In this document: piece by piece, positions 1 through 64,000 of the stretch | Numbering within the stretch: position 1 is the first letter of the stretch | How the letters are laid out: each line of letters starts with the position of its first letter | Assembly: GCF_008087625.1 (NCBI RefSeq) | Contig: NZ_CP042997.1 | Span: forward strand, 992,001 to 1,056,000 | Direction: 5' to 3' | Source: Aquisphaera giovannonii | GTDB lineage: Bacteria; Planctomycetota; Planctomycetia; Isosphaerales; Isosphaeraceae | Length of the DNA: 64,000 bases | Position numbers and translations under genes: made by a program | The notes under the pieces: model-generated | What the model was told of the DNA's origin: nothing | Databases searched by the model: none | The model's input: the letters and a program-made list of their open reading frames with translations, nothing else

Positions 1-924
1 CGGCTCCAGCTCGCGGCCGGGGACCATCGCGGGGCCGCCCAGAGCTTCGACCATGGCCTCGCCATACTCGCGTCCGGCACCCCGCTCGACCGGCTCCTGC
101 CCCGGGCCCGCGAGGCGTGGGCCGGCCTGGTCGCCGCCAGGGCGCGCGGGCGGCGGGCCGAGGCGGCCGCCGAGCTCCACGGCCTCGCCGATCGGGTCCG
201 CTTCCTCTACGCGGCCGGCCCGAGGCCCACGGACGCCGCGCGGAGGCTCGAGGGGCGCCTGGCCGCGATCTGGCGCGCCCGAGGGCGAATCCGGCGGCAG
301 TTCGCGGAGGACGCCGACGAGGAATCGCGTGCCCGCCTCCGCGCCGACCTGCTGGATCTCGCCATCCTGTGGGCGGACCTGCGCGTCGAGCTCGCCGACG
401 AGCCCCTGCGCCCCGAGGCCCATCGCGAGGCGATGCGGACGCTGGCCGAGGCCGAGGCCGAGGCCGGGCCCTCGCCCGTGCTGTCGGAGGAGCGCCGCTT
501 CCACGCCGAGGCCATCGGCCTGCGCGAGCCGCCGTCGCGGGACTGCGGGACGCCACCGCGCACGGCCTGGGAGCACTACGCGCTCGCGCGTGCCCTGCTC
601 CGTCGCGGCGACCTCGAGGGGGCCGCCGCGGCGCTCGACCTCGCCGTGGCCTTGCAACCGCAGAGCCTGTGGGCCCAGTTCTACCGGGGGCGGTGCGCGC
701 TGCTCCGCAATCGGCCGGCCGAGGCCGTCGACGCCTTCGGCGCCTGCGTCGCCCTGGCCCCCGAGGCCGTCTGCTACTTCAACCGGTCCCTGGCCTATGC
801 CGGCCTCGGCGTCGCCGATCGGTCCAGGGACGACCTCGCACGGGCCCGCGCGATCGACGCGGGCCTCACCGCCCTCCCCCCGCGAGTCCCAGCGGCGCGG
901 CGGGCGGTCCCGGGCCGGCGGTAG
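1..924 (+). CDS. TPR-containing protein, C-terminal part (probably the tail of a Ser/Thr kinase)
   Basis: The reading frame is open from the first base of the window to the stop at 922-924, so the N-terminus lies outside. The translation has helical repeats of tetratricopeptide type: a GDHRGAAQSFDHGL-like unit at the very start, and near the end a run containing WEHYALARALLRRGDLEGAA and WAQFYRGRCALL, spaced about 34 residues as in TPRs. Planctomycete Ser/Thr kinases often carry such a TPR tail, so the missing part is probably a kinase domain; this is inference. The gene converges on the phosphatase that follows, with only 11 bases between the stops. Confidence 0.6.
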   Translation, partial: RLQLAAGDHRGAAQSFDHGLAILASGTPLDRLLPRAREAWAGLVAARARGRRAEAAAELHGLADRVRFLYAAGPRPTDAARRLEGRLAAIWRARGRIRRQFAEDADEESRARLRADLLDLAILWADLRVELADEPLRPEAHREAMRTLAEAEAEAGPSPVLSEERRFHAEAIGLREPPSRDCGTPPRTAWEHYALARALLRRGDLEGAAAALDLAVALQPQSLWAQFYRGRCALLRNRPAEAVDAFGACVALAPEAVCYFNRSLAYAGLGVADRSRDDLARARAIDAGLTALPPRVPAARRAVPGRR

Positions 925-935
925 GGGCCGCGGCC

Positions 936-1736
936 TCACCCCTCGCCCCGACGCAGCCGCCCCTCCACGCCGGCCTGCCAGAGCTCCGAGGTGTCGATGT
1001 CCATCGCGGTCAGCCATGTGCCGGCGCAGCAGGCGGTGTCGATGCACTTGATGTGCCCCAGGTCCAGGATCTCCCCCGCCCGCTGGGCGGTGTGGCCGAC
1101 GATGACCGGCTTGTTCCAGGGGAGAGGCAGGGGGACCGTCTCGCTCAGCGACTTCCAGCGCGATATCGAGGACGGCTGCGCCTGGAGCGGCAGGTAGGGG
1201 TCATAGTTCGCGTGGAGGAAGACGTGCGTGTCCGTCTCGAAGTGGTCCACGCTCTCCTCGATGAACCGGACATGGTCCGTGGGGATCCGGCCGACGTCCG
1301 ATCCGGCGCCGTAAGACCTGAGGGTCGCGTCGCCCCCCATCATGGTCCACCACCTGAGCGGGAGCCGCCCCGCGCGCACATCGAGCAGCATCTCCTCGTG
1401 ATTGCCCATCAAGTGCACCAGGCGGCAGCGGCGGCCCAGGTCGATGAGCATCTCGATGACGCCGCGGCTGTCCGGGCCCCTGTCGATGTAATCCCCGAGC
1501 ACCACGACCAGATCCTCGGGCGTCGGGGCGATCGCACCGATCAGGGCCTCCAGGGCCCGTGAGCAGCCGTGGATGTCGCCGATCGCGATGGTCCGAGGTC
1601 GCGAGTGCGTGATCCACCTCCCCGCCGGATCGGATCGGGGGCGAAAGTCGGCCCGTCTGCGCTTCATTCCAAAGTCTATGACATGAACTCCATGCTGGAA
1701 TATCGGCGGTCGAGGCGACGCTCCGCGGCGGAACAT
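936..1736 (-). CDS. Metallophosphoesterase, PPP-family Ser/Thr protein phosphatase
   Basis: The protein has the three metal-binding motifs of the calcineurin-like phosphatases in order: GDIHG, GDYIDRG and GNHE. These hold the two catalytic metals, and HxN/HT elements follow in the C-terminal half (VGHTAQ). With about 266 residues it matches bacterial PrpE/ApaH-like protein phosphatases and would act in the cytoplasm on phosphoproteins or small phosphorylated substrates. The first 22 residues are poorly conserved in character; an internal Met at about 1670, just before the conserved core, is an alternative start. It may oppose the kinases in the window, but nothing in the sequence links it to one. 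Confidence 0.85.
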   Translation of the reverse strand: MFRRGASPRPPIFQHGVHVIDFGMKRRRADFRPRSDPAGRWITHSRPRTIAIGDIHGCSRALEALIGAIAPTPEDLVVVLGDYIDRGPDSRGVIEMLIDLGRRCRLVHLMGNHEEMLLDVRAGRLPLRWWTMMGGDATLRSYGAGSDVGRIPTDHVRFIEESVDHFETDTHVFLHANYDPYLPLQAQPSSISRWKSLSETVPLPLPWNKPVIVGHTAQRAGEILDLGHIKCIDTACCAGTWLTAMDIDTSELWQAGVEGRLRRGEG

Positions 1737-1982
1737 CGCGAGAGTGGCCCGATGACCTCGATGACGGAGGGTGGACGGCCGGTGGGGGACTCTTCGATTG
1801 CTCCCGGGGACGGGAGGCAGGTGAAACGCCGCCCCCGGAGCCCGACGACGAGGGTATGGCAGGGGGACCGGGCCTCAGATCCGCCCACGGGCGGGCAGCC
1901 GGGGCTGGATGATTACCCCGGCGAGGAAGAAGATCACGTTGTGCGGGTCCTGAGGCTCTCATACCCCTCGGTGAGGGGTGGG

Positions 1983-2046
1983 CCGGATTCGATTCCCCCC
2001 TTACGAAGGGGGGATACAGGGGGGTGTATTCGACCGCCTCGGCCTG
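1983..2046 (+). repeat. Dispersed repeat A, copy 1
   Basis: This 64-bp block contains a CCCCCCTTACGAAGGG hairpin-like core followed by a GGGGGGT run and CGCCTCGGCCTG. It aligns without gaps to 7143-7206 at roughly 85 % identity by eye. Both copies are intergenic. Confidence 0.7.
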
Positions 2047-2065
2047 AGGAATCCACCCCCTCCCA

Positions 2066-2277
2066 CTCCCCCTTCGTAAGCTTTGCTTTACCCACAAGTC
2101 GAAGGTGCGGGCTCCCGGGTAGGGTGGGTCAGCCGACGGAGTCGGCGCAACCCACCGCATTTCGGTGGGTTGCGCCGACTCCGTCGGCTGACCCACCCTA
2201 CTCCGATGCGGCCCCGCAAGGGCCTGGCCGGAAAGAACTTGCGATTTGTGGGTAAAGCATAGCTTCGTAAGGGGGAG
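2066..2277. repeat. Nested inverted repeat (cruciform-forming element)
   Basis: The outer arms 2066-2097 and 2246-2277 are imperfect inverted copies (32 bp, a few mismatches). Inside them sits a perfect 39-bp inverted repeat, 2119-2157 against 2163-2201, with a five-base loop. The inner palindrome carries GGGTGGGTCAGCCGAC at its outer ends. One palindromic element appears to sit within another. Confidence 0.85.
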
Positions 2278-2543
2278 AGCCGGATTGGCTCCCCCCGCCG
2301 GGGGATGAACAGCACTTCCGGTAGCCGGAGCCTGACCTCCTTTCTCGCCGGGGTAATAGCGGGGGGGCAATCGAACGGGGGGCCGAACCGAGGCAATCCG
2401 GATTCGGGAGCTGGCTCTCCCCCGGGCGACTCCCCGATGCAAACGAATAGCTGGAGCATTCCCCCTCGTTCCCGGGGCTGGCTACAATGCGTCCCGCGCC
2501 AGGCCCGTCCGCCATGCCTGGGAGCCCTTTCGGAGAAGCGACG

Positions 2544-5480
2544 ATGCGGTCAAACCCCCCGGCCGTGATACGCCGGCTCTCGGTCGTCGCGGCGCTGGTG
2601 ATCGCGGCCGCATCGGCGGCCCCGCCGGCGGTGGACGAGGGGCGTGCGCCGGCCGCCCGGGGGGGGCGGGCGGCCTGGACGACGTCCTGCGTGGTCGGCT
2701 CGCCCGATCCGCCGCCGCCGTTCAAGGTGGTCCGGGCCTTCCCGAGCCTGAAGTTCGACCATCCCCTGCTCCTCGCCCGCGTCCCCGGGAGCGACCGCAT
2801 GGTCGTCGGGGAGCAGGCGGGGCGGCTGTACTCCTTCGCGAACCGGCCGGACGCGAAGGCCGAGGTCTTCCTGGACCTGCCCGGCGAGATCCGGACGGTG
2901 GGCCGGCTCGCCGGCGCGAAGGAGGTGGAGGCGGTGTATGGGCTGGCCTTCCATCCGGACTTCGAGCGGAACCGCCAGTGCTTCGTCTGCTACACCTTGC
3001 GGGGGGCCGACCCGGCCCGTCCGAACCTGCCGGACGGCACGCGGGTCTCGCGGTTCCGGGTGGCCGTAACGGACCCGCCGCGGGTCGATCCCGCGAGCGA
3101 GGAGGTCGTGATCTCCTTCCTGCAAGGGGGGCACAACGGCGGCGACATCCACTTCGGCCCCGACGGCATGCTCTACGTCTCCACGGGCGACGCGGCCAAC
3201 CCGAGCCCCCCCGACGTGTTCAACACGGGCCAGGACGTATCCGACCTGCTCTCCTCCATCCTGCGGATCGACGTGGATCGGAGGGATGAGGGGAAGGCCT
3301 ACGCCGTACCCCGGGACAACCCGTTCGTCGCGACGAAGGGGGCCCGTCCGGAGGTCTGGGCGTACGGCTTCCGCAACCCCTGGCGGATGAGCTTCGACCG
3401 CGAGACCGGCGACCTGTTCGTCGGCGACGTCGGCTGGGAGCTGTGGGAGATGATCCATCGGGTGCGGAAGGGGGGCAACTACGGCTGGTCGGCCATGGAA
3501 GGGCCGCAGCCCGTCCGCTCGGACCAGGTCGGGCCGACGCCGGTCCTCCCGCCCCTGATCGAGCTGCCGCACGCGATCGCCTGCAGCGTCACCGGCGGGC
3601 GGGTCTACCGGGGCAGGAAGCTCCCGGAGCTGGCCGGGGCGTACGTGTTCGGCGACTGGGAGACGCGGCGATTGTGGGCCGCCCGCTTCGAAGGGGACCG
3701 CGTCAAGGAGATGCCGGAGCTCGCGCGCCCGTCGGTCCGGATCGTCGCCTTCGGCGAGGATCGCGAGGGGGAGCTGTACTTCCTGGACCACGACGACGGC
3801 ACGCTGCACACACTGGAGCGGAACGACGCCGGCGCCCGGAACGCGGACTTCCCGACGAGGCTCTCGCAGACCGGGCTCTTCGACTCGGTCGGGGGCCAGA
3901 GGCCGGCGCCCGGGGTCATCCCCTTCGCGGTGAACAGCCGGCAGTGGCTGGACGGGGCGACCGAGGAGCACTGGGCCGCCTTCCCGGGGGGCTCGTCGGC
4001 CACCCTCCACGCCAACGGGAAGCCGGTCCCCGGCCTGGTCGGCTGGCATGAGTTCCGCATGCACTTCCCGAAGGGCGCGGTGCTGATGCGCACCCTCTCG
4101 CTGGCGGGCCGGCGGGTGGAGACGCAGCTGCTCCACTTCGACGGCGGCGACTGGCGGGCCTACACGTTCGCCTGGCGGGACGACCAGTCCGACGCCGACC
4201 TGGTCCCCGCCGGGGGGGCCGAGAGGGAGGTCCTTGATGGGGGCGGGGGCCGGCGGCGCGTCTGGCAGTTCCAGGGCCGCACGCAGTGCCTGACGTGTCA
4301 TAGCAACCAGTCGGAATATGCGCTCGCCTTCCTCCCCGAGCAGTTGAACCGCGTCGGGCCCGACGGGCGGGACCAGCTCGTCGCGCTGACGGAGGCGGGA
4401 TACGTCCGCCGAGCCGGCGACGACGGGGCGACCCTGCCGCCGTTCGACGCCGCGACCGCGGCGCGCGAGCCGCGGCTCGCGGACCCGGGCGACGAGGGCC
4501 GGCCGCTGGAGGCACGCGCCCGCTCCTACCTCCACGCCAACTGCGGCCATTGCCACTCGGACGGCGGCGGGGGATCGGTCCCCCTTCGCCTGAAATTCCC
4601 GACGCCGGTCGCCGAGATGCGGGCGGTCGACGCCCGCCCCACTCGCGGGGACTTCGGGCTGCCGGACGCGAGGATCATCAGGCCGGGCGACCCCTACGCG
4701 AGCACGCTCTACTTCCGCATGGCGAAGTTCGGCCGCGACCGCATGCCCCACGTCGGCTCCGAGCTGCCCGACGAGGCGGGCCTGGACCTCATCGCCCGCT
4801 GGATCGCCGGGATCGGAGGGGGCGGGCCGAGGGCGGAGGTCGACGCGGCGGGCCGGTCGCCGACCGACCCGAGGTCCGCGCAGGTCCTGGCGCGCAAGCT
4901 GGGCCGCGGCGAGCTCGATGCCGCCGGGCGGGGGGAGCTGCTGGCCTCGGCCGCGAAGCTCCCGCACGGCCCGATCCGGGACCTTTTCGAGGGCTACCTG
5001 CCGTCCGATGGCCGGAAGCGGCTCGGCCCGAATCCCCGGCCCCGGGCCATCCTGGACGTCGCGGGAGATCCCGGCCGCGGCGAGGCGCTCTTCTGGTCGC
5101 AGGCGGTCCGCTGCGGCACCTGCCACCGCGTCGGCACCCGCGGCACGGCGGTCGGCCCGGACCTCTCGGCCATCGGCAAGGCCCGCCCCCGAGAGGACCT
5201 GCTGCAGAGCCTCCTGGAGCCGTCTCGCCGGATCGAGCCCCAGTACGCCGCGTATGCCGTCGCCACCCACGACGGGCGTTCCCTCGCCGGCCTCCTGGTC
5301 AGGCGCGACGAGGCCGGCGTCGTCCTGCGCGACCCCCAGGGCAAGGACGTCGCCATCGCCGCCGCCGACATCGACGAGATGCGCCCCTCGCGGTCCTCGC
5401 TGATGCCCGACGGCCAGCTCGCCGACCTGACCGCCCAGGAGGCGGCCGACCTGCTCGCGTACCTCGCGTCCCTCAGGTGA
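2544..5480 (+). CDS. PQQ-type glucose/sorbosone dehydrogenase fused to cytochrome c domains
   Basis: Start chosen at the ATG preceded by GGAG; it opens with a signal peptide (VVAALVIAAASAAPPA), so the 978-residue protein is exported. The N-terminal 420 residues form a GSDH-type six-bladed propeller, with VYGLAFHPDF, QGGHNGGDIHFGPDG (about residue 193) and WAYGFRNPWRMSFD. The C-terminal half carries three haem-binding CxxCH motifs: CLTCH (about 581), CGHCH (about 667) and CGTCH (about 856). The last part resembles the haem-binding domain common in planctomycete membrane-bound dehydrogenases. The likely role is periplasmic oxidation of a sugar with electrons passed to c-type haem. The substrate cannot be read from the sequence. 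Confidence 0.88.
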   Translation: MRSNPPAVIRRLSVVAALVIAAASAAPPAVDEGRAPAARGGRAAWTTSCVVGSPDPPPPFKVVRAFPSLKFDHPLLLARVPGSDRMVVGEQAGRLYSFANRPDAKAEVFLDLPGEIRTVGRLAGAKEVEAVYGLAFHPDFERNRQCFVCYTLRGADPARPNLPDGTRVSRFRVAVTDPPRVDPASEEVVISFLQGGHNGGDIHFGPDGMLYVSTGDAANPSPPDVFNTGQDVSDLLSSILRIDVDRRDEGKAYAVPRDNPFVATKGARPEVWAYGFRNPWRMSFDRETGDLFVGDVGWELWEMIHRVRKGGNYGWSAMEGPQPVRSDQVGPTPVLPPLIELPHAIACSVTGGRVYRGRKLPELAGAYVFGDWETRRLWAARFEGDRVKEMPELARPSVRIVAFGEDREGELYFLDHDDGTLHTLERNDAGARNADFPTRLSQTGLFDSVGGQRPAPGVIPFAVNSRQWLDGATEEHWAAFPGGSSATLHANGKPVPGLVGWHEFRMHFPKGAVLMRTLSLAGRRVETQLLHFDGGDWRAYTFAWRDDQSDADLVPAGGAEREVLDGGGGRRRVWQFQGRTQCLTCHSNQSEYALAFLPEQLNRVGPDGRDQLVALTEAGYVRRAGDDGATLPPFDAATAAREPRLADPGDEGRPLEARARSYLHANCGHCHSDGGGGSVPLRLKFPTPVAEMRAVDARPTRGDFGLPDARIIRPGDPYASTLYFRMAKFGRDRMPHVGSELPDEAGLDLIARWIAGIGGGGPRAEVDAAGRSPTDPRSAQVLARKLGRGELDAAGRGELLASAAKLPHGPIRDLFEGYLPSDGRKRLGPNPRPRAILDVAGDPGRGEALFWSQAVRCGTCHRVGTRGTAVGPDLSAIGKARPREDLLQSLLEPSRRIEPQYAAYAVATHDGRSLAGLLVRRDEAGVVLRDPQGKDVAIAAADIDEMRPSRSSLMPDGQLADLTAQEAADLLAYLASLR

Positions 5481-5555
5481 CGCCGGCGATTGATCGCGAT
5501 CCGTACCCTTGAACCCAAGCTCGACGGCCGACTCGTGCGGCCGCGCCGGGACTCC

Positions 5556-6737
5556 TCACTTGGACCCGTCCAGGGCGGCGGCCGCCGCTTCCTGGAACGC
5601 CTTGCGCACCGGGGAGGCGTCGGAGTTCGGGTAGTCCGCCCGCTGGATCATCAGGATGTAGGCCCGCTTCTTGATCGGGTCGATCCACGCCTGGGTGCCG
5701 TACGCGCCGCCGTGGCCGAACGTGCCGGGGGACAGCATCGCGGTGATGCCCTGCGGCTCGCGGGTCACCGCCCAGCCCAGGCCCCACCCGTTGCCCGGCG
5801 TGAAGCCGGTCTTCAGGTCGCCCGTCTGCACCGAGGTCATCAGGGCGACGGACTCCGGCTTGACGTAGCGCCGGCCGTCCAGCTCGCCGCCGTTCAGGAT
5901 CATGCGGCAGAAGCGGGCGTAGTCCGGGGCCGTCGAGAACAGTCCGCCGTTCGCCGCGGGGAAGCGGTCGCGGCTCGTCGGGGGCTTGCCGTAGAGGATG
6001 CTCACGGGCGTCGCGTTCAGCTCGCCTTCCTTGCCCCGGCGGTACGAGGTCGCCAGCCGCGGGACCTGCCCCTCGTTGAGATAGAAGGTCGTGTCCTTCA
6101 TCCCCAGCGGCCCGGTCAGTCGCCGCTCGAGGAAGCGGTCGAACGGCATGCCCGAGGCCACCTCCACGATCCGGGCGGCCGTGTTGATCCCCGACTGGCA
6201 GTAGGCCCACTTCGAGCCCGGCGGGAACTGGACGGGCTTCCCGACATACACCGGCATGAGCCCGGCCAGGTCCTTGATGCCGCGGGCCTCGGCGGGCGTC
6301 GCCTCGGCCATCCCCGACGTGTGGGTGAGCAGGTGGCGGATCGTCACCGCGACCGGTTTCCCCTCCCGGTCCTTCAGCCCCTTGAACTCCGGCAGGTGCT
6401 TCTCGACGGGGTCTTCGACCGACAGCTTGCCCTCGTCCTGCATCATCATGACCGCCGTGGCCGTGATGGGCTTGGTCATCGAGGCGATCCAGAAGATCGT
6501 GTCCGGCCGCATGGCCCTGGCCCCGGCGATGTCCGCCTTGCCGGTCGCATCCATGTGGGCGATCCGCTCGGGGGTGGCCACCAGCGTGACCGCGCCGGCG
6601 ACCTCGCGATCGGCGACGCACTTCCCCATCGCCTCGCCCACGGAGGAGATCGACGGCGATGTCCCGGCGGACTCCTGGGCGAGCCCCGGGGTGGCCATCA
6701 GGCCGAGCGTGATGATCGTCGTTGCGAGCTTGTTCAT
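5556..6737 (-). CDS. Serine hydrolase, class C beta-lactamase/esterase family
   Basis: Start chosen at the Met that opens a signal peptide (MNKLATTIITLGLMATPGLAQ), 26 codons inside the longest frame, giving 393 residues. The catalytic SxxK motif is SMTK, and the second motif is a YxS/N-like YCQSG. The KTG position is replaced by HGG (GHGGAYG), as is frequent in esterase and peptidase members (EstB, penicillin-binding-protein-like). An exported enzyme cleaving an ester or amide is therefore more likely than a true beta-lactamase. It is convergent with the dehydrogenase upstream and preceded by a long intergenic region. Confidence 0.88.
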   Translation of the reverse strand: MNKLATTIITLGLMATPGLAQESAGTSPSISSVGEAMGKCVADREVAGAVTLVATPERIAHMDATGKADIAGARAMRPDTIFWIASMTKPITATAVMMMQDEGKLSVEDPVEKHLPEFKGLKDREGKPVAVTIRHLLTHTSGMAEATPAEARGIKDLAGLMPVYVGKPVQFPPGSKWAYCQSGINTAARIVEVASGMPFDRFLERRLTGPLGMKDTTFYLNEGQVPRLATSYRRGKEGELNATPVSILYGKPPTSRDRFPAANGGLFSTAPDYARFCRMILNGGELDGRRYVKPESVALMTSVQTGDLKTGFTPGNGWGLGWAVTREPQGITAMLSPGTFGHGGAYGTQAWIDPIKKRAYILMIQRADYPNSDASPVRKAFQEAAAAALDGSK

Positions 6738-7228
6738 GTGTGCCTCGGGAGGGTTCGCGGGCCGTTTCCGGAGATCGGGTCCATCGTACAGGGAGCCCAT
6801 CCGCAGGCAAGGCATGGGCGACCCCTCCCGGCGGCCGAATTCTCCGGGCCACCGCGCCTCGCGTCGGGCGGGGCCGGCCCCGGCGATGGTCGAGGAGCCG
6901 AGCCTCCCCGAGCCGCTCCGGGCCCGACGGCCCGGCGGCCGTGAGCGGGGCCGCCCCTCATCCCGGCTCCGGCGTGCCCCCGTCGGAAGGGCGCGGACCG
7001 GGTGCCGTCCGGCTGGCCCCGTTCGGGTCCCGTCCGCCTTCCAGGCCCTGCGTCAGTGGGCCGAGCTCCCTCAGTGACGGTCCCACGAGTCCTGTACCCC
7101 AGGCCGCGTCTCGTCGCGATCAGCCTCCGGCAAGAGGAACGTCCGGATCCGCTTCCCCCCTTACGAAGGGCGGATACGGGGGGGTGATTTGGATCGCCTC
7201 GGCCTGGATCCATCGGCGCCCGCCTCGC
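6738..7228. other. Non-coding stretch with dispersed repeat
   Basis: No convincing gene is seen here. It is the upstream region of the serine hydrolase, followed by repeat A copy 2, which directly abuts the gene relic that follows. Confidence 0.5.
7143..7206 (+). repeat. Dispersed repeat A, copy 2
   Basis: Partner of 1983-2046, in the same orientation and aligned over its full 64 bp. It lies about 25 bp before the cystathionine gamma-synthase relic, so it may mark the edge of the deletion that removed the rest of that gene. Confidence 0.7.
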
Positions 7229-7229
7229 G

Positions 7230-7471
7230 GCGGACTCGACGGTCGCGACGCCGTCTTCACCCGCACGCTCGACCTGGGCGCCGACGTCGTGATGCATTCG
7301 GCGACGAAGTCGCTCAACGGCCATCCCGACGTCCTCGCCGGCGCCGGTCACGCGGGCGGCGGATGCGCACCGGGAGGCGATCAAGCGGGTGCGCGTCCGG
7401 TCGGGCGGGGCGCTCGGCATCCTCGAGACGTGGCTCCTGCTGCGAGGGATGCGCACGCTCGACCCACCTGC
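7230..7471 (+). pseudogene. Cystathionine gamma-synthase/lyase relic (PLP enzyme fragment)
   Basis: Three short blocks match the Cys/Met-metabolism PLP enzyme family but lie in different frames. ADSTVATP comes first. After a one-base deletion there follows VFTRTLDLGADVVMHSATK with SLNGHPDVLAGA, which includes the PLP-binding SATK lysine. In a third frame comes AHREAIKRVRVRSGGALG and WLLLRGMRTL. Only the middle of a roughly 390-residue protein remains, with at least two frameshifts. It is a decayed fragment and not a working gene. The blocks are in the correct family order, which argues against chance. Confidence 0.75.
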
Positions 7472-7928
7472 ACCGGATAGCAGGATCTTGACGGCCTCGG
7501 CTTCGAGTATGCTAAGATCCGGCGCCATCATCGAAGGTGCCGCACCATCCTCCCGTCCACCTCGCCGGGCCTCTCCCCTCTCCCGGGGGCCCCTCGCGGA
7601 CGGGCGGGCGGTCGGGCTCGATCCCGGCCTCCGTCGAGCACGCCAGGTCCGCCGAATCCGCCGGAAAGCGGGGCGGGGCGCGGCGCGGTCGCGTCAGGAG
7701 GGTGACTTTGATCCCGGCTCGGAATCGATCCTTGAAGGCTTGTCCGACGGGCCCGGCGTGGCGTCGGCCGGGCTCGCCCCGCCCTCGACGGCGGCGGGGA
7801 CCGGTCGCGGGACCGGCCGGCGCGGCAGTCGGGCTGGCCCTGGCCGGTGGGCCTCGATCGTCGGGCGGCTCGGCGACGATGACCCGGCCCGTCCGGCATC
7901 CGTCGTCGTGAAGAGGAAGGAAGGTGAG

Positions 7929-8159
7929 ATGACAGGTCGCTCCAATCGACTTCGCGGGTTGTGCCTGGCGATCGTCCTGGCGGCGCCCGCGCCGATGCTC
8001 GTGGGCTGCCAGCCGGCGGACGTGGGGACCGTGGGAACGCCGCGCGAGGCCGGCGCCGACGGCAAGGCGGTCGCGCCGCGCCCCAACCCCCGCGCGGGGA
8101 CCGATGCGCCCGCCAAGGGGGGCAAGGCCAGGCCGACGGAGTCCTCGTCCGGCAGGTGA
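7929..8159 (+). CDS. Small lipoprotein
   Basis: A 76-residue protein beginning [11 protein letters not shown] with a hydrophobic stretch and a lipobox (LVGC, cysteine at residue 29), followed by a short Pro/Gly/Lys-rich tail. A purine-rich GGAAGGAAGG ribosome site precedes the ATG. Small lipoproteins of this kind are commonly encoded next to DUF1559 genes in planctomycetes, as here (126 bp upstream). The mature part has no recognisable domain and its function is unknown. It should sit in a membrane facing the periplasm. Confidence 0.65.
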
Positions 8160-8284
8160 CCCGGCCTCCGTCGCGGGGGGCCGCTCGATGCCGGGGCCGT
8201 CCCGGATCCGCGGCCCCGCCCTTCCCCAGGACTTCCACCCTCATTCATCCGAATCCCGCCGACCGTCTCCCGAGGAGAGTCCCC

Positions 8285-9331
8285 ATGACCGGAAGCCAAC
8301 GCCGCCCCACGGCGGCGCGCGGATTTACCCTGATCGAGCTCTTGGTGGTGATCGCGATCATCGCCGTGCTGATCGCCCTGCTCCTGCCGGCGGTGCAGTC
8401 CGCCCGCGAGGCCGCCCGCCGCGCCCAATGCGTCAACAACCTGAAGCAGCTCGGCCTGGCCGCGGCGAACTACGAGAGCACCAACGGCTGCCTGCCGCCG
8501 GCCAATCTGACGACGGTGCGCGTCCGCGACGGATTGACCAAGGACAGCCTCAGCATCTGGTTCCGCCTCGCCCCGTATTTCGAGCAGAAGCAGGTCTACG
8601 ACGCGGCCAACTTCTCGCTCTGCCAGTCGGACCACGCGAACCTGACCTGCATCAATCAGGGGGTCGCGTCGCTCTGATGCCCGAGCGACCCGATGGTCTC
8701 CGACTCGGCGCCGCTGGATTCCAGCTTCGAGTATTCCGGGCCCGGCAGCTTCAAGATGCAGTTCAGCAGCTACGCCTGCAACACGGGCATGTGGGCGCTC
8801 AACATCCGGACGACCAACTCCAATTACCAGGCCCGCCTGGCCAGCATGTCCGGGGTCATGTACGGCCATTCCTCCGTCCGGTTCGCCGCGATCACCGACG
8901 GCACGAGCAACACGGCGGCCTTCGCCGAGCACGGCCACTCGCTGCTGGATCCGAGCATCCGCAACTACTACCAGTGGTGGAGCTCGGGCTACTACACCGA
9001 CAACATGTTCGACAGCTACTGGCCGTTGAACGCCCAGAAGTCCGCGGTCCGCGGGCTGTTCAGCAACGGCGACTACGAGGAATACCTGCCGATCTTCGTC
9101 TCCAGCTTCCACCCCGGCGGCGCGAACATGGCGTTCGTGGACGGCTCGGTGCGGTTCATCAAGGAGACGATCGACACCTGGAGGAACGACCCGGGCACCG
9201 GCGACCCCCCGGGCGTCACCTGGGATTCCAGCCAGTCCACCTACGTCGTCGGCCCGGGCGCGAAGGTCGGCGTCTTCCAGGCCCTCACGACCCGGGCCAA
9301 GGGCGAGGTCGTCAGCGCGGACCAGTATTGA
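8285..9331 (+). pseudogene. DUF1559 pseudopilin-like protein, interrupted by an in-frame TGA
   Basis: The N-terminus is a textbook type IV pilin/pseudopilin signal ([20 protein letters not shown]), followed by the DUF1559 signature ([26 protein letters not shown]). At 8675-8677 a TGA stops the frame. Without any frame change the protein then continues with CPSDP and the rest of DUF1559, including FHPGGANMAFVDGSVRFI, to 9331. The family has a conserved CPSDP, and a Trp (TGG) just before it would fit, so a single TGG to TGA change or a sequencing error explains the break. If read through, the protein is 348 residues and complete. Members are exported surface-structure or pseudopilin-like proteins of planctomycetes. 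Confidence 0.85.
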
Positions 9332-9689
9332 TCGGTCGGGGGCGCGGGAGCCGGCCTCGCGTCAGCCGGCTCCCGCGGTCATGAGCGTCCCGGGGGATTC
9401 CATGGCTCGGCGACGCCGCGAAACCTCTCCCTCTCCCGCTCGGCGGGAGAGGGTTGGGGTGAGGGGCTTCGATCGCCACGGGCACGCGAAGGGGTGTCGG
9501 CCTCAAACCCGCCCCATCCTCGGAGTCAGACGGGCCGCGATTGAGGGCCCGCCCCGCCCTCACCCCCGCCCTCTCCCGCCGAGCGGGAGAGGGAGAAGTG
9601 GTTGCTCCTCTCCCCGGCCTGGGCGAGGCCTCGGCGAGCGTATCCCGCGGCCCTGCCGGGCGTCGCAGGAGCAGGCCCGGATCGGCCGC
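9332..9689. other. Intergenic region with inverted hairpin repeats
   Basis: No gene is seen between the DUF1559 gene and elongation factor G, which converge here. The region is largely an inverted pair of hairpin elements, described separately. Confidence 0.6.
9424..9598. repeat. Inverted pair of hairpin elements
   Basis: The left element (9424-9466) has a perfect 9-bp hairpin, CTCTCCCGC/GCGGGAGAG, then a GGTTGGGGTGAGGGGC tail. The right element (9555-9598) is the reverse complement with few changes (hairpin at 9572-9592). The pair encloses about 90 bp, giving a MITE-like layout, and may also terminate both converging genes. Confidence 0.75.
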
Positions 9690-11819
9690 TCAGAGCCCGG
9701 CGATGGCCTCGAGCATGCTGTCCGGGGCGGCGGCGTACTCGAGCGGTTCCATCGTGTAGCTGGCGCGGCCCTGGCTGAGGCTGCGGACGGCGGTGGAGTA
9801 GCCGAACATCTTCTCGAGCGGGGCCCGGGCGTCGATCACCATCAGCTTGCCGCGGGTGCTCGTCCGCTCGATCAGGGCGCGGCGGGCGGATAGGTCGGCG
9901 GTGATGTTGCCCAGGTAGTCGTCCGGCGTGACGACCTCGATCCGCATGATCGGCTCCAGGAGCACCGGGCCCGCCTCCTCGACGGCCTTCCGCAGCGCAT
10001 CGGACGCGGCGAAGCGGTAGGCCAGGTCGTTGGAGTCGACGTCGTGATAGGCGGCGTCCACCAGCGTGACCTTCAGGTCCACGAGCGGGTAGCCGGTCCG
10101 GCCGCCGGACTTGGCCTCCTCGCGGAGGCCCGCCTCGATGGCCGGCACGAACTCCGCCGGGATCGTGCCCCCCTTCATCTTGTTGACGAAGTGGAGCACG
10201 GGCGCGCCCTTGGCCTGGGCCTCGGGCTCCAGGTCGATGGTGACCTTGGCGTAGAGCCCGGAGCCGCCCGTCTGCCGGATGCAGGTGCCCTCGATCCGCT
10301 TGACCGCCTTCTTGATCGTCTCGCGGTAGCTCACGCGGGGCCGGCCGACGTGCACCTTCAGGTTGAAGTCGCGGGTCATCCGGTTCTTGAGGATCTCCAG
10401 GTGGAGCTCGCCCATGCCCGAGATCAGGGTCTGGCCGGTCTCCTCATTGACCTTGTAGGTGAACGTGGGATCCTCGCGGGAGAGGGCGTTCAGCGTGTCC
10501 GACAGCTTGCCCTTGTCGGCCGAGCTGACCGGCTCGATGGACATGCTGATGACCGTCTCCGGGAACTCGATCCGCTCCAGCAGGATCGGGTGGGTGGCGT
10601 CGCAGAGGGTGTCGCCGGTGAACGTGTCCTTCAGGCCGACGATGCCGACGATGTCCCCGGTCGTGCCCACCGCGATCTGCTCGCGGTCGTCGGCGCGGAT
10701 GTGGTAGAGCCGGGAGCAGTTCTCCTTCTTCTCCTTGCCCGGGTTGTAGGCGCGGGTGCCGGCCTTGAGCGTCCCGGAGTAGATCCGCAGGAAGGAGAGG
10801 TCGCCGTGGGCGTCGCTGGTGACCTTGAAGACCAGCCCGCTGAAGGGCTCGTCCGGGCTCGGCTTGCGGGCGAGCTCGGTCCCCTTCTTGGGGTGCAGGC
10901 CCTCGACGGGCGGGCGGTCGAGCGGGCTGGGCAGGTACGAGGCCACCGCGTCGAGCAGGCGCTGGACGCCGACGTACTTGAAGCTGGAGCCGCAGAGCAC
11001 CGGCTGGACGCGGCCGGTGAGCGTCGCGCGCCGCAGCGCGGCGTGGATCATGCCCTCGGACAGCTCCGCGCCGTCGAGGTGGGCCATGTACTGCTCGGCG
11101 AACTGCTCGTCGAAGGCCGAGAGGTTATTGAGCATGGTCTCGCGCCAGGCGTCGGCCTCGAGGCGGAGCGGCTCGGGGATCTCGTCGACGGTGAACGTGG
11201 AGCCGAGGTCCTCGGTCTTGAAGTGGAGGGCCTTCATGGCGACCAGGTCGATGAGGCCCTGGAACTCGCCCATGGTCCCCTCCGGCCCCGCGCCGATCGG
11301 GATCTGGATGGGGATCGGCCGGCTGTCCAGCAGGCGCTCCTCGATCTCCGCGTAGACGCGGTCGAACTCGGCGCCGATGCGGTCCATCTTGTTGATGAAG
11401 CAGAGGCGGGGGATGTGGTACTTGGCCGCCTGCCGCCAGACGGTCTCGCTCTGGGCCTCGACGCCCTCGACGGCGGAGAAGATGACGACCGCCCCGTCGA
11501 GGACGCGGAGCGAGCGCTCGACCTCGGCGGTGAAGTCGACGTGGCCGGGGGTGTCGATGATGTTGATCGTGATCGGGTCGCCGGCCGCGTCGCGCCAGCG
11601 GCAGGTGATGGCGGCGGCGACGATGGTGATGCCCCGCTCCCGCTCCTCCTCGAGGTAGTCGGTCGTGGTGTTGCCCTTGTCCACGTCGCCCATCCGGTGG
11701 ATCTCGCCGGTGTAATACAGGATCCGCTCGGTGGTCGTGGTCTTGCCGGCGTCGATGTGGGCGATGATGCCGATGTTGCGGATGCGGCGGAGGTCGGGTT
11801 GGTCGGGTTCGCTGCCCAT
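9690..11819 (-). CDS. fusA: Elongation factor G
   Basis: A 709-residue translational GTPase. Start chosen at MGSEPDQPDLRRIRN, which puts the G1 motif AHIDAGKT near residue 20 as in other EF-Gs; the 120 codons upstream in frame look non-coding. The other G motifs follow: ERGIT, DTPGH, NKMD and CGSS. Domains II to V are complete (GELHLEILKNRM, GYPLVDLKVTLVDAAYHDVDSN). The switch I text GDVDKGNTTTDYLEEERERG differs from classical EF-G and recalls the EF-G2 branch, so it may be a paralogue working in ribosome recycling rather than the main translocase. That is inference. It is not flanked by rpsL/rpsG/tuf. Confidence 0.93.
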   Translation of the reverse strand: MGSEPDQPDLRRIRNIGIIAHIDAGKTTTTERILYYTGEIHRMGDVDKGNTTTDYLEEERERGITIVAAAITCRWRDAAGDPITINIIDTPGHVDFTAEVERSLRVLDGAVVIFSAVEGVEAQSETVWRQAAKYHIPRLCFINKMDRIGAEFDRVYAEIEERLLDSRPIPIQIPIGAGPEGTMGEFQGLIDLVAMKALHFKTEDLGSTFTVDEIPEPLRLEADAWRETMLNNLSAFDEQFAEQYMAHLDGAELSEGMIHAALRRATLTGRVQPVLCGSSFKYVGVQRLLDAVASYLPSPLDRPPVEGLHPKKGTELARKPSPDEPFSGLVFKVTSDAHGDLSFLRIYSGTLKAGTRAYNPGKEKKENCSRLYHIRADDREQIAVGTTGDIVGIVGLKDTFTGDTLCDATHPILLERIEFPETVISMSIEPVSSADKGKLSDTLNALSREDPTFTYKVNEETGQTLISGMGELHLEILKNRMTRDFNLKVHVGRPRVSYRETIKKAVKRIEGTCIRQTGGSGLYAKVTIDLEPEAQAKGAPVLHFVNKMKGGTIPAEFVPAIEAGLREEAKSGGRTGYPLVDLKVTLVDAAYHDVDSNDLAYRFAASDALRKAVEEAGPVLLEPIMRIEVVTPDDYLGNITADLSARRALIERTSTRGKLMVIDARAPLEKMFGYSTAVRSLSQGRASYTMEPLEYAAAPDSMLEAIAGL

Positions 11820-12269
11820 GGTCGCGGTCCTGGTCCTGTCCTGAGCCGAGCGTGATCCGTCGCGACGGCCCCGGCACGGCGGGCGCGCGAGTCGGTCCGG
11901 GAGGCGGCGGCCCCGCGCCGCCTCGGGCCGGGGCGATCCGCGATCGGCGGGCCGGCCCGCACGGGGGCGCGACCCCGACCATCCCTTCCTGACACAGCTT
12001 ACCGCCGATGGTTCCCGGAAACAGCGCGAGTCGGTCGGAACGCCCGCCGGCACGGCCCCGGGGGCGAGCCGGCCGCGCGGACCGCGCCCGCGTCGGCGAG
12101 CCATGGCGTCCGGGCCAGGCGCCTCCTCCCGGGGCCCGGCCAAGGTCCGCGGACGCGGTCTTCCCCGGCCGCGCGGCAAGGGCGAGGTCTCCCCACGAAC
12201 ACGAGGTGTGCATTGACGTTCTTTTCTCCGAGCCGGGGGCGGGGCCTCGTCGTTAGGACGCCAGAAAGT

Positions 12270-12543
12270 CGGGCATCGTCCCGAATGACTGTGGAGCCAT
12301 CACGGGGAGGTCGACGGTTGGCACCGCCCCGCATGCACGGGTGACCACGATCGTCAGATCGTGGTTCGGACGGGCGAAGCCTCCAACCTCGCACGTCCGT
12401 GCGACCCGGGACGCCGGGGCACCGAGGCGAAGACGAGGCTCCTCCCGCGGGCCGAGGTCGGCCCCGCAGATCCGGCTGACGCCGGAGGCTGGAGGCTTCG
12501 CCCGTCCGAACCACCCGCTCACGCGGGTGGCCACATGTTCATT
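12270..12543 (-). repeat. Dispersed element B, copy 1 (inverted relative to copy 2)
   Basis: Its reverse complement aligns along its whole length with 47566-47837 at roughly 90 % identity by eye. Features shared by both copies are a hairpin CCACCCGC/GCGGGTGG at one end, internal inverted blocks containing GGACGGGCGAAGCCTCCA, a CCCCGGCGTCCCGGGTCGCA segment, and an end reading CATTCGGGACGAT. No ORF is conserved between them. It behaves like a non-autonomous mobile or structured element. Confidence 0.85.
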
Positions 12544-13029
12544 GATTCCCCGGCGAAGTGTCAAGTTGGCGCTCGAGCATTTGGGACGATCCCGAAAGTC
12601 GCATCGGCGCGGCCTCTCGCTCGACCCGGTTCGCCATACATCGCGGCAACGTGGGCGCGACGCGGGGACGCCCCTGAATTCACCGCCCCGGCATCGTCGG
12701 GGCCCGAGACGCGGTTGTGGTCGGGGCATTGCCGGGTACCCGCTCCGTCGAAGCCGGAGGCCGGTCCACTTCCCGGTTACGGATCACGCGCGTGGGCGCA
12801 TGGCGGCCTGTTCGATACTCCGCGGCGAGGCGTCAAACCGTGCACCCGGGGATCGGGACGAGGTCCGCCCCCGAATCGCAAGAATTGCTGGGGCGGACCC
12901 GCCCGCCGCGTCGATCCGGAAAATGTAAGAACCATGGTGCCTCTTGGCCGAACGTCACCTATACTTAATTAGAGATGACCATCCTGGCCGTCGCCCGATC
13001 CTCGACGGCAGGGATCTCCGGAGATCGTC

Positions 13030-13062
13030 GCGGCCGGTGGGCTTGGCTGGCCCACCGGCCGC
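13030..13062. terminator. Perfect 13-bp hairpin (terminator-like)
   Basis: Arms 13030-13042 and 13050-13062 are perfectly complementary (GCGGCCGGTGGGC) around a seven-base loop. It lies 117 bp before the next start codon and has only a weak T stretch after it. It could be an attenuator, a terminator of upstream transcription, or a palindromic repeat. Confidence 0.45.
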
Positions 13063-13178
13063 GGTCGTTTCCGCGGGGGGGACGGTGCGGACGTCCTGCG
13101 GTAGACTGGACGCGAGGCGTCGGGATCCCGGCGGGCGGCCGGCCCGCATCGGCGTCTTCACGAGGAGGCGTCCGACCC

Positions 13179-13865
13179 ATGGCGGATTTCCCGGGCATGC
13201 CCCTGGGGGGCGACGAATCGCCGGACCTCCGGCTCCCCCCGGCCCTGCCGCGGCACGAGGTCCCGGTCGTGCGGGCGACGCCCGTCTCCCTGGCCGGCTA
13301 CGGGGTGCTCGTGGACGACCCGAACTCGTACCGGGTGGAGCTCGTCGCGTGGCCCGCGCTCGGCTGGCGGCCCGTGGATCCGGGGACGGGTCTGGGCGGG
13401 GGCCTCGCCTCCGCCCGGCTCCACGTCCGCCGGGAAGGCCGGGCCCTCCTCGCCAGCGACGACGAGGGCCGGGACGACCCGGCTCGGGGCTGGACGATCG
13501 TCGGCTGGGCGGAGAGGCCGGACGAGGCCGGCGCGGCCGGTCCCGCCGTGATCCTGCCGGGGGCGAGCTACCGGCCCGACGGCGGGCAGCTCGTGGTCCC
13601 CGTCGATCCGGGGCCGTACCTCGCCGTCCTCGCGAGGCCCGGCGACGACGTGGGGCCGGGCGATTTCGCCGGTTTCTTCGTGGAGCCCGGCCGCGCCCTC
13701 TCCATCCCGCCGGGCGTCTGGTGCGCGGCCGCGGCGGCCATCCCCGCGGGCGACGGCGGCCGGTTCCTCGTCCGCAGCGGGAGGGTCCGCGCCCGGATCT
13801 CCTGCGACTTGCGTGAGGAATTCGGCGTCGTGCTGAGCGTCCCCGTCCGGCCCCCGGTCCCCTGA
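13179..13865 (+). CDS. Ureidoglycolate lyase-like (AllA family) protein
   Basis: A 228-residue protein starting at an ATG with GAGGAGG eight to twelve bases before it. The sequence follows the ureidoglycolate lyase cupin family: PVSLAGYGVLVDDP near the N-terminus, and GRALSIPPGVWCAA, the family's GVWH-like strand, near the C-terminus. The usual His of that strand is replaced here by Cys (PPGVWCA). Family members release glyoxylate and urea from ureidoglycolate, but no other purine-catabolism gene lies nearby. The real substrate is therefore uncertain, and a related cupin role is possible. Confidence 0.6.
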   Translation: MADFPGMPLGGDESPDLRLPPALPRHEVPVVRATPVSLAGYGVLVDDPNSYRVELVAWPALGWRPVDPGTGLGGGLASARLHVRREGRALLASDDEGRDDPARGWTIVGWAERPDEAGAAGPAVILPGASYRPDGGQLVVPVDPGPYLAVLARPGDDVGPGDFAGFFVEPGRALSIPPGVWCAAAAAIPAGDGGRFLVRSGRVRARISCDLREEFGVVLSVPVRPPVP

Positions 13866-13982
13866 TCGCGACGCGTATGGGCCGGGGCGCCGGCCGTCGA
13901 TCCGAGATGATGCCAACCCATGCCGTGGACACCGTCGTCCACGGCCACCCAGCGACATGCGGCGACGAAGGAGTCACCTGCC

Positions 13983-14807
13983 TTGTCCGACCTTCCTCCA
14001 CCGCGATCGCACGGAGCAGTCCCCGCGCGGATCCTGGTCGCGGCCGTCTCGGCGGCGGCCGTCGCGTTGGCGGCGATGGCCGCCCTCCCCCGCCGGGAGC
14101 CGCGCCCGTCCTGGATCCCCATCGTGCCGGCCTACTTCTACCCGTCGGGGTCGCGTGACGCGGCCTGGGAGGCGATCGCCGCGGCGGCCGGGGACGTGCC
14201 CGTCCGCGTGATCCTCAACCCGGCGAGCGGCCCGGGGGCGACGGCCGACCTGCGCCATGCGTCCGCCTGCCGGCGGGCCCGCGCGGCGGGGGTCCGCATC
14301 CTCGGCTATGTCCACACCTCCTACGGGGCCCGCGACCCCGGCCTCGTCCGGGCCGACGTCGAGGGCTACACCCGGCTCTACGAGGTGGACGGGTTCTTCG
14401 TGGACGAGATGTCCAACGATCCCCGATCCGTCCCCTACTACGCGGAACTCCGGGGCTTCATCAAGGGCCTGAACCCGGCCTTCGAAATCGTCGGCAACCC
14501 GGGGACGCTCACCGACGAGGCCTACCGGACGACCCCCACGGCGGACGTGCTGGTCCTCTTCGAAGGGACGGCGGCGAGCTTCCGGGACTTCGGCCCCCCC
14601 GCGTGGGCGCTGCGGTACCCGCCGGGCGGCTTCGCCGCGATCGTCCACGGCGCCGGAGCCGCGGGGGACATGCGGCGGGCGTTCGATCACGCCTCGCGGG
14701 CCCACCTCGGCGGGCTCTACGTCACCGACGGCGACGGCGCGAATCCGTACGACCACCTCCCCCCCTACTGGGCCGGCGAGGTCGCCCGCATGAAGCGGCC
14801 GCGATGA
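13983..14807 (+). CDS. Spherulation-specific family 4 (spherulin 4-like) secreted protein
   Basis: I prefer the TTG at 13983, which has AAGGAG nine bases upstream and gives a short N-terminus followed by a signal anchor (ILVAAVSAAAVALAAMAAL). An ATG at 13920 in the same frame has no such site. The body follows the spherulin-4 family: WIPIVPAYFYPSGS at the start, then VILNPASGPG, GVRILGYVHTSYG, a VDGFFVDEMSND strand with acidic residues where a TIM-barrel glycosidase would keep its catalytic pair, and IVGNPGT. It probably acts on extracellular polysaccharide, by analogy with related alpha-galactosaminidase-like barrels. Substrate unknown. Confidence 0.72.
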   Translation: MSDLPPPRSHGAVPARILVAAVSAAAVALAAMAALPRREPRPSWIPIVPAYFYPSGSRDAAWEAIAAAAGDVPVRVILNPASGPGATADLRHASACRRARAAGVRILGYVHTSYGARDPGLVRADVEGYTRLYEVDGFFVDEMSNDPRSVPYYAELRGFIKGLNPAFEIVGNPGTLTDEAYRTTPTADVLVLFEGTAASFRDFGPPAWALRYPPGGFAAIVHGAGAAGDMRRAFDHASRAHLGGLYVTDGDGANPYDHLPPYWAGEVARMKRPR

Positions 14808-14899
14808 AGGGATCCCCGATCCGTTCGGCCCCGTCCGCGACGCCTCGCCCCTGAGCTCGGGGCGCGTACCTCGCGGTCCTCAGGGCGTCCGCCCGGCCG

Positions 14900-15856
14900 T
14901 TACGGTCGCGACGGGAGGGCGCGGACTCCCGCCAGCGGGTGCGTGCTGACGACGCTCCAGACCGCCTCCTGGATCGCCCCGGCCAGGGCCTCGTCGATCT
15001 TCCGGCCCTTCGCCGGGTCGAGGTCCTCGTTGTAGGGCCCGGCGGGGAGGCCCCTCGGGTCGTCGCGGAAGATCGTGGCGTAGTAGGTCAGCCCGACGAC
15101 ATACGACCCGACGTTGTTGAAGTGGATCCCATCTACGTATATTTGAGCGATGTCCGAATGGCCGGGCACCTTGCCGGCCTTCATGCGCGCGTCCAGCTCC
15201 AGGAGCACGTCGCCCACCGGGACCAGCAGCGCGGGCTTCGCCTTGCCCCGGTATGCCTCCCTCAGGCCGGCGACGACCCGCTCGAAGTAGTCCCTGGTCT
15301 CTTCCGTGCCGTCCCAGCCGCCCGTGTACTTCCTGAGCCACTTCGCCCGGTAGTCGAGGGAGAGGGACCCGTCCTTGCCCTCGTCCCTGCGCGGCCAGCG
15401 GGAGTAGATGTAGACCTGGACGTCCGGGCTGCGCCTCAGCGCGAGGTCGATGAACCGGCCCGCCGCCGCGAGGTCGCCGTCCTTCCCGTCGAGGTGGCGG
15501 TCGAACGGCTCCAGGCTCAGGACGTCCCAGGAGTACTCCCCGAGGGCCGTCGGATAGAGCCCGAACGGCTCCTGGCGGAAGCCGTCCGCGGGGTGGTCCC
15601 AGAGCCACGACAGGGGGGAGCCGGGGATCATGTCACGCCCCCAGGTCAGGGTGCGGCCCCGGCTCTCGGCCAGCTTCGCCAGGCTGCCGTAGCGGATCGT
15701 GTCGGTCACGCTGTTGCCGACGAAATACGCCCTGGCGGACTTCACGTCCTCGCAGGAGACCGTGCTGGGCAAGGCCAGGCAGCCGCAGGCCGCCACGAGC
15801 CCCCACGCGCGGGGCGATCCGACGCCGATTCCCATGGGCATTCCCCCCGTCCTCAT
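14900..15856 (-). CDS. SGNH-hydrolase-like secreted protein
   Basis: After an N-terminal export signal (GLVAACGCLALPSTVS) the mature protein begins with YFVGNSVTD, which matches block I of SGNH/GDSL hydrolases (the Ser nucleophile of GNS). It closes with DGIHFNNVGSY, the DxxH block V. Between them is a YIYSRWPRRDEG strand typical of this hydrolase group. The two earliest Met codons are a few residues apart and both leave the signal intact. Family members deacylate carbohydrate or lipid esters in the envelope. It faces the truncated kinase remnant directly downstream of it in position, with no shared operon. Confidence 0.7.
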   Translation of the reverse strand: MRTGGMPMGIGVGSPRAWGLVAACGCLALPSTVSCEDVKSARAYFVGNSVTDTIRYGSLAKLAESRGRTLTWGRDMIPGSPLSWLWDHPADGFRQEPFGLYPTALGEYSWDVLSLEPFDRHLDGKDGDLAAAGRFIDLALRRSPDVQVYIYSRWPRRDEGKDGSLSLDYRAKWLRKYTGGWDGTEETRDYFERVVAGLREAYRGKAKPALLVPVGDVLLELDARMKAGKVPGHSDIAQIYVDGIHFNNVGSYVVGLTYYATIFRDDPRGLPAGPYNEDLDPAKGRKIDEALAGAIQEAVWSVVSTHPLAGVRALPSRP

Positions 15857-15864
15857 CGAAATCG

Positions 15865-16515
15865 TTAGGCCCTCCGCTGGGAGATCGTCAAATCGCGGCG
15901 GAGACCGTCATGGGGCCCGGCCCTCGGCGTCGATCTCCCGCGGCCGCTCGCGCCGACGCGGGCCGCGGCCCTGCGCCCGGGGCGGCCCACCGGGCCGGGG
16001 ATGTCAGGCCGGTCGCGGTAACCGGCTCGTCGCCCGGTGGCACCCCGGCCGGGGCGGGCGGCGGCCTCGGCGCGGAAGCGGCGGAGCTCGATCTCGGACG
16101 CGAACTCGCCGGAGAGGATCATCTTCAGCGCGACCTCGCGGCCCAGGCTGACCTGCCGGGCCCGGTAGACCACGCCCATCCCGCCGCGGGCGAGCTCCCC
16201 CAGCAGCTCGTAGTCGCCGACGCGGCGGGCCGGGACCGGGGGCGATGAGGGCGCGGGCCGTTCGCACGCCCCGGCCCGGTCGCCCCCCCCCCGCAGCTCC
16301 TCCTCCAGGGCCAGAAGCTCCGGCGAGAGCCGCGACGGGTCCCCGCCGGCCGCCTGGAACCGGTCGAGGAGCTCCGAGGCCGGGACCCGGCGGCCCTGCC
16401 GCAAGGCCCGCTCGAACTCGTTGCAGGGCGCGTCGATCGCGACGGCCTCGTCGAGGCTCCCGCGCGAGCTGGCGCCGGCGGTCGGGCCCGCGTCCGTACC
16501 GACCCGCGCGGTCAT
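15865..16515 (-). pseudogene. Ser/Thr protein kinase, truncated after the N-lobe
   Basis: The N-terminus is normal for planctomycete kinases placed behind ECF sigma factors. A region with RVPASELLDRF leads to the kinase start VGDYELLGELARGGMGVVYRARQ and the ATP-binding lysine in EVALKMI, then FASEIELRRFRAEAA. After this the sequence becomes low-complexity Arg/Gly/Pro text. The HRDxKxxN and DFG motifs are missing in all three frames down to 15865. The start codon overlaps the sigma-factor stop in ATGA form, so the junction with its partner is intact. It is a decayed gene that lost its C-lobe and tail. Confidence 0.75.
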
Positions 16516-16677
16516 GCGACCTCCCGCGTCCAGATCTGGCAGATCAGGTCAAGCCGCCTGGCGACCGTGCGCCGCGCGCAGCCGAGCCGCTCGGCGATCT
16601 CGTCGGTCGTGTAGCCCTCCATGCGGTCCAGGGCGATCCGGCGGAGCTGGTCGTCCCCGAGCCGGCCCAGGAGTGGA
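16512..16677 (-). pseudogene. ECF sigma factor, C-terminal fragment (sigma-4 helix-turn-helix)
   Basis: Only the end of region 4 remains: LGDDQLRRIALDRMEGY, then TDEIAERLGCARRTVARRL, LDLICQIWTREVA and stop. This is typical of the large planctomycete ECF family transcribed together with Ser/Thr kinases. Upstream of about 16677 on this strand the text stops resembling a sigma factor. The opposite strand there carries the tail of a glycosidase, so the gene was cut by a rearrangement. Confidence 0.72.
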
Positions 16678-17090
16678 ACGACTCCCCGCGGTGGAACCCT
16701 CGCGACCGGGACGGCTGGAACGGCGAGGATTTCAGCATCCTCGACGCGTCCCGCTCCCTCCGCCCGAGCTTCCGCCCGCGTCCCTACCCTCACGCCACGG
16801 CCGGCCTGCCCCTCTCCTTCCGCTACGAGGCCGCGACGCCGGGCGGCCACGCTTCGCTCACCTTCCGATGGCGGCACGACCCCAGCCGGGGTGCGACCGA
16901 GCTGTTCCTGCCCGCCGCCGTCTTCCCGGCGGGCTCGGCCGTCTCCTGCTCGGACCCCTCCATGACCATCCACCGCGACGTCGCCCGCCAGGTCCTCCTC
17001 TGCGAAGGGCCCCGGCCCGGGGTCGTCCTCCTGACCGTCGGCACGCCCCTCGTCGCGGACTCCGGGTCCCATGACGGCCGCCGGCGCTGA
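16671..17090 (+). pseudogene. Glycoside hydrolase family 5, C-terminal fragment
   Basis: The plus-strand frame shows EWNDSPRWNPRDRDGWNGED, then FSILD, RPRPYPHATAGLPLSFRYE, GATELFLPAAVFPAG and VLLTVG. This is the order of the last catalytic-domain strand and the beta-sandwich C-terminal domain of GH5 endoglycosylceramidase/glucocerebrosidase-like enzymes. No start, catalytic core or signal peptide precedes it. To the left the sequence is the truncated sigma/kinase operon on the other strand. The homology begins abruptly at about 16671, marking a breakpoint. Confidence 0.65.
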
Positions 17091-17183
17091 CGGCACGCGG
17101 GCCGCCCCGCCCATCGGCCCGATTGCCGAGTGGTCGACGCCCTTCCCCTCGGGGTGAATCAGCCCGTTATGTGCGGTTTACGT

Positions 17184-17213
17184 TTGAGTTGTTTTACACC
17201 CACGGATTACAAT
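17184..17213 (+). promoter_or_regulatory. Sigma-70-like promoter upstream of the kinase gene
   Basis: TTGAGT (17184-17189) and TACAAT (17208-17213) are separated by 18 bases in a locally AT-richer stretch, 134 bases before the kinase start. Found by eye, with no transcript evidence. Confidence 0.45.
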
Positions 17214-17346
17214 CACGCCGATGCATGGCCTACTTCCCCGCGCTCCCCCCCGGCGATCGCAAGGCAGATCCGTTCGTAAGCCATCCGGAGGGCCTGCGTA
17301 GGGAGGAGGGATGAGGACGACCTCCGATCCCTGGAGGAAGCCGCCC

Positions 17347-20130
17347 ATGAGCGAATCCGGACGATGTTCCAACTGCGGTGCAATGCGCCCGGCGGGGTTC
17401 CTCCACGGGCTCTGCCCGGCCTGCCTGCTCCGGGCGGGGGCGGCCGGGCGGAACGGGGACTCGGCCGGGGCGTCCGCGACGGCCTCGGCGGGGTGGCGGG
17501 GTGGCGGGTCGGATGGCCGCCGGGATCCGTCGCGGTCGATCGGCCCGGGGGGCCCGGGCCCGTCGTTCGGCATCGGTACGAAGCTCGGCGAGCGATTCAC
17601 CCTGGACGCGGAGCTCGGCCGCGGGGGGATGGGGACCGTCTATCGGGCCAGCGACCACCTGCTCGGCAGGCGCGTGGCCATCAAGATGCTGAGGGGCACG
17701 CGCACCGAGAACGAGGCCGGGCAGATCCGGCTGGAGGCCCAGATCCTCGCCCGGCTCGCGCATGACCGGATCGTGCGGCTGTACGACTTCGGCGAGGCGG
17801 ACGGGACGTGCTTCCTGATCATGGAGGAGGTGGACGGGCCGAGCTTCGCGGATCGCTGGCCGGACCTGCCGCTGAGCGATCGGCTGCGGGTCTGCGGGCA
17901 GGTCGCCCAGGCGCTCCATTTCGCCCACGGCCAGGGGGTGATCCACCGCGACGTCAAGCCGGGCAACGTCCTGCTCACCTCCGGCGACGAGGCGAAACTC
18001 TCCGACTTCGGCCTGTCCCTCGCGGCCGGCGACCGGGGCGATCGGGACGGGTCGATCCGGGGGACGCCGCTCTACATGAGCCCGGAGCAGGCCCAGGGGG
18101 CGGCGCTCAGCCATCGCTCCGACCTGTATTCCCTGGGCGTGATGCTCTACGAGTGCACGACGGGCGAGCCGCCCTTCGTCGGCGACATCGCCTCGCTGCT
18201 GGAGCGGCACCGGGCCGCCTCGCCGGTGCCTCCCAGGAACCGGAACCCCGAGATCTGGTCGACGCTGGACGGCCTGATCCGGTCGCTGCTCGCGAAGAGC
18301 CCGTCCAGGCGGCCGGGATCGGGCAACGTGGTGGCGCTGGAGCTCTTCGAGGAGGCCGAGCGGGCGGAGCGGCTCCGGCGGATCAACCCCGGGGTGAGGC
18401 GGTCGGGCCCGGGCGGGCAGGCCGATGCCATCCCGCCGGGCACGCCCTCCGCGAGCGGGTGGAAGCCGGGGGCCGCCTCCGCGAACGGGGCCCGGCACTC
18501 CGACCGCGAGGGCATGGACTCGTCGCCGGCCTGCTCCGCCCCGTCGATGCCGATCCACCCGGAGCCGGGCGACGCGGACCCCGGATCGTCGCCCCCGCGC
18601 AAGCCCGCCGGATCGTCGCGGGTCCGCCGCTCCACGGCGGCCGCCGCCGCGGATCACCCGGTCGCCCGCAGGATGCTCCAGGAGACGACGGCCACGCCGA
18701 TCCTGCTCTCGCCGGAGGAGCGGTACCTCTGCGGCCATTACCTCGCCTACCTCCTGGGGGGCGCGCGGCGGCAGGGGCTGCTCCTCGGGCGGCCCCTCGA
18801 CGCCCGGAATGCGGACCGGGCGCGGTTCCTGCTCGCGATGGCCTGGCTGTCCTGCGTCGGGCCGACCGACGAGTCGATCGAGCTCGCGAAGGCCCTGCTG
18901 GACGACCGCCCGGACGTCCGCGCCGCGCTCACGCCCGTGGTGGTCATGAAGTACCTGGCCAGCCGCGACACGCCCGCCCGGCACCAGTGGTTCCGCCGGG
19001 TCCGCTCCCGGCTGAAGGACGCCAGCGCGTACGCGCGGCGGAAGATGCTGGACTCCAAGGGCGCCCTCAATCCCGGGCTGATGCCCCGCAGCCTGGACGA
19101 CCTGAGGCTCATCGCCCCGCCCCGCGGGGTCATGGACGCCCACCGCGTGTCCCTCTGGAACCGGGTGGCGGAGGTCTGGCAGGAGGAGGATGAATTCCGG
19201 AAGGCGGTCCTCCGCTATGCGACGGGGTCGGACGCCCGCGACTCCGCCAGCGTCGACCTCTGGCCGGAGGTCGTCTACCCCCTCATCGAGCACACCCACT
19301 GGCAGCGCACCTTCCGGCCCCGGCTCGAGGCCATCTGGGATTACGTGGTCGGCCAGATCCTCAAGGCCCCCGTGCCCGGGGTGCGGCTGGACCGCATGAT
19401 GATCGTCGCCATCCCGCTGGACGTGTCGGAGCAACTCGACAGGGACCTGGCCACGTTCGTCGAGGATCCCGAGCTCCGCGAGGGGGAGACGAGCTCCGAC
19501 GAGATCCAAACGCCCGACGACGGATGGCTGGAGGCGGAGCGCGAGGGCGAGGGCCGGAAGTCCGAGCGGCTCCCATTCTACTGCGACGCCCGGATCCCCC
19601 GGGAAGAAGCCCCGGCCGACGACGACGCCCCGCCCGACCGGACGCTGGTCCCCCTCTGGCCGCCCGACCCGTTCGTCTTCACCCAGGCGAGCCTCCGCGA
19701 CATGTGGGAGGAGGCGATGAACCTCCGGCACACGTCCGCCGGCCCCCGATTCCTCCATCGGAACGTCCCGGTCGGGCCTTATCGGTTCGCGGTGGCCCCG
19801 ACGGGCGTGGGCCGGTCCGAGCTCCGCGCCGGGGCGGCGATCCGGGCGATCCTCCAGGGCCTCTCGACGGGCAAGGAGATCGAGGTCTTCACGCCCTCGA
19901 CCATCGCGGCGAACGCAGCCTCGAGGACGGCGATCGCCATCTGGCTCTACGAGAACCAGAGCGTCCTGCTCGCGTACCTCGACTTCCAGTCCAGGGACCG
20001 CTACATCCTCTGGCACGCGCCCAAGGCCCACCAGTTCAACCTCAAGTACCCGGAGGAGGTGAGGACCGTCCTCCCCACCGTGAACCTGGAGATCCCGGAC
20101 CGGTTCGATGGGCTGCTGGCCGGCCGATGA
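17347..20130 (+). CDS. Ser/Thr protein kinase with N-terminal zinc ribbon and unknown C-terminal domain
   Basis: Start chosen at MSESGRCSNCGAMRP (927 residues); the frame is open for 12 more codons upstream. Residues 7-32 form a two-pair zinc ribbon (CSNC and CPAC). The kinase domain spans about 75-330, with glycine loop GRGGMG, VAIKML, HRDVKPGN (about 200), DFG (about 220), GTPLYMSPEQ and SDLYSLG, so it should be active. Residues 340-437 are low complexity. The last 490 residues (from ILLSPEERYLCGHYL) are a globular region I cannot assign, containing Trp-rich segments and VPVGPYRFAVAPTG. No transmembrane segment is seen, so it is probably cytoplasmic. The C-terminal region may be a sensor or effector. 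Confidence 0.85.
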   Translation: MSESGRCSNCGAMRPAGFLHGLCPACLLRAGAAGRNGDSAGASATASAGWRGGGSDGRRDPSRSIGPGGPGPSFGIGTKLGERFTLDAELGRGGMGTVYRASDHLLGRRVAIKMLRGTRTENEAGQIRLEAQILARLAHDRIVRLYDFGEADGTCFLIMEEVDGPSFADRWPDLPLSDRLRVCGQVAQALHFAHGQGVIHRDVKPGNVLLTSGDEAKLSDFGLSLAAGDRGDRDGSIRGTPLYMSPEQAQGAALSHRSDLYSLGVMLYECTTGEPPFVGDIASLLERHRAASPVPPRNRNPEIWSTLDGLIRSLLAKSPSRRPGSGNVVALELFEEAERAERLRRINPGVRRSGPGGQADAIPPGTPSASGWKPGAASANGARHSDREGMDSSPACSAPSMPIHPEPGDADPGSSPPRKPAGSSRVRRSTAAAAADHPVARRMLQETTATPILLSPEERYLCGHYLAYLLGGARRQGLLLGRPLDARNADRARFLLAMAWLSCVGPTDESIELAKALLDDRPDVRAALTPVVVMKYLASRDTPARHQWFRRVRSRLKDASAYARRKMLDSKGALNPGLMPRSLDDLRLIAPPRGVMDAHRVSLWNRVAEVWQEEDEFRKAVLRYATGSDARDSASVDLWPEVVYPLIEHTHWQRTFRPRLEAIWDYVVGQILKAPVPGVRLDRMMIVAIPLDVSEQLDRDLATFVEDPELREGETSSDEIQTPDDGWLEAEREGEGRKSERLPFYCDARIPREEAPADDDAPPDRTLVPLWPPDPFVFTQASLRDMWEEAMNLRHTSAGPRFLHRNVPVGPYRFAVAPTGVGRSELRAGAAIRAILQGLSTGKEIEVFTPSTIAANAASRTAIAIWLYENQSVLLAYLDFQSRDRYILWHAPKAHQFNLKYPEEVRTVLPTVNLEIPDRFDGLLAGR

Positions 20131-20330
20131 CCGCTCGCTCGCCCGCTCGCCTGCACCGGCATGGAAGGGCCGGCGATCCCCGCGGGCGGGTGAAATGCCG
20201 ATCGGATTAACATTGATTAATAGAAGTGTATGCCGGTCCATGGTCCCAGGGTGTTCGGCATCGCAATTGCCGCCCTCATCCTGCCGCGATCGCTCCGACT
20301 ACGCATCCTCGAACCGCCGGAGGAAGAACC

Positions 20331-20555
20331 ATGGCAAGCGCGACGCAGGCCAATCCCGTCCCCGACCTCATGTACGACTGGCTCACCGTCCTCCAGTCCA
20401 AGGCCGAGGGCCTCAACGCCTACGAGAAGTACATACGGGACGCCCAGCAGGAAGGGGCCACGCAATGCGTGGAGATGTTCCGCAAGCTGCAGGAGCAGGA
20501 CTCCAGGCAGGTTCAGGAGATCAAGAATCACGTCAAGATGATGTTCAACAAGTGA
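20331..20555 (+). CDS. Small helical protein, conserved hypothetical
   Basis: A 74-residue protein with a good ribosome site (GGAGGAAG) eight bases before the ATG. It is predicted to be two long amphipathic helices: LMYDWLTVLQSKAEGLNAYE, then a Glu/Gln/Lys-rich second helix ending QEIKNHVKMMF. The pattern recalls half of a ferritin-like four-helix bundle that could dimerise, but the metal ligands (paired ExxH) are not evident. No signal peptide. Function unknown. Confidence 0.65.
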   Translation: MASATQANPVPDLMYDWLTVLQSKAEGLNAYEKYIRDAQQEGATQCVEMFRKLQEQDSRQVQEIKNHVKMMFNK

Positions 20556-20770
20556 ACACAGGCGTCCTGCCAAGGATCGCGTTACGGACAGGCGGACGGC
20601 GATGACACTCCCGATCCGGGAGTGCGCGGCCCCCGACGAGCCCCCGACGAGCCCCCGCGCGGCTCGGCGGGAGCCTCGCCCTCCCGATGTTCGAGACCCG
20701 AATCCCCGGCCTTATAATGGCGTCGGGGTCGATGGCCCTCGGCCGTCGGCGGCCGGGCGCGGGGCGGTTC

Positions 20771-21112
20771 TCAGGTCCGGGCGTTCGCCTTCCGCGCGTT
20801 GCCCCAAGACTCGAGCGCCCTGATCACGCCCTTCAGGGATTTCCCCATCTCGGTCAGAGCGTACTCGACGCGCGGCGGGACCTCGGCGTGCACCGTGCGG
20901 GTCAGGATCCCGTCCCGCTCCAGCTCGCGGAGCTGCTTGGTCAGCATCCGCTGGGTCACGCCCGGGAGGAGCCGGCGGAGCTCGCCGAAGCGGAGCACGC
21001 GATCCTTCAGCAGGTGGTAGAGGATCACGCCCTTCCACTTGCCGCCGATCAGGTCGAGCGCCGCCTCGACCGGGCAGCCCTCGGCGCAGTCCGTCACCTT
21101 CCGCTTGCCCAT
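20771..21112 (-). CDS. HxlR-family transcriptional regulator
   Basis: A 113-residue winged-helix protein with the HxlR signature: [20 protein letters not shown], the recognition helix around [20 protein letters not shown], and the wing LTEMGKSL. It is divergent from the quinone oxidoreductase/alcohol dehydrogenase gene (starts 150 bp apart). HxlR proteins usually control the adjacent detoxification gene in response to electrophiles or aldehydes. The N-terminal CAEGC cysteines could sense such compounds; that is inference. Confidence 0.9.
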
Positions 21113-21130
21113 GTACGGCCCCTGGTATCC

Positions 21131-21152
21131 TTCCTGATACTACATACAGGAA
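21131..21152. promoter_or_regulatory. Possible operator between hxlR-type gene and dehydrogenase
   Basis: TTCCTG (21131-21136) and CAGGAA (21147-21152) form a 6-bp inverted repeat with a 10-base AT-rich spacer, 19 bases upstream of the regulator's start. Position and symmetry fit an autoregulated HxlR site. Confidence 0.5.
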
Positions 21153-21262
21153 ATGTGCGTACTTGCCGCGAATGTAGCCGGTCCCGACAATGCCGGCAAC
21201 GGCGGAGGGTCGGGCGAGGGCGATGCGGTCTCGCGTCCCGTCCGTCGCGAGGAGCGGTCGCC

Positions 21263-22276
21263 ATGAAAGCCGTCGGTTTCACGAAGCAGGTCCCGACCAG
21301 CGACGCGGATTGCCTGGTCGACGTCGAGATCCCCGAGCCGGTCCCGGGCCCGCGCGACCTGGTCGTCCGCGTGAAGGCGGTCTCGGTCAACCCCGTCGAT
21401 ACGAAGGTGCGGAAGCGAGAGACCCCGGCGGCGGGCGCGGCGCGGATCCTCGGCTGGGACGCGGCCGGCGTCGTCGAGGCGGTCGGCCCCGAGGTGACGC
21501 TCTTCCGGCCCGGCGACCAGGTCTTCTACGCGGGCGACCTCACGCGGCCGGGGACCGACAGCGAGCTCCACGCGGTGGACGAGCGGATCGTCGGCCCGAA
21601 GCCGCGATCCCTCGACTTCGCCCAGGCCGCGGCGCTGCCGCTCACGTCGCTGACCGCCTGGGAGCTCCTGTTCGATCGGATGCGCGTCCCGCATGGCGAG
21701 AAGACGCGGCGCGGCACGCTCCTGGTCATCAACGGCGCCGGGGGCGTGGGCTCCATCCTCGTCCAGCTCGCCCGGCGGCTCACCGGCCTGACCGTCGTGG
21801 CCACGGCCTCGCGGCCCGAGACGGTCGCCTGGGTGAAGGACATGGGGGCGCACCACGTCATCGACCACCGCGAGCCGCTGGACCGGGGGTTGAAGGCCAT
21901 CGGGATCGACCGGGCCGAGTACGTCGCCGCGCTGACCGCCACCGACCGCCACCTGCCCGCCATCGCCGAGCTGATCGCTCCGCAGGGGCACGTGGCGGTG
22001 ATCGACGACCCCCCCGCGCTGGACATCCTCCCCTTCAAGCGCAAGAGCGTGACCATCTCATGGGAATTGATGTTCACGCGGTCCCTCTTCCGCACGGGGG
22101 ACATGGTCGAGCAGCACCGGATCCTCTCCGAGGTCTCCGCCCTGGTGGACGCCGGCCTGATCCGGTCGACGATGACAACGCGCGGCGGACCCATCAACGC
22201 GGCGAACCTGCGGGCCCTGCACGAGGCCGCCGAGCGCGGCACCGCGATCGGCAAGAACGTGCTCGAGGGATTCTAA
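21263..22276 (+). CDS. Zinc-type alcohol dehydrogenase-like / quinone oxidoreductase family protein
   Basis: A 337-residue medium-chain dehydrogenase, starting MKAVGFTKQVPTSDADCL at the ATG after GGAGCGG. It has the MDR layout: a GroES-like N-terminus (VSVNPVDTKVRK, GWDAAGVVEAVG), then the Rossmann motif INGAGGVGSILVQLA for NADPH binding. Catalytic and structural zinc cysteines are absent, which places it in the zinc-independent adh_fam_1/quinone oxidoreductase branch. It probably reduces quinones or reactive enones under control of the divergent HxlR protein. A hairpin at 22300-22334 follows. Confidence 0.87.
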   Translation: MKAVGFTKQVPTSDADCLVDVEIPEPVPGPRDLVVRVKAVSVNPVDTKVRKRETPAAGAARILGWDAAGVVEAVGPEVTLFRPGDQVFYAGDLTRPGTDSELHAVDERIVGPKPRSLDFAQAAALPLTSLTAWELLFDRMRVPHGEKTRRGTLLVINGAGGVGSILVQLARRLTGLTVVATASRPETVAWVKDMGAHHVIDHREPLDRGLKAIGIDRAEYVAALTATDRHLPAIAELIAPQGHVAVIDDPPALDILPFKRKSVTISWELMFTRSLFRTGDMVEQHRILSEVSALVDAGLIRSTMTTRGGPINAANLRALHEAAERGTAIGKNVLEGF

Positions 22277-22299
22277 TCCGATCAGATCCTCGTCCTTCG

Positions 22300-22334
22300 T
22301 CGGGTGCGTCCGCGCCCGCGCCTGACGCACCCGA
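22300..22334. terminator. Bidirectional terminator between convergent genes
   Basis: Perfect 11-bp arms TCGGGTGCGTC (22300-22310) and GACGCACCCGA (22324-22334) with a 13-base GC-rich loop. They sit exactly between the convergent dehydrogenase and TetR genes. There is no T tract. Confidence 0.6.
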
Positions 22335-22346
22335 GAAGAGAACGCC

Positions 22347-22937
22347 TCAGGCGGTCGGCCACGCCCGCATGGCCAGGTCGGCGACGCGGCGGAGCTCCGA
22401 GGCGCCGGCGCCGCCGGCGGCCTGGACGGCGAGGCCGTGCATGACGGTGGCCAGGTAACGCGCGAGGACCCTCGGGCTCGCGCCCGCCGGCAGGTCGCCC
22501 TCGCGGGCCGCCCGGCGGAGGCGCTCGCGGATCGCGGCGACGGCCCTCTCGCGGCCGGCGGCCAGCTCCTGGCGGACGGACTCGGACTCCGCGCCGCAGG
22601 CGAGCGCGGCCTGGACGACGAGGCAGCCCCCCGGGTTGCCCGGGTCGCAGAAGGCCCGCCAGGCGCCGCGGAGGATCGCCTCGGCCACCTCCCGGGCCGT
22701 CGGCTCCTCCAGGGCGTCGCGGAGGAACCCGACGGGGCCGGCGCGGTAACGCTCCAGCACCCTGCGGAAGAGCTGCTCCTTGTTGCCGAACGCCGCGTAG
22801 AGGCTCGGGCGGTTGATCCCCATCGCCGCCGTCAACTCGTCGAGGGTCGCCCCCTCGTAGCCGCGCCGCCAGAAGACGCCCATCGCCCTCTCCAGGGCCT
22901 CGTCGGCATCGAACTGTCGCACCCGGCCGGACGGCAT
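22347..22937 (-). CDS. TetR/AcrR-family transcriptional repressor
   Basis: Start chosen at MPSGRVRQFDADEALERAM, giving 196 residues; the codons upstream in frame lie in the regulatory region. The N-terminal helix-turn-helix is clear (ATLDELTAAMGINRPSLYAA, FGNKEQLF). The C-terminal ligand domain contains PGGCLVVQAALACG, seen in regulators of the NemR/AcuR-like group. It is divergent from the zinc alcohol dehydrogenase at 23084, with a palindromic site between them, so it very likely represses that gene and itself until an aldehyde or electrophile binds. Confidence 0.9.
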   Translation of the reverse strand: MPSGRVRQFDADEALERAMGVFWRRGYEGATLDELTAAMGINRPSLYAAFGNKEQLFRRVLERYRAGPVGFLRDALEEPTAREVAEAILRGAWRAFCDPGNPGGCLVVQAALACGAESESVRQELAAGRERAVAAIRERLRRAAREGDLPAGASPRVLARYLATVMHGLAVQAAGGAGASELRRVADLAMRAWPTA

Positions 22938-22992
22938 CCTGTCCCCCCTTCGTCGATCGTGACCTTGCCGGGCGGCCCGCGCCCTCCTATAT

Positions 22993-23012
22993 TCTGTATC
23001 ACGCGGTACAGA
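22993..23012. promoter_or_regulatory. TetR operator between divergent genes
   Basis: TCTGTA (22993-22998) and TACAGA (23007-23012) make a perfect 6-bp dyad with an 8-base spacer, the size expected for a TetR dimer. It lies 56 bases before the regulator start and 72 before the dehydrogenase start. Confidence 0.65.
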
Positions 23013-23083
23013 GAAATCCAGGCGCGGCCGCCTGTCGGACCCGGCGGTACGCGCCCGGCGGGACCTCATCCGGGAGCAAGGCA

Positions 23084-24094
23084 ATGTCGATCGTTCACGC
23101 ATGGGTCGTGCCGGGGGCGAGCCAGCCGATGGTCCGCCGGGAGGTGGACCTCGGGCCGATCGGGGCGGAGGAGGTGGAGGTGCAGGTGGAGCACTGCGGG
23201 CTCTGCCACTCCGACCTGTCGATCTGGGCCGACGACTGGGGCATGTCGCAATTCCCGGCGGTGCTCGGCCACGAGGCGATCGGCAAGGTGGTCGCGGTCG
23301 GCCCCGTCGCGAAGGGTGTGAAGGTCGGGGACCGCGTTGGGGTCGGCTGGTACGCCGGGAGCTGCATGCATTGCCGCCAGTGCCTCTCGGGCGACCAGCA
23401 TCTCTGCGCCGAGGCCCAGGCGACGATCGTCGGCCACCGAGGCGCCTTCGCCAGCCGCGTCCGGTCGCACTGGGCCTGGGCGGTGCCGATCCCCGAGGGC
23501 CTGCCCGCGGCCGAGGCCGGCCCCCTGCTCTGCGGCGGGATCACGGTGTTCAGCCCGCTCGCGATGCACGCGAGGCCGACGGATCGGGTCGGCATCGTCG
23601 GCCTCGGCGGCCTCGGGCACATGGCGGTGAAGTTCGCCGCCGCCTACGGCTGCGACGTCACCGCGTTCACCTCCAGCGAGCACAAGTTCGACGAGGCCCG
23701 CGGCTTCGGCGCCCGGCACGTCGTCGCCAGCCGCGACTCCGCGGCGATCGGCAAGCTGGCCCGCAGCCTGGACATGCTGATCGTCACCGTGAATGTCCCG
23801 CTCGACTGGAACGCGCTCCTGGGCACCCTCGCGCCGAACGGCCGGATGCACGTCGTCGGCGTGGTGCCCGAGCCGATCCCCGTCCCCGCGATGTCGCTGA
23901 TCGGGCCGCAGGCCAGCGTCTCCGGATCCCCGACGGGCTCCCCGGTCGGGATCGAGACCATGCTGGAGTTCGCCGCGCGGCACGGCGTCGCCCCGACGAC
24001 CGAGCACATGCCGATGAGCCAGATCAATGACGCCTTCGCGCGGCTGCAAGCCGGCAAGGCCCGGTATCGGATCGTGCTGGACGCGGACTTCTGA
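23084..24094 (+). CDS. Zinc-dependent NAD(P) alcohol dehydrogenase, cinnamyl-alcohol-dehydrogenase type
   Basis: A 336-residue protein with both zinc sites of the CAD/YahK group. The catalytic site is CGLCHSD, then GHEAIGKVV and a later Cys. The structural site is a four-cysteine lobe, GSCMHCRQCLSGDQHLC. The cofactor fold is VGIVGLGGLGHMAVKFA. These enzymes reduce a wide range of aldehydes to alcohols with NADPH. It is divergently paired with the TetR gene, and together they look like an aldehyde-responsive detoxification unit parallel to the HxlR pair just upstream. A dispersed palindromic repeat follows the stop. Confidence 0.92.
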   Translation: MSIVHAWVVPGASQPMVRREVDLGPIGAEEVEVQVEHCGLCHSDLSIWADDWGMSQFPAVLGHEAIGKVVAVGPVAKGVKVGDRVGVGWYAGSCMHCRQCLSGDQHLCAEAQATIVGHRGAFASRVRSHWAWAVPIPEGLPAAEAGPLLCGGITVFSPLAMHARPTDRVGIVGLGGLGHMAVKFAAAYGCDVTAFTSSEHKFDEARGFGARHVVASRDSAAIGKLARSLDMLIVTVNVPLDWNALLGTLAPNGRMHVVGVVPEPIPVPAMSLIGPQASVSGSPTGSPVGIETMLEFAARHGVAPTTEHMPMSQINDAFARLQAGKARYRIVLDADF

Positions 24095-24152
24095 GCCGGA
24101 CTGATCGCCCGCGCTCCGGGCGGGCCGAATCCGTCCGCCGATCGCGCCGGCC

Positions 24153-24191
24153 GAGGCTCACCCGGTCGCCGGACGGGGCCGGCTCCCACGG
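24153..24191 (+). repeat. Dispersed repeat C, copy 1
   Basis: About 38 bp nearly identical (two differences by eye) to 28489-28527, in the same orientation. Its right part contains GCCGGCTCCCACG. It lies between the alcohol dehydrogenase and the DUF302 gene. Confidence 0.7.
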
Positions 24192-24236
24192 GGGATTCCC
24201 GGAGAATCGTCTGGAATTCGCGGCGGAGGAGGTTCG

Positions 24237-24830
24237 ATGAGGCTCCTGTGTCTGTCGGCAGCGGTCTTGATCATCATGCCTTGCCTGGCGGCATGGCCCG
24301 CGGTGCGTCCGCCGGCGGCGGCCGGCGGGGAGGGGGCATCGACGACGGTGACGCGGATCGGCGTGGACCACGTCCTCGTCACCGCCGGGCGGGATTATGA
24401 GACGGTCACCGCGAGGTTCCGCGAGCAGCTCGGGGCGTTCGACGCGGCGGCGCTCAAGAGGTCGCTGGAGGCCGGCGACGACGCCGCGACCCGGGCCGCG
24501 GTCGAGCGGATGGCGGGGCCGAGCGGCTTCATGCTGTTCAACACGCAGGAGCATGGCGCCCTCCTGGGCCTCGTCGATATCAGGGCGAAGGCCGTGCAGT
24601 ACGTCGTCGGCAACCCGCTCTTCGCCGTGGAGATGACCCGCCACGCCGTCGGGGCCGGCCTGTATGCGCCGCTCCGCGTCCTCATCCGCGAGGTCAAACC
24701 CGGGCAGACCTGCATCGAGTACGACCGGCCATCGACGCTCTTCGGCCAGTTCCGCGACCCGGAGGTCGACAAGGTCGCGGCCGGCCTCGACCGCAAGCTC
24801 GAGTCGCTCATCGAGTCGGCCGTCCGCTGA
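24237..24830 (+). CDS. DUF302 domain secreted protein
   Basis: A 197-residue protein with an N-terminal signal peptide (LLCLSAAVLIIMPCLAAW). The mature part matches the DUF302 fold: GFMLFNTQEHGALLG, then VQYVVGNPLFAVEMTRH, YAPLRVLIRE and a YDRPSTLFGQF strand. DUF302 proteins are small alpha/beta domains of unknown biochemistry, often found near redox or sulfur genes. Forty-two bases separate it from the MBL-fold gene, so the two are probably co-transcribed. Confidence 0.85.
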   Translation: MRLLCLSAAVLIIMPCLAAWPAVRPPAAAGGEGASTTVTRIGVDHVLVTAGRDYETVTARFREQLGAFDAAALKRSLEAGDDAATRAAVERMAGPSGFMLFNTQEHGALLGLVDIRAKAVQYVVGNPLFAVEMTRHAVGAGLYAPLRVLIREVKPGQTCIEYDRPSTLFGQFRDPEVDKVAAGLDRKLESLIESAVR

Positions 24831-24872
24831 CCGCGATCACGCATCCCTTCCCGATCGAGGAGATTCCCACCC

Positions 24873-25853
24873 ATGAACAGGCGACGTTTCGTGAGCGCGA
24901 GCATCGGTGCCGCGGGGGCCCTGGCGATCGCGGGGCGGGTGCGCGGAGACGGGCCGCCGGACGACTCGGACCCCACCTCGCTGATCCCGACCATGATGGC
25001 CGCCACGGCGAAGATGCCCATCGAGTCCAGGCCCCTCGCCGACGGGCTCCACCTCGTCTACGGCCCCGGCGGCAACATCGCCGTCCTCGACGGGCCGGAC
25101 GGCCTGACCATCGTCGACGCCGGCCTGCCCAACCGTGCGGCCGACACGTTCGAGGTGGTGAAGCGAGCCGGCGGCAAGCCGGTCGTGCGGCTGATCAACA
25201 CGCACTGGCACTTCGACCACGCCGGCGGCAATGAGGCCTTCGGCCGCGCCGGGGCGGCGATCCTGGCCACGCCGGCCACGCGGCGGCGGCTGTCCACGGA
25301 GCAATACACCGAGATCTTCAAGATGAAGTCGCCGGCCTCGCCCCCGGCCGCCCTGCCGGTCGTGACCCTGGATGAGGCCGAGGTCCACGTCGGGCCGGAG
25401 ACGCTTCGCATCAAGTCCGTGCCCCCCGCGCACACCGACGGCGACCTGTTCGTCCACTTCACGAAGCACGACGTGATCCACACCGGCGACCTGTTCAGCA
25501 ACGGGTTCTACCCGAACATCGACGCGTCGAGCCTGGGCTGGATCGGCGGCATGGTCGCCGCGGCGGACGTCCTGCTCAAGCTCGCCGGGCCGTCCACGCG
25601 GATCATCCCCGGCCACGGCCCCGTCGCCACCCGGGACGACCTCGCCCGCTACCGGACGATGCTCGCGACCGTCCACGACCGCCTTGCGAAGCTCCACGAC
25701 GCCGGCAAGACCCTCCGCGAGGCGATCGACGCCCGCCCCACGGCCGACCTCGACGCCGAGTGGGCCGACGGCTTCTTCACCGGCGGCATGTTCACCCGGG
25801 TCGCCTACGACGGACTGGTCAAGCACCGGGCGGGCGCCGGCAAGGCCTCCTGA
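24873..25853 (+). CDS. MBL-fold metallo-hydrolase, Tat-exported
   Basis: A 326-residue protein. The N-terminus MNRRRFVSASIGAAGALAIA is a twin-arginine signal. The metallo-beta-lactamase motif HWHFDHAGG (HxHxDH) is followed by the expected later ligands in AHTDGD, VIHTGD and IIPGHGP, so a dinuclear zinc site is complete. It resembles the periplasmic class-B-like hydrolases often annotated as SoxH- or quinoprotein-relay-associated proteins. The substrate cannot be assigned. It is the second gene of a likely operon with the DUF302 gene. Confidence 0.88.
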   Translation: MNRRRFVSASIGAAGALAIAGRVRGDGPPDDSDPTSLIPTMMAATAKMPIESRPLADGLHLVYGPGGNIAVLDGPDGLTIVDAGLPNRAADTFEVVKRAGGKPVVRLINTHWHFDHAGGNEAFGRAGAAILATPATRRRLSTEQYTEIFKMKSPASPPAALPVVTLDEAEVHVGPETLRIKSVPPAHTDGDLFVHFTKHDVIHTGDLFSNGFYPNIDASSLGWIGGMVAAADVLLKLAGPSTRIIPGHGPVATRDDLARYRTMLATVHDRLAKLHDAGKTLREAIDARPTADLDAEWADGFFTGGMFTRVAYDGLVKHRAGAGKAS

Positions 25854-26084
25854 GGCCGCCCGGCCCGCTGGTCTCCCCGCGAGCCTCGGCAAGGCCGGCG
25901 TCGATTCCCACCCCCGAGGATTGCGCCGGGCCCCCTCGCCCCGCCCCGCGATATGCCCCGTCCGTTGCACCGGTGCCCGATATCGTCCTACACTTCTGCG
26001 GGCGGTCCGGCGTGCGGGCGGCCGGCGCGGATGGGGACGCCCCGGCGGGCCGGCCCCTCGGCTCACTCCTCGGGGGCGAATGAC

Positions 26085-28232
26085 ATGCGCAGACTTCACG
26101 GGCTCATCCTCGCGACCGCCTGCCTCGGGGTAGGCCCGGGCGCGGGCCCCCAGGCCCTCGCCGGGGGCGCGGCCGACGCGCCGGAGCGGGTCACCTTCAC
26201 GGAGCACGTCGCGCCGATCGTCTTCCGGAACTGCGCCTCGTGCCATCGCCCGGGCGAGGCCGCGCCGTTCCCGCTGCTGAGCTACCGCGACGTGAAGAAG
26301 CACGGCCACCTGATCCGGGAGGTCGTGGGCGAGAGGACGATGCCGCCCTGGCCCCCCGCGGAGGGCTGGGGCCACTTCCAGGACGAGCGGCGGCTGTCCC
26401 GGGAGCAGGTCGAGCTCATCGGCCGATGGGTCGAGTCCGGCATGGCGGAGGGCCCGGCGGACAGGCTGCCGGCCCTGCCGGCGTTCCCGGCCGGCGGCTG
26501 GACGCTCGGCACCCCGGACCTGGTCGTCACGCTGCCCGAGCCGTTCGACGTCCCGGCCGACGGCAAGGACATCTACCGGATGTTCGTCCTGCCGCTCAAT
26601 CAGGCCGAGGACCGATGGGTCACGGCCGTGGAGATCCGCCCGACGGCCCGTTCCGTCGTCCACCACGCCCTCTACTTCCTGGACAGCACCGGCGCGGCGA
26701 GGAAGCTCGACGAGGCCGAGCCCGGCCCCGGCTTCAGCCGTATGGCGTTCCCCCGCACGGGCTCGCTCGGCGGCTGGGCCGTCGGCGCGACGACCCGGCG
26801 CCTGCCGATGGGCCTGGCCTACCCGCTGCCGGCCGGCTCCGACCTGGTCGTCCAGATGCACCTGCATCCCTCCGGCAAGGCCGAGCGGGAGCAGACCTCG
26901 TTCGGGATCTACCTCGCCAAGGAACCGCCGAGGAAGCGGATCCTCGGGACGCAGGCGCCCATGCTCTTCGGCATCGGCACCGACCTGCGGAAGAAGGGGA
27001 TCGAGCCGGGCGACAGCCACTTCACGATCCACGGCACCTGGGAGGTCCCCTTCGACGTGGACGTCGTCAGCATCGGCGGCCACGCCCATTACCTCTGCAA
27101 GACCATGAAGGCGGTCGCCGAGCTCCCCGACGGCAAGGAGCTCAAGCTCTTCGCGATCGACGACTGGGACTTCAACTGGCAGGGGCGCTACAACTACGCC
27201 GAGCCGGTACGACTGCCGAAGGGGGCCGTCGTCCGGACCACGCTCGTCTACGACAACTCGGCCGACAACCCGAGGAACCCGTCGGATCCCCCGGTGAAGG
27301 TGCGCTGGGGCGAGGGCTCGCTGGACGAGATGGGCTCGATCGGCCTGGCGTTCGTGGCGGTGAACGAGGCGGACCTCGCCTCTTACAAGGGGCCGGCGAT
27401 CTTCGGCGGCGGCGACCAGGTCGGCCGCCTCGGCCGCCGGGCCGGGCCCGCGGCGGGGGCGGGTGCCGCGGCCCGGCGCGGGGGCCAGGGCCTCTTCGGC
27501 GGCCGCGACCCGGCCCAGGTGTTGATGCTCTTCGATGCCCTCGACGCCGACCGGGACGGCAAGCTGAAGGGCGATGAGATCCCCGCGCGGCTCCGGCTGC
27601 TCATGATCCGGATCGACGCCAACCGCGACGGCGTCCTCGAACGGGCCGAGCTCGAGAAGGCCCTCGCCGGCGCCCGCGACGCCGGGCCGGCGGGCAAGCC
27701 CGGGCCGGCCGCGGATTCCCGGGACGATCCCGCGATGACCGACCTGGCCGGGCATGCGTGGCACCCCCTCCGCCCGGCCGAGGGGTCGAAGGCCAACGTC
27801 CTGGTCTTCCTCGCGAAGGACTGCCCCGTCGGCAACACCTACACGAGCGAGATCACCCGGATCGCCCGCGACTACGAGGGCAAGCACGTCGCCGTCCTGG
27901 TCGTCCACGTCGATCCCGACGTGACCGCGGACGACGCGAGGGAGCACGCGAAGGAATACGGCCTGACGGTCCCGATCCTCCGCGACCCCGACCACGTCCT
28001 GGTGAAGCGGGCCGGGGCGGAGACCGTCCCCGAGGCCGCGGTGATCACCCCGGACGGCCGGGTCGCCTACTGCGGGCGGATCGACGACCGCTTCGGCAAG
28101 CTCGGCCGCCAGCGCACCGAGCCCTCCCGCCACGACCTCCGCGACGCGATCGACGCCGTCCTGGCCGGTCGCCCGGTCGCCCAGGCCCGCGTCCCGGCCA
28201 TCGGCTGCCCGATCGCGGATATGGAGCGATAG
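26085..28232 (+). CDS. Fusion protein: cytochrome c-like, copper type II monooxygenase-like, EF-hand and redoxin domains
   Basis: A 715-residue exported protein (signal peptide RLHGLILATACLGVG). The order of domains is: a CASCHRPGEAAPF haem motif at about residue 47; a two-part copper type II ascorbate-dependent monooxygenase-like region with the copper-ligand strings VHHALYF (about 190), QMHLHPSG (about 257) and GGHAHYL (about 330); a low-complexity linker; two EF-hand loops (DADRDGKLKGDE and DANRDGVLERAE, about 482-520); and a C-terminal AhpC/TSA-type redoxin with FLAKDCPVGNTY. The start is the ATG opening the signal peptide, not the upstream in-frame Met. It is probably a periplasmic copper/haem redox protein of unknown substrate. 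Confidence 0.82.
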   Translation: MRRLHGLILATACLGVGPGAGPQALAGGAADAPERVTFTEHVAPIVFRNCASCHRPGEAAPFPLLSYRDVKKHGHLIREVVGERTMPPWPPAEGWGHFQDERRLSREQVELIGRWVESGMAEGPADRLPALPAFPAGGWTLGTPDLVVTLPEPFDVPADGKDIYRMFVLPLNQAEDRWVTAVEIRPTARSVVHHALYFLDSTGAARKLDEAEPGPGFSRMAFPRTGSLGGWAVGATTRRLPMGLAYPLPAGSDLVVQMHLHPSGKAEREQTSFGIYLAKEPPRKRILGTQAPMLFGIGTDLRKKGIEPGDSHFTIHGTWEVPFDVDVVSIGGHAHYLCKTMKAVAELPDGKELKLFAIDDWDFNWQGRYNYAEPVRLPKGAVVRTTLVYDNSADNPRNPSDPPVKVRWGEGSLDEMGSIGLAFVAVNEADLASYKGPAIFGGGDQVGRLGRRAGPAAGAGAAARRGGQGLFGGRDPAQVLMLFDALDADRDGKLKGDEIPARLRLLMIRIDANRDGVLERAELEKALAGARDAGPAGKPGPAADSRDDPAMTDLAGHAWHPLRPAEGSKANVLVFLAKDCPVGNTYTSEITRIARDYEGKHVAVLVVHVDPDVTADDAREHAKEYGLTVPILRDPDHVLVKRAGAETVPEAAVITPDGRVAYCGRIDDRFGKLGRQRTEPSRHDLRDAIDAVLAGRPVAQARVPAIGCPIADMER

Positions 28233-28730
28233 AGCGCGAAGAGTACGAGCCATCCGAATCGTGTGAAAGCTCACCGGAAGCCCGACGGAGGCCGAACCGG
28301 AGACATTCCACGGGAGCCGGCTCCGCCCGGCGAGCTCCGAGCTAGGGCTTGGAGTCCGAAGCCATGGACCATCCGCCGACCCCGTGGGAGCCGGCTCCGC
28401 CCGGCGACCGCGCCAGCCGAGGCGAGCGAACAACTCGGCGGCGAAGGACCATCGGCCCTTATCGATGACGTGGCAGCGATCGATCGCGGAGGCTCACCCG
28501 GTCGCCGGGCGGAGCCGGCTCCCACGAGGCTCGCCCCTGGCCGACCGCGTCATTTCTCCCCTGGTCTCCCAACTTGGTGCGAACGAGGATCTGCGCAGGC
28601 TCGCCGAACCGCGATCGTGCGGGCTCGGCCTCTGCGACCCGGAACGCCGGCGCCGGCAATCGGCCCAATCGAGAGAGTTGTCCTTCGGTGCCTGGGTCGC
28701 GCCCGAACGGGGTGAGGCGTCGCAATCCCG
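28233..28730. other. Intergenic region with palindromic repeats
   Basis: About 500 bases between convergent genes. It holds three related arms of repeat C (28312-28337, 28383-28408, 28489-28527). Nothing else is recognised. Confidence 0.6.
28383..28526. repeat. Dispersed repeat C: perfect 26-bp inverted repeat
   Basis: 28383-28408 and 28501-28526 are exact reverse complements (26 bp, beginning CGTGGGAGCCGGCTCC), 92 bases apart. A partial third arm lies at 28312-28337, and another copy of the right arm with its flank lies at 24153-24191. The layout is that of a REP-like palindromic doublet. Confidence 0.8.
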
Positions 28731-29687
28731 TCACCCCGTCGCCGGCATCAGGCTCGTCAGGCGCTCGGGCTCTTCGCCCAGCCAGTCGGGATTGACGGCG
28801 GTGGCGTCGAAGATGGAAGACGTCTTGAACAGCTCGAACTCCCCGCGGGAGCCGGCCTGGGCGGTCTTCGCCATCAGGGCCTCGAGCTGCTCCCCGGTCA
28901 GCGGCCGGAAGGTGCGGGCGGCCTCGAAGGCCTGGTCGAGGATCTCCATGCTGTCGATGCCGGTGATGACCACCGAGGTCGGCAGGTTCAGGGCGTAGTG
29001 GAGGCACTCGATCGCGGTCACGGCGCCGGAGCGGAGGATGATCCCGTTGCCCATGGTCTTCATCGCGAGGACGCCGATCCCCTCCTCGACGAGCCTGGGC
29101 AGGACGTCCCGGCCGAAGCTCCGGTAGTGGGCGTCCATCACGTTCAGCGGCATCTGCACGGCGTCGAAGTGGAAGCCCTGCTGCTTCGCCACGTCGAGCA
29201 TGTGCAGGTGGATCTGCGGGTCCTTGTGCCCGGTGAACCCGATGTAGCGGACCTTGCCCGCCTGCTTCGCCTTCTCGAACGCCACCTGCGCACCCTCCGG
29301 GTCGAAGATCCGGTGCGGGTCGTCGAAGCGGAGGATCTCGTGGTGCTGGAGCAGGTCGATGCGGTCGGTCTTCAGCCGCTTGAGGGACTCGTCGATCTGG
29401 CGGGCGGCCTCCTTCTCCGAGCGGCCGTCGATCTTCGTCATCAGGAAGACCTTGTCGCGGTAGCCCTCCTTGAGGGCCTTGCCCATCCGCTCCTCGCTCT
29501 CGCCGTCGTTGTAGTCCCAGGAGTTGTCCAGGAAATTGATGCCCCGATCCACCGCGGCATGGACGATCTGGATCGCCGTCTTCTTGTCCACGGACTTGAT
29601 CGCCAGGTGCCACCCGCCCAGCCCGATCGCGGAGACCCGCTCGCCCGTCTTGCCGAGCGTCCTGTAGGGCATTTCCGATCCGCTCAT
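28731..29687 (-). CDS. Aldo/keto reductase
   Basis: A 318-residue (beta/alpha)8 reductase beginning MPYRTLGKTGERVSAIGLGG after a few residues. The catalytic tetrad is visible: Asp and Tyr in FLDNSWDYN, Lys in LMTKID, His in LLQHHEI. The NADPH-binding end VVITGIDSMEILDQA is present, and the cofactor preference is as usual in the family. The enzyme reduces carbonyl compounds in the cytoplasm. It is one of four oxidoreductases in the window likely to handle aldehydes or sugars. No regulator is adjacent. Confidence 0.92.
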   Translation of the reverse strand: MSGSEMPYRTLGKTGERVSAIGLGGWHLAIKSVDKKTAIQIVHAAVDRGINFLDNSWDYNDGESEERMGKALKEGYRDKVFLMTKIDGRSEKEAARQIDESLKRLKTDRIDLLQHHEILRFDDPHRIFDPEGAQVAFEKAKQAGKVRYIGFTGHKDPQIHLHMLDVAKQQGFHFDAVQMPLNVMDAHYRSFGRDVLPRLVEEGIGVLAMKTMGNGIILRSGAVTAIECLHYALNLPTSVVITGIDSMEILDQAFEAARTFRPLTGEQLEALMAKTAQAGSRGEFELFKTSSIFDATAVNPDWLGEEPERLTSLMPATG

Positions 29688-30352
29688 CTCCCCCGCCTCC
29701 CGATCGATGCTCGTCCGTACCGGTCACCTCGACGCGATCCGCGAACAATGAGCAACTGCCATGCCCCGAGAGTGCAAGCTCGGAACACGAGCCGAACTCA
29801 CGCGGATGAGTGGATTACGGGACGCGAAGCCGAAACGTAGATATGAGATGGTATTGGTCAGGTGTTTGGAAGTCCTGCACGTCTCGATGAACGCTTGCGG
29901 GCAATCGAAGCCGGTTGTCGAAGAGGATGACTACCACGGATGGCACGGATCGCACGGATGACGGAAGGAGGATCAGCGACCCGCATTTTATCCGTGCTAT
30001 CCGTGCCATCCGTGGTAGCCTCCTCCGATGAATTCGCATTCAAGTCGCCCGGGATGTGGTCAATGAATCTAATAGTAAATACATTTTTGATTATGCCATC
30101 CGAGTGAATTTGTCAATCGAGCCAGGATTTTGGTCGACGAGCGGGCGGAATTCTCGGCTCGCTTCCCATCCGTGTTGTCCGTGCCATCCGTGGTGGCCTC
30201 CCCGATCTGGATGGGGCAAGCCGGAAAGGAGCACGGCCCGAGCTACGAGCTCGGGCCGCGTCCATGGGGTCGGGGTCGGTCGGGTCGGATCTGTGGTGGA
30301 ATCGTTCGGGAAGCCCCCCTACGAGGGCGCTGGCGTGCGTGGCAAGGTTGCT
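29688..30352. other. Intergenic region with ATCCGTG repeats
   Basis: No gene is supported in these 665 bases. The region contains short GGCACGGAT/ATCCGTGCC repeats in both orientations and an unusually AT-rich patch at 30060-30120. Confidence 0.6.
29936..30205. repeat. Short ATCCGTG-type repeats in inverted and direct copies
   Basis: The block 29936-29962 (ACGGATGGCACGGATCGCAC) is nearly the reverse complement of 29988-30018, and a further direct copy lies at 30167-30195. Each block is built from 9-10-bp units reading ATCCGTGCC or ATCCGTGGT. Confidence 0.65.
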
Positions 30353-30910
30353 CTACTTGTCCAGCACCTTCGGGAGGTCGGACAGGATGGCCCTGATGTC
30401 GTCCTCGGTGAGGTCGCCCTTGAAGCCTCGGGCGGCCTTGACCGCGTGGTGGGACCACATCACGACCGTGATGTCCGCCTCCCTGGACAGCTCGTAGTCG
30501 GGCACCCCGTCGGGGTCACGGGTGAGGGTGAGCGGGACGTGCTTGATGCCGGCGGACGTCGCCAGCTTCTCGAGGCCTTCCTCGGCCTTGTCGCCCTTGC
30601 GGGCGAGGAGGACGACGAAGCCCTTGAGGCTCTTGTTTTCGCCGATCTTGGAGTCGATCTGCTTGACCAAACTGGCCAAGGGTTCGGAGGTCTTGCGGGC
30701 GAAGACGCAGACCACCGGGGAATTGCCGTACCTTCAGCGATAGCAGAGGGTCGAGCCCTTCTGCGGGCCTGTGATGGCTTCGACATCGAACGGGCTGACG
30801 GGATCTCCGACCTGCTGGCCGGACTTGACCGGTTCTCCCGCGAGGCTGGTCCCCACCATGACGATGGAGACCACCACGGCGGAGAGACCCGGCGCGAATC
30901 GGAATCGCAT
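30353..30910 (-). CDS. Thioredoxin-like secreted protein with TGA in place of the second Cys of CxxC
   Basis: Start chosen at MRFRFAPGLSAVVV with GGAGGAG just before it, followed by a signal peptide ending TSLAG. The mature part runs VGDPVSPFDVEAITGPQKGS and TLCYR, then TGA at 30734-30736. The same frame then continues RYGNSPVVCVFARKTSEPL to the end of a thioredoxin-like domain (ADITVVMWSHHAVKAAR). The motif would read CYRC if the TGA were TGC. The total is 185 codons. Either this is selenocysteine (a CxxU redox site) or a one-base nonsense mutation. A hairpin at 30689-30713 follows the TGA, but its loop does not clearly match a bacterial SECIS. Function: probably a periplasmic thiol redox protein. 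Confidence 0.6.
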
Positions 30911-31182
30911 GAGCTCCTCCTTCGTGCAGGACCCGACCGGTCCCCGGCCCCATTCTGGGCGGACCGGCCCGGCGCGGCAAGGCCGCGGGGACGCTGGCCA
31001 GCGAAAGCCGAGCCACTGGAACGACGCGACATGCAGCTTCCGACGGCGAAGTTGGATAAGCTCATCAGGCCGGGCATCCAGGCACGGACGGCTGAATGCC
31101 GCCCAGCCCGTTCCTCGAGGCCGGAGTCCGAGCATTGTACGGCCGATCGCCCGGGGACGCATTGGAGCGATAGACGGGAGTC

Positions 31183-31806
31183 ATGAATCGGAAACATCAA
31201 CTCTCGCATCATGACGACTCGCCGGACTTGTTCAGGAGGTTGGAGGAGTGCCGATCTCGCCTGGCTACCGACTTCGTCGGCATCTGCTTCCGGACGGCTG
31301 CCTACAAGCGGGCCAATCAGCGGGACCTGATCAGCGGTCGGGGGAGTGCCATACACGGCGGACGATGGAACCCGCCCGGCCTGCCGACGGTCTACCTTTC
31401 AGCCGACCTGATCACGGCGACCGAAGAATACCTCCAGACGAATCGCAGGGCAGGCCTCCCTGATGAGGCCGCCCTGCCGAAGGTCGATGTCGGCGTCACC
31501 TGCGCCATGGATCGCGTGCTCGACCTGACGAGGGCGGATGTCAGGCGGTGCGTCGGCATCTCGGAGGAGCAAATCCTGGGCGTCCGGGTGCTCGAGCCGA
31601 CCGGCGTCGAGGTCATCACCCAGGCGATCGGTCGGCTCGCTGTAGAGGTCTGCTTCCAGGGCTTGCTGGTTCCGTCGGCCGCCCGTCCCGGGGCCCGGAA
31701 CGTCGTCGTATTCCCCGGGAAGCTCTCGAAGAGGCTCGCGATCGTGAACCGCGAGAGGCTGCCCCAACGTCCGCCTCGGCTCAAGGCAGACCGGAAAACT
31801 TTCTAG
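31183..31806 (+). CDS. RES-domain toxin (NAD+-degrading type)
   Basis: A 207-residue protein with the RES-family pattern: FRTAAYKRAN (Arg and Tyr of the active pocket), the fingerprint GGRWNPPGLPTVYLSAD, a following Glu in ATEEYL, and a C-terminal RLAIVNRERL strand. RES toxins such as MbcT and Res consume NAD+ and arrest growth. The Xre/DUF2384 antitoxin follows at 31893. The toxin is therefore upstream of its antitoxin, the reverse of the usual xre-res order. GGGAG precedes the ATG. It is divergent from the thioredoxin-like gene. Confidence 0.85.
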   Translation: MNRKHQLSHHDDSPDLFRRLEECRSRLATDFVGICFRTAAYKRANQRDLISGRGSAIHGGRWNPPGLPTVYLSADLITATEEYLQTNRRAGLPDEAALPKVDVGVTCAMDRVLDLTRADVRRCVGISEEQILGVRVLEPTGVEVITQAIGRLAVEVCFQGLLVPSAARPGARNVVVFPGKLSKRLAIVNRERLPQRPPRLKADRKTF

Positions 31807-31816
31807 AAACATCGCG

Positions 31817-31844
31817 TTGTCGGCCGACGGTGTTCTCGTATACT
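31817..31844 (+). promoter_or_regulatory. Sigma-70-like promoter for the antitoxin
   Basis: TTGTCG (31817-31822) and TATACT (31839-31844), 16-base spacer, located between the toxin stop and the antitoxin start. A private promoter would let the antitoxin be made in excess of the upstream toxin. Confidence 0.5.
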
Positions 31845-31892
31845 TTGGGGAGTGACGAGGTTGCGGAGTTGTTGGCCCTGGGAGGATTTCGG

Positions 31893-32426
31893 ATGGCGGC
31901 CCATGCCAAGCGGGCTCCGGTGGGCAGGCAAGGGAAGGCCGGCCGCTCCCGGCCGTCCGGGCCCAAGAAGTCTCCCTCGGTTACCAAGGCTGTGAAGACG
32001 CCCGTCGCCGCGAGCCTCGGGACGGCCCCGCCGAAGCAGAAACGGCCTGCGTCTTCCGCGGCGGCGAAGTCCGCCTCCGGGGGGCCGGTGCTCCCGCCGG
32101 ACATGGCGCGTCGCATCGCGAAGGCGCGAAAGCGGCTGGGCCTCACCCAGCGGCTCTTCGCCCGGATGATCGGCGCGACGGATCGGGCGGTTGCTTCCTG
32201 GGAGAGAGGCGCGGCGGTCAGCCCAATGGCCTCGAAGCAGATTGCCGAGCTGGAGCGACTGGCCGGGGAGCTGGAAGGATCCATGAAGCCGGAGTTCATA
32301 CCGACCTGGCTGAACGCGCCGCTCCAGGTCCTGGGCGGGTCGAGCCCGATCGAGGCCTGGGGCCGGGGCGAGGCCGATCGGGTCTGGCGGCTCGCCTTCT
32401 TCATGGGCTCGGGGCTTCCCACCTAG
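31893..32426 (+). CDS. Xre/MbcA/ParS-type antitoxin with DUF2384 toxin-binding domain
   Basis: A 177-residue protein with GGGAGG eight to twelve bases before the ATG. The first 65 residues are a basic Lys/Pro/Ala tail. A helix-turn-helix follows (ARKRLGLTQRLFARMIG, then DRAVASWERG). The C-terminus has the DUF2384 signature WLNAPLQVLGGSSPIEAW and GEADRVWRLA, which blocks RES toxins. It is the cognate antitoxin of the gene before it and probably the pair's autorepressor. The long basic tail is unusual and could add DNA affinity. Confidence 0.87.
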   Translation: MAAHAKRAPVGRQGKAGRSRPSGPKKSPSVTKAVKTPVAASLGTAPPKQKRPASSAAAKSASGGPVLPPDMARRIAKARKRLGLTQRLFARMIGATDRAVASWERGAAVSPMASKQIAELERLAGELEGSMKPEFIPTWLNAPLQVLGGSSPIEAWGRGEADRVWRLAFFMGSGLPT

Positions 32427-32536
32427 GGTCCTATGCAAATAAATGCATTGCGCCGGGGTACGGGGGTGGTGCGGCGGCCCGCGAGACCCGAGGCGATGGC
32501 AACCGCGGCTTCGATTCTCCTACGCGGGCTTGCTGC

Positions 32537-33766
32537 TCACACCCCGGCCCAGCGGGCGATGCACGCGGCGAAGTTCGCGGCGTAGGGCTCGAAGTAGTTG
32601 CCCTCGTGGTTGTACAGCAGGACGGCGGGCTCTTCCGCGCCGCCGGCGAGATCGAACACGAAGGCGTCGCCGTGGGCGGTGGAGGCGAACAGGAGGCCGT
32701 CGACCCGGGGGCTGTCCGCGTCCTCCTCGTCGAAGTCCGCGATCGCGCCGAGGCGGAACGACTGCATGTCGAGCTTGGCGGGCGGGAGGACGCGGGCCTC
32801 GAAGCCTTCCTCGCCGTCGACGTCCTGGAACGTCGTCGGGCCCACCTCGGCGAGGAATCGCTTGTAGGACGGCGGAAGGGGCCGGCCCAGGGCCTCCTCC
32901 GCCTTCGCGAAGTCCGGGGGCGCCTTCTTCCCCTTCCTCTTCCCCGAGGCGGCCTCCAGGTACGCCTCGAACGGCGAGGGCGCGGCAGGCCGCGCGGGCG
33001 GAGCCGGGGCCGGGGCCACCGCCTCCAGCAAACCCAGGCCCGCGAGCCGGGCGAGCTGCTCGTCCACCCAGCGGCGGTCGTCGTCCGACGGGGCGGCGTT
33101 CTGCCGGACGACGCGGACGAGGCCCTTCACGCCGGCCCGCTTGAACAGGTCTTCAAGCCGCACCGAGAAGTAGAGGTTGCGGTTGAGCGACACGCGCGTC
33201 CATCGCCCGGGCGGGGGCTTCGGGGGCGACTTGAGCTTGAGGACGTTCATCCAGTACCAGTTGGCCTCCTCGCCCACCGTCTCGTACGAGCCCCAGCCCT
33301 TCGACTTGAAGACGTCCAGGTCCGTCTCGCCCGGCCCGTGCCAGCGGTGGTGCACGCCCCGGTGGGCGACCTTCGGCTCGCCGCAGGCGGGGCAGCGGGG
33401 CACCTGCGGGATGACCTCGGAGACCGCGACCGTCCCGACCGGGACGGCCAGCCACCACGGGCTCGGCACGTCGCCCTTCGGCTCGAGCGTCGGGTGGAAC
33501 GTGCAGGCCCCCGGGGCGACCGCCTCCAGGATGGCCCGGGGCCGTTCCCGGACCAGGAAGTTGCCCAGCACGGCCCCGCTCGCCTCCACCGGCCGCCCCG
33601 TCTTCCGCGTCAGGCGGTAGGGCTGTGGCACCGCGTCGATGTCCGGGAAGCTGCACGTCGGGCATCGCTCCGGCCAGACATTGGCGGGCGTCTCGAAGGG
33701 GCCGGTCGTGTCCATCCCCCCCTCGCCAACCCCGGTCATCTCGACGTGCTGGATCGCTGCGGCCAT
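32537..33766 (-). CDS. SMI1/KNR4 (SUKH) domain protein with N-terminal cysteine-rich region
   Basis: A 409-residue protein. The C-terminal 120 residues are a SUKH domain: AKAEEALGRPLPPSYKRFLA, then VDGLLFASTAHGDAFVFDL and VLLYNHEGNYFEPYA. The N-terminal half carries a CPTC pair at about residue 35 and a CPACGEPK pair, suggesting a zinc-binding region fed by paired cysteines, with HHRWHG between. SUKH proteins are known as immunity proteins against contact-dependent toxins and as general scaffold modules. No toxin gene is adjacent apart from the RES pair, so the role is open. Alternative starts lie 9 and 17 codons in. Confidence 0.75.
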   Translation of the reverse strand: MAAAIQHVEMTGVGEGGMDTTGPFETPANVWPERCPTCSFPDIDAVPQPYRLTRKTGRPVEASGAVLGNFLVRERPRAILEAVAPGACTFHPTLEPKGDVPSPWWLAVPVGTVAVSEVIPQVPRCPACGEPKVAHRGVHHRWHGPGETDLDVFKSKGWGSYETVGEEANWYWMNVLKLKSPPKPPPGRWTRVSLNRNLYFSVRLEDLFKRAGVKGLVRVVRQNAAPSDDDRRWVDEQLARLAGLGLLEAVAPAPAPPARPAAPSPFEAYLEAASGKRKGKKAPPDFAKAEEALGRPLPPSYKRFLAEVGPTTFQDVDGEEGFEARVLPPAKLDMQSFRLGAIADFDEEDADSPRVDGLLFASTAHGDAFVFDLAGGAEEPAVLLYNHEGNYFEPYAANFAACIARWAGV

Positions 33767-34015
33767 GCGCTGGTCCCCCGACGGCTCCTGGCGGAAAGTC
33801 CCGATGGACTCCGCGCCCGGCTCCGTGGCCCTCGTCGCGGATCCGGGGAGAGTCTACACCGAGGGATCACGGCAGTCCCCCAATTCGCCCGGCAATCCGC
33901 CGGGCCCGGCCCCATGGCCGCCCCGCGGCGACGCCGTGGCGATCGGGCGTTCGCCGTGCGATCCTGGAGCCTCGTGCGGACCCGCCCCCTCCCCCGACAT
34001 GAGGATTCCCCGAGG

Positions 34016-35437
34016 ATGACCACCCCATCCGTCCCCGATTCGTGCCCGGCCCTGAGGGCCTGCCTCGCCGGCCTCCTCGCCCTCGCCCTCGCGCCGACCC
34101 GCCCGGCCGCCGCGGCGGGCCCCGACACCCCGTACCCCGCGAAGGTCAGCGAGAACCGCCGGTTCCTCCTGGATCAGCACGGCAGGCCCTTCTTCTACCT
34201 GGGGGACACCGCGTGGGAGCTGATCCACAGACTCAACCGCGAGGAGGCCGGGCTCTACCTGAAGGACCGCGCCGACCAGAAGTTCACCGTGATCCAGACG
34301 GTCGTCCTGGCCGAGCACGGCCACGAGCAGCCCAACCCGCAGGGCCACGTGCCGCTGGTCGGCAACGACCCGACGAGGCCCGACGAGGCGTACTTCGCCG
34401 ACGTGGACTGGGTCGTGGATCGCGCCGACGAGCTGGGGCTCTGCACCGGCCTGCTGCCGACGTGGGGGGACAAGTGGAACAAGAAGTGGGGCCGCGGGCC
34501 GGAGCTGTTCACGCCGGAGAACGCGCGGATCTACGGCGCGTACCTGGGGCGACGGTACCGGGATAAGCCGGTCGTCTGGATCCTCGGCGGCGACCGCCCC
34601 ATCGAGAACGACCGCCACAAGGCGATCATGCGGGCGATGGCCGAGGGGCTGCGGCAGGGGGACGGCGGCCGTCACCTGATCACCTTCCACCCGACCGGCT
34701 GGCAGAGCTCCGCCGACAGGCTGCACGACGAGCCCTGGCTCGACTTCAACATGTGCCAGAGCGGGCACGCCTTCAATCATGAGAACTTCAGGCTGATCGC
34801 CGCGGACTACGCGCGGACGCCCGCGAAGCCGTGCCTGGACGCCGAGCCCGGCTACGAGGACCACCCCTCCGAGTTCAAAGCGAGCAACGGCTACCTGGAC
34901 GACTACGAGACGCGCAGGTTCGCCTACTGGGCCCTGTTCGCCGGCGCCTGCGGTCACACCTACGGCTGCCACGACATCTGGCAGTTCTACGACAAGGGCC
35001 GCGCCCCGATCACGTTCGCCCGCACGCCCTGGCGGCAGGCGCTCGTCCTCCCCGGCAGCCGGCAGATGAAGCACGCCCGCGCCCTGATCGAGTCGCGGCC
35101 GGTCCTGGACCGGATCCCCGACCCCTCGCTGATCGTCGGCGACCCGGGCAAGGGGACGGACCGCATCGCCGCGACCCGGGGGGCGGACGGCTCGTATGCC
35201 TTCGTCTATTCGTCGTCCGGCATGCCGTTCTCCGTGGACCTGGGGCGGCTCTCGGGCCGGGGCCTGCGGACCTGGTGGCTCGACCCCCGGAGCGGCGAGG
35301 CCCGCGCCGGCGAGTCGTTCGCGCGGGAGGGGACCCGGGAATTCCGGCCCCCCTCGCGAGGCAAGGGGAACGACTGGGTCCTCGTGATCGACGACGCATC
35401 CCGCGCCTACCGCGCGCCGGGGGGCCTCGCCCGGTGA
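34016..35437 (+). CDS. DUF4038 glycoside hydrolase (apiosidase-like), secreted
   Basis: A 473-residue protein with a signal peptide (ACLAGLLALALAPTRPAAAA). It shows the DUF4038 pattern: RRFLLDQHGRPFFYLGDTAW near the N-terminus, then VVLAEHGHEQPNPQG, PVVWILGGDRPIEN and CLDAEPGYED, whose acidic residues fit the barrel's catalytic positions. The C-terminal part (FVYSSSGMPFSVDL) resembles the collagen-binding-like sandwich of this family. It probably hydrolyses plant or microbial polysaccharide outside the cytoplasm. It is divergent from the SUKH gene and unlinked to other carbohydrate genes. Confidence 0.88.
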   Translation: MTTPSVPDSCPALRACLAGLLALALAPTRPAAAAGPDTPYPAKVSENRRFLLDQHGRPFFYLGDTAWELIHRLNREEAGLYLKDRADQKFTVIQTVVLAEHGHEQPNPQGHVPLVGNDPTRPDEAYFADVDWVVDRADELGLCTGLLPTWGDKWNKKWGRGPELFTPENARIYGAYLGRRYRDKPVVWILGGDRPIENDRHKAIMRAMAEGLRQGDGGRHLITFHPTGWQSSADRLHDEPWLDFNMCQSGHAFNHENFRLIAADYARTPAKPCLDAEPGYEDHPSEFKASNGYLDDYETRRFAYWALFAGACGHTYGCHDIWQFYDKGRAPITFARTPWRQALVLPGSRQMKHARALIESRPVLDRIPDPSLIVGDPGKGTDRIAATRGADGSYAFVYSSSGMPFSVDLGRLSGRGLRTWWLDPRSGEARAGESFAREGTREFRPPSRGKGNDWVLVIDDASRAYRAPGGLAR

Positions 35438-35676
35438 TCGTCCCTGCCCTCCCTACGGACGGGGCCGCCGCTCCGGAATCGTGGCTTTCGATGCGAAGCG
35501 CGGCCCTGCGCTCACGTGATGGCACCTGCATCCTCGCAGACGGCCCCCCATGATGCGGGAATCGCCCGATCGGCGAGCCGAGAGCGGGTGCGTAAGATTG
35601 CTGGCCGTGATACGGTAAATATTGTCACGGATGCGCGACCACGATCGGGGCGAGAATCGGGCGGGGAGTGCCAGTG

Positions 35677-36945
35677 ATGGCGCAGGTTGAGGGGAGCACC
35701 GAGGTGTTGACCGCGCCGGTGGTGCCCGGCCACGAGCTGATCCGGCTGCTGGGAGCCGGCGGGATGGGCCGGGTCTACCTCGCCCGCCAGGTGGCGCTGG
35801 GGCGGCTGGTCTGCGTCAAGGTGCTGGCCATCCCGGACCTCGAGGATCCGATCCTCTGCCGGGCCCGGTTCCGCCGGGAGTCGGAGCTGCTGGCCGGCCT
35901 GTCGCATCCTCATATCATCGCGCTGTTCGATTACGGCGTGACCGCCGACTCGGACCTCCCCTACCTGGCGACCGAGTACATCGAGGGCGGGGACCTGCGG
36001 AGCCGGATGAAGCCCGGCCGGCCGATGCCGAGGGAGCGGGTGCGGGAGATCCTCCACCAGGTCGGCGACGCGCTGGAGCACCTGCACGGCAAGGGGATCA
36101 TCCACCGCGACCTCAAGCCCGAGAACATCCTGATGCCCACGGAGACGCTCTGCAAGGTCTGCGACTTCGGGCTGGCGGTGTTGCAGGAGAGCGCCGGGTC
36201 GCTGACGCGCTCGGGCCGGGGGCTGGGGACGCTCGGCTACGTGTCCCCGGAGCAGCAGCGAGGGGACCGGATCGACGAGCGGTCCGACCAGTACTCGCTG
36301 GCCGCGCTGGCCTACGAGCTGCTGACGGGCAAGCGCCCGCTGGGCCGGTTCCGGCCGCCGTCGCGGGTGAACGCGTTCTTGCCGGCGGGGCTCGACGCGG
36401 CGATCCTCCGTGGACTGGAGGAGAATCCCGCCGATCGCTACGAGTCCGTCGCACACTTCGTCCGTGCGATCGAGCCGTACCTGGATCCCGACCATGTGGG
36501 GGCCGGCCGGCTTTCGCCGCGGGCGAGGCGCGCGGCCCTCGGGGGCGTCGCCATCCTCGCGGCCCTCGCCGGGCTCGTCGCGCTCGCCCGGGGGATCCCC
36601 GGTGCCGACCGCCGGCCGCCCGCGGACCCGCCCGCCCCCCCCGCCCAGGTCCCCGCGCCCGAGCCGCGGTCGGCCGAGTTCCGGCGCCTGACCGAGCTGC
36701 GGGCGTACCTGCTCTGGGTGGCCCAGGGGAGGCCCAACGGCAACGACATCGCGACCCGGAACTGGCTCGACGCCGAGAAGCTCGTGGAGGGCCAGGTCAA
36801 CGCCCGCGCCTACGAGCTCTGGGTCCGCCAGGGCAGGCCCGAGGGCGCCGAGGGCGCGGCCGCCGCCGGGCGCAATCGTCGCGACGCCGAGCGTCAGCTG
36901 CTGAAGGAGGTCGAGGAGGAGGCCCGCCTCCACCCGCCGAACTGA
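35677..36945 (+). CDS. Membrane Ser/Thr protein kinase with DUF2934-like tail
   Basis: I prefer the ATG at 35677, about ten bases after GGGGAG; a GTG nine bases earlier would be too close to that site. The 422 residues contain a complete kinase: GAGGMG loop (about 27), VCVKVL, HRDLKPEN (about 143), DFG (about 163), TLGYVSPEQ. One transmembrane helix follows (GGVAILAALAGLVALA, about 288-305). The tail holds two related segments, LRAYLLWVAQGRPNGNDIA and AYELWVRQGRPEGAEG, each leading to an AExx(L/V) helix as in DUF2934. It is an inner-membrane PknB-like kinase without extracellular PASTA repeats. Confidence 0.88.
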   Translation: MAQVEGSTEVLTAPVVPGHELIRLLGAGGMGRVYLARQVALGRLVCVKVLAIPDLEDPILCRARFRRESELLAGLSHPHIIALFDYGVTADSDLPYLATEYIEGGDLRSRMKPGRPMPRERVREILHQVGDALEHLHGKGIIHRDLKPENILMPTETLCKVCDFGLAVLQESAGSLTRSGRGLGTLGYVSPEQQRGDRIDERSDQYSLAALAYELLTGKRPLGRFRPPSRVNAFLPAGLDAAILRGLEENPADRYESVAHFVRAIEPYLDPDHVGAGRLSPRARRAALGGVAILAALAGLVALARGIPGADRRPPADPPAPPAQVPAPEPRSAEFRRLTELRAYLLWVAQGRPNGNDIATRNWLDAEKLVEGQVNARAYELWVRQGRPEGAEGAAAAGRNRRDAERQLLKEVEEEARLHPPN

Positions 36946-37077
36946 GCTGCGATCGGCGGCCGACGCGGGGCGAGCCGCCCGCGGCACCCGGTTTGCCTTC
37001 GATCGTGCCCCGGGCGAGCGAGCCGGGCCCGGCCCACCTCGGGATGCCCGGTCCGCGAGACGAGGCGAGGCACGATC

Positions 37078-38355
37078 ATGAGCGAGAGCACGCGCCGCGG
37101 GTTCCTGGCGGCCGGAGCGGTGGGGACCCTGGCCGCGGCGCCGGCGACGGCCAACGCCGCGGGGGGATTCGGCGGCCAGCCTCGTGATGGCCGCCGGGGC
37201 TCGGCCGCGGGCCCGGAGCCGGTGAAGATCCCGACGATGCTGGCCGACACCGAGGCCAAGCCCGGACCGGCCTTCACGCCCCTCCCGCCGGAGGAGCGGC
37301 TCGGGTTCGCGGTCGTCGGGCTCGGCGAGCTGGCCCTCCACCAGGTCCTCCCCGCCTTCGGCCGGGCGAAGCGGTGCCGCCTCGCGGCGCTCGTCAGCGG
37401 CGACGCGGACAAGGCCCGGGCGGTCGCCTCGCAGTACGGCATCGGCCGCGAGAACCTCTACGACTACAAGGCCTACGACCGGCTGGCCGACGACCCGGCG
37501 GTGGACGTCGTCTACATCATCCTCCCCAACAGCATGCACCTCGAGTTCACCTCCCGGGCGGCGGCCGCCGGCAAGCACGTCCTCTGCGAGAAGCCGATGG
37601 CCACCTCGGCGGCCGACTGCGAGGCCATGATCGCCGCCTGCGAGAAGGCGAAGAAGCAACTGATGATCGCGTACCGATGCCAGTATGAGCCGCATCATCG
37701 CGAGGCGATCCGCCTGGCGCGTTCCGGCGAGCTCGGCCCGCTTCGCCTGATCGAGGCGACGAACGGCCAGAACCAGGGGCCGCCCGGGCAGTGGCGGCAC
37801 AGGAAGGCCCTGGCCGGGGGCGGCTCGCTGCCGGACGTGGGGATCTATTGCCTCAACGCCGCCCGATACATCACGGGGGAGGAGCCCTCGGAGGTCTCCG
37901 CCCAGGTCCTGACGGATTCGTCCGACCCGCGATTCGCCGAGGTCGAGGACCGGATCGCCTTCCAGCTCAAGTTCCCCTCGGGCGTGCTGGCGGACTGCCG
38001 GTCGTACTACTCCGCGCACGAATCCCGGCGCTGCCGGGTGATGGCGGAGCGGGGCTGGATCGACATGGATCCCGCCTTCTCGTACCAGGGCCTCCGGATG
38101 AAGGTGGCCCGGGTCGAGCGCGGGGCCGAACACGTGAGCGAGGTCCGGCTGCCCTCCCCCGACCAGTTCGCCGCGGAGATGGACCACATGGCGGAGCGGG
38201 CCGCCCGGGGCGAGCGCCCGCACACCCCCGGGGAGGAGGGCCTCCAGGACCAGCGGATCATCGAGGCCATCTACCGGGCCGCCCGCGAGGGCAGGCCGGT
38301 GCCCCTGGCGGCGGCCCCGGGGCGGGACGCCACCCGCGGCCCCGCCCCCGGCTGA
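37078..38355 (+). CDS. Gfo/Idh/MocA-family oxidoreductase, Tat-exported
   Basis: A 425-residue protein. The N-terminus STRRGFLAAGAVGTLAAAP is a twin-arginine signal. The Rossmann part reads FAVVGLGELALHQVLPAFGR, then AYDRLADDPAVDVVYI and the family motif GKHVLCEKPMA, whose Lys-Pro is the conserved EKP of the active site. The C-terminal domain includes DVGIYCLNAARYITGEEP. It resembles glucose-fructose oxidoreductase-type enzymes that carry tightly bound NADP in the periplasm. The usual glycine loop reads GLGEL. The sugar substrate is unknown. Confidence 0.9.
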   Translation: MSESTRRGFLAAGAVGTLAAAPATANAAGGFGGQPRDGRRGSAAGPEPVKIPTMLADTEAKPGPAFTPLPPEERLGFAVVGLGELALHQVLPAFGRAKRCRLAALVSGDADKARAVASQYGIGRENLYDYKAYDRLADDPAVDVVYIILPNSMHLEFTSRAAAAGKHVLCEKPMATSAADCEAMIAACEKAKKQLMIAYRCQYEPHHREAIRLARSGELGPLRLIEATNGQNQGPPGQWRHRKALAGGGSLPDVGIYCLNAARYITGEEPSEVSAQVLTDSSDPRFAEVEDRIAFQLKFPSGVLADCRSYYSAHESRRCRVMAERGWIDMDPAFSYQGLRMKVARVERGAEHVSEVRLPSPDQFAAEMDHMAERAARGERPHTPGEEGLQDQRIIEAIYRAAREGRPVPLAAAPGRDATRGPAPG

Positions 38356-38364
38356 CGCCGCCGC

Positions 38365-38847
38365 TCACTCACACGAGGGGGAGCCCGCGAACGCCTCCTT
38401 CATGCGGGCCTCGATCTCCGCGGGCGTCAGGTCCTCGAGGTGCTCGGAGATCCCCCAGTGGTGGCCGAACGGGTCGATGAGCTTTCCGTAGCGGTCGCCC
38501 CAGAACATGTCCTGCGGCGGCATGGAGACCTTCGCCCCGGCCGCGACCGCCTTCTCGAAGGCGGCATCGACGTCGGTGACCGCGAGGTGGATCACCACCG
38601 GCGAGCCGCCGTTCGCCGGGCCGACCGAGCCGTAGTCCGGGAACTCGTCGGCGAGGTAGAGCTTGGAATCGCCGAACTTCAACTCCGCGTGGCCCAGCTT
38701 GAACGTGCCGTCCTTGTCCGGGAACGGCATCCGGTAGATCTCCTCCGCGCCGAACGCCTCCTTGTAGAACTCGATCGCCTCCGCCGCCCCCTTGATGACC
38801 AGGTGCGGCGTGATCACGGGCTGGCCCGCCGGAATTGGGTGCGCCAT
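38365..38847 (-). CDS. VOC-family (glyoxalase/PhnB-like) protein
   Basis: Start chosen at MAHPIPAGQPVITPHLVI with GGGGGAT just upstream; 160 residues. The fold reads IEFYKEAFGAEEIYRMPFPD in the first beta-alpha unit and GDRYGKLIDPFGHHWGIS in the second. This is the PhnB/YdcJ-like vicinal oxygen chelate pattern with His and Glu metal ligands. Members act as glyoxalases, dioxygenases or resistance proteins, and the specific activity cannot be read. It is convergent with the Gfo/Idh/MocA gene (stops 9 bp apart). Confidence 0.88.
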   Translation of the reverse strand: MAHPIPAGQPVITPHLVIKGAAEAIEFYKEAFGAEEIYRMPFPDKDGTFKLGHAELKFGDSKLYLADEFPDYGSVGPANGGSPVVIHLAVTDVDAAFEKAVAAGAKVSMPPQDMFWGDRYGKLIDPFGHHWGISEHLEDLTPAEIEARMKEAFAGSPSCE

Positions 38848-38942
38848 GGATATCCCCCGTCGGATCGGGGCCCCGCCGCTCCTGGTCACATGAACAGGAT
38901 GCCGGCCGGGCCGGTGAAGTACAACGAGGAATCGGCATTTTG

Positions 38943-40136
38943 TCAACGTATGTACAGTAAAAATGCCGGGGTCGATAGGACGGACCGGGGGGGGACGCGC
39001 TCATGCGACGGATGGACCGCCAGGAGGCCACGGCCCGCGGCGGCTCCGGGTCCCCCCCGGACGTGGAATGCCGGCGCGTGAGCGAGTGCGGAGAGCGTGG
39101 CGACGAGGAGGACGTAGTGGACGAGGGCCCCGCGATCCGGGCGGGGGGCGGGCTGGCTCAGGGCGGCCCGCCCGGCGGCGACGATGGTGATGAGGACGAG
39201 CAGGCCGTCGCCGGTGAGGGCCCAGGCGGTGGCGACGGCGGCGGCGGCCAGCCAGCGCTGGGGGCGGTCCAGGCTGTGGAACGCGCGGCTGCCGTCGAGT
39301 TGCCAGATAGGGATGAGGTTGAAGAGGTTGATGAAGGCGCCGACGTGCGTCAGCGCGGCGAACACCCCCCAGCCGCTCAGCAGGTAGACCGCCCCGCAGA
39401 AGGCCGCGGCGGCGAGCCCCCAGGTCGGGCCGGCGAGGCCCACCCGGGCGTCCTCGCGGGGGTCGGCGAAGGCCTGCTGGAGGCGGATCACGGCCCCCAG
39501 GCCCGGGATGAACAGCGGGGCGGTCGCGGGGACGCCGTAACGCATGAGCATGGCCACGTGGCCCATCTCGTGGACGTAGATCGAGAGCACCAGGCCCAAT
39601 GCGAAGGGGAGTCCGAAGGCCGCCCAGTAGACGCCAACCATCGCGAACATGGAGAAGAACGTGCTCGCCTTGGTCAGCCCCAGGAGCAGGAGCTTGGCCT
39701 TGCCGAGGAGCATGAAGGCCAGGAACTTGAACTTCCAGGCGGCCAGGGCCAGGCCGCCGGCGACCCCGCCCGCGCCGGCGAGCCCCTGGGACCAGCCCTG
39801 GACGTCGGGCCCGGCGGGGGCCGGATCGGGCGCCGAGGGCAAGGGGCCCGCCCCTTCGACGCGGCGGGACAGCCCGGCGATCCGCTCGACGATCGCCGCG
39901 TGCTGGCGGGTCGATGGGGGCAGCAGCGCCAGGGCCTGCCGCCAGGCGGCCAGGGCCGCGGAGAGGTCCCCGTCGCGCTCCGCGACCTCCGCCGCGTGGG
40001 CCAGGGCCTTGAGGTGGTCGGCGTGGATCAGCTGGTGGCAGGCCGGGCATGCCAGCAGCGACGGGGCGAGCTCGGTGCCGCAGGACGGACAGGCGACCGT
40101 GGCCCGGAAGGGGGCGTGCGCGGCCTCAGAGCTCAT
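38943..40136 (-). CDS. Site-2-protease-like (M50) membrane metallopeptidase with zinc ribbon
   Basis: A 397-residue protein. An N-terminal zinc ribbon (CPSC, CPAC) precedes a helical, TPR-like cytoplasmic segment and several membrane helices. The metalloprotease motif HEMGH (HExxH) lies in YVHEMGHVAMLMRYG. The third zinc-ligand motif NLIPIWQLDGSR (NPDG type) follows in a later helix. The enzyme should cleave substrates within the inner membrane. Its start lies within the end of the preceding membrane-protein gene (11-bp overlap), so the two are translationally coupled. The last 40 residues are low complexity and may not be structured. Confidence 0.85.
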   Translation of the reverse strand: MSSEAAHAPFRATVACPSCGTELAPSLLACPACHQLIHADHLKALAHAAEVAERDGDLSAALAAWRQALALLPPSTRQHAAIVERIAGLSRRVEGAGPLPSAPDPAPAGPDVQGWSQGLAGAGGVAGGLALAAWKFKFLAFMLLGKAKLLLLGLTKASTFFSMFAMVGVYWAAFGLPFALGLVLSIYVHEMGHVAMLMRYGVPATAPLFIPGLGAVIRLQQAFADPREDARVGLAGPTWGLAAAAFCGAVYLLSGWGVFAALTHVGAFINLFNLIPIWQLDGSRAFHSLDRPQRWLAAAAVATAWALTGDGLLVLITIVAAGRAALSQPAPRPDRGALVHYVLLVATLSALAHAPAFHVRGGPGAAAGRGLLAVHPSHERVPPRSVLSTPAFLLYIR

Positions 40137-40980
40137 CGTGGGCCTCCGGCTTCACTTCGGCGTCGGGCACGCCCGCCGCGGCCAGGCGATACGGGCCGCT
40201 GAAGGCGACGCCGGCCCTCCTCCGGTTCAGCTTCCAGGCCTCCCAGATCGCGAAGGCGTAGATCAGGCCGGAGATCGGCGAGGCGGTCGCCATCTCGACC
40301 GGCGCCATGAGGACGACCCGCCCGAGGACGAGGAGGAACGGGGGATGCGCCGCGATCAGCCGGCCGAGCATCACCCAGGCGTTCTCGGGGGCGCGGGGGT
40401 TCGCCGCCGCGGGCGCCGCCTGGCCTGCCTGCGCGACCTCGCCCGCGGCCGCGGGGGCGTCCTGGCGCTGTTCCATCGCGGCCTGCATCGCCCCGACCAT
40501 CATCGGGATGAACATCGCACCGATCGCCAGGTAGGTCAGCGAGACGGCCAGGGCCTGGTAGCCGAGGCCGCCGCGGTTCCCGGACGCCGCCCGGACGGCG
40601 CCCCCGATGAGGGCCCCGACCACGATCGCGACCAGGCCGATGTTCATGCCGGTGATCGCGATGATGGCATAGTAGAGCACGGAGCCCATGACGGCCGCGA
40701 CGAGCCCGTAGGCGACCGCCTTGCTGGCCCGCCACGCCGGTGATCCCGCCGCGGCGACGGCCCCGATCCGCTCGCGGCAGGCCGGGCAGACGACGTGCCC
40801 GGCGGCCTCGTAGTAGGCGTCCTCGATCGGCCGCTTGCAGGCGGCGCAGCGGGGGCCGTCCGCGGCCTTCTCCGCGTCGGAGGCGGCGCCCGGCGAGGGG
40901 CCGGAGGCCTCGGTCGCGAACTCGGCGCGGTCGAACTGGAGCTCGGCCGGCGCGTCCCCGGGCTGCTCGTCTTGGGGCAT
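40126..40980 (-). CDS. Membrane protein with N-terminal zinc ribbon
   Basis: A 284-residue protein, start at MPQDEQPGDAPAELQFDR. A treble-clef or LIM-like zinc ribbon (CAACKRPIEDAYYEAAGHVV, CPAC) is followed by four to five membrane helices (AVAYGLVAAVMGSVLYYAII, NIGLVAIVVGALIGGAV, AVSLTYLAIGAMFIPMM, and a last pair). It lies first in a two-gene operon with the M50 protease and overlaps it by 11 bp. Its shared zinc-ribbon-plus-membrane design suggests a partner or substrate-presenting subunit of that protease. That is inference, and no enzymatic motif is visible. Confidence 0.75.
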   Translation of the reverse strand: MPQDEQPGDAPAELQFDRAEFATEASGPSPGAASDAEKAADGPRCAACKRPIEDAYYEAAGHVVCPACRERIGAVAAAGSPAWRASKAVAYGLVAAVMGSVLYYAIIAITGMNIGLVAIVVGALIGGAVRAASGNRGGLGYQALAVSLTYLAIGAMFIPMMVGAMQAAMEQRQDAPAAAGEVAQAGQAAPAAANPRAPENAWVMLGRLIAAHPPFLLVLGRVVLMAPVEMATASPISGLIYAFAIWEAWKLNRRRAGVAFSGPYRLAAAGVPDAEVKPEAHDEL

Positions 40981-41267
40981 GATGGGTCGCTCGAGATGGT
41001 TCGGGCCGGGCCCTCGGCGAAGCGTCGCGGACCGCTGGCAGTGTACCGGCCGCCCTGGGGATTTCAAAGCCCTCGGCGGCCGTCGCGGGCCGCACGCGGG
41101 GCGTGGCGCTCGGATTGACACGCCGGCGCCGGGTTTCTACGATCTCAACTGCCCGTCGGCGGATCGATGGACATGACCATCCGCCGGATCGGGCCGGGCG
41201 AATCCGGGGGCCGCGGCCGGGCCGAGAGATCACGCGATCGACGGCGGGGAAGGGCCAGGGCGTGGGG

Positions 41268-42542
41268 ATGCCGCACCGCGACGACGATGGACCTCCAGGG
41301 ATGACGTCCGCCTCGCTGATGCCTGCGCCGGCCGCCCCCGCCCCGCGGCCGGAGCCCGCGCGCGATCGGGATACCGCCGCCCGGGCCGACCTCACCTCGC
41401 CCGCCTCGCCGCTGCGGGTCCTCTGGTTCTACGACCTGGACGGGTGCCACGGGCCGACCGGCGTCACGCGGCACGCGCTGGGGCAGCTCGAGCGCCTCGC
41501 CCGGCGCGGGGACGTCGCGCTGCGGGTGGCCACCGGGCGGATGTCGCAGCCGGACGGCCTGGCCTACTGGGCGTCGCTGGAGGACCTGCCCCGCCGCGAG
41601 CTGCCGCTGGGCACGCGGCACCTCCTCAGGTGGTGGCGGCTCAGCGACTGGCCGCCCCTCGATGCGCTCTGCGGCCCGGCGGACTGGGTCTACTGCCCGG
41701 CCGAATACGACGTCCCCGTGAAGTCGGCGAGGCTGGCGGTCACGAGCCACGACGTGCTCCAGCACCTCCGCTACCTGCCGCCCCGCAACCGCGAGCGGCT
41801 GGCCGCCGCGTTCGAGCGGGCGGACCTGATCCTCTCGGTCTCGGAGTTCAACACCGGGCAGCTCGTCGAGGCCTTCCCGTCCTGCCGCGATAAGGTGGCC
41901 TACGTGCCCAACGCCGCGGAGGACCTCTTCTTCGAGCCGGCGACGCCGCGGCAGCGGGGTCGGGCGCGGGCCGACCTGGGCCTGCCCGAGGGGATGCCCT
42001 ACCTGATCTCGGTGGCGAACTTCCAGCCCAGGAAGAACCTGCCCCGGCTGGTCCGTGCGGCGGCCGCCCTGCCCGAGGTGGCCGGCGGCGACCTCGCCCT
42101 CGTGCTGCTGGGCACCGGCGCCGAGGCCGAGGCCCGCCCGCTCCGCGAGGCGGTCGCGGCGGCCGGCCGCCGGGCCGTCGTGCGGATGCCCGGCTACCGC
42201 CAGGGGGAGGCCCTCCGCGCCGCCTACGCGGAGGCCGCCGCCCTGGTCTTCCCCTCGCTCTGCGAGAGCTTCGGCATCCCGGTCGTCGAGGCGATGGCCC
42301 AGGGCACCCCATCGGCCCTGGCCGACTCCACGGCCCTGCCCGAGATCGGCGGCGCCGCCGGCTGGTACTTCGACCCCCTCAGCGAGGAGTCCATCACCGC
42401 GACCCTCCGCGAGCTCCTCGACCGCCGCGACGAGCGCGATCGCCGCGTCGCCCTGGGCCGCACCATCGCCGCCCGCTTCCGCTGGCAGGCCGCCAACGAC
42501 CTCCTGGTGCGCTGGCTGCGATCGCGAGAAGGCGGGACGTAG
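41268..42542 (+). CDS. Glycosyltransferase family 4
   Basis: A 424-residue GT-B enzyme. The N-terminal domain has VLWFYDLDGCHGPTGVTRHA with the GPTGV donor-side loop, then SVSEFNTGQLVEAFP. The C-terminal domain has VANFQPRKNLPRLVRA and the family's ExE-like donor site in FPSLCESFGIPVVEAMAQG. Members add sugars from nucleotide donors to lipids or polysaccharides. A start at 41301 is also possible. It is divergent from the zinc-ribbon membrane protein operon and alone in its transcription unit, so the glycan is unknown. Confidence 0.9.
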   Translation: MPHRDDDGPPGMTSASLMPAPAAPAPRPEPARDRDTAARADLTSPASPLRVLWFYDLDGCHGPTGVTRHALGQLERLARRGDVALRVATGRMSQPDGLAYWASLEDLPRRELPLGTRHLLRWWRLSDWPPLDALCGPADWVYCPAEYDVPVKSARLAVTSHDVLQHLRYLPPRNRERLAAAFERADLILSVSEFNTGQLVEAFPSCRDKVAYVPNAAEDLFFEPATPRQRGRARADLGLPEGMPYLISVANFQPRKNLPRLVRAAAALPEVAGGDLALVLLGTGAEAEARPLREAVAAAGRRAVVRMPGYRQGEALRAAYAEAAALVFPSLCESFGIPVVEAMAQGTPSALADSTALPEIGGAAGWYFDPLSEESITATLRELLDRRDERDRRVALGRTIAARFRWQAANDLLVRWLRSREGGT

Positions 42543-42711
42543 AGGGCCGATCGCCCGCATGGGGCACGGGCCCGAACTGCGTAGGCGGCTACTGCCGCCG
42601 AACGCGCCGGCCTCGCCCCGCGCAAGCGGCGTCGGTCGATGATGCCGTCGCCGGCCCCTGGCCGTCTCACCCGTGGCGAGCGGCGTCGGCCGGCCCTCAT
42701 CCCCCGGCCCC

Positions 42712-45700
42712 CTACACATCGATCCTCTCCCGGGCGGGGCGGGCGTCGTAGGCCCCGAGCTCCCTGACGAGGCTGCAGTTGTGCTGCACGTCGAGCATGG
42801 CCAGCGTCTGCACGGCCCGCAGGACGAGGACCTGGTCGCTCCAGAGGTCGGTGCGGAGGAGGACCTCGCGCATCCGGGCCCGGACCGCGGCCCACGGGTC
42901 CGGCCCCCCCTGCCCCAGCACGACGTGGATCCAGCCCCGCACGGCGCGGCGGTGGCGCCTCAGGTAGGACAGGATCCGGGCCCGCTGGGCCGGGCCGTAG
43001 TCGGGGAAGCAGGGCAGGCCGAAGAGGTCCGAGGTCGGCCGACGCGGCCGGGCGACGGGATGCCAGAGGCGCCGGAGGTTGATCACCGGGTCGGGCAGGC
43101 TGGGCGGCAGGAGCGACCGGTCCCCTTCCTCGTCGGCGCCGTGGGCCATCACCCGGGCCAGGCCCTCGATGGAGACCGCGAGCGTCGCGATGTCGTCGTG
43201 GTCGAGCACGCAGGCGGCCACCAGCGCCCGCAGGGCCTCGCCGCCTCGATTGCCCAGGTACGGCATCTCGGCCGCGAGGTAGCCCGGCAGCCGGTCGAAC
43301 GTCCAGCCGAGCCGCTCGAGCCAGCGGCCGATCCACTGGAGCCGCCGCTGGTGCCCCAGCCGGATCTGCTCGGCGATGATCCGGTCCTGCCGGGAGGCCC
43401 GGATGAAGTCCAGGTCGTGCTCCATCAGGGGCTCCGCCGCCAGCGACGCCGGCGCCGTCGGCAGGGCGAGCCCCAGGTACTCCACGTCGAATCGCGCCCG
43501 CAGCCAGAGCGAGCCCATGAACACCGGCTTGCGCATGCGGTGGATCTTCCGGATCGCCGTCGCGTAGCTGTCCGCCGGCCCTTCCTCGACCGGGTCCGCC
43601 GACGGGTGGAGGATCTCCTCGACCACGCCGTGGACCCCCCGCACCGAGGCGGCCACCATCCTCGCCGCGGCGCCCAGGGCCAGGAAGGGCAGGAAGACGA
43701 TCCGCCCCCGCGAGAGGTACGCCTCGTAGAAGGCATACGGGTTGATCGTCCGCTGCGCCAGCGGCAGCTCGTGGAGCGGGAAGCTCCGGAAGGCGCGGCG
43801 GACGTTCTGCTGGCGGTCCCGCCGCACGAGCTCGGCGACCTGGGGCCCGAACCGGGCCCGGATCACCGCGTCGCGCGCGGGGTCGTCGGCCAGGAAGTCG
43901 ATCGCCGTGAATTCCACCGTCTCCAGGAACGCCTCGGCCTCCGGCCTCCTCGGGCTCGCGACGGGCGTCCCCTCCTCGGCCGCCGAGCCCGGGAGGGCCG
44001 CGGGCACCGACGGCGGGGGCAGCTCCACCTCCTCCGGCTCGACCCGCAGCCGGCGGGCCAGCCAGTCCCGGAACGCCCGCCGCGAGGGCTCCGGCGAGCA
44101 CGCCAGCCGGTCCAGCGGGATGGCGTGCCGGTTGTAGTCCAGGAGCAGGATCGCCGTCTCCTGGACGATCATCCGGGTGATGTAGTTGAACCAGAGGTAC
44201 GGCCCGCCGAGGACCCGCCCGGCCCGGTTCAGGTCCAGCCGGTCCAGCACCCGCCCCTCGCGGAGCAGGTGCCCGAGGTGGCTCCGCCGCAGGTTGGTGA
44301 GCGCGAGGTTGCCCAGGAGCTGCACCGAGGCCCGGGTGTCGCTGCGGTGGAACGGCGAGCCGTCCAGGTAGTCCTGGTAGAGCAGCCCGATGTTCCGCAG
44401 GAAGACCAGCTCGCGATCCTCGTCCGCCGCCTCCCCCCGGCCGACGACTGCGCCTGCCGCGTCCTCGCGGCGCAGCCCCGGATGCGCGTTGTCGGACGAC
44501 CGGAGCAGGAACTCCGGGTCGATGACCCGCTCCAGCAGGAACCGGCCGTCCTCCTCGCGCCGGCGGGACTTCAGCGTCCTCGTCTGGGCCGCGAACTGGG
44601 CCTCGACCACGCGCTCGCTGAAGTCGGCCGACTGGTTGGCGATCCGGCGGAACCAGGCCCCCAGCATCCAGAGGACGAGGCAGAGGGCGCCCAGGATGAT
44701 GACCGGCCAGCCGAGCAGGTCCTGGAGCCTGTCCACGAACCGGCGGAACGGCCGGAAGATCGGCAGGGCGTTGACGACCAGGAAGAGCAGCAGGAACGCC
44801 GAGCCCAGCCAGAGCAGCCGCTTCGCCGGGTTCCTCGTCGCCGAGACGACCGCCGCCCCCAGCCGGTCCAGGAAGACCGCCGGCGAGACGGTGCCCTGGA
44901 GGTCCGCCAGGAAGTAGACGACCTCGAGCGCCTGCTGGACCAGGTGCCCCGCGTAGTTCGCCGCCAGCGTCACGGCCTCCGCCGGGCTCTTCTGGCGATA
45001 GGCGACCAGGTTGCGGACCACCGGCAGGCGGCGGACGACCGGGGCGTCCAGGAGCCGCATGTAGCGGTCGGCCGAGGTCACGAAGCCCGGCCCCATGTGG
45101 TCCACGAGCTGCTCCGGCGTGAGCTGGATCATCCGGTCCACGAGCGCCTCGACCGGGATCTCACGCCCGTCTCGGGCCTCGCCCACGCCGGAGGGGTCGT
45201 CGAACGCCTCGCCCGGCAGGCAGCGGATCCGGACCCCCAGGTCCGCGAGCCCCCGCGACGCCAGGCGGAGCCGCTGGCCGCGGCCGAGCCGCGACTGCAC
45301 CAGGCTCGCGGCGTGCTCCTGCTCGGCCCGGAGCGCCGCCAGGACGTGGCGGTGGCCCGACTCCGCGCGGTGCGCATGGTACGGCTCGAAGAGGACGACG
45401 TTGCGGTTGAGCAGCCCCGCATGCCGCCGCACGAGCTGGTCCCCCAGCCGGAGCACGAAGAGCCCCAGCCGGATGACCCGCAGCGCGGGGAGGATGATCC
45501 GCACGACGCGGAGCACCTGCACCAGCCGGCCGACCTGGAGGAACTGGAGCAGGTCCACCGCCTCCTCCGCCTGCGCCTGCGCCGCCCCGGACTCCTCGAC
45601 CTCGATGAGGTAGGCGAGGAACCCCAGCGGCAAGGAGGCCAGCAGGTCGATGGCGAAGTGCCGGCGGAAGTAGAGCCACCGCCGCGGCGCGACCGCCACC

Positions 45701-47124
45701 CGCACGGTGAACTCCGCCAGCAGGAGCGAGCAGACGACCAGGTCCGCCCACCCGAGCGCGGCGCGGACCCCGCCGGTCAGCCGGCCGCCGTTCCGCAGGG
45801 CCGCCTCCGCGGCCACCAGGGCGATGAGCGCGACGATCAGCCAGAGGACGGCCGACTCCAATACCCGGACGGCTCGCGGCCCGAGCCGCTCGCGGAGCCG
45901 CAGCGCCAGCAGCTTCTCCTGCCACTCGCCGCGGACCCGCCGCCGCATCCGCTCGACGTCCGCGAGCTGCCGGCGGGCCCGGCCGCGGGCCTCGTCGTCC
46001 TCCTCGCGACGCTCCTCGTCCCTCTCGCGGGCCTCGCGCGGCGGCGCGATCGCCGGGCTCGGGGTGCGGGGCGTCGGGTCCTTCTCCTCCTCCTCCTTCG
46101 CCATGGGCCGGAGGATGGTCGCGAGCTGGTCGAGGTCCTGGCCGGCGAGCTCGAGCCGGCTCACGGCGCGGCGGAGCGGCATGTCCTCGACGAAGGCGAT
46201 CGCCTCGCTGACCTCGTCCTGGGTGGCCTGCACCGCGCGGTCGCAGTGCCGGCGGGCGTCGGCCGGGTCCATGCCTCGGAAGGCGTCGGCGGCGCGGTCG
46301 GCCAGCTCCACCCGGCGCACCGAGAGGGCCTCGGCCCACTCCGCCGCCCGCTCGCCGCCGGCCCCCTCCACGACCGCCTCCAGCCGCGAGAGCTGGAGCC
46401 GCATCGCCAGCAGGCGCTCCGGGGGCATGCCGGCCGCCGGCCAGGCGAGCTCGCGACGCACCCGGCGTCCCAGCAGCGCCCGGCGGAGGGCCTCCGCCCA
46501 GTCGATCAGCCGTTCCCGCTCCCGGGCCTCCTCCTCCCGCCCGCCCCCCCGGAGCGAGCGGAGGTCGTTGTCGACGCGGCCGAGGTCCACCTCGAGCGCG
46601 GCGGTGGCGATCGGCGCCGGCTCCCCGTCGAGCCGGGCGACCACGGCGCTGAGCCACTCGAGGTCCCCCCGCATCCCGTGGACGGCCAGCGCCCGCCCCA
46701 TCCGCCGGACCTGGTGGTCGGCGACGAGCGACCGCAGCGCCGCCTTGCCCTTCGGCAGCCATTCCTTGACCCTCGCCGCGATGAGCGCCCTCGCCGTGGG
46801 CGCCCCGGTCCCGTCGCCCTCCCCGGCGTCGAACGCATCCGGCTCCGGATCGGGCCCCGCCGCGATCTCGGCGTCGAGCTGCCCGAGGACGGCCCGCTGG
46901 AGCGCGATCGAGGCGCGGAGGGCCGCCTCGCGGGCCTGCTCCTCCCCCGGCCCGGGCCCGGCGTCGTCCGCCATTGCGTCCGTCGCCTGGCGGAGCCGGA
47001 ACCCCTCGCCGAGGTGGCCGAGCCGCCGGCCCAGCAGCCCGATCTCGTCGCCGCCGGCGTCCGCCTCCGCGAGCTCGCGGGCCCGCCTCGTCCAGTCCTC
47101 GACCTCCCGCGACGCCCAGCTCAC
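42712..47124 (-). CDS. Very large membrane protein with voltage-sensor-like (ion_trans S1-S4) segment
   Basis: I chose the GTG at 47124 (GGAG about ten bases upstream), giving 1470 residues. The frame is open further, but that part overlaps repeats and a gene relic. Residues 1-400 are charged and helical. At about 415-550 lies a channel-like S1-S4 unit: VLWLIVALIALVAAEAAL, WADLVVCSLLLAEFTVRV, FAIDLLASLPLGFLAYL, then an S4-like helix with Arg every third position (VLRVVRIILPALRVIRLG). Two more helices come about 240 residues later (LLWLGSAFLLLFLVVNA, WPVIILGALCLVLWMLG). No pore selectivity sequence is seen. The C-terminal 600 residues are mostly soluble and unassigned. The function may be voltage sensing without conduction, but this is inference. 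Confidence 0.75.
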   Translation of the reverse strand: MSWASREVEDWTRRARELAEADAGGDEIGLLGRRLGHLGEGFRLRQATDAMADDAGPGPGEEQAREAALRASIALQRAVLGQLDAEIAAGPDPEPDAFDAGEGDGTGAPTARALIAARVKEWLPKGKAALRSLVADHQVRRMGRALAVHGMRGDLEWLSAVVARLDGEPAPIATAALEVDLGRVDNDLRSLRGGGREEEARERERLIDWAEALRRALLGRRVRRELAWPAAGMPPERLLAMRLQLSRLEAVVEGAGGERAAEWAEALSVRRVELADRAADAFRGMDPADARRHCDRAVQATQDEVSEAIAFVEDMPLRRAVSRLELAGQDLDQLATILRPMAKEEEEKDPTPRTPSPAIAPPREARERDEERREEDDEARGRARRQLADVERMRRRVRGEWQEKLLALRLRERLGPRAVRVLESAVLWLIVALIALVAAEAALRNGGRLTGGVRAALGWADLVVCSLLLAEFTVRVAVAPRRWLYFRRHFAIDLLASLPLGFLAYLIEVEESGAAQAQAEEAVDLLQFLQVGRLVQVLRVVRIILPALRVIRLGLFVLRLGDQLVRRHAGLLNRNVVLFEPYHAHRAESGHRHVLAALRAEQEHAASLVQSRLGRGQRLRLASRGLADLGVRIRCLPGEAFDDPSGVGEARDGREIPVEALVDRMIQLTPEQLVDHMGPGFVTSADRYMRLLDAPVVRRLPVVRNLVAYRQKSPAEAVTLAANYAGHLVQQALEVVYFLADLQGTVSPAVFLDRLGAAVVSATRNPAKRLLWLGSAFLLLFLVVNALPIFRPFRRFVDRLQDLLGWPVIILGALCLVLWMLGAWFRRIANQSADFSERVVEAQFAAQTRTLKSRRREEDGRFLLERVIDPEFLLRSSDNAHPGLRREDAAGAVVGRGEAADEDRELVFLRNIGLLYQDYLDGSPFHRSDTRASVQLLGNLALTNLRRSHLGHLLREGRVLDRLDLNRAGRVLGGPYLWFNYITRMIVQETAILLLDYNRHAIPLDRLACSPEPSRRAFRDWLARRLRVEPEEVELPPPSVPAALPGSAAEEGTPVASPRRPEAEAFLETVEFTAIDFLADDPARDAVIRARFGPQVAELVRRDRQQNVRRAFRSFPLHELPLAQRTINPYAFYEAYLSRGRIVFLPFLALGAAARMVAASVRGVHGVVEEILHPSADPVEEGPADSYATAIRKIHRMRKPVFMGSLWLRARFDVEYLGLALPTAPASLAAEPLMEHDLDFIRASRQDRIIAEQIRLGHQRRLQWIGRWLERLGWTFDRLPGYLAAEMPYLGNRGGEALRALVAACVLDHDDIATLAVSIEGLARVMAHGADEEGDRSLLPPSLPDPVINLRRLWHPVARPRRPTSDLFGLPCFPDYGPAQRARILSYLRRHRRAVRGWIHVVLGQGGPDPWAAVRARMREVLLRTDLWSDQVLVLRAVQTLAMLDVQHNCSLVRELGAYDARPARERIDV

Positions 47125-47202
47125 GCAGCTCGCTCCCGACGTCGGCCCCTCGCCGCGATCCCCGCCCGCAGGGGGCCTCTCAGGCCGGACCCGGTCCCCG
47201 GC

Positions 47203-47275
47203 TCGGTACCGGATCGGATGCGGCCCGTCCGGGTCTCGGGGAAGGCCAGAATGTCGTCGAGAGAGTATAGCCGTG
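47203..47275 (-). pseudogene. Relic of an Xre-type antitoxin C-terminus
   Basis: The minus strand reads LYSLDDILAFPETRTGRI then RSGTEP. This matches, at about two thirds of positions, the C-terminus YLDDIMAFPEIWTSRI then QAGTEP of the antitoxin encoded at 53406-53765. The rest of the gene, including its helix-turn-helix, is missing. The fragment sits just upstream of the giant membrane protein gene. Confidence 0.6.
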
Positions 47276-47565
47276 GGCAGCGATCGGGCGACACGGTGCC
47301 GAGGTTCCGCATCCCAACCCGAAGCCTCCTCGCGCCGCCCTGACGCCTCCGCCTCGCAAGGTCCCGGTGGCCGGCCGGGACCGCGGACGAAGCCCCGGGA
47401 CACCGCAGCCCAGGCCTCGGCGTGGGTCCAGTCGTCGCGGCACCTTGCTTCGAATACCTCGCCGCAAGCTCTGGCCATGGAACGTCTTGACCTCGGTTTT
47501 CGAACGGCTTCGCCGGGGTCGCCCCGGATGCTGGAGCCCCAACTCGACACGTCGCCCGGGAACCC

Positions 47566-47837
47566 ATGAGCACGTGACCACCCGCGTGAGCGGGTGGTTC
47601 GGACGGGCGAAGCCTCCAGCCTCCGGCGTCAGCCGGATCGGCGGGGCCGGCCTCGGCCGGCGGGAAGAGCCTCGTCCTCGCTTCGATGCCCCGGCGTCCC
47701 GGGTCGCACTGACGTGCGAGGCTGGAGGCTCCGCCCGTCCGGACTATGATCCGACGATCGTGGTCACCCGCGCATGCGGGGCGGTGCCAACCGTCGACCT
47801 CCCCGCGATGGCTCCCCAGTCATTCGGGACGATCCCG
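47566..47837 (+). repeat. Dispersed element B, copy 2
   Basis: Partner of 12270-12543 in the opposite orientation, about 270 bp long. A CCACCCGC/GCGGGTGG hairpin opens it near 47579-47598. Internal inverted blocks lie around 47597-47622 and 47718-47743. It ends at CATTCGGGACGAT (47821-47833). It lies directly upstream of the accessory cluster. Confidence 0.85.
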
Positions 47838-48744
47838 CTTCGCCGCCCCCACGTTTCCTGCGTCCTGAGCATCGCTCGCGATGCCTGCCCCATCAAACCA
47901 TCCGTCGCGTCGTCGCGAGCTGTGCCACGATGCCGCCAAATCCACCCTCCGCTTTCCGAGTCGATCCCGATTCCGCACCGGCGGACTTCCCCGGATCCCG
48001 CCGCCCCGCTCGCACCTCACCGGGAGCATCGCCGCACCCCGAGCACCGACGTCCGGATTGCCGATTGAGGTCGACGTTTCCACCTGCTGCCCGCCCGGAG
48101 GGCTGCCCCAGGTGACGATCCGCGCGAGACGGCCGTCGGTTCCACGATCCCGAAGAGAAATCGCGCCGGCGACTCAGCCTCGATCGCCAGCAAGAGCCGA
48201 TGGGGCCGCGGGCGGGAGGCCACATGCCCATGGGGACGACCGACGGCAGCCGTCCCCCGTCGTGACATGCCCTCGCTACTGTCGCACGGCGCTCCCTCTA
48301 TTAGCGACTGGCGCCATGTTGGGCCGTTTTCGCACCCCGCCGTCCGATTTCCTGGATATTGTCACCGACGGAACCGCCGCAATCGCGGAAATCGACCGTC
48401 CCACCGTCCCGGCCGCTCGCTCCGGCTCGACTCATCGGTTGAGATCGCCGGCCTCGGATCCGGCCCACTCGGGCGAGGATATCGGCCGGCACGGCCCGGG
48501 GTGGTGGCGCATGCGGCTACTCCTCTCGTCGATCCACGGCCTCCTCGCCCCCCCCCAGCGGCGCCGCGATCGCGACGCGCGAACGGCCGGAACAACTCGC
48601 CTGGCGCGAGGCGGAGTGCCGGACGCTCACGCCCGGGGTGCCCGATGACGAGAAGGAGACGACCCCTCGACGACACCCTCACCACACTCAGCCTGGCGGC
48701 TCCCCGGTTCGCCGTGGGCCTGGGCGGGGGCGGCTCGGCCGAGG
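47838..48744. other. Non-coding stretch before the IS630 remnant
   Basis: About 900 bases with long open frames in several phases, as expected at this GC content, but no recognisable protein. It may include the lost 5' part of the IS630 element; I could not locate its terminal inverted repeat. Confidence 0.45.
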
Positions 48745-49446
48745 TCCTCGACGACGTGGAGGCCGGCGGGTCCGGTGCACCATCCTGCCGACGCAGTCCA
48801 GCCAGGAGGAGAGGAGGTCGTCACCAGGACCCTGGAGGAGAAGCCCAAGGCCGGTACCCACTGGAGCACCCGCGGCATGGCCCGGGCCGTCGGGCTCTCC
48901 CAGAGCGCCGTCGTCCGGATCTGGAACGCCTTCGGGCGGAAGCCCTACAGGGGCGAGACCTTCAAGCTCTCGACCGATCCCAATTTCGTCGAGAAGGTCC
49001 GCGACGTGGTCGGGCTCTACATGAGCCCGCCGGAGAACGCCATCGTCCTGTCGATCGACGAGAAGAGCCAGGTGCAGGCCCCGGACCGCACCCAGCCGCT
49101 GCTGCCGATGACGCCCGGCCGGGCCGAGCGCCGGACCCCCGACTATGTCCGCAACGGGACGACCTCGCCCCTCGCCACCCTGGACGTGGCCACCGGGCGG
49201 GTGATCGGCCGGTGCTACAGGCGGCACCGGCAGCGGGAGTTCCTGAAGTTCCTCAAGGAGATCGACGCCCAGGTCGTCAGGGGGCCGGGGGCCAGATCCA
49301 CATCATCTTGGACAACTATGGGACGCACAAGGCGCCCTCGGTGAGGCGGTGGTTCGAGCGGCATCCGGAGTACCATCTGCACTTCACGCCGACCAGCGGG
49401 TCCTGGCTGAATCAGGTGGAGCAAATCTTCGCCGAGATCACGGAGA
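48745..49446 (+). pseudogene. IS630-family transposase, frameshifted and truncated
   Basis: The main block (frame from about 48805) reads VVTRTLEEKPKAGTHWSTRG, then MARAVGLSQSAVVRIWNAFG, FKLSTDPNFVEKVRDVVGLY and VLSIDEKSQVQA with the first catalytic Asp. One G is missing near 49286, and the next frame continues QIHIILDNYGTHKAPSVRRW (second Asp) and FTPTSGSWLNQVEQIFAEIT (catalytic Glu region). The text ends at TEK and passes straight into repeat array 1, so the last 30-40 residues are gone. A further shift is likely near 48780. The element is inactive. Confidence 0.85.
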
Positions 49447-50590
49447 AGGGGGGACAAACGGGGCGGGGGACAAACGGGGGACAAACGGGGCCGCGACAAA
49501 CGGGGCCGCGACAAACGGGGCCGACAAACGGGGCGGCCGACAAACGGGGCCACCCAGCTTCGCGGGGGACAAACGGCGACAAAGGACAAACGGGGCCACC
49601 CAGCTTCGAAGGACAAACGGCAAAGGACAAACGGGGCCACCCAGCTTCGAAGGACAAACGGGGCCACCCAGCTTCGCGCGACAAACGGGGCCACCCAGCT
49701 TCGCGGGGCGGACAAACGGGGCCACCCAGCTTCGCGGGCGGACAAACGGGGCCACCCAGCTTCGCGGACAAACGGGGCCACCCAGCTTCGCGGGGGACAA
49801 ACGGGGCCACCCAGCTTCGGGGACAAACGGGGCCACCCAGCTTCGGGGACAAACGGGGCCACCCGGGACAAACGGGGCCACCCAGCTTCGCGGGACAAAC
49901 GGGGCCACCCAGCTTCGCGGGACAAACGGGGCCACCCAGCTTCGGACGGACAAACGGGGCCACCCAGCTTCGGGCGGACAAACGGGGCCACCCAGCTTCC
50001 GGACAAACGGGGCCACCCAGCTTCGGGGCGGACAAACGGGGCCACCCAGCTTCGGGGGACAAACGGGGCCACCCAGCTTCGGGGGGGGGGGACAAACGGG
50101 GCCACCCAGCTTCGGGGACAAATGGGGGGGGGACAAACGGGGGGACAAACGGGGCCACCCAGCTTCGGGGGGACAAACGGGGCCACCCAGCTTCGGGGAC
50201 AAACGGGGCCACCCAGCTTCGGGGGGGACAAACGGGGGACAAACGGGGCCACCCAGCTTCGCGGGGGGGACAAACGGGGCCACCCAGCTTCGGGGACAAA
50301 CGGGGGGGACAAACGGGGCCACCCAGCTTCTGTCCCGGCCGGGGGACAAACGGACAAACGGGGGACAAACGGGGCTGGGGACAAACGGGGCCACCCAGCT
50401 TCTGTCCCGGCCGGGGGACAAACGGACAGGGACAAACGGGGCCACCCAGCTTCTGTCCCGGCCGGGGGCGGTTCGAGCCGACCTCGGGCTTATCGGTCTA
50501 TGGCGCGGGACAAACGGGGCCACCCAGCTTCTGTCCCGGCCGGGGGCGGTTCGAGCCGACCTCGGGCTTATCGGTCTATGGCGGGACCGA
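49447..50590 (-). repeat. Repeat array 1: about 28 copies of a 22-30 bp unit flanking the RAYT gene
   Basis: On the plus strand the unit reads GACAAACGGGGCCACCCAG then CTTCG, followed by a G-rich spacer of variable length (0-12 G, sometimes with C or A). I counted about 28 full copies, plus incomplete GGACAAACGG units without the second half. Read on the minus strand, the core is AGCTGGGTGGCCCC, the same core as array 2 on the plus strand. The last copies gain a TCTGTCCCGGCCGGGGG extension, and two of them form a 78-bp tandem duplicate (50435-50590). All frames are open because the unit lacks stop codons; I do not regard it as coding. Confidence 0.92.
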
Positions 50591-50738
50591 GCTTCATACC
50601 ACGGGCCGCTCGCGCGGGATGAGGATCTTGCGGAAGCGGACGAGCAGGGGACGCCCACGTCTCGCCGGGCGTGCGGCGGCGGGCGCGGGCCGGCATGGCG
50701 CGGGTGCGGCGTGGGGACGCGACCGGCCCGGGGGCCGG

Positions 50739-51887
50739 CTAGGCGGGCAGGGGGAAGGCGACCCGACAGGCGGCGATGCCGTGCAGCCAGCGGCGGCCGA
50801 CGCGGGCCGCCTCGGCGCGGAGCGATTCGGCGGTGCCGACGGCGCGGCGGGGGCGGCCGAAGAGGCCGCGGGCCGCGGCCGGCCACGACTCCGATCGCAG
50901 CCCCAGCCGATCCAGGACCGGAGGCGACGTAGCCGGGATCGTGCCGCCGCCGGGCCGCGACTGCCGGCCGGCCCAGTCCAGCAGCTCCAGGTACTGCGCG
51001 GCGGTCATCGGCAGCAGCCCGCGGTCGCTCGCCCGGGGCGGCCGGGGCCGCGAGGCCGGGGCCGGCGCCGGCGACCCCGCCGGGGGCCGGGGCTTGGCCG
51101 GCTCGCGCTCGATCAGCTCGATCGGGCTCAGCCAGGCATCCCGGGGGGCGGGCGGAGTCGCATCCGCGGCGGCCCGCGCGGCGAGGAGGGCCTCGGCCCG
51201 CTGGCAGGCCGAGGTCCGGCCGTCGCGGTCGGGCGCCTCGGCGATGCCGGCACGCACGGGGTTGAGGTCGACGTACGCCATGCAGGCCAGCAGCGCCGCC
51301 TCGTCCAGCAGGTGCGTGCAGCGGAAGCGGCCCTGCCAGAACCGCCCGGTGCAGCCGTCCTCGCGGTTGGCCCGCCGGGCGATCGGCTCGGCCAGGGCGC
51401 GCATGAACCACGACAGGTCCGCCAGCCGCCGCCGCAACTCCGCCAGGCGGGCCGGGTCGGCCGGGGTCGCGGCCGTCGCCGGCGTGGGCACATCGGCCGG
51501 GTCGGGGGCCTCGGCCGAGGATGCCGACGCGGGGCCGGAGGCCCCGGCCCGCCTCCCGGCCCCGGGCCCCGCCGGCGGCGGGCCGGGGAAGATGGCGGCC
51601 CAGCGGCTGGCGACCTCCGCGTCGTCCCAGGCGGCGGCCAGGTCGGGCCGGATGCGGAGCACGACGTGCAGGTGGTTGTCCATCACCGCGAAGCCGGCGA
51701 CCTCGACGGCGAAGGCGCCGGCCAGCTCCTCGAGCCGGCCCCGGATCCAATCGCGGCGGTGGCCGAAGTCGAGCCCCGTGGCCGCGTCCGCGCCGCAGAG
51801 GGCGGCGAGGCGGACCACCCGCTGCACGCAGTGATAGGCCCCGACCTCGTCGGCGAGGACGACGTCGGACCTCCTCGATCGCGCCAT
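50739..51887 (-). CDS. REP-associated tyrosine transposase (RAYT), Y1/HUH family
   Basis: A 382-residue protein of the IS200-like Y1 transposase superfamily. The metal-binding HUH motif is in AVMDNHLHVVLRI. Downstream the RAYT/planctomycete signature follows: RFWQGRFRCTHLLDEAALLA then YVDLNPVRAGIAE. The N-terminus ADEVGAYHCVQRVVRL is the first strand pair of the family, and a Tyr-containing helix (AAQYLELLDWAG) near residue 290 could hold the nucleophile. RAYTs cut single-stranded REP hairpins and mobilise them. Here the gene lies between two inverted arrays that share one core, the expected geometry of a RAYT with its repeats. The C-terminal 150 residues are longer than in compact RAYTs. Confidence 0.88.
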   Translation of the reverse strand: MARSRRSDVVLADEVGAYHCVQRVVRLAALCGADAATGLDFGHRRDWIRGRLEELAGAFAVEVAGFAVMDNHLHVVLRIRPDLAAAWDDAEVASRWAAIFPGPPPAGPGAGRRAGASGPASASSAEAPDPADVPTPATAATPADPARLAELRRRLADLSWFMRALAEPIARRANREDGCTGRFWQGRFRCTHLLDEAALLACMAYVDLNPVRAGIAEAPDRDGRTSACQRAEALLAARAAADATPPAPRDAWLSPIELIEREPAKPRPPAGSPAPAPASRPRPPRASDRGLLPMTAAQYLELLDWAGRQSRPGGGTIPATSPPVLDRLGLRSESWPAAARGLFGRPRRAVGTAESLRAEAARVGRRWLHGIAACRVAFPLPA

Positions 51888-51983
51888 GCCAAGCCCCCCC
51901 CGGCTGGTCTCCGGCTCATCCCCGCGAGCCGTCCGTCCGATGGAACCCTAGCTCGCCGCCTATCCGGGTGCCGGCGATGGCTC

Positions 51984-52980
51984 GGGAAAGCTGGGTGGCC
52001 CCTTTGCGCTCGGGAAAGCTGGGTGGCCCCTTTGCGCTTCTTTGCCCTTCCTTCTTCCCTTCCTAAAGCTGGGTGGCCCCTTTGCCCTTCCTAAAGCTGG
52101 GTGGCCCCTTTGCCCTTCCTTCTTCCCTTCCTAAAGCTGGGTGGCCCCTTTGCCCTCTAAAGCTGGGTGGCCCCTTTGCCCCCTTCTTCCCTAAAGCTGG
52201 GTGGCCCCTTTGCCCTTCCTAAAGCTGGGTGGCCCCTTTGCCCTTCCCTAAAGCTGGGTGGCCCCTTTGCCCTTCCTAAAGCTGGGTGGCCCCTTTGCCC
52301 TTCCTTCTTCCCTTCCTAAAGCTGGGTGGCCCCTTTGCCCTCTAAAGCTGGGTGGCCCCTTTGCCCCCTTCTTCCCTAAAGCTGGGTGGCCCCTTTGCCC
52401 TTCCTAAAGCTGGGTGGCCCCTTTGCCCTTCCTAAAGCTGGGTGGCCCCTTTGCCCTTCCTAAAGCTGGGTGGCCCCTTTGCCCTTCTTCCTCTAAAGCT
52501 GGGTGGCCCCTTTGCCCGGGTGGCCCCTTTGCCCTTCCTTCCTAAAGCTGGGTGGCCCCTTTGCCCCCCCTAAAGCTGGGTGGCCCCTTTGCCCCCTAGA
52601 GCTGGGTGGCCCCTTTGCCCGCTCCCCCCTTCTTCCCTAAAGCTGGGTGGCCCCTTTGCCCTTCCTAAAGCTGGGTGGCCCCTTTGCCCTTCCCTAAAGC
52701 TGGGTGGCCCCTTTGCCCTTCCTAAAGCTGGGTGGCCCCTTTGCCCTTCTTCCTCTAAAGCTGGGTGGCCCCTTTGCCCGGGTGGCCCCTTTGCCCTTCC
52801 TTCCTAAAGCTGGGTGGCCCCTTTGCCCCCCCTAAAGCTGGGTGGCCCCTTTGCCCCTAAAGCTGGGTGGCCCCTTTGCCCCCTAGAGCTGGGTGGCCCC
52901 TTTGCCCGCTCTAGAGCTGGGTGGCCCCTTTGCCCGCTGCCCCTTTGCCCGGCCCCTTTGCCCGGGTGGCCCCTTTGCCC
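51984..52980 (+). repeat. Repeat array 2: about 30 copies of AGCTGGGTGGCCCC units
   Basis: The unit is AAAGCTGGGTGGCCCCTTTG followed by CCC and a pyrimidine spacer (TTCCT, TCT, TTCCTTCTTCCCTTCCT and others); unit length is 21-40 bp. The first two copies carry GCGC instead of GCCC. Blocks of several units are themselves duplicated: 52131-52250 recurs at 52315-52430, and 52484-52575 recurs at 52746-52835, showing growth by segmental duplication. The core is inverted relative to array 1 across the RAYT gene. Confidence 0.92.
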
Positions 52981-52997
52981 TTCCTTTGCCCTTCCTA

Positions 52998-53345
52998 GGT
53001 GGCCCCTTTCTTCCCTCTGGGTGGCCCCTTTCTTCCCCTGGGTGGCCCCTTTCTTCCCCCCTGGGTGGCCCCTTTCTTCCCCCCCTGGGTGGCCCCTTTC
53101 TTCCCCCTTTCTTCCCCCCTGGGTGGCCCCTTTCTTCCCCCTGGGTGGCCCCTTTCTTCCCCTGGGTGGCCCCTTTCTTCCCCCTTTCTTCCCCCCTGGG
53201 TGGCCCCTTTCTTCCCCCCTGGGTGGCCCCTTTCTTCCCCCTGGGTGGCCCCTTTCTTCCCCTGGGTGGCCCCTTTCTTCCCCCTCCTTTCTTCCCCTGG
53301 GTGGCCCCTTTCTTCCCCCTTTCTGGGTGGCCCCTTTCTTCCCCC
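52998..53345 (+). repeat. Sub-array 3: about 14 copies of a CTGGGTGGCCCCTTTCTTCC unit
   Basis: Immediately after array 2 the unit changes to a 20-22 bp form. It keeps GGGTGGCCCCTTT but has lost AAAG before it and has TCTTCCCC after it. The copies are almost perfectly regular, apart from four insertions of a CTTTCTTCCCC piece. It ends at 53345 next to the toxin-antitoxin operon. Confidence 0.9.
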
Positions 53346-53405
53346 TTTCTCGTGCCGTCAGACGAGCCACGTTTCCGATCGGGAGCCTTCGCCCGCTTGG
53401 TGACC

Positions 53406-53765
53406 TCAGGCCTGGGGCTCGGTGCCCGCCTGGATGCGACTCGTCCAGATCTCGGGGAAGGCCATGATGTCGTCCAGGTAGCGGGCGGCGATGGCGGGGA
53501 CCGGGCGAAGTCCCTGCTCCCAGGAGCGAATCGTTTTCACGCTCACGCCGAGAAACCGTGCAAGCAGCGGCTGGCTGGCACCGAGCTTTTTCCGGACGCT
53601 CTTGACGTCCGCGGGCGTATACGCCCGGGGAGAGAGGTTGAGCTTGACCGTCCGGACCGTGAATCGCTTGTCCAGCGGCTCCCCCGCCTCCAAGGCCTCG
53701 GCAAGCTCGGTCAGCCCGGCGATGAGTTGATCCCCGAAGTTCGATCCCTCGGCTCGCTTCTTCAC
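53406..53765 (-). CDS. HigA-like helix-turn-helix antitoxin
   Basis: A 119-residue protein. The helix-turn-helix is VRKKLGASQPLLARFLG then VKTIRSWEQG, typical of the HigA/NadS group. The preceding segment (LSPRAYTPADVKSVRK) is also family-like. Its ATG overlaps the stop of the toxin gene by 4 bp (ATGA), so the two are translationally coupled with the toxin first, as in higBA. It should neutralise the toxin and repress the promoter at 54217-54245. A fragment of a related antitoxin lies at 47203-47275. Confidence 0.88.
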   Translation of the reverse strand: MKKRAEGSNFGDQLIAGLTELAEALEAGEPLDKRFTVRTVKLNLSPRAYTPADVKSVRKKLGASQPLLARFLGVSVKTIRSWEQGLRPVPAIAARYLDDIMAFPEIWTSRIQAGTEPQA

Positions 53766-54175
53766 TTCCGATCCTCCATCACCTCGAGGCTAGATTTGAT
53801 CCGGATGACCAGCCCTGCGAGTGCGTTCCGCTGAGCTTTCGTCAAGTTCGCCTTCTCGGTCTTGGATAGCACTCCGAGGAGGAAGACGAGCTGGTGCTCG
53901 ATCGCGTAGAGGTAGAAGACGCGGTATGCACCGCTCTTGCCACGGCCCGATCCCGGGGGATTGAACCGTATCTTCCTGATCCCGTTCGTCCCGGCCACGA
54001 CGAGGCCCGCCGAAGGCTGTGCGAGGATGGACAACTGCAGAACATACCTGTCGGCGTCCGTAAGGCCCAACTGCTCCCACTGACTCGTGAACGCCCCTAT
54101 CTCGATGAACGTCGCGAGTGGCCCCGGAGTCAGTCGATACGAACGGATGACCTTCAGATGATCGTCCGAGAACAT
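53762..54175 (-). CDS. RelE/HigB-like toxin
   Basis: A 137-residue protein. The C-terminal 90 residues follow the RelE/ParE fold (LAQPSAGLVVAGTNGIRKIR, then GKSGAYRVFYLYAIEHQLVF, LLGVLSKTEKANL). The conserved basic residues Arg-Lys-Ile-Arg and the G(K)xGA(Y)R strand form the mRNA-cutting face in HigB relatives. It is the first gene of the operon, directly followed by its antitoxin with a 4-bp overlap. The pair lies between repeat sub-array 3 and a two-component system. Confidence 0.87.
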   Translation of the reverse strand: MFSDDHLKVIRSYRLTPGPLATFIEIGAFTSQWEQLGLTDADRYVLQLSILAQPSAGLVVAGTNGIRKIRFNPPGSGRGKSGAYRVFYLYAIEHQLVFLLGVLSKTEKANLTKAQRNALAGLVIRIKSSLEVMEDRK

Positions 54176-54216
54176 CGCCGATCCCCGTGGCAGCCTCGAT
54201 TACCCTCAGTCACCGA

Positions 54217-54245
54217 AGCATACTACGCTGGGGTACTGTGGTCAA
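54217..54245 (-). promoter_or_regulatory. Sigma-70-like promoter of the toxin-antitoxin operon
   Basis: On the minus strand TTGACC (54245-54240) and TATGCT (54222-54217) are spaced by 17 bases, about 42 bases before the toxin ATG. It is the best promoter match seen in the window. Confidence 0.65.
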
Positions 54246-54371
54246 CGCAATGGGACTCGTCGAGGCCATGTCCGTGGCAGCTCCGGATCCCGTCGGCGTG
54301 CCGGTTTGCCGCCTCGCTGGGCGGGATCTCCTTTCGGGTCGATGGATTCGGCTGCTGCATCGTCCATCGGC

Positions 54372-55043
54372 CTACTCGTTCTCGAGGACCCACTGGGTGG
54401 CGTAGTGGGTCAGCCGGGTGCCGTCGGGGAGGCCGAGCTTCTGGCGGATGCGGTCGCGGTAGGTCTCCACGGTCTTGACGCTGAGGTGGAGCTGCTCGGC
54501 GATCTCCGCGGTGCGCCGGCCCTGGCCGATGAGGCGGAGGACCTCGAGCTCGCGGTCGGCCAGGGAGTCCAGGGGGGAGCGGGCGACCTCCAGGCCGCCG
54601 GGGCCGACGGAACGCATGAGCATGCGCTGGGCCATCGCCTCGCTCAGCCAGACCTCGCCCCGGCGGGCGCGGCGGATCGCCTCGACGATGACGTCGGTGG
54701 CCTGGTCCTTGTTGACGTATCCCAGGGCCCCGGCGCGCAGGGCCCGCTCGGCGTAGAGGGCCTCGGGGTGCATCGACCAGACGACGATGCGGACGGCGTC
54801 GTTGCGGTCCCGGATGCGCTTGATGAGGTCGATGCCGTTGCCGGTCCTCAGCGAGATGTCCACGACCGCCACGTCCGGCTTCGCCTCCTCGAGCAGGCGG
54901 AGGGCCTCGGTCGTGTCGTCGGCCTCGCCGCAGACCGTCAGGTCCGACTGCCGGCCGATGCGGAGGGCCAGCGCCTCGCGCACGGCCGGGTGGTCGTCGA
55001 CGATCAGCACCCGGCCCCGATGGGCGGCCTTGCGCTCAGACAT
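54372..55043 (-). CDS. NarL/FixJ-type response regulator (LuxR HTH)
   Basis: A 223-residue regulator. The receiver has VLIVDDHPAVREAL (acidic pocket), the phospho-Asp in VAVVDISLRTGNG, and Lys in YVNKDQA. The C-terminal LuxR-type helix-turn-helix is LADRELEVLRLIGQGRRTAE then IAEQLHLSVKTVETYRDRI. Its start overlaps the histidine kinase stop by 8 bp, so kinase and regulator form one coupled two-component system. Target genes are not identifiable. It has no accessory domain. Confidence 0.93.
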   Translation of the reverse strand: MSERKAAHRGRVLIVDDHPAVREALALRIGRQSDLTVCGEADDTTEALRLLEEAKPDVAVVDISLRTGNGIDLIKRIRDRNDAVRIVVWSMHPEALYAERALRAGALGYVNKDQATDVIVEAIRRARRGEVWLSEAMAQRMLMRSVGPGGLEVARSPLDSLADRELEVLRLIGQGRRTAEIAEQLHLSVKTVETYRDRIRQKLGLPDGTRLTHYATQWVLENE

Positions 55044-57807
55044 CGGGCTTCCTCCCCAGGTCGCAGGTCACGATCGTCCCGCTCGGGCTCGCGTCCTCGA
55101 ACGACAGCCGGGCGCCGATGATGGCGGCGCGATTCTGCATGATCCTCAGGCCCAGGCCGGCGCCGTCCTCGCGGAGGATCGGCATGCCGACGCCGTCGTC
55201 GGCCACCCGCAGGGTCAGCCCTCCCCCGTCGGTCAGCGTGATCCGGATGGAGCCGGCGCGGGCGTGCTTCAGTGCGTTGTGGACCGCCTCCTGGGCGATC
55301 AGGTAGAGGTGGGTCGCGGTCAGGTTGTCGGCCACGAGGACCGGCTCGTCGCACTCGAAGACGCAGCTCGACTCCCCGTCGCGACGGGTCCGCTCCGCGA
55401 GGTCCTCCAGCGCCGCCATCAGCCCCTCGCGGAAGATGGGGACGGGGAGGAGCCCCCGGATCACGGCGCGCATCTGCCGCTGGCACCGGCGGAGCCCCGC
55501 GACAAGGCGATCGGCCAGCAGGCCGTTGCCCGCGGGGTCGCCCTGCAGGGCCTCGGCCAGGTCGGCGGCCAGGATGTTGAGCGCGGTCAGCTCCTGCGCC
55601 GCCGTGTCGTGCAGGTCCTGGCCGATCCTGCGCTGCTCCTGGGAGGCGGCCTCGACCACCTCGCGCTCCAGCTCCCTCCTCCGGGTGAGGTCGTGGATGA
55701 ACCCGGTGAACAGGCCCTTGTGATCGATCTCTCCCACCGTCAGCTCGATCGGGAAGGTGGTCCCGTCCTTGCGGAGGGCGGAGACCTCCCGGCCGATCCC
55801 GATGATCCGGCGATCGCCGGTCTCCCCGCAGCGGGCCAGGTACTCGTCGTGATGGTCGTCATATGGGACGGGCATCAGCATCCGGATGTTCCGGCCGACC
55901 AGCTCGGCGCCCTGGTAGCCGAAGAGGGCCTCGGTGGCGGGGTTGACGCTCTCGATGACGCCCCGGCGGTCGATGGTGATGATCGCGTCGGTGGCGGCGT
56001 TCAGGATCGCGGAGAGCCGCGCCTGGCGGTCGAGGAGCTCCTCCTCGGCCCGCCTCCGCTCGGTGACGTCCCGCACGATGGTCAGGAGGCAGTCCTGCCC
56101 GTCGACCTCGATCCGGTTGCACGAGAGGCTGGCGTGCCGCACCTCGCCGGACTTGCGGCGGATGTCGACGTCCAGGTTGAGGATGGCTCCCCCGCCTTCC
56201 CGCAGCAGGGCGACGGTCCGCCCGCGGTCGGCGGGGTCGGCGAACAGCCCGACCTCCAGCGAGGTCCGGCCGAGGGCCTCGTCGGGCCGGAAGCCGAAGA
56301 GCCTCTCCCAGGCCGGGTTGACCTCCAGGAGGAGGTCGTCGGCCAGGCGGCTGATGCTCAGGGCGTCGGGGCTGATCCGGAACGCGGCGGCGAATCGCGC
56401 CCGGGAGGCCAGCAGCTCCGCCTCGGCCTTCTTGCGGGCCGTGACGTCGCTCGCCGCGCCGAACCATTCCAGGACGTCGCCGTGGGCGTCCACGATCGGG
56501 ACCGCCCGCGACAGCACCCATCCCCGGGCCCCGTCGGGCCGCTTCACCCGGTGCTCCAGCTCGTAGACGCCCCTGGTCCGCATCGCCTTATCGATCGCCG
56601 CGAGGACCCGCGGCTGCTCCTCGGGATCGACGTAGGCGTCGAGCCAGTCCCGGGTGGGGGTCGGCGTCTCGGGGATGAAGCCGCGCCCGTCGACCTGCCG
56701 CAACTCCGCCCAGTCGGGGCTCATGCGAAAGACCGCGTAGGAGGTCGCGTCCACCAGCGCGGAGAGTCGTCCCTGGCTCTCCCGCAGCGCGGCCTCGGCC
56801 CCCTTGCGATCGGTGATCTCCGCGACCACGCCGACCAGTCGAGGCTCCCCGCCGGCGGCATCCCGGCCGGGGCCGGCCCGGGCGTTGAGCCACCGGATGG
56901 CCCCGTCGACGCCGACGATCCGGAATTCGTGTTCGAACGGGAGCCCCTCTTTGGCCCGGGCCTCGGCCACCCTCCTCCGCAGGGCATCGCGGTCGCCGGG
57001 GTGGACCCACCGGAAGAGGTCTCCCCGGGCCCCCCCCGGCGCGTCGGCCGGCACGCCGGCGACCGCGAAGACCTCCGGCGACCAGCTCACGGGGCCGGCG
57101 GGGATGGCGCACTCCCAGATCCCGAACCGGCCGATGGCGAACGCCCGCCTCAGCCGCTCCAGGTCCGCGCGCACGGCCGCGTCGGCCCGGCAACGCTCGC
57201 GGAACCCGGCGGCCAGGCGGGCGGCGAGCTCGAGGCAACCCGGGGCCGCTCCCCGCGGGCGGCCCGGCGAGCGGAAGAAGACGGACAGCGCCCCCAGAGG
57301 GCGGCCCTCCCGGCCGAGCATCGGCGCGCATCGCATCGCGCGGCATCCGGAGGCCCGGACGATCGGCCAGCCTTCGGCCAGGGCGGGGTCGGCCTCGACG
57401 TCCTCGATCGCGGTGCAACCGCCTGCCCGCAGCGCCCTGGCGGCCGGCGACTCCTCCCCGGCCGGCACCTCGAGGAGATGGCCCGGGATGTCCCCCGCGT
57501 ATCCCCGCCGGGCTGCCGCGACCAGCATGCCCCGCGGCTCGTCCAGGACGTGCACGGCCCCCCGGTCGGCGGCGACCATCTCCATCGCGGCGGAGAGGAT
57601 CTCGGCGAGCCCCTCCCGCTCGTCCACGATGCCCCAGAGCCGCGAGCTCGCGGCAGCCAGCCGCTCCAGGGCGGCGCCTTTGCCAGCCATCCGGCATGCC
57701 CTCGCGCGGGGCGGCTCCCCGGCGGCGCCGGCCGGCGAATCCCGGCCGGCATGCGGGCCCGGCCCGCACGCCGCCTCGACCCGATGGAACCGCACATCCC
57801 CGTTCAT
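55036..57807 (-). CDS. Sensor histidine kinase with GAF, four PAS domains and HisKA_3
   Basis: Up to 923 residues; a Met at residue 40 (57690) is also possible. In order: GAF (about 45-205), PAS1 (about 210-335), PAS2 (345-470), PAS3 (475-595), PAS4 (600-715), HisKA_3 dimerisation with the phospho-His in QRRIGQDLHDTAAQEL, and a HATPase (AQEAVHNALKHARAG, DDGVGM). PAS4 strongly resembles the haem PAS of FixL: NIRMLMPVPYDDHHDEYLAR, with His at about 652 in the proximal-ligand position, and RRIIGIGREV, retaining the Arg that contacts bound oxygen. No membrane helices are seen, so it is a cytoplasmic sensor, perhaps of oxygen. Confidence 0.9.
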   Translation of the reverse strand: MNGDVRFHRVEAACGPGPHAGRDSPAGAAGEPPRARACRMAGKGAALERLAAASSRLWGIVDEREGLAEILSAAMEMVAADRGAVHVLDEPRGMLVAAARRGYAGDIPGHLLEVPAGEESPAARALRAGGCTAIEDVEADPALAEGWPIVRASGCRAMRCAPMLGREGRPLGALSVFFRSPGRPRGAAPGCLELAARLAAGFRERCRADAAVRADLERLRRAFAIGRFGIWECAIPAGPVSWSPEVFAVAGVPADAPGGARGDLFRWVHPGDRDALRRRVAEARAKEGLPFEHEFRIVGVDGAIRWLNARAGPGRDAAGGEPRLVGVVAEITDRKGAEAALRESQGRLSALVDATSYAVFRMSPDWAELRQVDGRGFIPETPTPTRDWLDAYVDPEEQPRVLAAIDKAMRTRGVYELEHRVKRPDGARGWVLSRAVPIVDAHGDVLEWFGAASDVTARKKAEAELLASRARFAAAFRISPDALSISRLADDLLLEVNPAWERLFGFRPDEALGRTSLEVGLFADPADRGRTVALLREGGGAILNLDVDIRRKSGEVRHASLSCNRIEVDGQDCLLTIVRDVTERRRAEEELLDRQARLSAILNAATDAIITIDRRGVIESVNPATEALFGYQGAELVGRNIRMLMPVPYDDHHDEYLARCGETGDRRIIGIGREVSALRKDGTTFPIELTVGEIDHKGLFTGFIHDLTRRRELEREVVEAASQEQRRIGQDLHDTAAQELTALNILAADLAEALQGDPAGNGLLADRLVAGLRRCQRQMRAVIRGLLPVPIFREGLMAALEDLAERTRRDGESSCVFECDEPVLVADNLTATHLYLIAQEAVHNALKHARAGSIRITLTDGGGLTLRVADDGVGMPILREDGAGLGLRIMQNRAAIIGARLSFEDASPSGTIVTCDLGRKPDV

Positions 57808-58172
57808 CTTATAGACACGCCGCTGGCTTGCTCAGTGGGTGGAAGTCCGCCGGCGCGCGTGGGGGCTTCCCCGACGGGCCCCCAACCGACTGCGGGCAGG
57901 GCCGCGACGCGCCCCTCCCGCCCGGGATCGCTCCCGCGGGTGAGGTTATTATACGTTAAATCTCGACATTTCTTCGATATGTGGGGCATTTCCCTACTGT
58001 CGCTGTCCCACCAGCCCGACTTTGAGGAGACCGTCGCGGGTTGATATCGTTCGAAAATCCCGGGTCGCGGTGGACTCCAATGCGAGGATTGCCGCTCGAT
58101 CCGGCCCGCCCGAGTGGAAAACCGACCCCTGACCGTCACACTTCGTCCCCATGCTCGACCGAGGATTCCGTG
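57808..58172. other. Intergenic region between divergent genes
   Basis: 365 bases between the histidine kinase and the HPr-like gene. The middle (57945-57985) is AT-rich and probably contains the divergent promoters; no clear boxes or repeats were recognised. Confidence 0.4.
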
Positions 58173-58508
58173 ATGATTGACCTGGAACGACGCCCCCCCA
58201 TTGTCTTCGTCGAACCGCGGACGAGCTTGATCAGGCTCGCCCGCGTGGACGAGAGCCTGGGGCTCCACCTCCGCGTGGCCGCGAGGTTCGCCGCCATGGC
58301 CCGCCGCTTCGCCGCCGAGGTGCGGGTCCGGCTCGACGGCGCCGAGGCCGACGGGAAGAGCGTCCTGGACTTGATGTGCCTCGGGGCCGCGTGCGGTGCC
58401 GTGCTCGAGCTGGAGGCCCGGGGCGAAGACGCGGAGGCGGCGCTGGCCGCCTTATCCGCCCAGCTCGTCGCGCCTCCCGCGGAGGCCGATGGTCGGCCGA
58501 CGGACTGA
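58173..58508 (+). CDS. HPr-family phosphocarrier-like protein
   Basis: Start chosen at MIDLERRPPIVFVEPR (GAGG upstream), 111 residues. The HPr pattern is visible. LGLHLRVAARFAAMARRF corresponds to the active-site stretch GLHARPA, keeping the phosphorylatable His and the following Arg but changing the Pro. DGKSVLDLMCLGAACG corresponds to the regulatory-serine helix GKSILGLM and keeps the Ser. The N-terminal 25 residues are extra. No enzyme I or sugar permease gene is near, so a regulatory role is more likely than sugar uptake. That is inference from context. Confidence 0.75.
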   Translation: MIDLERRPPIVFVEPRTSLIRLARVDESLGLHLRVAARFAAMARRFAAEVRVRLDGAEADGKSVLDLMCLGAACGAVLELEARGEDAEAALAALSAQLVAPPAEADGRPTD

Positions 58509-58828
58509 AGGGGCGATCCCGCCTGGCCTCGGGGCGGGGCCCCGGGCCGGTCCTCCCGGATGCGGGCCGCGAGGCGACGCGAGGCACGCAGGGCCTCGCG
58601 GCGGACGGCCCCGGGGCGTCGAGGAGTGGGCGGAGGCGAGGTCCTCAGGTCGCGCGAGGATGCGGAGCGACGGCGACGGCCGCCCCGGGCGCATCGCCCG
58701 GCTGACCGGACCGCCTCCGCCGCAGGACGCCGAACCCGGTTCGTTCCGGGGCCCGGCGCGAGGGGCGAGGAGGGCCCCGGGTCGATCTCCGTCCGACCAT
58801 GGGCGTTCTCCTACGATAAGGAAAGCCG
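58509..58828. other. Intergenic region, nothing recognised
   Basis: 320 bases of GC-rich DNA between the HPr-like gene and the next small gene. No repeat, RNA or motif was seen. Confidence 0.4.
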
Positions 58829-59116
58829 ATGACCTTCCCGTCCCGCGATTGCACGATCCACCTCCCCGCGGCCGGCACGCTCATGACCGAGTGCCCGGGG
58901 CTGTCGGAGCCCTCGATCCGCGCGATCTCGAGCTCCTACTCCCAGCTGATCGAGGCGGTCCGGTGCAGCCGCCTCGAGGCGTCGCTCGTCCGATCGCGGC
59001 TGTACGAGATCCTCGAGCACATCGAGTCCTACGTCCCCGACGAGCTCGGGGCCCGCAGGAGGTGGATGTCGGTCAGGACGGAGATCATCGCGAAGCTGCT
59101 GGCTCATGACGAATGA
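58829..59116 (+). CDS. Small hypothetical protein
   Basis: A 95-residue protein, ATG preceded by a GATAAGGAAAG sequence. It begins MTFPSRDCTIHLPAAGTL and is then helical (AISSSYSQLIEAVRCSRLEA, RSRLYEILEHIESYV). Moderate acidity, no signal peptide or membrane helix, and a plausible codon pattern. It may form a small helical bundle. No family recognised; coding status is likely but not certain. Confidence 0.5.
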   Translation: MTFPSRDCTIHLPAAGTLMTECPGLSEPSIRAISSSYSQLIEAVRCSRLEASLVRSRLYEILEHIESYVPDELGARRRWMSVRTEIIAKLLAHDE

Positions 59117-59363
59117 CCGGCGAGGGACGGGCCGCGAAGACGCGGCCGAGGTCGACATGGCCCCTCCCTCTGCGACGGCCGCTCGATCCGGCCCGGCCGA
59201 CGACTGCAACGTCGCGGCGATCCCCTCCCCCGAGTGAAGCTCCCCGGCCGTCCGCGTCGATCCGCGACCCCAGCCCCGTCGTGTTCCCGGTCCTCCGCCG
59301 GAGGGCTAGAATGGCGGGGGACATCCCGCCGTGCGGGAATCCCGGTGGCGGAGGGCGAAGGCC

Positions 59364-60392
59364 ATGCGTGCGATGGTCCTCGAGGAGATGGCCCCGGTCG
59401 CGGAAGGCTCGACACCCCTGGCGGCACGGGAGCGGCCCGTCCCGCGGCCGGGGCCCGGCGAGGTGCTCATCCGGGTCGCGGCCTGCGGGGTCTGCCACAC
59501 CGAGCTCGACGAGATCGAGGGGCGGACGCCGCCGCCGAGGCTGCCGGTCATCCCGGGCCACCAGGTCGTCGGTCGGGTCGAGGCGATCGGCCCCGGGGTG
59601 CAGGCGTCCCGCGTGGGGGACCGCGTCGGCGTCGCCTGGATCCACTCGGCCTGCGGCCGCTGCGACTTCTGCCGGGCCGGCGAGGAGAACCTCTGCGACG
59701 AGTTCCGGGCCACCGGCCGCGACGTGGACGGCGGCTATGCCGAGTTCGCGAAGGCGCCCGAGGCCTACGTCGCCCCGATCCCCGACAACCTCGGCGACGT
59801 CGAGGCCGCCCCCCTGCTCTGCGCCGGCGCGGTCGGCTATCGCTCGCTGCGGCTGGCGGGCATCGAGGACGGCCAGGGCCTGGGCCTCACCGGGTTCGGG
59901 GCGTCGGGCCACCTGGTCCTGCAACTGGTCCGGCACCGGTTCCCCGGCACGAAGGTCTGCGTGTTCGCCCGTTCGGAAGGCGAACGCGACTTCGCCCGGG
60001 AGCTCGGCGCGGCCTGGGCCGGGGACACGAGCGATCCTTGCCCCGAGAGTCTCCACGCGGTGATCGACACCACGCCCGCCTGGACGACCGTGGTGAAGGC
60101 GCTCGGGAACCTCCGGAAGGGCGGCCGCCTCGTAATCAACGCCATCCGCAAGGAGGACCGCGACCGCGACGCCCTGGCGACGATCGACTACGCCCGCGAC
60201 CTCTGGCTGGAGAAGGAGATCAAGAGCGTGGCGAACGTCACCATGCGCGACGTCCGCGAGTTCCTCCGGATCGCCGGCGAGATCCCCCTGAGACCTCACG
60301 TGCAGGAGTACCCGCTCGCCGACGCCAACCGGGCGCTCGTCGAGCTGAAGCGGGGCGGCATCCGCGGCGGCAAGGTTCTGACGATGGCCTGA
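59364..60392 (+). CDS. Zinc-dependent alcohol dehydrogenase (MDR family)
   Basis: Start chosen at MRAMVLEEMAPVAEGST, 342 residues. The catalytic zinc site CGVCHTELDEIEG, then GHQVVGRVEAIGPGV, is complete. The structural zinc lobe has four cysteines (CGRCDFCRAGEENLC). The cofactor loop is GFGASGHLVLQLV, a variant (GxGxxG with Ala-Ser) typical of the AdhP-like subgroup annotated as zinc-binding alcohol dehydrogenase family. The enzyme interconverts alcohols and aldehydes with NAD(P). It is followed 24 bp later by a secreted protein gene and may be co-transcribed with it. Confidence 0.9.
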   Translation: MRAMVLEEMAPVAEGSTPLAARERPVPRPGPGEVLIRVAACGVCHTELDEIEGRTPPPRLPVIPGHQVVGRVEAIGPGVQASRVGDRVGVAWIHSACGRCDFCRAGEENLCDEFRATGRDVDGGYAEFAKAPEAYVAPIPDNLGDVEAAPLLCAGAVGYRSLRLAGIEDGQGLGLTGFGASGHLVLQLVRHRFPGTKVCVFARSEGERDFARELGAAWAGDTSDPCPESLHAVIDTTPAWTTVVKALGNLRKGGRLVINAIRKEDRDRDALATIDYARDLWLEKEIKSVANVTMRDVREFLRIAGEIPLRPHVQEYPLADANRALVELKRGGIRGGKVLTMA

Positions 60393-60416
60393 CGGGGCAG
60401 AAGATCGAGGTGAAGC

Positions 60417-61571
60417 ATGCGTCGTGCGGCGTTCCTGGTCGCGGCGATGGTCGTGGCATCGGGCGCGAGGGCCGACGAGCCCCCGTTCGCGAAGGGGCTC
60501 CCCGATCGCCCGGATTACTTCCCGATCGCCGTCTGGCTCCAGGACACCTCGAACGCGGCGAAGTATCGTGATGTGGGCATCAACGTGTACGTCGCCCTCT
60601 GGCGAGGGCCGACGGAGTCGCAGCTCGATCAGCTCGACGCGGCCGGGATCCGCCTGATCTGCGGGCAGAATCGTGCCGCGCTCCGGTTCAAGGATCGCCC
60701 GACGATCGTCGGCTGGATGCACGGCGACGAGCCGGACAACGCGCAGTCGCTGGGCGAGGGCAAGGGCTACGGCCCGCCGATCGCGCCCGCGAAGATCATC
60801 GACGATTACCATGAGATCCGCCGGGCGGATCCCGATCGGCCCGTGATGCTGAACCTGGGGCAGGGCGTCGCCTGGGACGGCTGGTACGGGCGAGGGACTC
60901 GGACGAACCACCCCGAGGATTACGCCGAGTACGCGAAGGGCTGCGACATCGCCTCGTTCGACATCTACCCGGCGTGCAGCACCGACGCGGCCGTCGCGGG
61001 CAAGCTCTGGTACGTGCCGCATGGCGTCGAGCGACTCCGCAAGTGGGCCGGCCCGGACAGGCCGGTCTGGTGCTGCATCGAGACGACCCGGATCAGCAAC
61101 GTCAACCGCAAGGCGACCCCGGCGGAGATCCGCGCCGAGGTCTGGATGGCGCTCATCCGGGGGGCGAAGGGGATCATCTACTTCGCCCACCAGTTCAAGC
61201 CGACGTTCATCGAGGCCGGCCTCCTCGCCGACCGCGACGTCGCCCGCGAGGTCGCGGCCATCAATCGCCGCATCCGCGACCTGGCCCCCGTCCTGAACAG
61301 CCCGGACGTGCCCGACGGCGTGAAGGTCGAGGTCATCGGCGGCCGGGCGGACCGGATCGCCACGCTCGTGAAGCGCCAGGGCGATTCCGCGTACTTCTTC
61401 GCGGCGTCGCTCGACGAGAAGCCGACGGAGGTCCGCTTCCGGCTTCCCGCGGGCGTGGACTCCTCGGTCGAGGTGCTCGACGAATCGCGGACACTCCAGG
61501 CCCCGGCCGGGGGATGGTCCGACCGCTTCGGCGGTTATCAGGTCCACCTGTATCGGTCACATCCGAAGTGA
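60417..61571 (+). CDS. Secreted protein, probable TIM-barrel glycosidase-like
   Basis: A 384-residue protein with a signal peptide (RRAAFLVAAMVVASGARA). The body suggests a (beta/alpha)8 fold: FPIAVWLQDTSNAAKYRDVG then INVYVALWRG, followed by IVGWMHGDEPDNAQ with a DEP motif at a strand end, IASFDIYPAC, PVWCCIETTRI and GAKGIIYFAHQF. The C-terminus is a beta-sandwich-like tail (YFFAASLDEKPTEVRFRLP). The Glu-Pro and Glu-Thr positions fit a retaining glycosidase, but I cannot place it in a named family. Confidence 0.7.
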   Translation: MRRAAFLVAAMVVASGARADEPPFAKGLPDRPDYFPIAVWLQDTSNAAKYRDVGINVYVALWRGPTESQLDQLDAAGIRLICGQNRAALRFKDRPTIVGWMHGDEPDNAQSLGEGKGYGPPIAPAKIIDDYHEIRRADPDRPVMLNLGQGVAWDGWYGRGTRTNHPEDYAEYAKGCDIASFDIYPACSTDAAVAGKLWYVPHGVERLRKWAGPDRPVWCCIETTRISNVNRKATPAEIRAEVWMALIRGAKGIIYFAHQFKPTFIEAGLLADRDVAREVAAINRRIRDLAPVLNSPDVPDGVKVEVIGGRADRIATLVKRQGDSAYFFAASLDEKPTEVRFRLPAGVDSSVEVLDESRTLQAPAGGWSDRFGGYQVHLYRSHPK

Positions 61572-61642
61572 GCCGCGACATGCGGGACCGGCGATCTCTT
61601 GCGGGCTCCTTGGTCCGGCCACATCACTGAGTATTCCAGTCC

Positions 61643-62002
61643 ATGAATGTTCGCCTCAGGACATCGGTGCGTACCCTGATGGCGATCGTCGCCATCGTGG
61701 CCTTCGCCCTCGGGCTCGTGCTCGGGATTGCCGACCTGGTTCGCACGCGCATCCAGGCCGAGAAGTATCGGCGGAAGGCCGAATCCGCCGCGAGGCACGA
61801 GAAGCGTAGCCGGGAGATCGATGCCATGGATCCCAAAACCAGGGCTCGCGAGGCGGCCCTCGCGATCGATGATCCCTACTTAGACGCGCCGGATTGGAAC
61901 AGGAGGATGATCCCCTGGTATGAGAAGATGAAGAACAAATACGACCATGCCGCGTCGAACCCTCGGGAGCCGATCCCCCCCGACGACCCGCCGCCGCTGT
62001 GA
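61643..62002 (+). CDS. Small single-span membrane protein
   Basis: A 119-residue protein with an N-terminal membrane helix in the form RTLMAIVAIVAFALGLVLGI, a pattern repeated in many short planctomycete proteins (RxLMxxVAxxA). The remainder is charged, with a coiled-coil-like EKYRRKAESAARHEKRSREI and a DAPDWNRRMIPWYEKMKNKY segment. It is probably anchored with its C-terminus outside the membrane or on its cytoplasmic face. Function unknown. Confidence 0.7.
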   Translation: MNVRLRTSVRTLMAIVAIVAFALGLVLGIADLVRTRIQAEKYRRKAESAARHEKRSREIDAMDPKTRAREAALAIDDPYLDAPDWNRRMIPWYEKMKNKYDHAASNPREPIPPDDPPPL

Positions 62003-62326
62003 GGTCGCGTCAACGCCGCAGACGACCTATGACCGCCGGTACGGCGAAGCTCCGGCCACGCCGACAGCGTGCGGCGGGCGGCTGGGGCGTCGCCTTCGGC
62101 TCCGTCCCAGCCGCCCGGGCCGTTGGAGGCGCCTCCTACGAGGGCCGGTTCTTTTCGCCTCGCAAGCCCTATACGCGCGAGGAGAAGGTGCGGAAGACCC
62201 GCGTCACGCTCGCGGCGTGCCCCGGAAGATCCGCAGACGGACGCTGTGGAAGGTGACGTCGGTCGCGGCGGGTCGTCGCCATGGGCGGCACGATCCGAGC
62301 GCGCTGGGATCGCGAAAGAGTGCTCC
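62003..62326. other. Intergenic region with one hairpin
   Basis: About 320 bases between converging genes. Apart from the hairpin at 62077-62115, nothing is recognised. A short GTG-started frame (61999-62256) does not look coding. Confidence 0.45.
62077..62115. terminator. Hairpin downstream of the small membrane protein gene
   Basis: Arms GGCGGCTGGG (62077-62086) and CCCAGCCGCC (62106-62115) are perfectly complementary around a 19-base loop. It is a candidate terminator without a T tract. Confidence 0.35.
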
Positions 62327-63682
62327 TCAGCGCTTGCCGATGACCCGCAGCCCCTCGCGTCCCTTCCGGAGTTGTTCCACGGCCGCGTCGGTCACTCCCG
62401 TGCCGTCGACTTTGAGACTGATCAACACGGGGAGAGTGGCAAGGGCGTCAAGGACGGCGTCGGTCACGGCCGTGTTGCCGAGGTCGAGGTCCTGCAATTC
62501 GGTCAAAGCCCCCAGGAGGGGGGCGGCGGAGTCGTCGATCCCGGTATTGCGCAGGTTGAGCTCCTGGAGCTCGGGGAGGCCCGCGAGGTGTCGCAGGCCC
62601 GGACCCCGTATGCCGGTTGATTGGAGATTCAGCGAGCGGAGTCGAGGCACCCGCGTGACGGGCTCCAGCCCTTCGTCGGTGCTCGCCGTGGCCGAGAGGA
62701 CGAGCCGCCGGAGGGCGGGCATCCCCGCGAGAGTGCGCAGGCCCGCGTCGCTCACCCGCGTCACGCCGAGAGAAAGCTCCTCGAGGGTGGCCTGCACGCC
62801 GATCGACGCGAAACCGGCGTCGGTCAGGTCTTCCGAGCTGAGATGGAGCTTCCTGAGAGGCTTCCGCGCGAGGAAGTCGGCGAGGCCCGCGTCGGTCACG
62901 GACCTGGCGCCGAGGCTGAGGCCCGACAGCCCGGTGAACGCGACGATCCGGGCGAGGCAGCGGTCGTCGAACTCGTCGCCGGAGACGTCCAGATGGCCCA
63001 CGCTGAGGCGTGCCGCCAGGCTCGACCATCCCTCCGGCGTCAGCCGGGCCCAGGACACCCTCAGATAGTCGAGAGAGCCGAGCCCGTCGAACACCCCGAG
63101 CTGCCGGTTGGACAGGGACCCGGTGGTGAAGGAGACGAAAACGATCCGGCCCGACTCGTCGGTCGTGACGGAATCCCCCACCCAACCGATGGCCTTCCGG
63201 ATCGCGCGGATGCTCCCGTCGCCCGCCGCGGCGCGGAACCTTTCGAGGAGGAACGCCGAGAAGCGGTCGGCCGCGCGGGCCCAGCCGAACTTCGGCCAGT
63301 CATCCTCATCCTCCTCAGGGATCGTGCAGGACTCGTCCCGGGCCGCGATGAACTCGGACTGCACCTCGACCGGCGGGTCGTCCGAGCCGTCCAGGCAGAT
63401 GTACCAGGCGGCGACGCCCTGGCATTCGTCCTGGACGCCGATCATGCCGTGCGCGACCTCGCGCGGGGAGCCCAGCTCCGCGATCGGGCGGAACGGGCCG
63501 AGTCCGCTCGCCTTCTTCATCAGGTCGTCAACCCCTTGCAGCGAATACCATTCGCGCACAGAGGCTGGGAAGCTGATGCCGAGCTCCCTCTCCCGGGCGG
63601 CCACGGCGGCGGCCGCCGCCTTCGACGATTTCGGCGCCTCACCCAGCAGGTCGAACGTCGGCCGGTGATATCTCAGTTTCAT
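62327..63682 (-). CDS. SMI1/KNR4-like N-terminus with leucine-rich repeats
   Basis: Start chosen at MKLRYHRPTFDLLGEAPKSS, 451 residues; the 54 codons upstream look non-coding. The N-terminal 150 residues resemble a SUKH domain (ELGISFPASVREWYSLQGVD). The rest is a series of cysteine-containing/RI-type leucine-rich repeats of about 23-24 residues: LSGLSLGARSVTDAGLADFL, LEELSLGVTRVSDAGLRTLA, LRSLNLQSTGIRGPGLRHLA and LQELNLRNTGIDDS. Such LRR proteins are abundant in planctomycetes and bind protein partners in the cytoplasm. No signal peptide. The second SUKH-type protein in the window, unrelated in layout to the first. Confidence 0.82.
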   Translation of the reverse strand: MKLRYHRPTFDLLGEAPKSSKAAAAAVAARERELGISFPASVREWYSLQGVDDLMKKASGLGPFRPIAELGSPREVAHGMIGVQDECQGVAAWYICLDGSDDPPVEVQSEFIAARDESCTIPEEDEDDWPKFGWARAADRFSAFLLERFRAAAGDGSIRAIRKAIGWVGDSVTTDESGRIVFVSFTTGSLSNRQLGVFDGLGSLDYLRVSWARLTPEGWSSLAARLSVGHLDVSGDEFDDRCLARIVAFTGLSGLSLGARSVTDAGLADFLARKPLRKLHLSSEDLTDAGFASIGVQATLEELSLGVTRVSDAGLRTLAGMPALRRLVLSATASTDEGLEPVTRVPRLRSLNLQSTGIRGPGLRHLAGLPELQELNLRNTGIDDSAAPLLGALTELQDLDLGNTAVTDAVLDALATLPVLISLKVDGTGVTDAAVEQLRKGREGLRVIGKR

Positions 63683-64000
63683 GGGGGAGAGTGCCTCAGT
63701 AGTCGGACGGAGGCCGCGTCTTCGACCGGGAAGCGACGCATTTTCTCTGGGCACCGCGGGGTGTGGCAAGGGCGCTACCGTTCCGGTCGGTGGCGGGACG
63801 AAGGTAGGTGTGCCCGGTGCCGGATCCGCCGGCCATGTCGCCACACGGGGCAGGCCGCCGGCGACCTGGATGACGCGACCGATTTGATCGGCCGGGGATT
63901 CGCAGCGGGCGGGATCGTATCCGGGGCCGCGTATCCCTTCGACGCGGCGCTACTCGACCGTTCCGGGCGGTTGTCCTGGTACCGGCGAGGTACCGCAAAA
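63683..64000. other. Right edge of the window, unassigned
   Basis: 318 bases upstream of the LRR gene. The plus strand has an open frame through the last 150 bases (AGDLDDATDLIGRGF...), which could be the beginning of a gene cut by the window end. I recognise no family. Confidence 0.35.

Follow-up and report, generated by a model that had tools for sequence, protein, structure and literature searches.

We propose that an Aquisphaera giovannonii gene interrupted by an in-frame TGA encodes an exported selenoprotein of a family undescribed in the sources searched, in which selenocysteine (Sec) insertion is directed by an unusually distant SECIS hairpin (the far hairpin) together with a hairpin that compacts the spacer in front of it (hairpin I), and we put the probability of this explanation as a whole at roughly 0.9. 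The gene lies on the reverse strand of a 64,000-nucleotide stretch of DNA, referred to here as the window (G000:C1:992001-1056000), in a 10.5 Mb genome that is 99.9% complete, and its features are listed in Table 1. According to the proposed mechanism, SelB would be recruited by the far hairpin while hairpin I would fold the intervening RNA away and leave ~16 unpaired bases, and this folding is what would bring the UGA within reach of the bound SelB. The Sec-tRNA(Sec) that SelB carries would then read the UGA as Sec, and the protein, a periplasmic oxidoreductase of thioredoxin fold, would thereby gain its complete C-x-x-Sec pair.

Table 1. Features of the selenoprotein gene and its RNA elements, in window coordinates.
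Feature	Position	Strand	Description and basis
Selenoprotein gene	30910-30353	-	185 residues, Sec assigned at residue 59; translation and full-length homologue alignment
Shine-Dalgarno sequence AAGGAGGAG	30914..30922	-	Strong, upstream of ATG; read from sequence
Putative signal peptide MRFRFAPGLSAVVVSIVMVGTSLAG	30836..30910	-	Residues 1-25; from translation, low confidence in AlphaFold2 model
Redox motif C56-Y-R-U59	30734..30745	-	Proposed Sec codon TGA at 30736-30734
Hairpin I, proposed spacer-folding hairpin	30685..30717 (core 30713-30689)	-	Folding energy compared with synonymous recodings
Far hairpin, proposed SelB-binding SECIS, CUUGGCC-AGUUU-GGUCAAG	30662..30680	-	Loop 30673-30669; conservation and compensation

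The in-frame TGA and the selenocysteine machinery

The frame reads MRFRFAPGLSAVVVSIVMVGTSLAG...TLCYR*RYGNSPVVCVFARKT...VLDK*, with a single internal TGA in the context LCYR-TGA-RYGNSPVVCVF and a TAG (30355-30353) as its terminal stop. Standard annotation would either cut the protein at residue 58 or place its start after the UGA. The TGA is conserved among relatives and exchanges with Cys codons. In the host family (Isosphaeraceae) 23 homologues were found in 21 of 45 genomes, and all of them have TGA at exactly the Sec codon, while wider searches gave 81 orthologous genes with TGA in 45, TGC or TGT in 35 and TCT in one. A further search brought in four genes beyond these 81, three with TGA and one with TGC, so that TGA occupies the Sec codon in 48 relatives overall, from Planctomycetota and Acidobacteriota, and four more distant homologues have a motif that lacks Cys. 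The TGA forms come from several Planctomycetota families, from Tautonia sociabilis and from Acidobacteriota (L071-L074), and the Cys forms from Gimesia, Schlesneria and related bacteria. A maximum-likelihood tree requires about six label changes, of which at least five are forced by well supported branches, with the position of the root unsure. Two side observations concern individual relatives. The gene with TCT (L119, G308) has Ser at the Sec site in a genome that has tRNA-Sec, and its fold shows no SECIS-type hairpin, and in three sets of tandem duplicates (L024/L033 in G039, L025/L034 in G041 and L105 in G088) both copies have TGA and the far hairpin.

The TGA also co-occurs with the machinery for Sec. 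The host genome encodes SelA (C1:5920361), SelB (C1:9392011-9393900), SelD (C1:9201676) and a tRNA-Sec (selC; C1:8657727, 77 bits, with which ARAGORN concurs), all on the main contig, and its selD has an in-frame TGA of its own at the usual Sec place (NCAGU). Within the family, selA or tRNA-Sec is present in 21 of 21 genomes with a TGA gene versus 11 of 24 without one (p = 4e-5), and in the wider phylum tRNA-Sec is present in 13 of 16 TGA genomes versus 4 of 34 Cys genomes (p = 3e-6), the three TGA genomes in which none was detected being incomplete assemblies. These are Fisher tests, which take related genes and genomes as independent, hence the p-values exaggerate the strength of the association, and the tree and the covariation described below are better guides.

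The preliminary description had read the signal peptide and domain as one frame across the TGA with no other damage, had suggested that the TGA specifies Sec in a CxxU motif, and had named as checks a search of the genome for selA, selB, selC and selD and an alignment of homologues. The frame is indeed undamaged, and it is intact downstream of the TGA in the TGA homologues; all four genes were found, the alignment has TGA versus TGC/TGT at the site, and both results support the suggestion. It had also raised the alternative that a TGC was changed to TGA in a decaying Cys gene. A single base change would suffice for this and Cys homologues do exist, but such a mutation is contradicted by a TGA that is common to relatives in two phyla, with the frame beyond it preserved, in genomes that hold the Sec machinery, and we regard it as extremely improbable. 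It is also very improbable that the UGA is recoded to some other amino acid or is read through without Sec, as several of the homologous genes terminate with TGA, which indicates that UGA is a stop in these genomes, the alternation is with Cys rather than with another residue, and tRNA-Sec, SelA, SelB and SelD are all present. From the sequence comparisons, the in-frame UGA at residue 59 almost certainly specifies Sec.

The far hairpin and the proposed folding of the spacer

Both RNA hairpins downstream of the UGA are under constraint. The far hairpin spans +56 to +74 after the UGA, with its loop 60-61 nt away in the A. giovannonii gene, where it can fold as 7 bp with a 5-nt loop (-8.2 kcal/mol) or as 8 bp with a 3-nt loop (-8.6 kcal/mol). 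It is found in 43 of 45 TGA genes versus 1 of 35 Cys genes (p = 5e-19, by a Fisher test that ignores kinship). Across 42 aligned sequences all 287 of 287 cells are paired, and changes on both sides of a pair, that is, compensatory changes, occur in five of the seven pairs, amounting to 15 cells compared with 1.5 in shuffles and at most 5 in slid controls. All 42 sequences share a G at position 2 of the loop (column 65), and several homologues have the loop GGUCU; the SECIS loop of E. coli fdhF is AGGUCU. The DNA is conserved here beyond the need of the protein, in that the fraction of identical codons at codons 19-24 after the UGA is 0.92 in Sec genes of the family, 0.80 in other Sec genes and 0.47 in Cys genes, and both TTG codons and the sole AGT codon of the A. 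giovannonii gene fall within these six codons. The strong matches of an RNA model of the element lie in the selenoprotein gene family, one of the weak matches (G440:C1:8795506) is a Cys homologue, and a search of Rfam gave only a chance microRNA match. One TGT gene (L080, G397), whose genome also has tRNA-Sec, retains the hairpin (CUUGACC-GGUCU-GGUCAAG), apparently as a relic of a change from Sec to Cys. Taken together, the conservation and compensation suggest that the far hairpin is very probably the SECIS element to which SelB binds.

Hairpin I, the nearer of the two, had been described earlier as a hairpin whose loop lacks an obvious early G, and SECIS support had therefore been called weak. 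The hairpin exists and its loop indeed has no conserved early G; the second and much more conserved hairpin farther downstream had been missed. Compared with synonymous recodings, the region of hairpin I folds more stably in TGA genes (mean z of -2.33) and scarcely so in Cys genes (-0.63). Its pairing register shifts between lineages, which is why RNAalifold gave no strong consensus for it, and its support is thus energetic and not in the form of pair-by-pair covariation, for which a shared register would be needed. Synonymous codon conservation, which is high in the far hairpin, is not clearly raised over hairpin I.

An alternative is that the UGA does encode Sec and that the near hairpin is itself the SECIS, with the far hairpin as an accessory. 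The loop of the near hairpin falls ~28-36 nt after the UGA, within the published range, and its region does fold better than the synonymous recodings, yet the fixed sequence, the compensation, the invariant loop G and the likeness to the SECIS of selD (see below) all reside in the far hairpin, and neither a loop G nor a register of hairpin I is common to the lineages. We therefore consider this alternative unlikely and favor the far hairpin as the SECIS and hairpin I as the element that spans the distance to it.

Relatives in which the spacing differs bear on this arrangement. Two divergent relatives (L117/L118) are without the far hairpin and have instead GACCUGC-GGU-GCAGGUC at 19-20 nt from the UGA, and a folded hairpin I would give the far hairpin an effective spacing similar to that of the L117/L118 SECIS. 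In two others (L137/L138) a 9-nt insertion puts the far hairpin at +65 and in one L105 copy a 3-nt insertion puts it at +58; the hairpin is kept in each case, and the distance from UGA to loop in relatives with insertions is 63 and ~69 nt. That the far hairpin is kept at +65 after a 9-nt insertion fits a spacer that is looped out. It is on the energetics of hairpin I, the L117/L118 genes, the tolerated insertions and the L080 relic that we base a two-hairpin SECIS, and from these sequence features it seems reasonably likely that hairpin I serves to fold the spacer away.

Protein fold and gene surroundings

The AlphaFold2 model of the protein is confident (pLDDT 86.9) and has a thioredoxin-type fold according to Foldseek and VIA matches, the nearest folds being those of thiol peroxidases, peroxiredoxins and ResA-like proteins. 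For the predicted fold, the VIA Z is 16.7 against E. coli Tpx (151 aligned positions, rmsd 3.1) and 16.0 against ResA (135 aligned positions, rmsd 2.5), at a sequence identity to the Tpx, peroxiredoxin and ResA-TlpA proteins of 8-18%, and the place of their cis-proline appears to be taken here by a conserved VPLT segment. No model in Pfam or NCBIfam scored above its cut-off and a sequence search of the PDB gave no relative. The preliminary description had named a thioredoxin-like CxxC motif; the fold is indeed of thioredoxin type, but the motif is not at the usual position. In thioredoxin and peroxiredoxin families the catalytic Cys follows the first core strand and sits where a helix begins, whereas in the model the CxxU (56-59) comes ahead of the first core strand (66-71; helix 76-91), and the usual catalytic place (residues 72-79) lacks Cys in 22 of 22 sequences. 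The order of these elements in the model suggests a thioredoxin-fold protein with a displaced redox motif, which probably functions as an exported thiol/selenol oxidoreductase.

Conservation of the neighboring genes was not found beyond close relatives, and gene context therefore yields no function. In the window, the 759-residue product of a gene at 25953-28229 (+) combines EF-hand-like and AhpC/TSA-redoxin domains. Intergenic repeats built on ATCCGTG/CACGGAT lie at 29931-30201, with two 47-nt direct copies and a pair of 29-nt inverted arms matching at 97% complementarity. A RES-domain gene (31183-31803, +) is followed by an Xre-type helix-turn-helix gene (31893-32423, +), and the pair resembles a RES-Xre toxin-antitoxin system in reversed order.

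Comparison with known SECIS elements and selenoproteins

In common with the CxxU selenoproteins listed in Table 1 of a 2026 review (PMC13188914), the protein described here has the UGA, the C-x-x-U motif, Cys homologues and Sec machinery in the genome, but by name and motif description it corresponds to none of the 119 selenoprotein families of that review (PMC13188914), and no description of the family was found in the openly licensed literature. The bSECIS model specifies an apical loop of 3-9 nt, an upper stem of 4-16 bp with an energy of at most -7.5 kcal/mol, a G within the first two loop positions and, for most bacterial SECIS, a distance of 16-37 nt from UGA to apical loop (PMC13188914). 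The far hairpin conforms in its stem (7-8 bp), its loop (3-5 nt), its energy (below -7.5 kcal/mol) and its loop, which has G at position 1-2 and then U or G. It departs from the model in its distance of 60 nt, which is nearly twice the usual maximum, and in the second stable hairpin that lies in between. As pointed out in the 2026 review, a subset of bacterial SECIS breaks the consensus model (PMC13188914), and the present family is a clean case of such an element, with natural controls in the form of the canonical L117/L118 genes, the insertions and the apparent Sec-to-Cys relic. A search enforcing the 16-37 nt rule would miss the far hairpin.

The SECIS elements of selD in the same genomes offer a closer comparison. 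Like the far hairpin they are SelB-type hairpins with an RGU loop, and a small hairpin is often folded ahead of them, but the selD loop is at 32 nt, within the usual range, and the hairpin preceding it is much shorter than hairpin I. Among the Sec-containing selD genes, such a short hairpin often lies just before the SECIS hairpin in L047, L158, L163, L166 and L168-L172. Hence the two-hairpin layout may extend beyond the selenoprotein family described here. The signal in this family, which is undescribed in the sources searched and occurs in at least two phyla, may well represent a distinct class of bacterial SECIS with tandem hairpins, in which the first would compact the spacer and SelB would bind to the second at a distance of 60-70 nt.

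Follow-up and report, generated by a model that had tools for sequence, protein, structure and literature searches.

Outward-pointing terminal-repeat arrays with a fixed distal end at a RAYT-type transposase gene of Aquisphaera giovannonii

We analyzed a 64,000-nucleotide stretch of the Aquisphaera giovannonii chromosome (hereafter the window; contig NZ_CP042997.1, positions 992,001 to 1,056,000), in which a gene for a REP/TIR-associated Y1 HUH transposase (RAYT) lies between long arrays of a short repeat. The features of this locus and its surroundings, in coordinates of the window, are the following:

48775..49446, plus strand: remnant of an IS630-family transposase gene, frameshifted and cut off at the start of array 1 (NF033545, 102 bits)
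49447..50583, minus strand: array 1, some 44 units lying past the 3' end of the RAYT gene, each a ragged 5' start followed by AGCTGGGTGGCCCC and GTTTGTC
50507..50583, minus strand: RAYT-proximal TIR copy with element-interior sequence (CCGGGACAGAAGCTGGGTGGCCCCGTTTGTCCC), 78 bp
50739..51887, minus strand: RAYT gene, an open frame of 382 codons (382 aa)
51966..52038, plus strand: proximal 5'-side TIR, two 28-bp copies (CTCGGGAAAGCTGGGTGGCCCCTTTGCG)
51980..52990, plus strand: array 2, some 37 units lying upstream of the RAYT gene, with tails TTTGCC(C) or TTTGCG
52983..53350, plus strand: sub-array 3, about 17-19 units, with the core shortened to CTGGGTGGCCCC and the tail TTTCTTCC
53406..54175, minus strand: HTH/RelE-like gene pair (NadS-type antitoxin-like, RelE-like toxin) beyond array 3

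The HTH/RelE-like gene pair is context and lies outside the element, and no match to known RNA families was found in the window. Judging by its motifs and predicted fold, the product of 50739-51887 is a RAYT-type Y1 transposase, as a preliminary description of the locus had proposed. The assignment rests on the invariance of H72, H74 and Y205 (HUH motif N71-H72-x-H74) in an alignment of the RAYT with ten relatives (n=11) and on the best match of its predicted fold in the PDB, TnpA-REP with a bound REP hairpin (4er8, probability 1.00), which is followed by IS200/IS605 transposases; the prediction on which these fold matches are based is of modest quality (mean pLDDT 59.5). The HUH motif of the protein reads N71-H72-L-H74, with the tyrosine at position 205, and a low-complexity insert occupies residues ~103-145.

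The core AGCTGGGTGGCCCC occurs in 28 exact copies on the minus strand (49546-50529) and in 30 on the plus strand (51989-52928), against a shuffled expectation of 0.12 with one mismatch allowed, and these values agree with the coordinates and copy numbers first given for the arrays, as well as with the earlier observation that the core is inverted between the two sides, on the minus strand in array 1 and on the plus strand in array 2. Both arrays point outward from the RAYT gene and maintain a single orientation throughout. On both sides Tandem Repeats Finder reports a period of ~27-28 with many irregularities, and longer-period block duplications of 100-446 bp are found inside the arrays. When units are counted by their constant tail and truncated ones are included, the locus holds about 98: 44 in array 1, made up of 29 with the core GGGTGGCCCC and 15 truncated at the 5' side; 35 TTTGCC units and two proximal TTTGCG units in array 2; and 17 in sub-array 3, which has CTTTCT in common with the native right flank. 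The 78-bp RAYT-proximal TIR copy is tandemly duplicated at 50429-50583 and, as judged by eye, is homologous to sequence at a second RAYT locus described below.

Degeneracy of the copies runs in one direction only, with ragged starts and fixed ends when units are read on the core strand. Across nine arrays, 68 units have a tail without the core and two have the core without a listed tail (p = 4e-18); since both tail-less cores are the proximal array-2 units, which carry the tail variant TTTGCG, no clear 3'-truncated unit was found in the nine arrays. RAYT-proximal units are the longest in array 2 (Spearman -0.53) and at a second RAYT locus described below (-0.60), whereas array 1 displays no significant trend along its length (rho -0.17). 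The terminal repeat itself forms a short, imperfect palindrome whose arms lie at approximately -7 to -2 and +8 to +13 around the loop T-GGNTGKC. In DNA folding, single full-length units form a hairpin with unremarkable z-scores, and the better evidence for the hairpin is the covariation of the palindrome arms between loci (z 2.7-3.6 at several pairs).

Elsewhere in the 10.5 Mb genome only three exact copies of AGCTGGGTGGCCCC are present. Counting exact matches only, the looser form AAGNTGGGTGGCCCC yields 80 copies in seven clusters and zero in a reversed control, within a census of the genome's arrays that is partial. One of these clusters (C1:5.04 Mb) adjoins a second RAYT, located 4 Mb away, whose two matching segments are 85% and 73% identical to the first RAYT. 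The layout there is the same, with the tail GAATGCCGC in the 3'-side array and TTCCGG in the 5'-side array. Comparison by eye shows homology of the two RAYT loci as far as the CCCC of the core, where the homology of the proximal 5'-side TIR stops, and divergence beyond it, and their arrays differ mainly in the tail. Besides these two loci there are five further clusters; those at C1:247 kb, 452 kb, 5.71 Mb and 5.93 Mb either are small or carry distinct tails, and the clusters L062, L064 and L065 have no RAYT of this clade within ~10 kb. Two other repeat types of the genome, L132 and L002c, also form ragged arrays with a fixed end.

The preliminary description had suggested searching for the core and for RAYT homologues, and this search recovered the same layout at the second RAYT of the genome and in many relatives. 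Because they share it, the refuting outcome put forward there, namely repeats that are missing elsewhere and that occur in relatives without a RAYT, does not apply. A scan of one genome per species provided 80 relatives (L138-L217), mostly from Planctomycetes and Gammaproteobacteria, with a few from Verrucomicrobia and other groups. Relatives have their own versions of the core, with a single exact match among 30 of them, and the outward motif TGGNTGKC is common to their units. They usually carry just one or two extra copies, and ends with two copies are common across the clade. At the same loci, tandem arrays number 87 in the 130 kb lying at most 900 bp from the RAYT gene and 48 in the 481 kb further off. 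Over the 80 loci, which come from named genomes, direct repeats of core and tail are present in 51 of 146 outward flanks, compared to 0/146 inward, 2/146 reversed and 6/894 far segments.

The extent of the repeated unit is regular on its distal side and irregular on its proximal side. In these 80 loci the distance from core start to distal end has a median of 18 nt (IQR 16-19), and the proximal extension ranges from 0 to 100. Identity between tandem copies is 0.65-0.9 through +17 and then 0.40 at +18 (background 0.30), while the paired TIRs of an element resemble each other from about -7 to +12 and are at background identity near +13. Given that TIR identity ends near +13 and copy identity at +18, each unit carries ~5 nt of locus-specific, non-TIR DNA (+13 to +17). 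The possibility that the tail is purely target-site DNA was partly rejected, for the two TIRs are alike to ~+12 and only ~5 nt are locus-specific. The arrays are the element's own terminal repeat with ~5 nt of neighbouring DNA, and the free-standing origin-like structure that had initially been entertained finds no support.

Exact tandem duplications, identified by a search that made no use of the core, occur at 41 of 109 TIR ends and in 24 of 2361 far segments (Fisher 1e-42, a value that overstates the number of events because the relatives are not phylogenetically independent, though the loci span phyla and their tails are unrelated in sequence). Among the 41, 31 end at +15 to +21, a range in which a uniform spread would place 6%. 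The end lies 4-5 nt past the predicted base of the hairpin. Some of the exact duplications are only 9-14 nt long and lack the core, and some copies at least 2 kb from a RAYT have similar duplications. Of 55 duplications, 46 overlap by 0 or 1 nt at the junction and four by at least 3 nt, and no shared dinucleotide was seen at the cut on reading the blunt duplications. The footprint comprises a fixed distal end, a variable proximal end, mostly blunt junctions, outward polarity and association with this RAYT clade, and the duplication has arisen independently at many loci. A distal end fixed ~18 nt past the motif, whatever the flank, combined with a variable start constitutes a new rule. It does not extend to every RAYT: at the sampled NF047646-type loci of the phylum, exact tandem duplications are not enriched around the gene, and the notion that all RAYTs behave alike is not supported.

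The closest described kind of element is the TIRtron, or TIRYT (Di Nocera et al. 2013), a Y1 transposase gene flanked by TIRs instead of GTAG REPs according to the accessible part of that report (PMC3733652), and the RAYT gene analyzed here is likewise flanked by TIRs, in the form of inverted copies of a palindromic repeat. The same accessible text states that TIRs can form dimers and clusters, that Planctomycetes (R. baltica) are rich in TIRtron-type genes and that a GGGGWSAS motif is present in only some TIRs, and it describes neither a fixed-end rule nor, at the transposase itself, arrays that run to tens of units (PMC3733652). The motif, which is not obligatory, is not strictly GGGGWSAS at this locus (GGGGCCAC) or in most relatives (GGACACCC). 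With the E. coli REPtron (4er8; PMC8266576) the locus shares the fold, the HUH and Tyr residues and inverted, hairpin-capable flanking repeats, and cleavage beside the hairpin is a known activity of the E. coli type (PMC8266576). It differs in the lack of a GTAG tag, in its few dispersed copies and in its longer protein. Base frequencies reveal no conserved tetranucleotide upstream of the core; with diverged copies excluded, the 80 exact copies of AAGNTGGGTGGCCCC in 7 clusters do not reach the more than 100 dispersed copies per genome looked for in GTAG REPs; and the units of each array share one head-to-tail orientation, in contrast to the alternating units of BIMEs. The units are not GTAG REPs.

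In P. fluorescens SBW25, REPs line up head to tail in arrays with as many as 12 copies (Bertels and Rainey 2011, PMC3116915), which resemble the long head-to-tail repeats reported here, but the accessible text describes evenly spaced units of fixed length and does not report ragged starts or a central transposase. IS200/IS605 elements are similar in their Y1 HUH transposase, their subterminal hairpins and their cut at a set distance outside the hairpin. Their ends are not known to be mirror-symmetric inverted repeats or to bear tandem arrays. The preliminary description knew of no described system of this size. That statement gives way where tandem REP/TIR clusters including flanking DNA are concerned, since these are already on record in the accessible parts of PMC3733652 and PMC3116915, and it holds for the fixed-end rule and the size: we found no description of a fixed distal end, of one-sided truncation or of about a hundred units around one RAYT in the openly accessible literature that was searched.

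On balance, we read the locus as a TIRtron-type RAYT transposon and consider it probable that its arrays have grown in place through nicking at a constant distance and subsequent re-copying or strand transfer. A single-strand nick would be introduced 4-5 nt beyond the terminal hairpin, ~18 nt from GGNTG, with the RAYT itself as the most likely agent. The free end would then join, or be re-copied from, a site that varies in position and lies deeper within the element, so that every event adds one unit, running from a variable start to the fixed end, beside the last. Such events would have taken place once or twice in most relatives and about a hundred times here, across both ends. Ends that stay fixed irrespective of the flank, starts that vary and junctions that are mostly blunt suggest cutting at a measured distance in preference to slippage between matching bases. 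TnpA-REP cuts single-stranded DNA 5' and 3' of the REP and transfers strands (PMC8266576), and nicking by the RAYT at ~+18 is favoured because the footprint coincides with this capacity of characterised RAYTs to cut beside a hairpin and transfer strands. The proposal that the RAYT amplifies its own substrate locally is retained as regards local amplification; we infer the RAYT as nicking enzyme and author of the copying, the strand involved, copying in place and the order of events.

Several observations count against this model. TnpA-REP enzymes that have been characterised cleave at C|T or C|A (PMC8266576). That no dinucleotide is shared at the cut speaks against the textbook C|T specificity and leaves room for a host nuclease or a hairpin-triggered replication error, which could also yield a fixed end. 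Array 1 is little ordered, unlike array 2 and the second RAYT locus; L062, L064 and L065 lack a nearby RAYT of the clade, although the enzyme could act in trans; and in at least 59 of 109 ends no single tail 7-mer tested is repeated. An alternative, which we regard as unlikely, holds that a hairpin-provoked replication error or a host structure-specific nuclease generates the duplications and that the RAYT supplies only the palindrome. On this view the terminal palindrome would fold as the DNA replicates, the nascent strand or its template would be freed or cut a few bases beyond the hairpin, and upstream re-priming would create a tandem copy. The position of the duplication end 4-5 nt past the putative hairpin base, the absence of visible sequence specificity at the cut, the clusters without a nearby RAYT and the fixed-end ragged arrays of two other repeat types in the same genome all accord with this explanation, but slippage should leave microhomology, and overlaps of at least 3 nt are found in only 4/55 duplications; nor would one expect the NF047646-lineage RAYTs of the phylum to lack duplication enrichment near their gene.

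The widespread two-copy layout and the 100-446 bp block duplications are also compatible with tandem-repeat drift, whereby two or more tandem terminal sites are required for transposase binding and maintained by selection, and the large arrays stem from expansion of that pair by unequal recombination, with no special chemistry. We deem this improbable, as it leaves unexplained why the boundary at +18 is sharp and lies past the shared TIR, why truncation affects one side (68 to 2) and why mostly blunt, exact duplications of only 9-14 nt occur without a core. The region is GC-rich and highly repetitive, as an assembly or sequencing artefact would have it, yet the chromosome is a single 10.37 Mb contig and the layout recurs at the second locus and in many independent assemblies, including two-copy cases shorter than a read, which makes an artefact exceedingly improbable. 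We give equally little credence to preferential insertion of the RAYT into pre-existing tandem arrays: the association alone would be compatible with it, but each array unit includes terminal core and interior sequence of the element itself, and it is chiefly the tail that distinguishes the arrays at one RAYT locus from those at the other.

Extending the fixed-distance nicking model beyond this genome, we propose tentatively, and with slightly less than even confidence, that a RAYT clade spanning several phyla amplifies its terminal repeats in place and from one end through a cut that is placed ~18 nt past a conserved loop by distance and not by sequence, with the cut end joined to a variable upstream point, and that REP/TIR clusters in these bacteria directly trace transposase chemistry and not slippage. 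Both the multiplication of REP-type repeats and the role of RAYTs in living cells have been described as poorly understood (PMC8266576). A fixed +18 end with a variable start is a footprint readable across many genomes, and it pinpoints an exact phosphodiester bond. If the cut is made by the RAYT, the footprint makes RAYT activity visible in vivo and turns REP clusters into records of that activity; if it is not, it points to a duplication pathway that is tied to the palindrome and breaks the DNA at a fixed place. As the same duplication lies beside relatives in many bacteria, it may show how RAYT genes multiply their own end repeats.

Curated models recover this clade poorly. The RAYT scores 43.9 bits against NF047646, the NCBI model for REP-associated tyrosine transposases, below its cut-off of 80; no Pfam match to the protein was obtained, PF01797 included, and a PDB sequence search with the RAYT alignment returned nothing relevant. 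Six relatives from other phyla or families likewise fall under both curated cut-offs (NF047646 and PF01797), for which reason the clade is probably under-annotated.

A frameshifted IS630 transposase remnant (window positions 48775-49446), truncated at the start of array 1 on the 3' side of the RAYT gene, shares about 69% identity with IS630 copies of Streptomyces plasmids across 94% of its length. At the opposite end, immediately past array 3, neighbouring HTH (NadS-like) and RelE-like genes (53406-54175) likely constitute a toxin-antitoxin pair. The tail of array 2, on the 5' side of the RAYT, differs from that of array 3, and in the region spanning 52983-53365 array 3 has CTTTCT in common with the native right flank.

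Elsewhere on the same chromosome, at 452 kb (L002, 1230-2530), three distinct fixed-end arrays, with units of ragged start and constant end, adjoin one another, one of them having the core AAATAGATCTGACACC and the tail GACGGCTTT; no RAYT of the window's clade lies within about 10 kb of these arrays. At locus L121 (7129-7537), 33 near-perfect copies of TCATCCCGTG adjoin a broken RAYT of this clade. The window's array is found in miniature in other bacteria, at least 2 kb from the RAYT (L163, 4600-4960; L154, 8360-8900).

Two divergent Y1 transposases of a lineage other than that of the window's RAYT (8353160-8355076 of the chromosome) enclose a ragged fixed-end array with tail TTTCTCTGT, and the 5' end of the gene is also present there in duplicate. 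Two more Y1 genes (5139599 and 4903236) have repeats on either side, comprising:

an array of palindromic CCGGACGGAGCCGGCTCCCACGGGG
a regular 38-bp CGTAGGGTGGGTC...CCCACC array (GTAG-type)

A further tandem repeat, of 21 repeats of a 30-bp unit (CAGGCCCCGGCCAAGATCGCCCCGGCCCCG; L070, 4095-4728), is probably coding.
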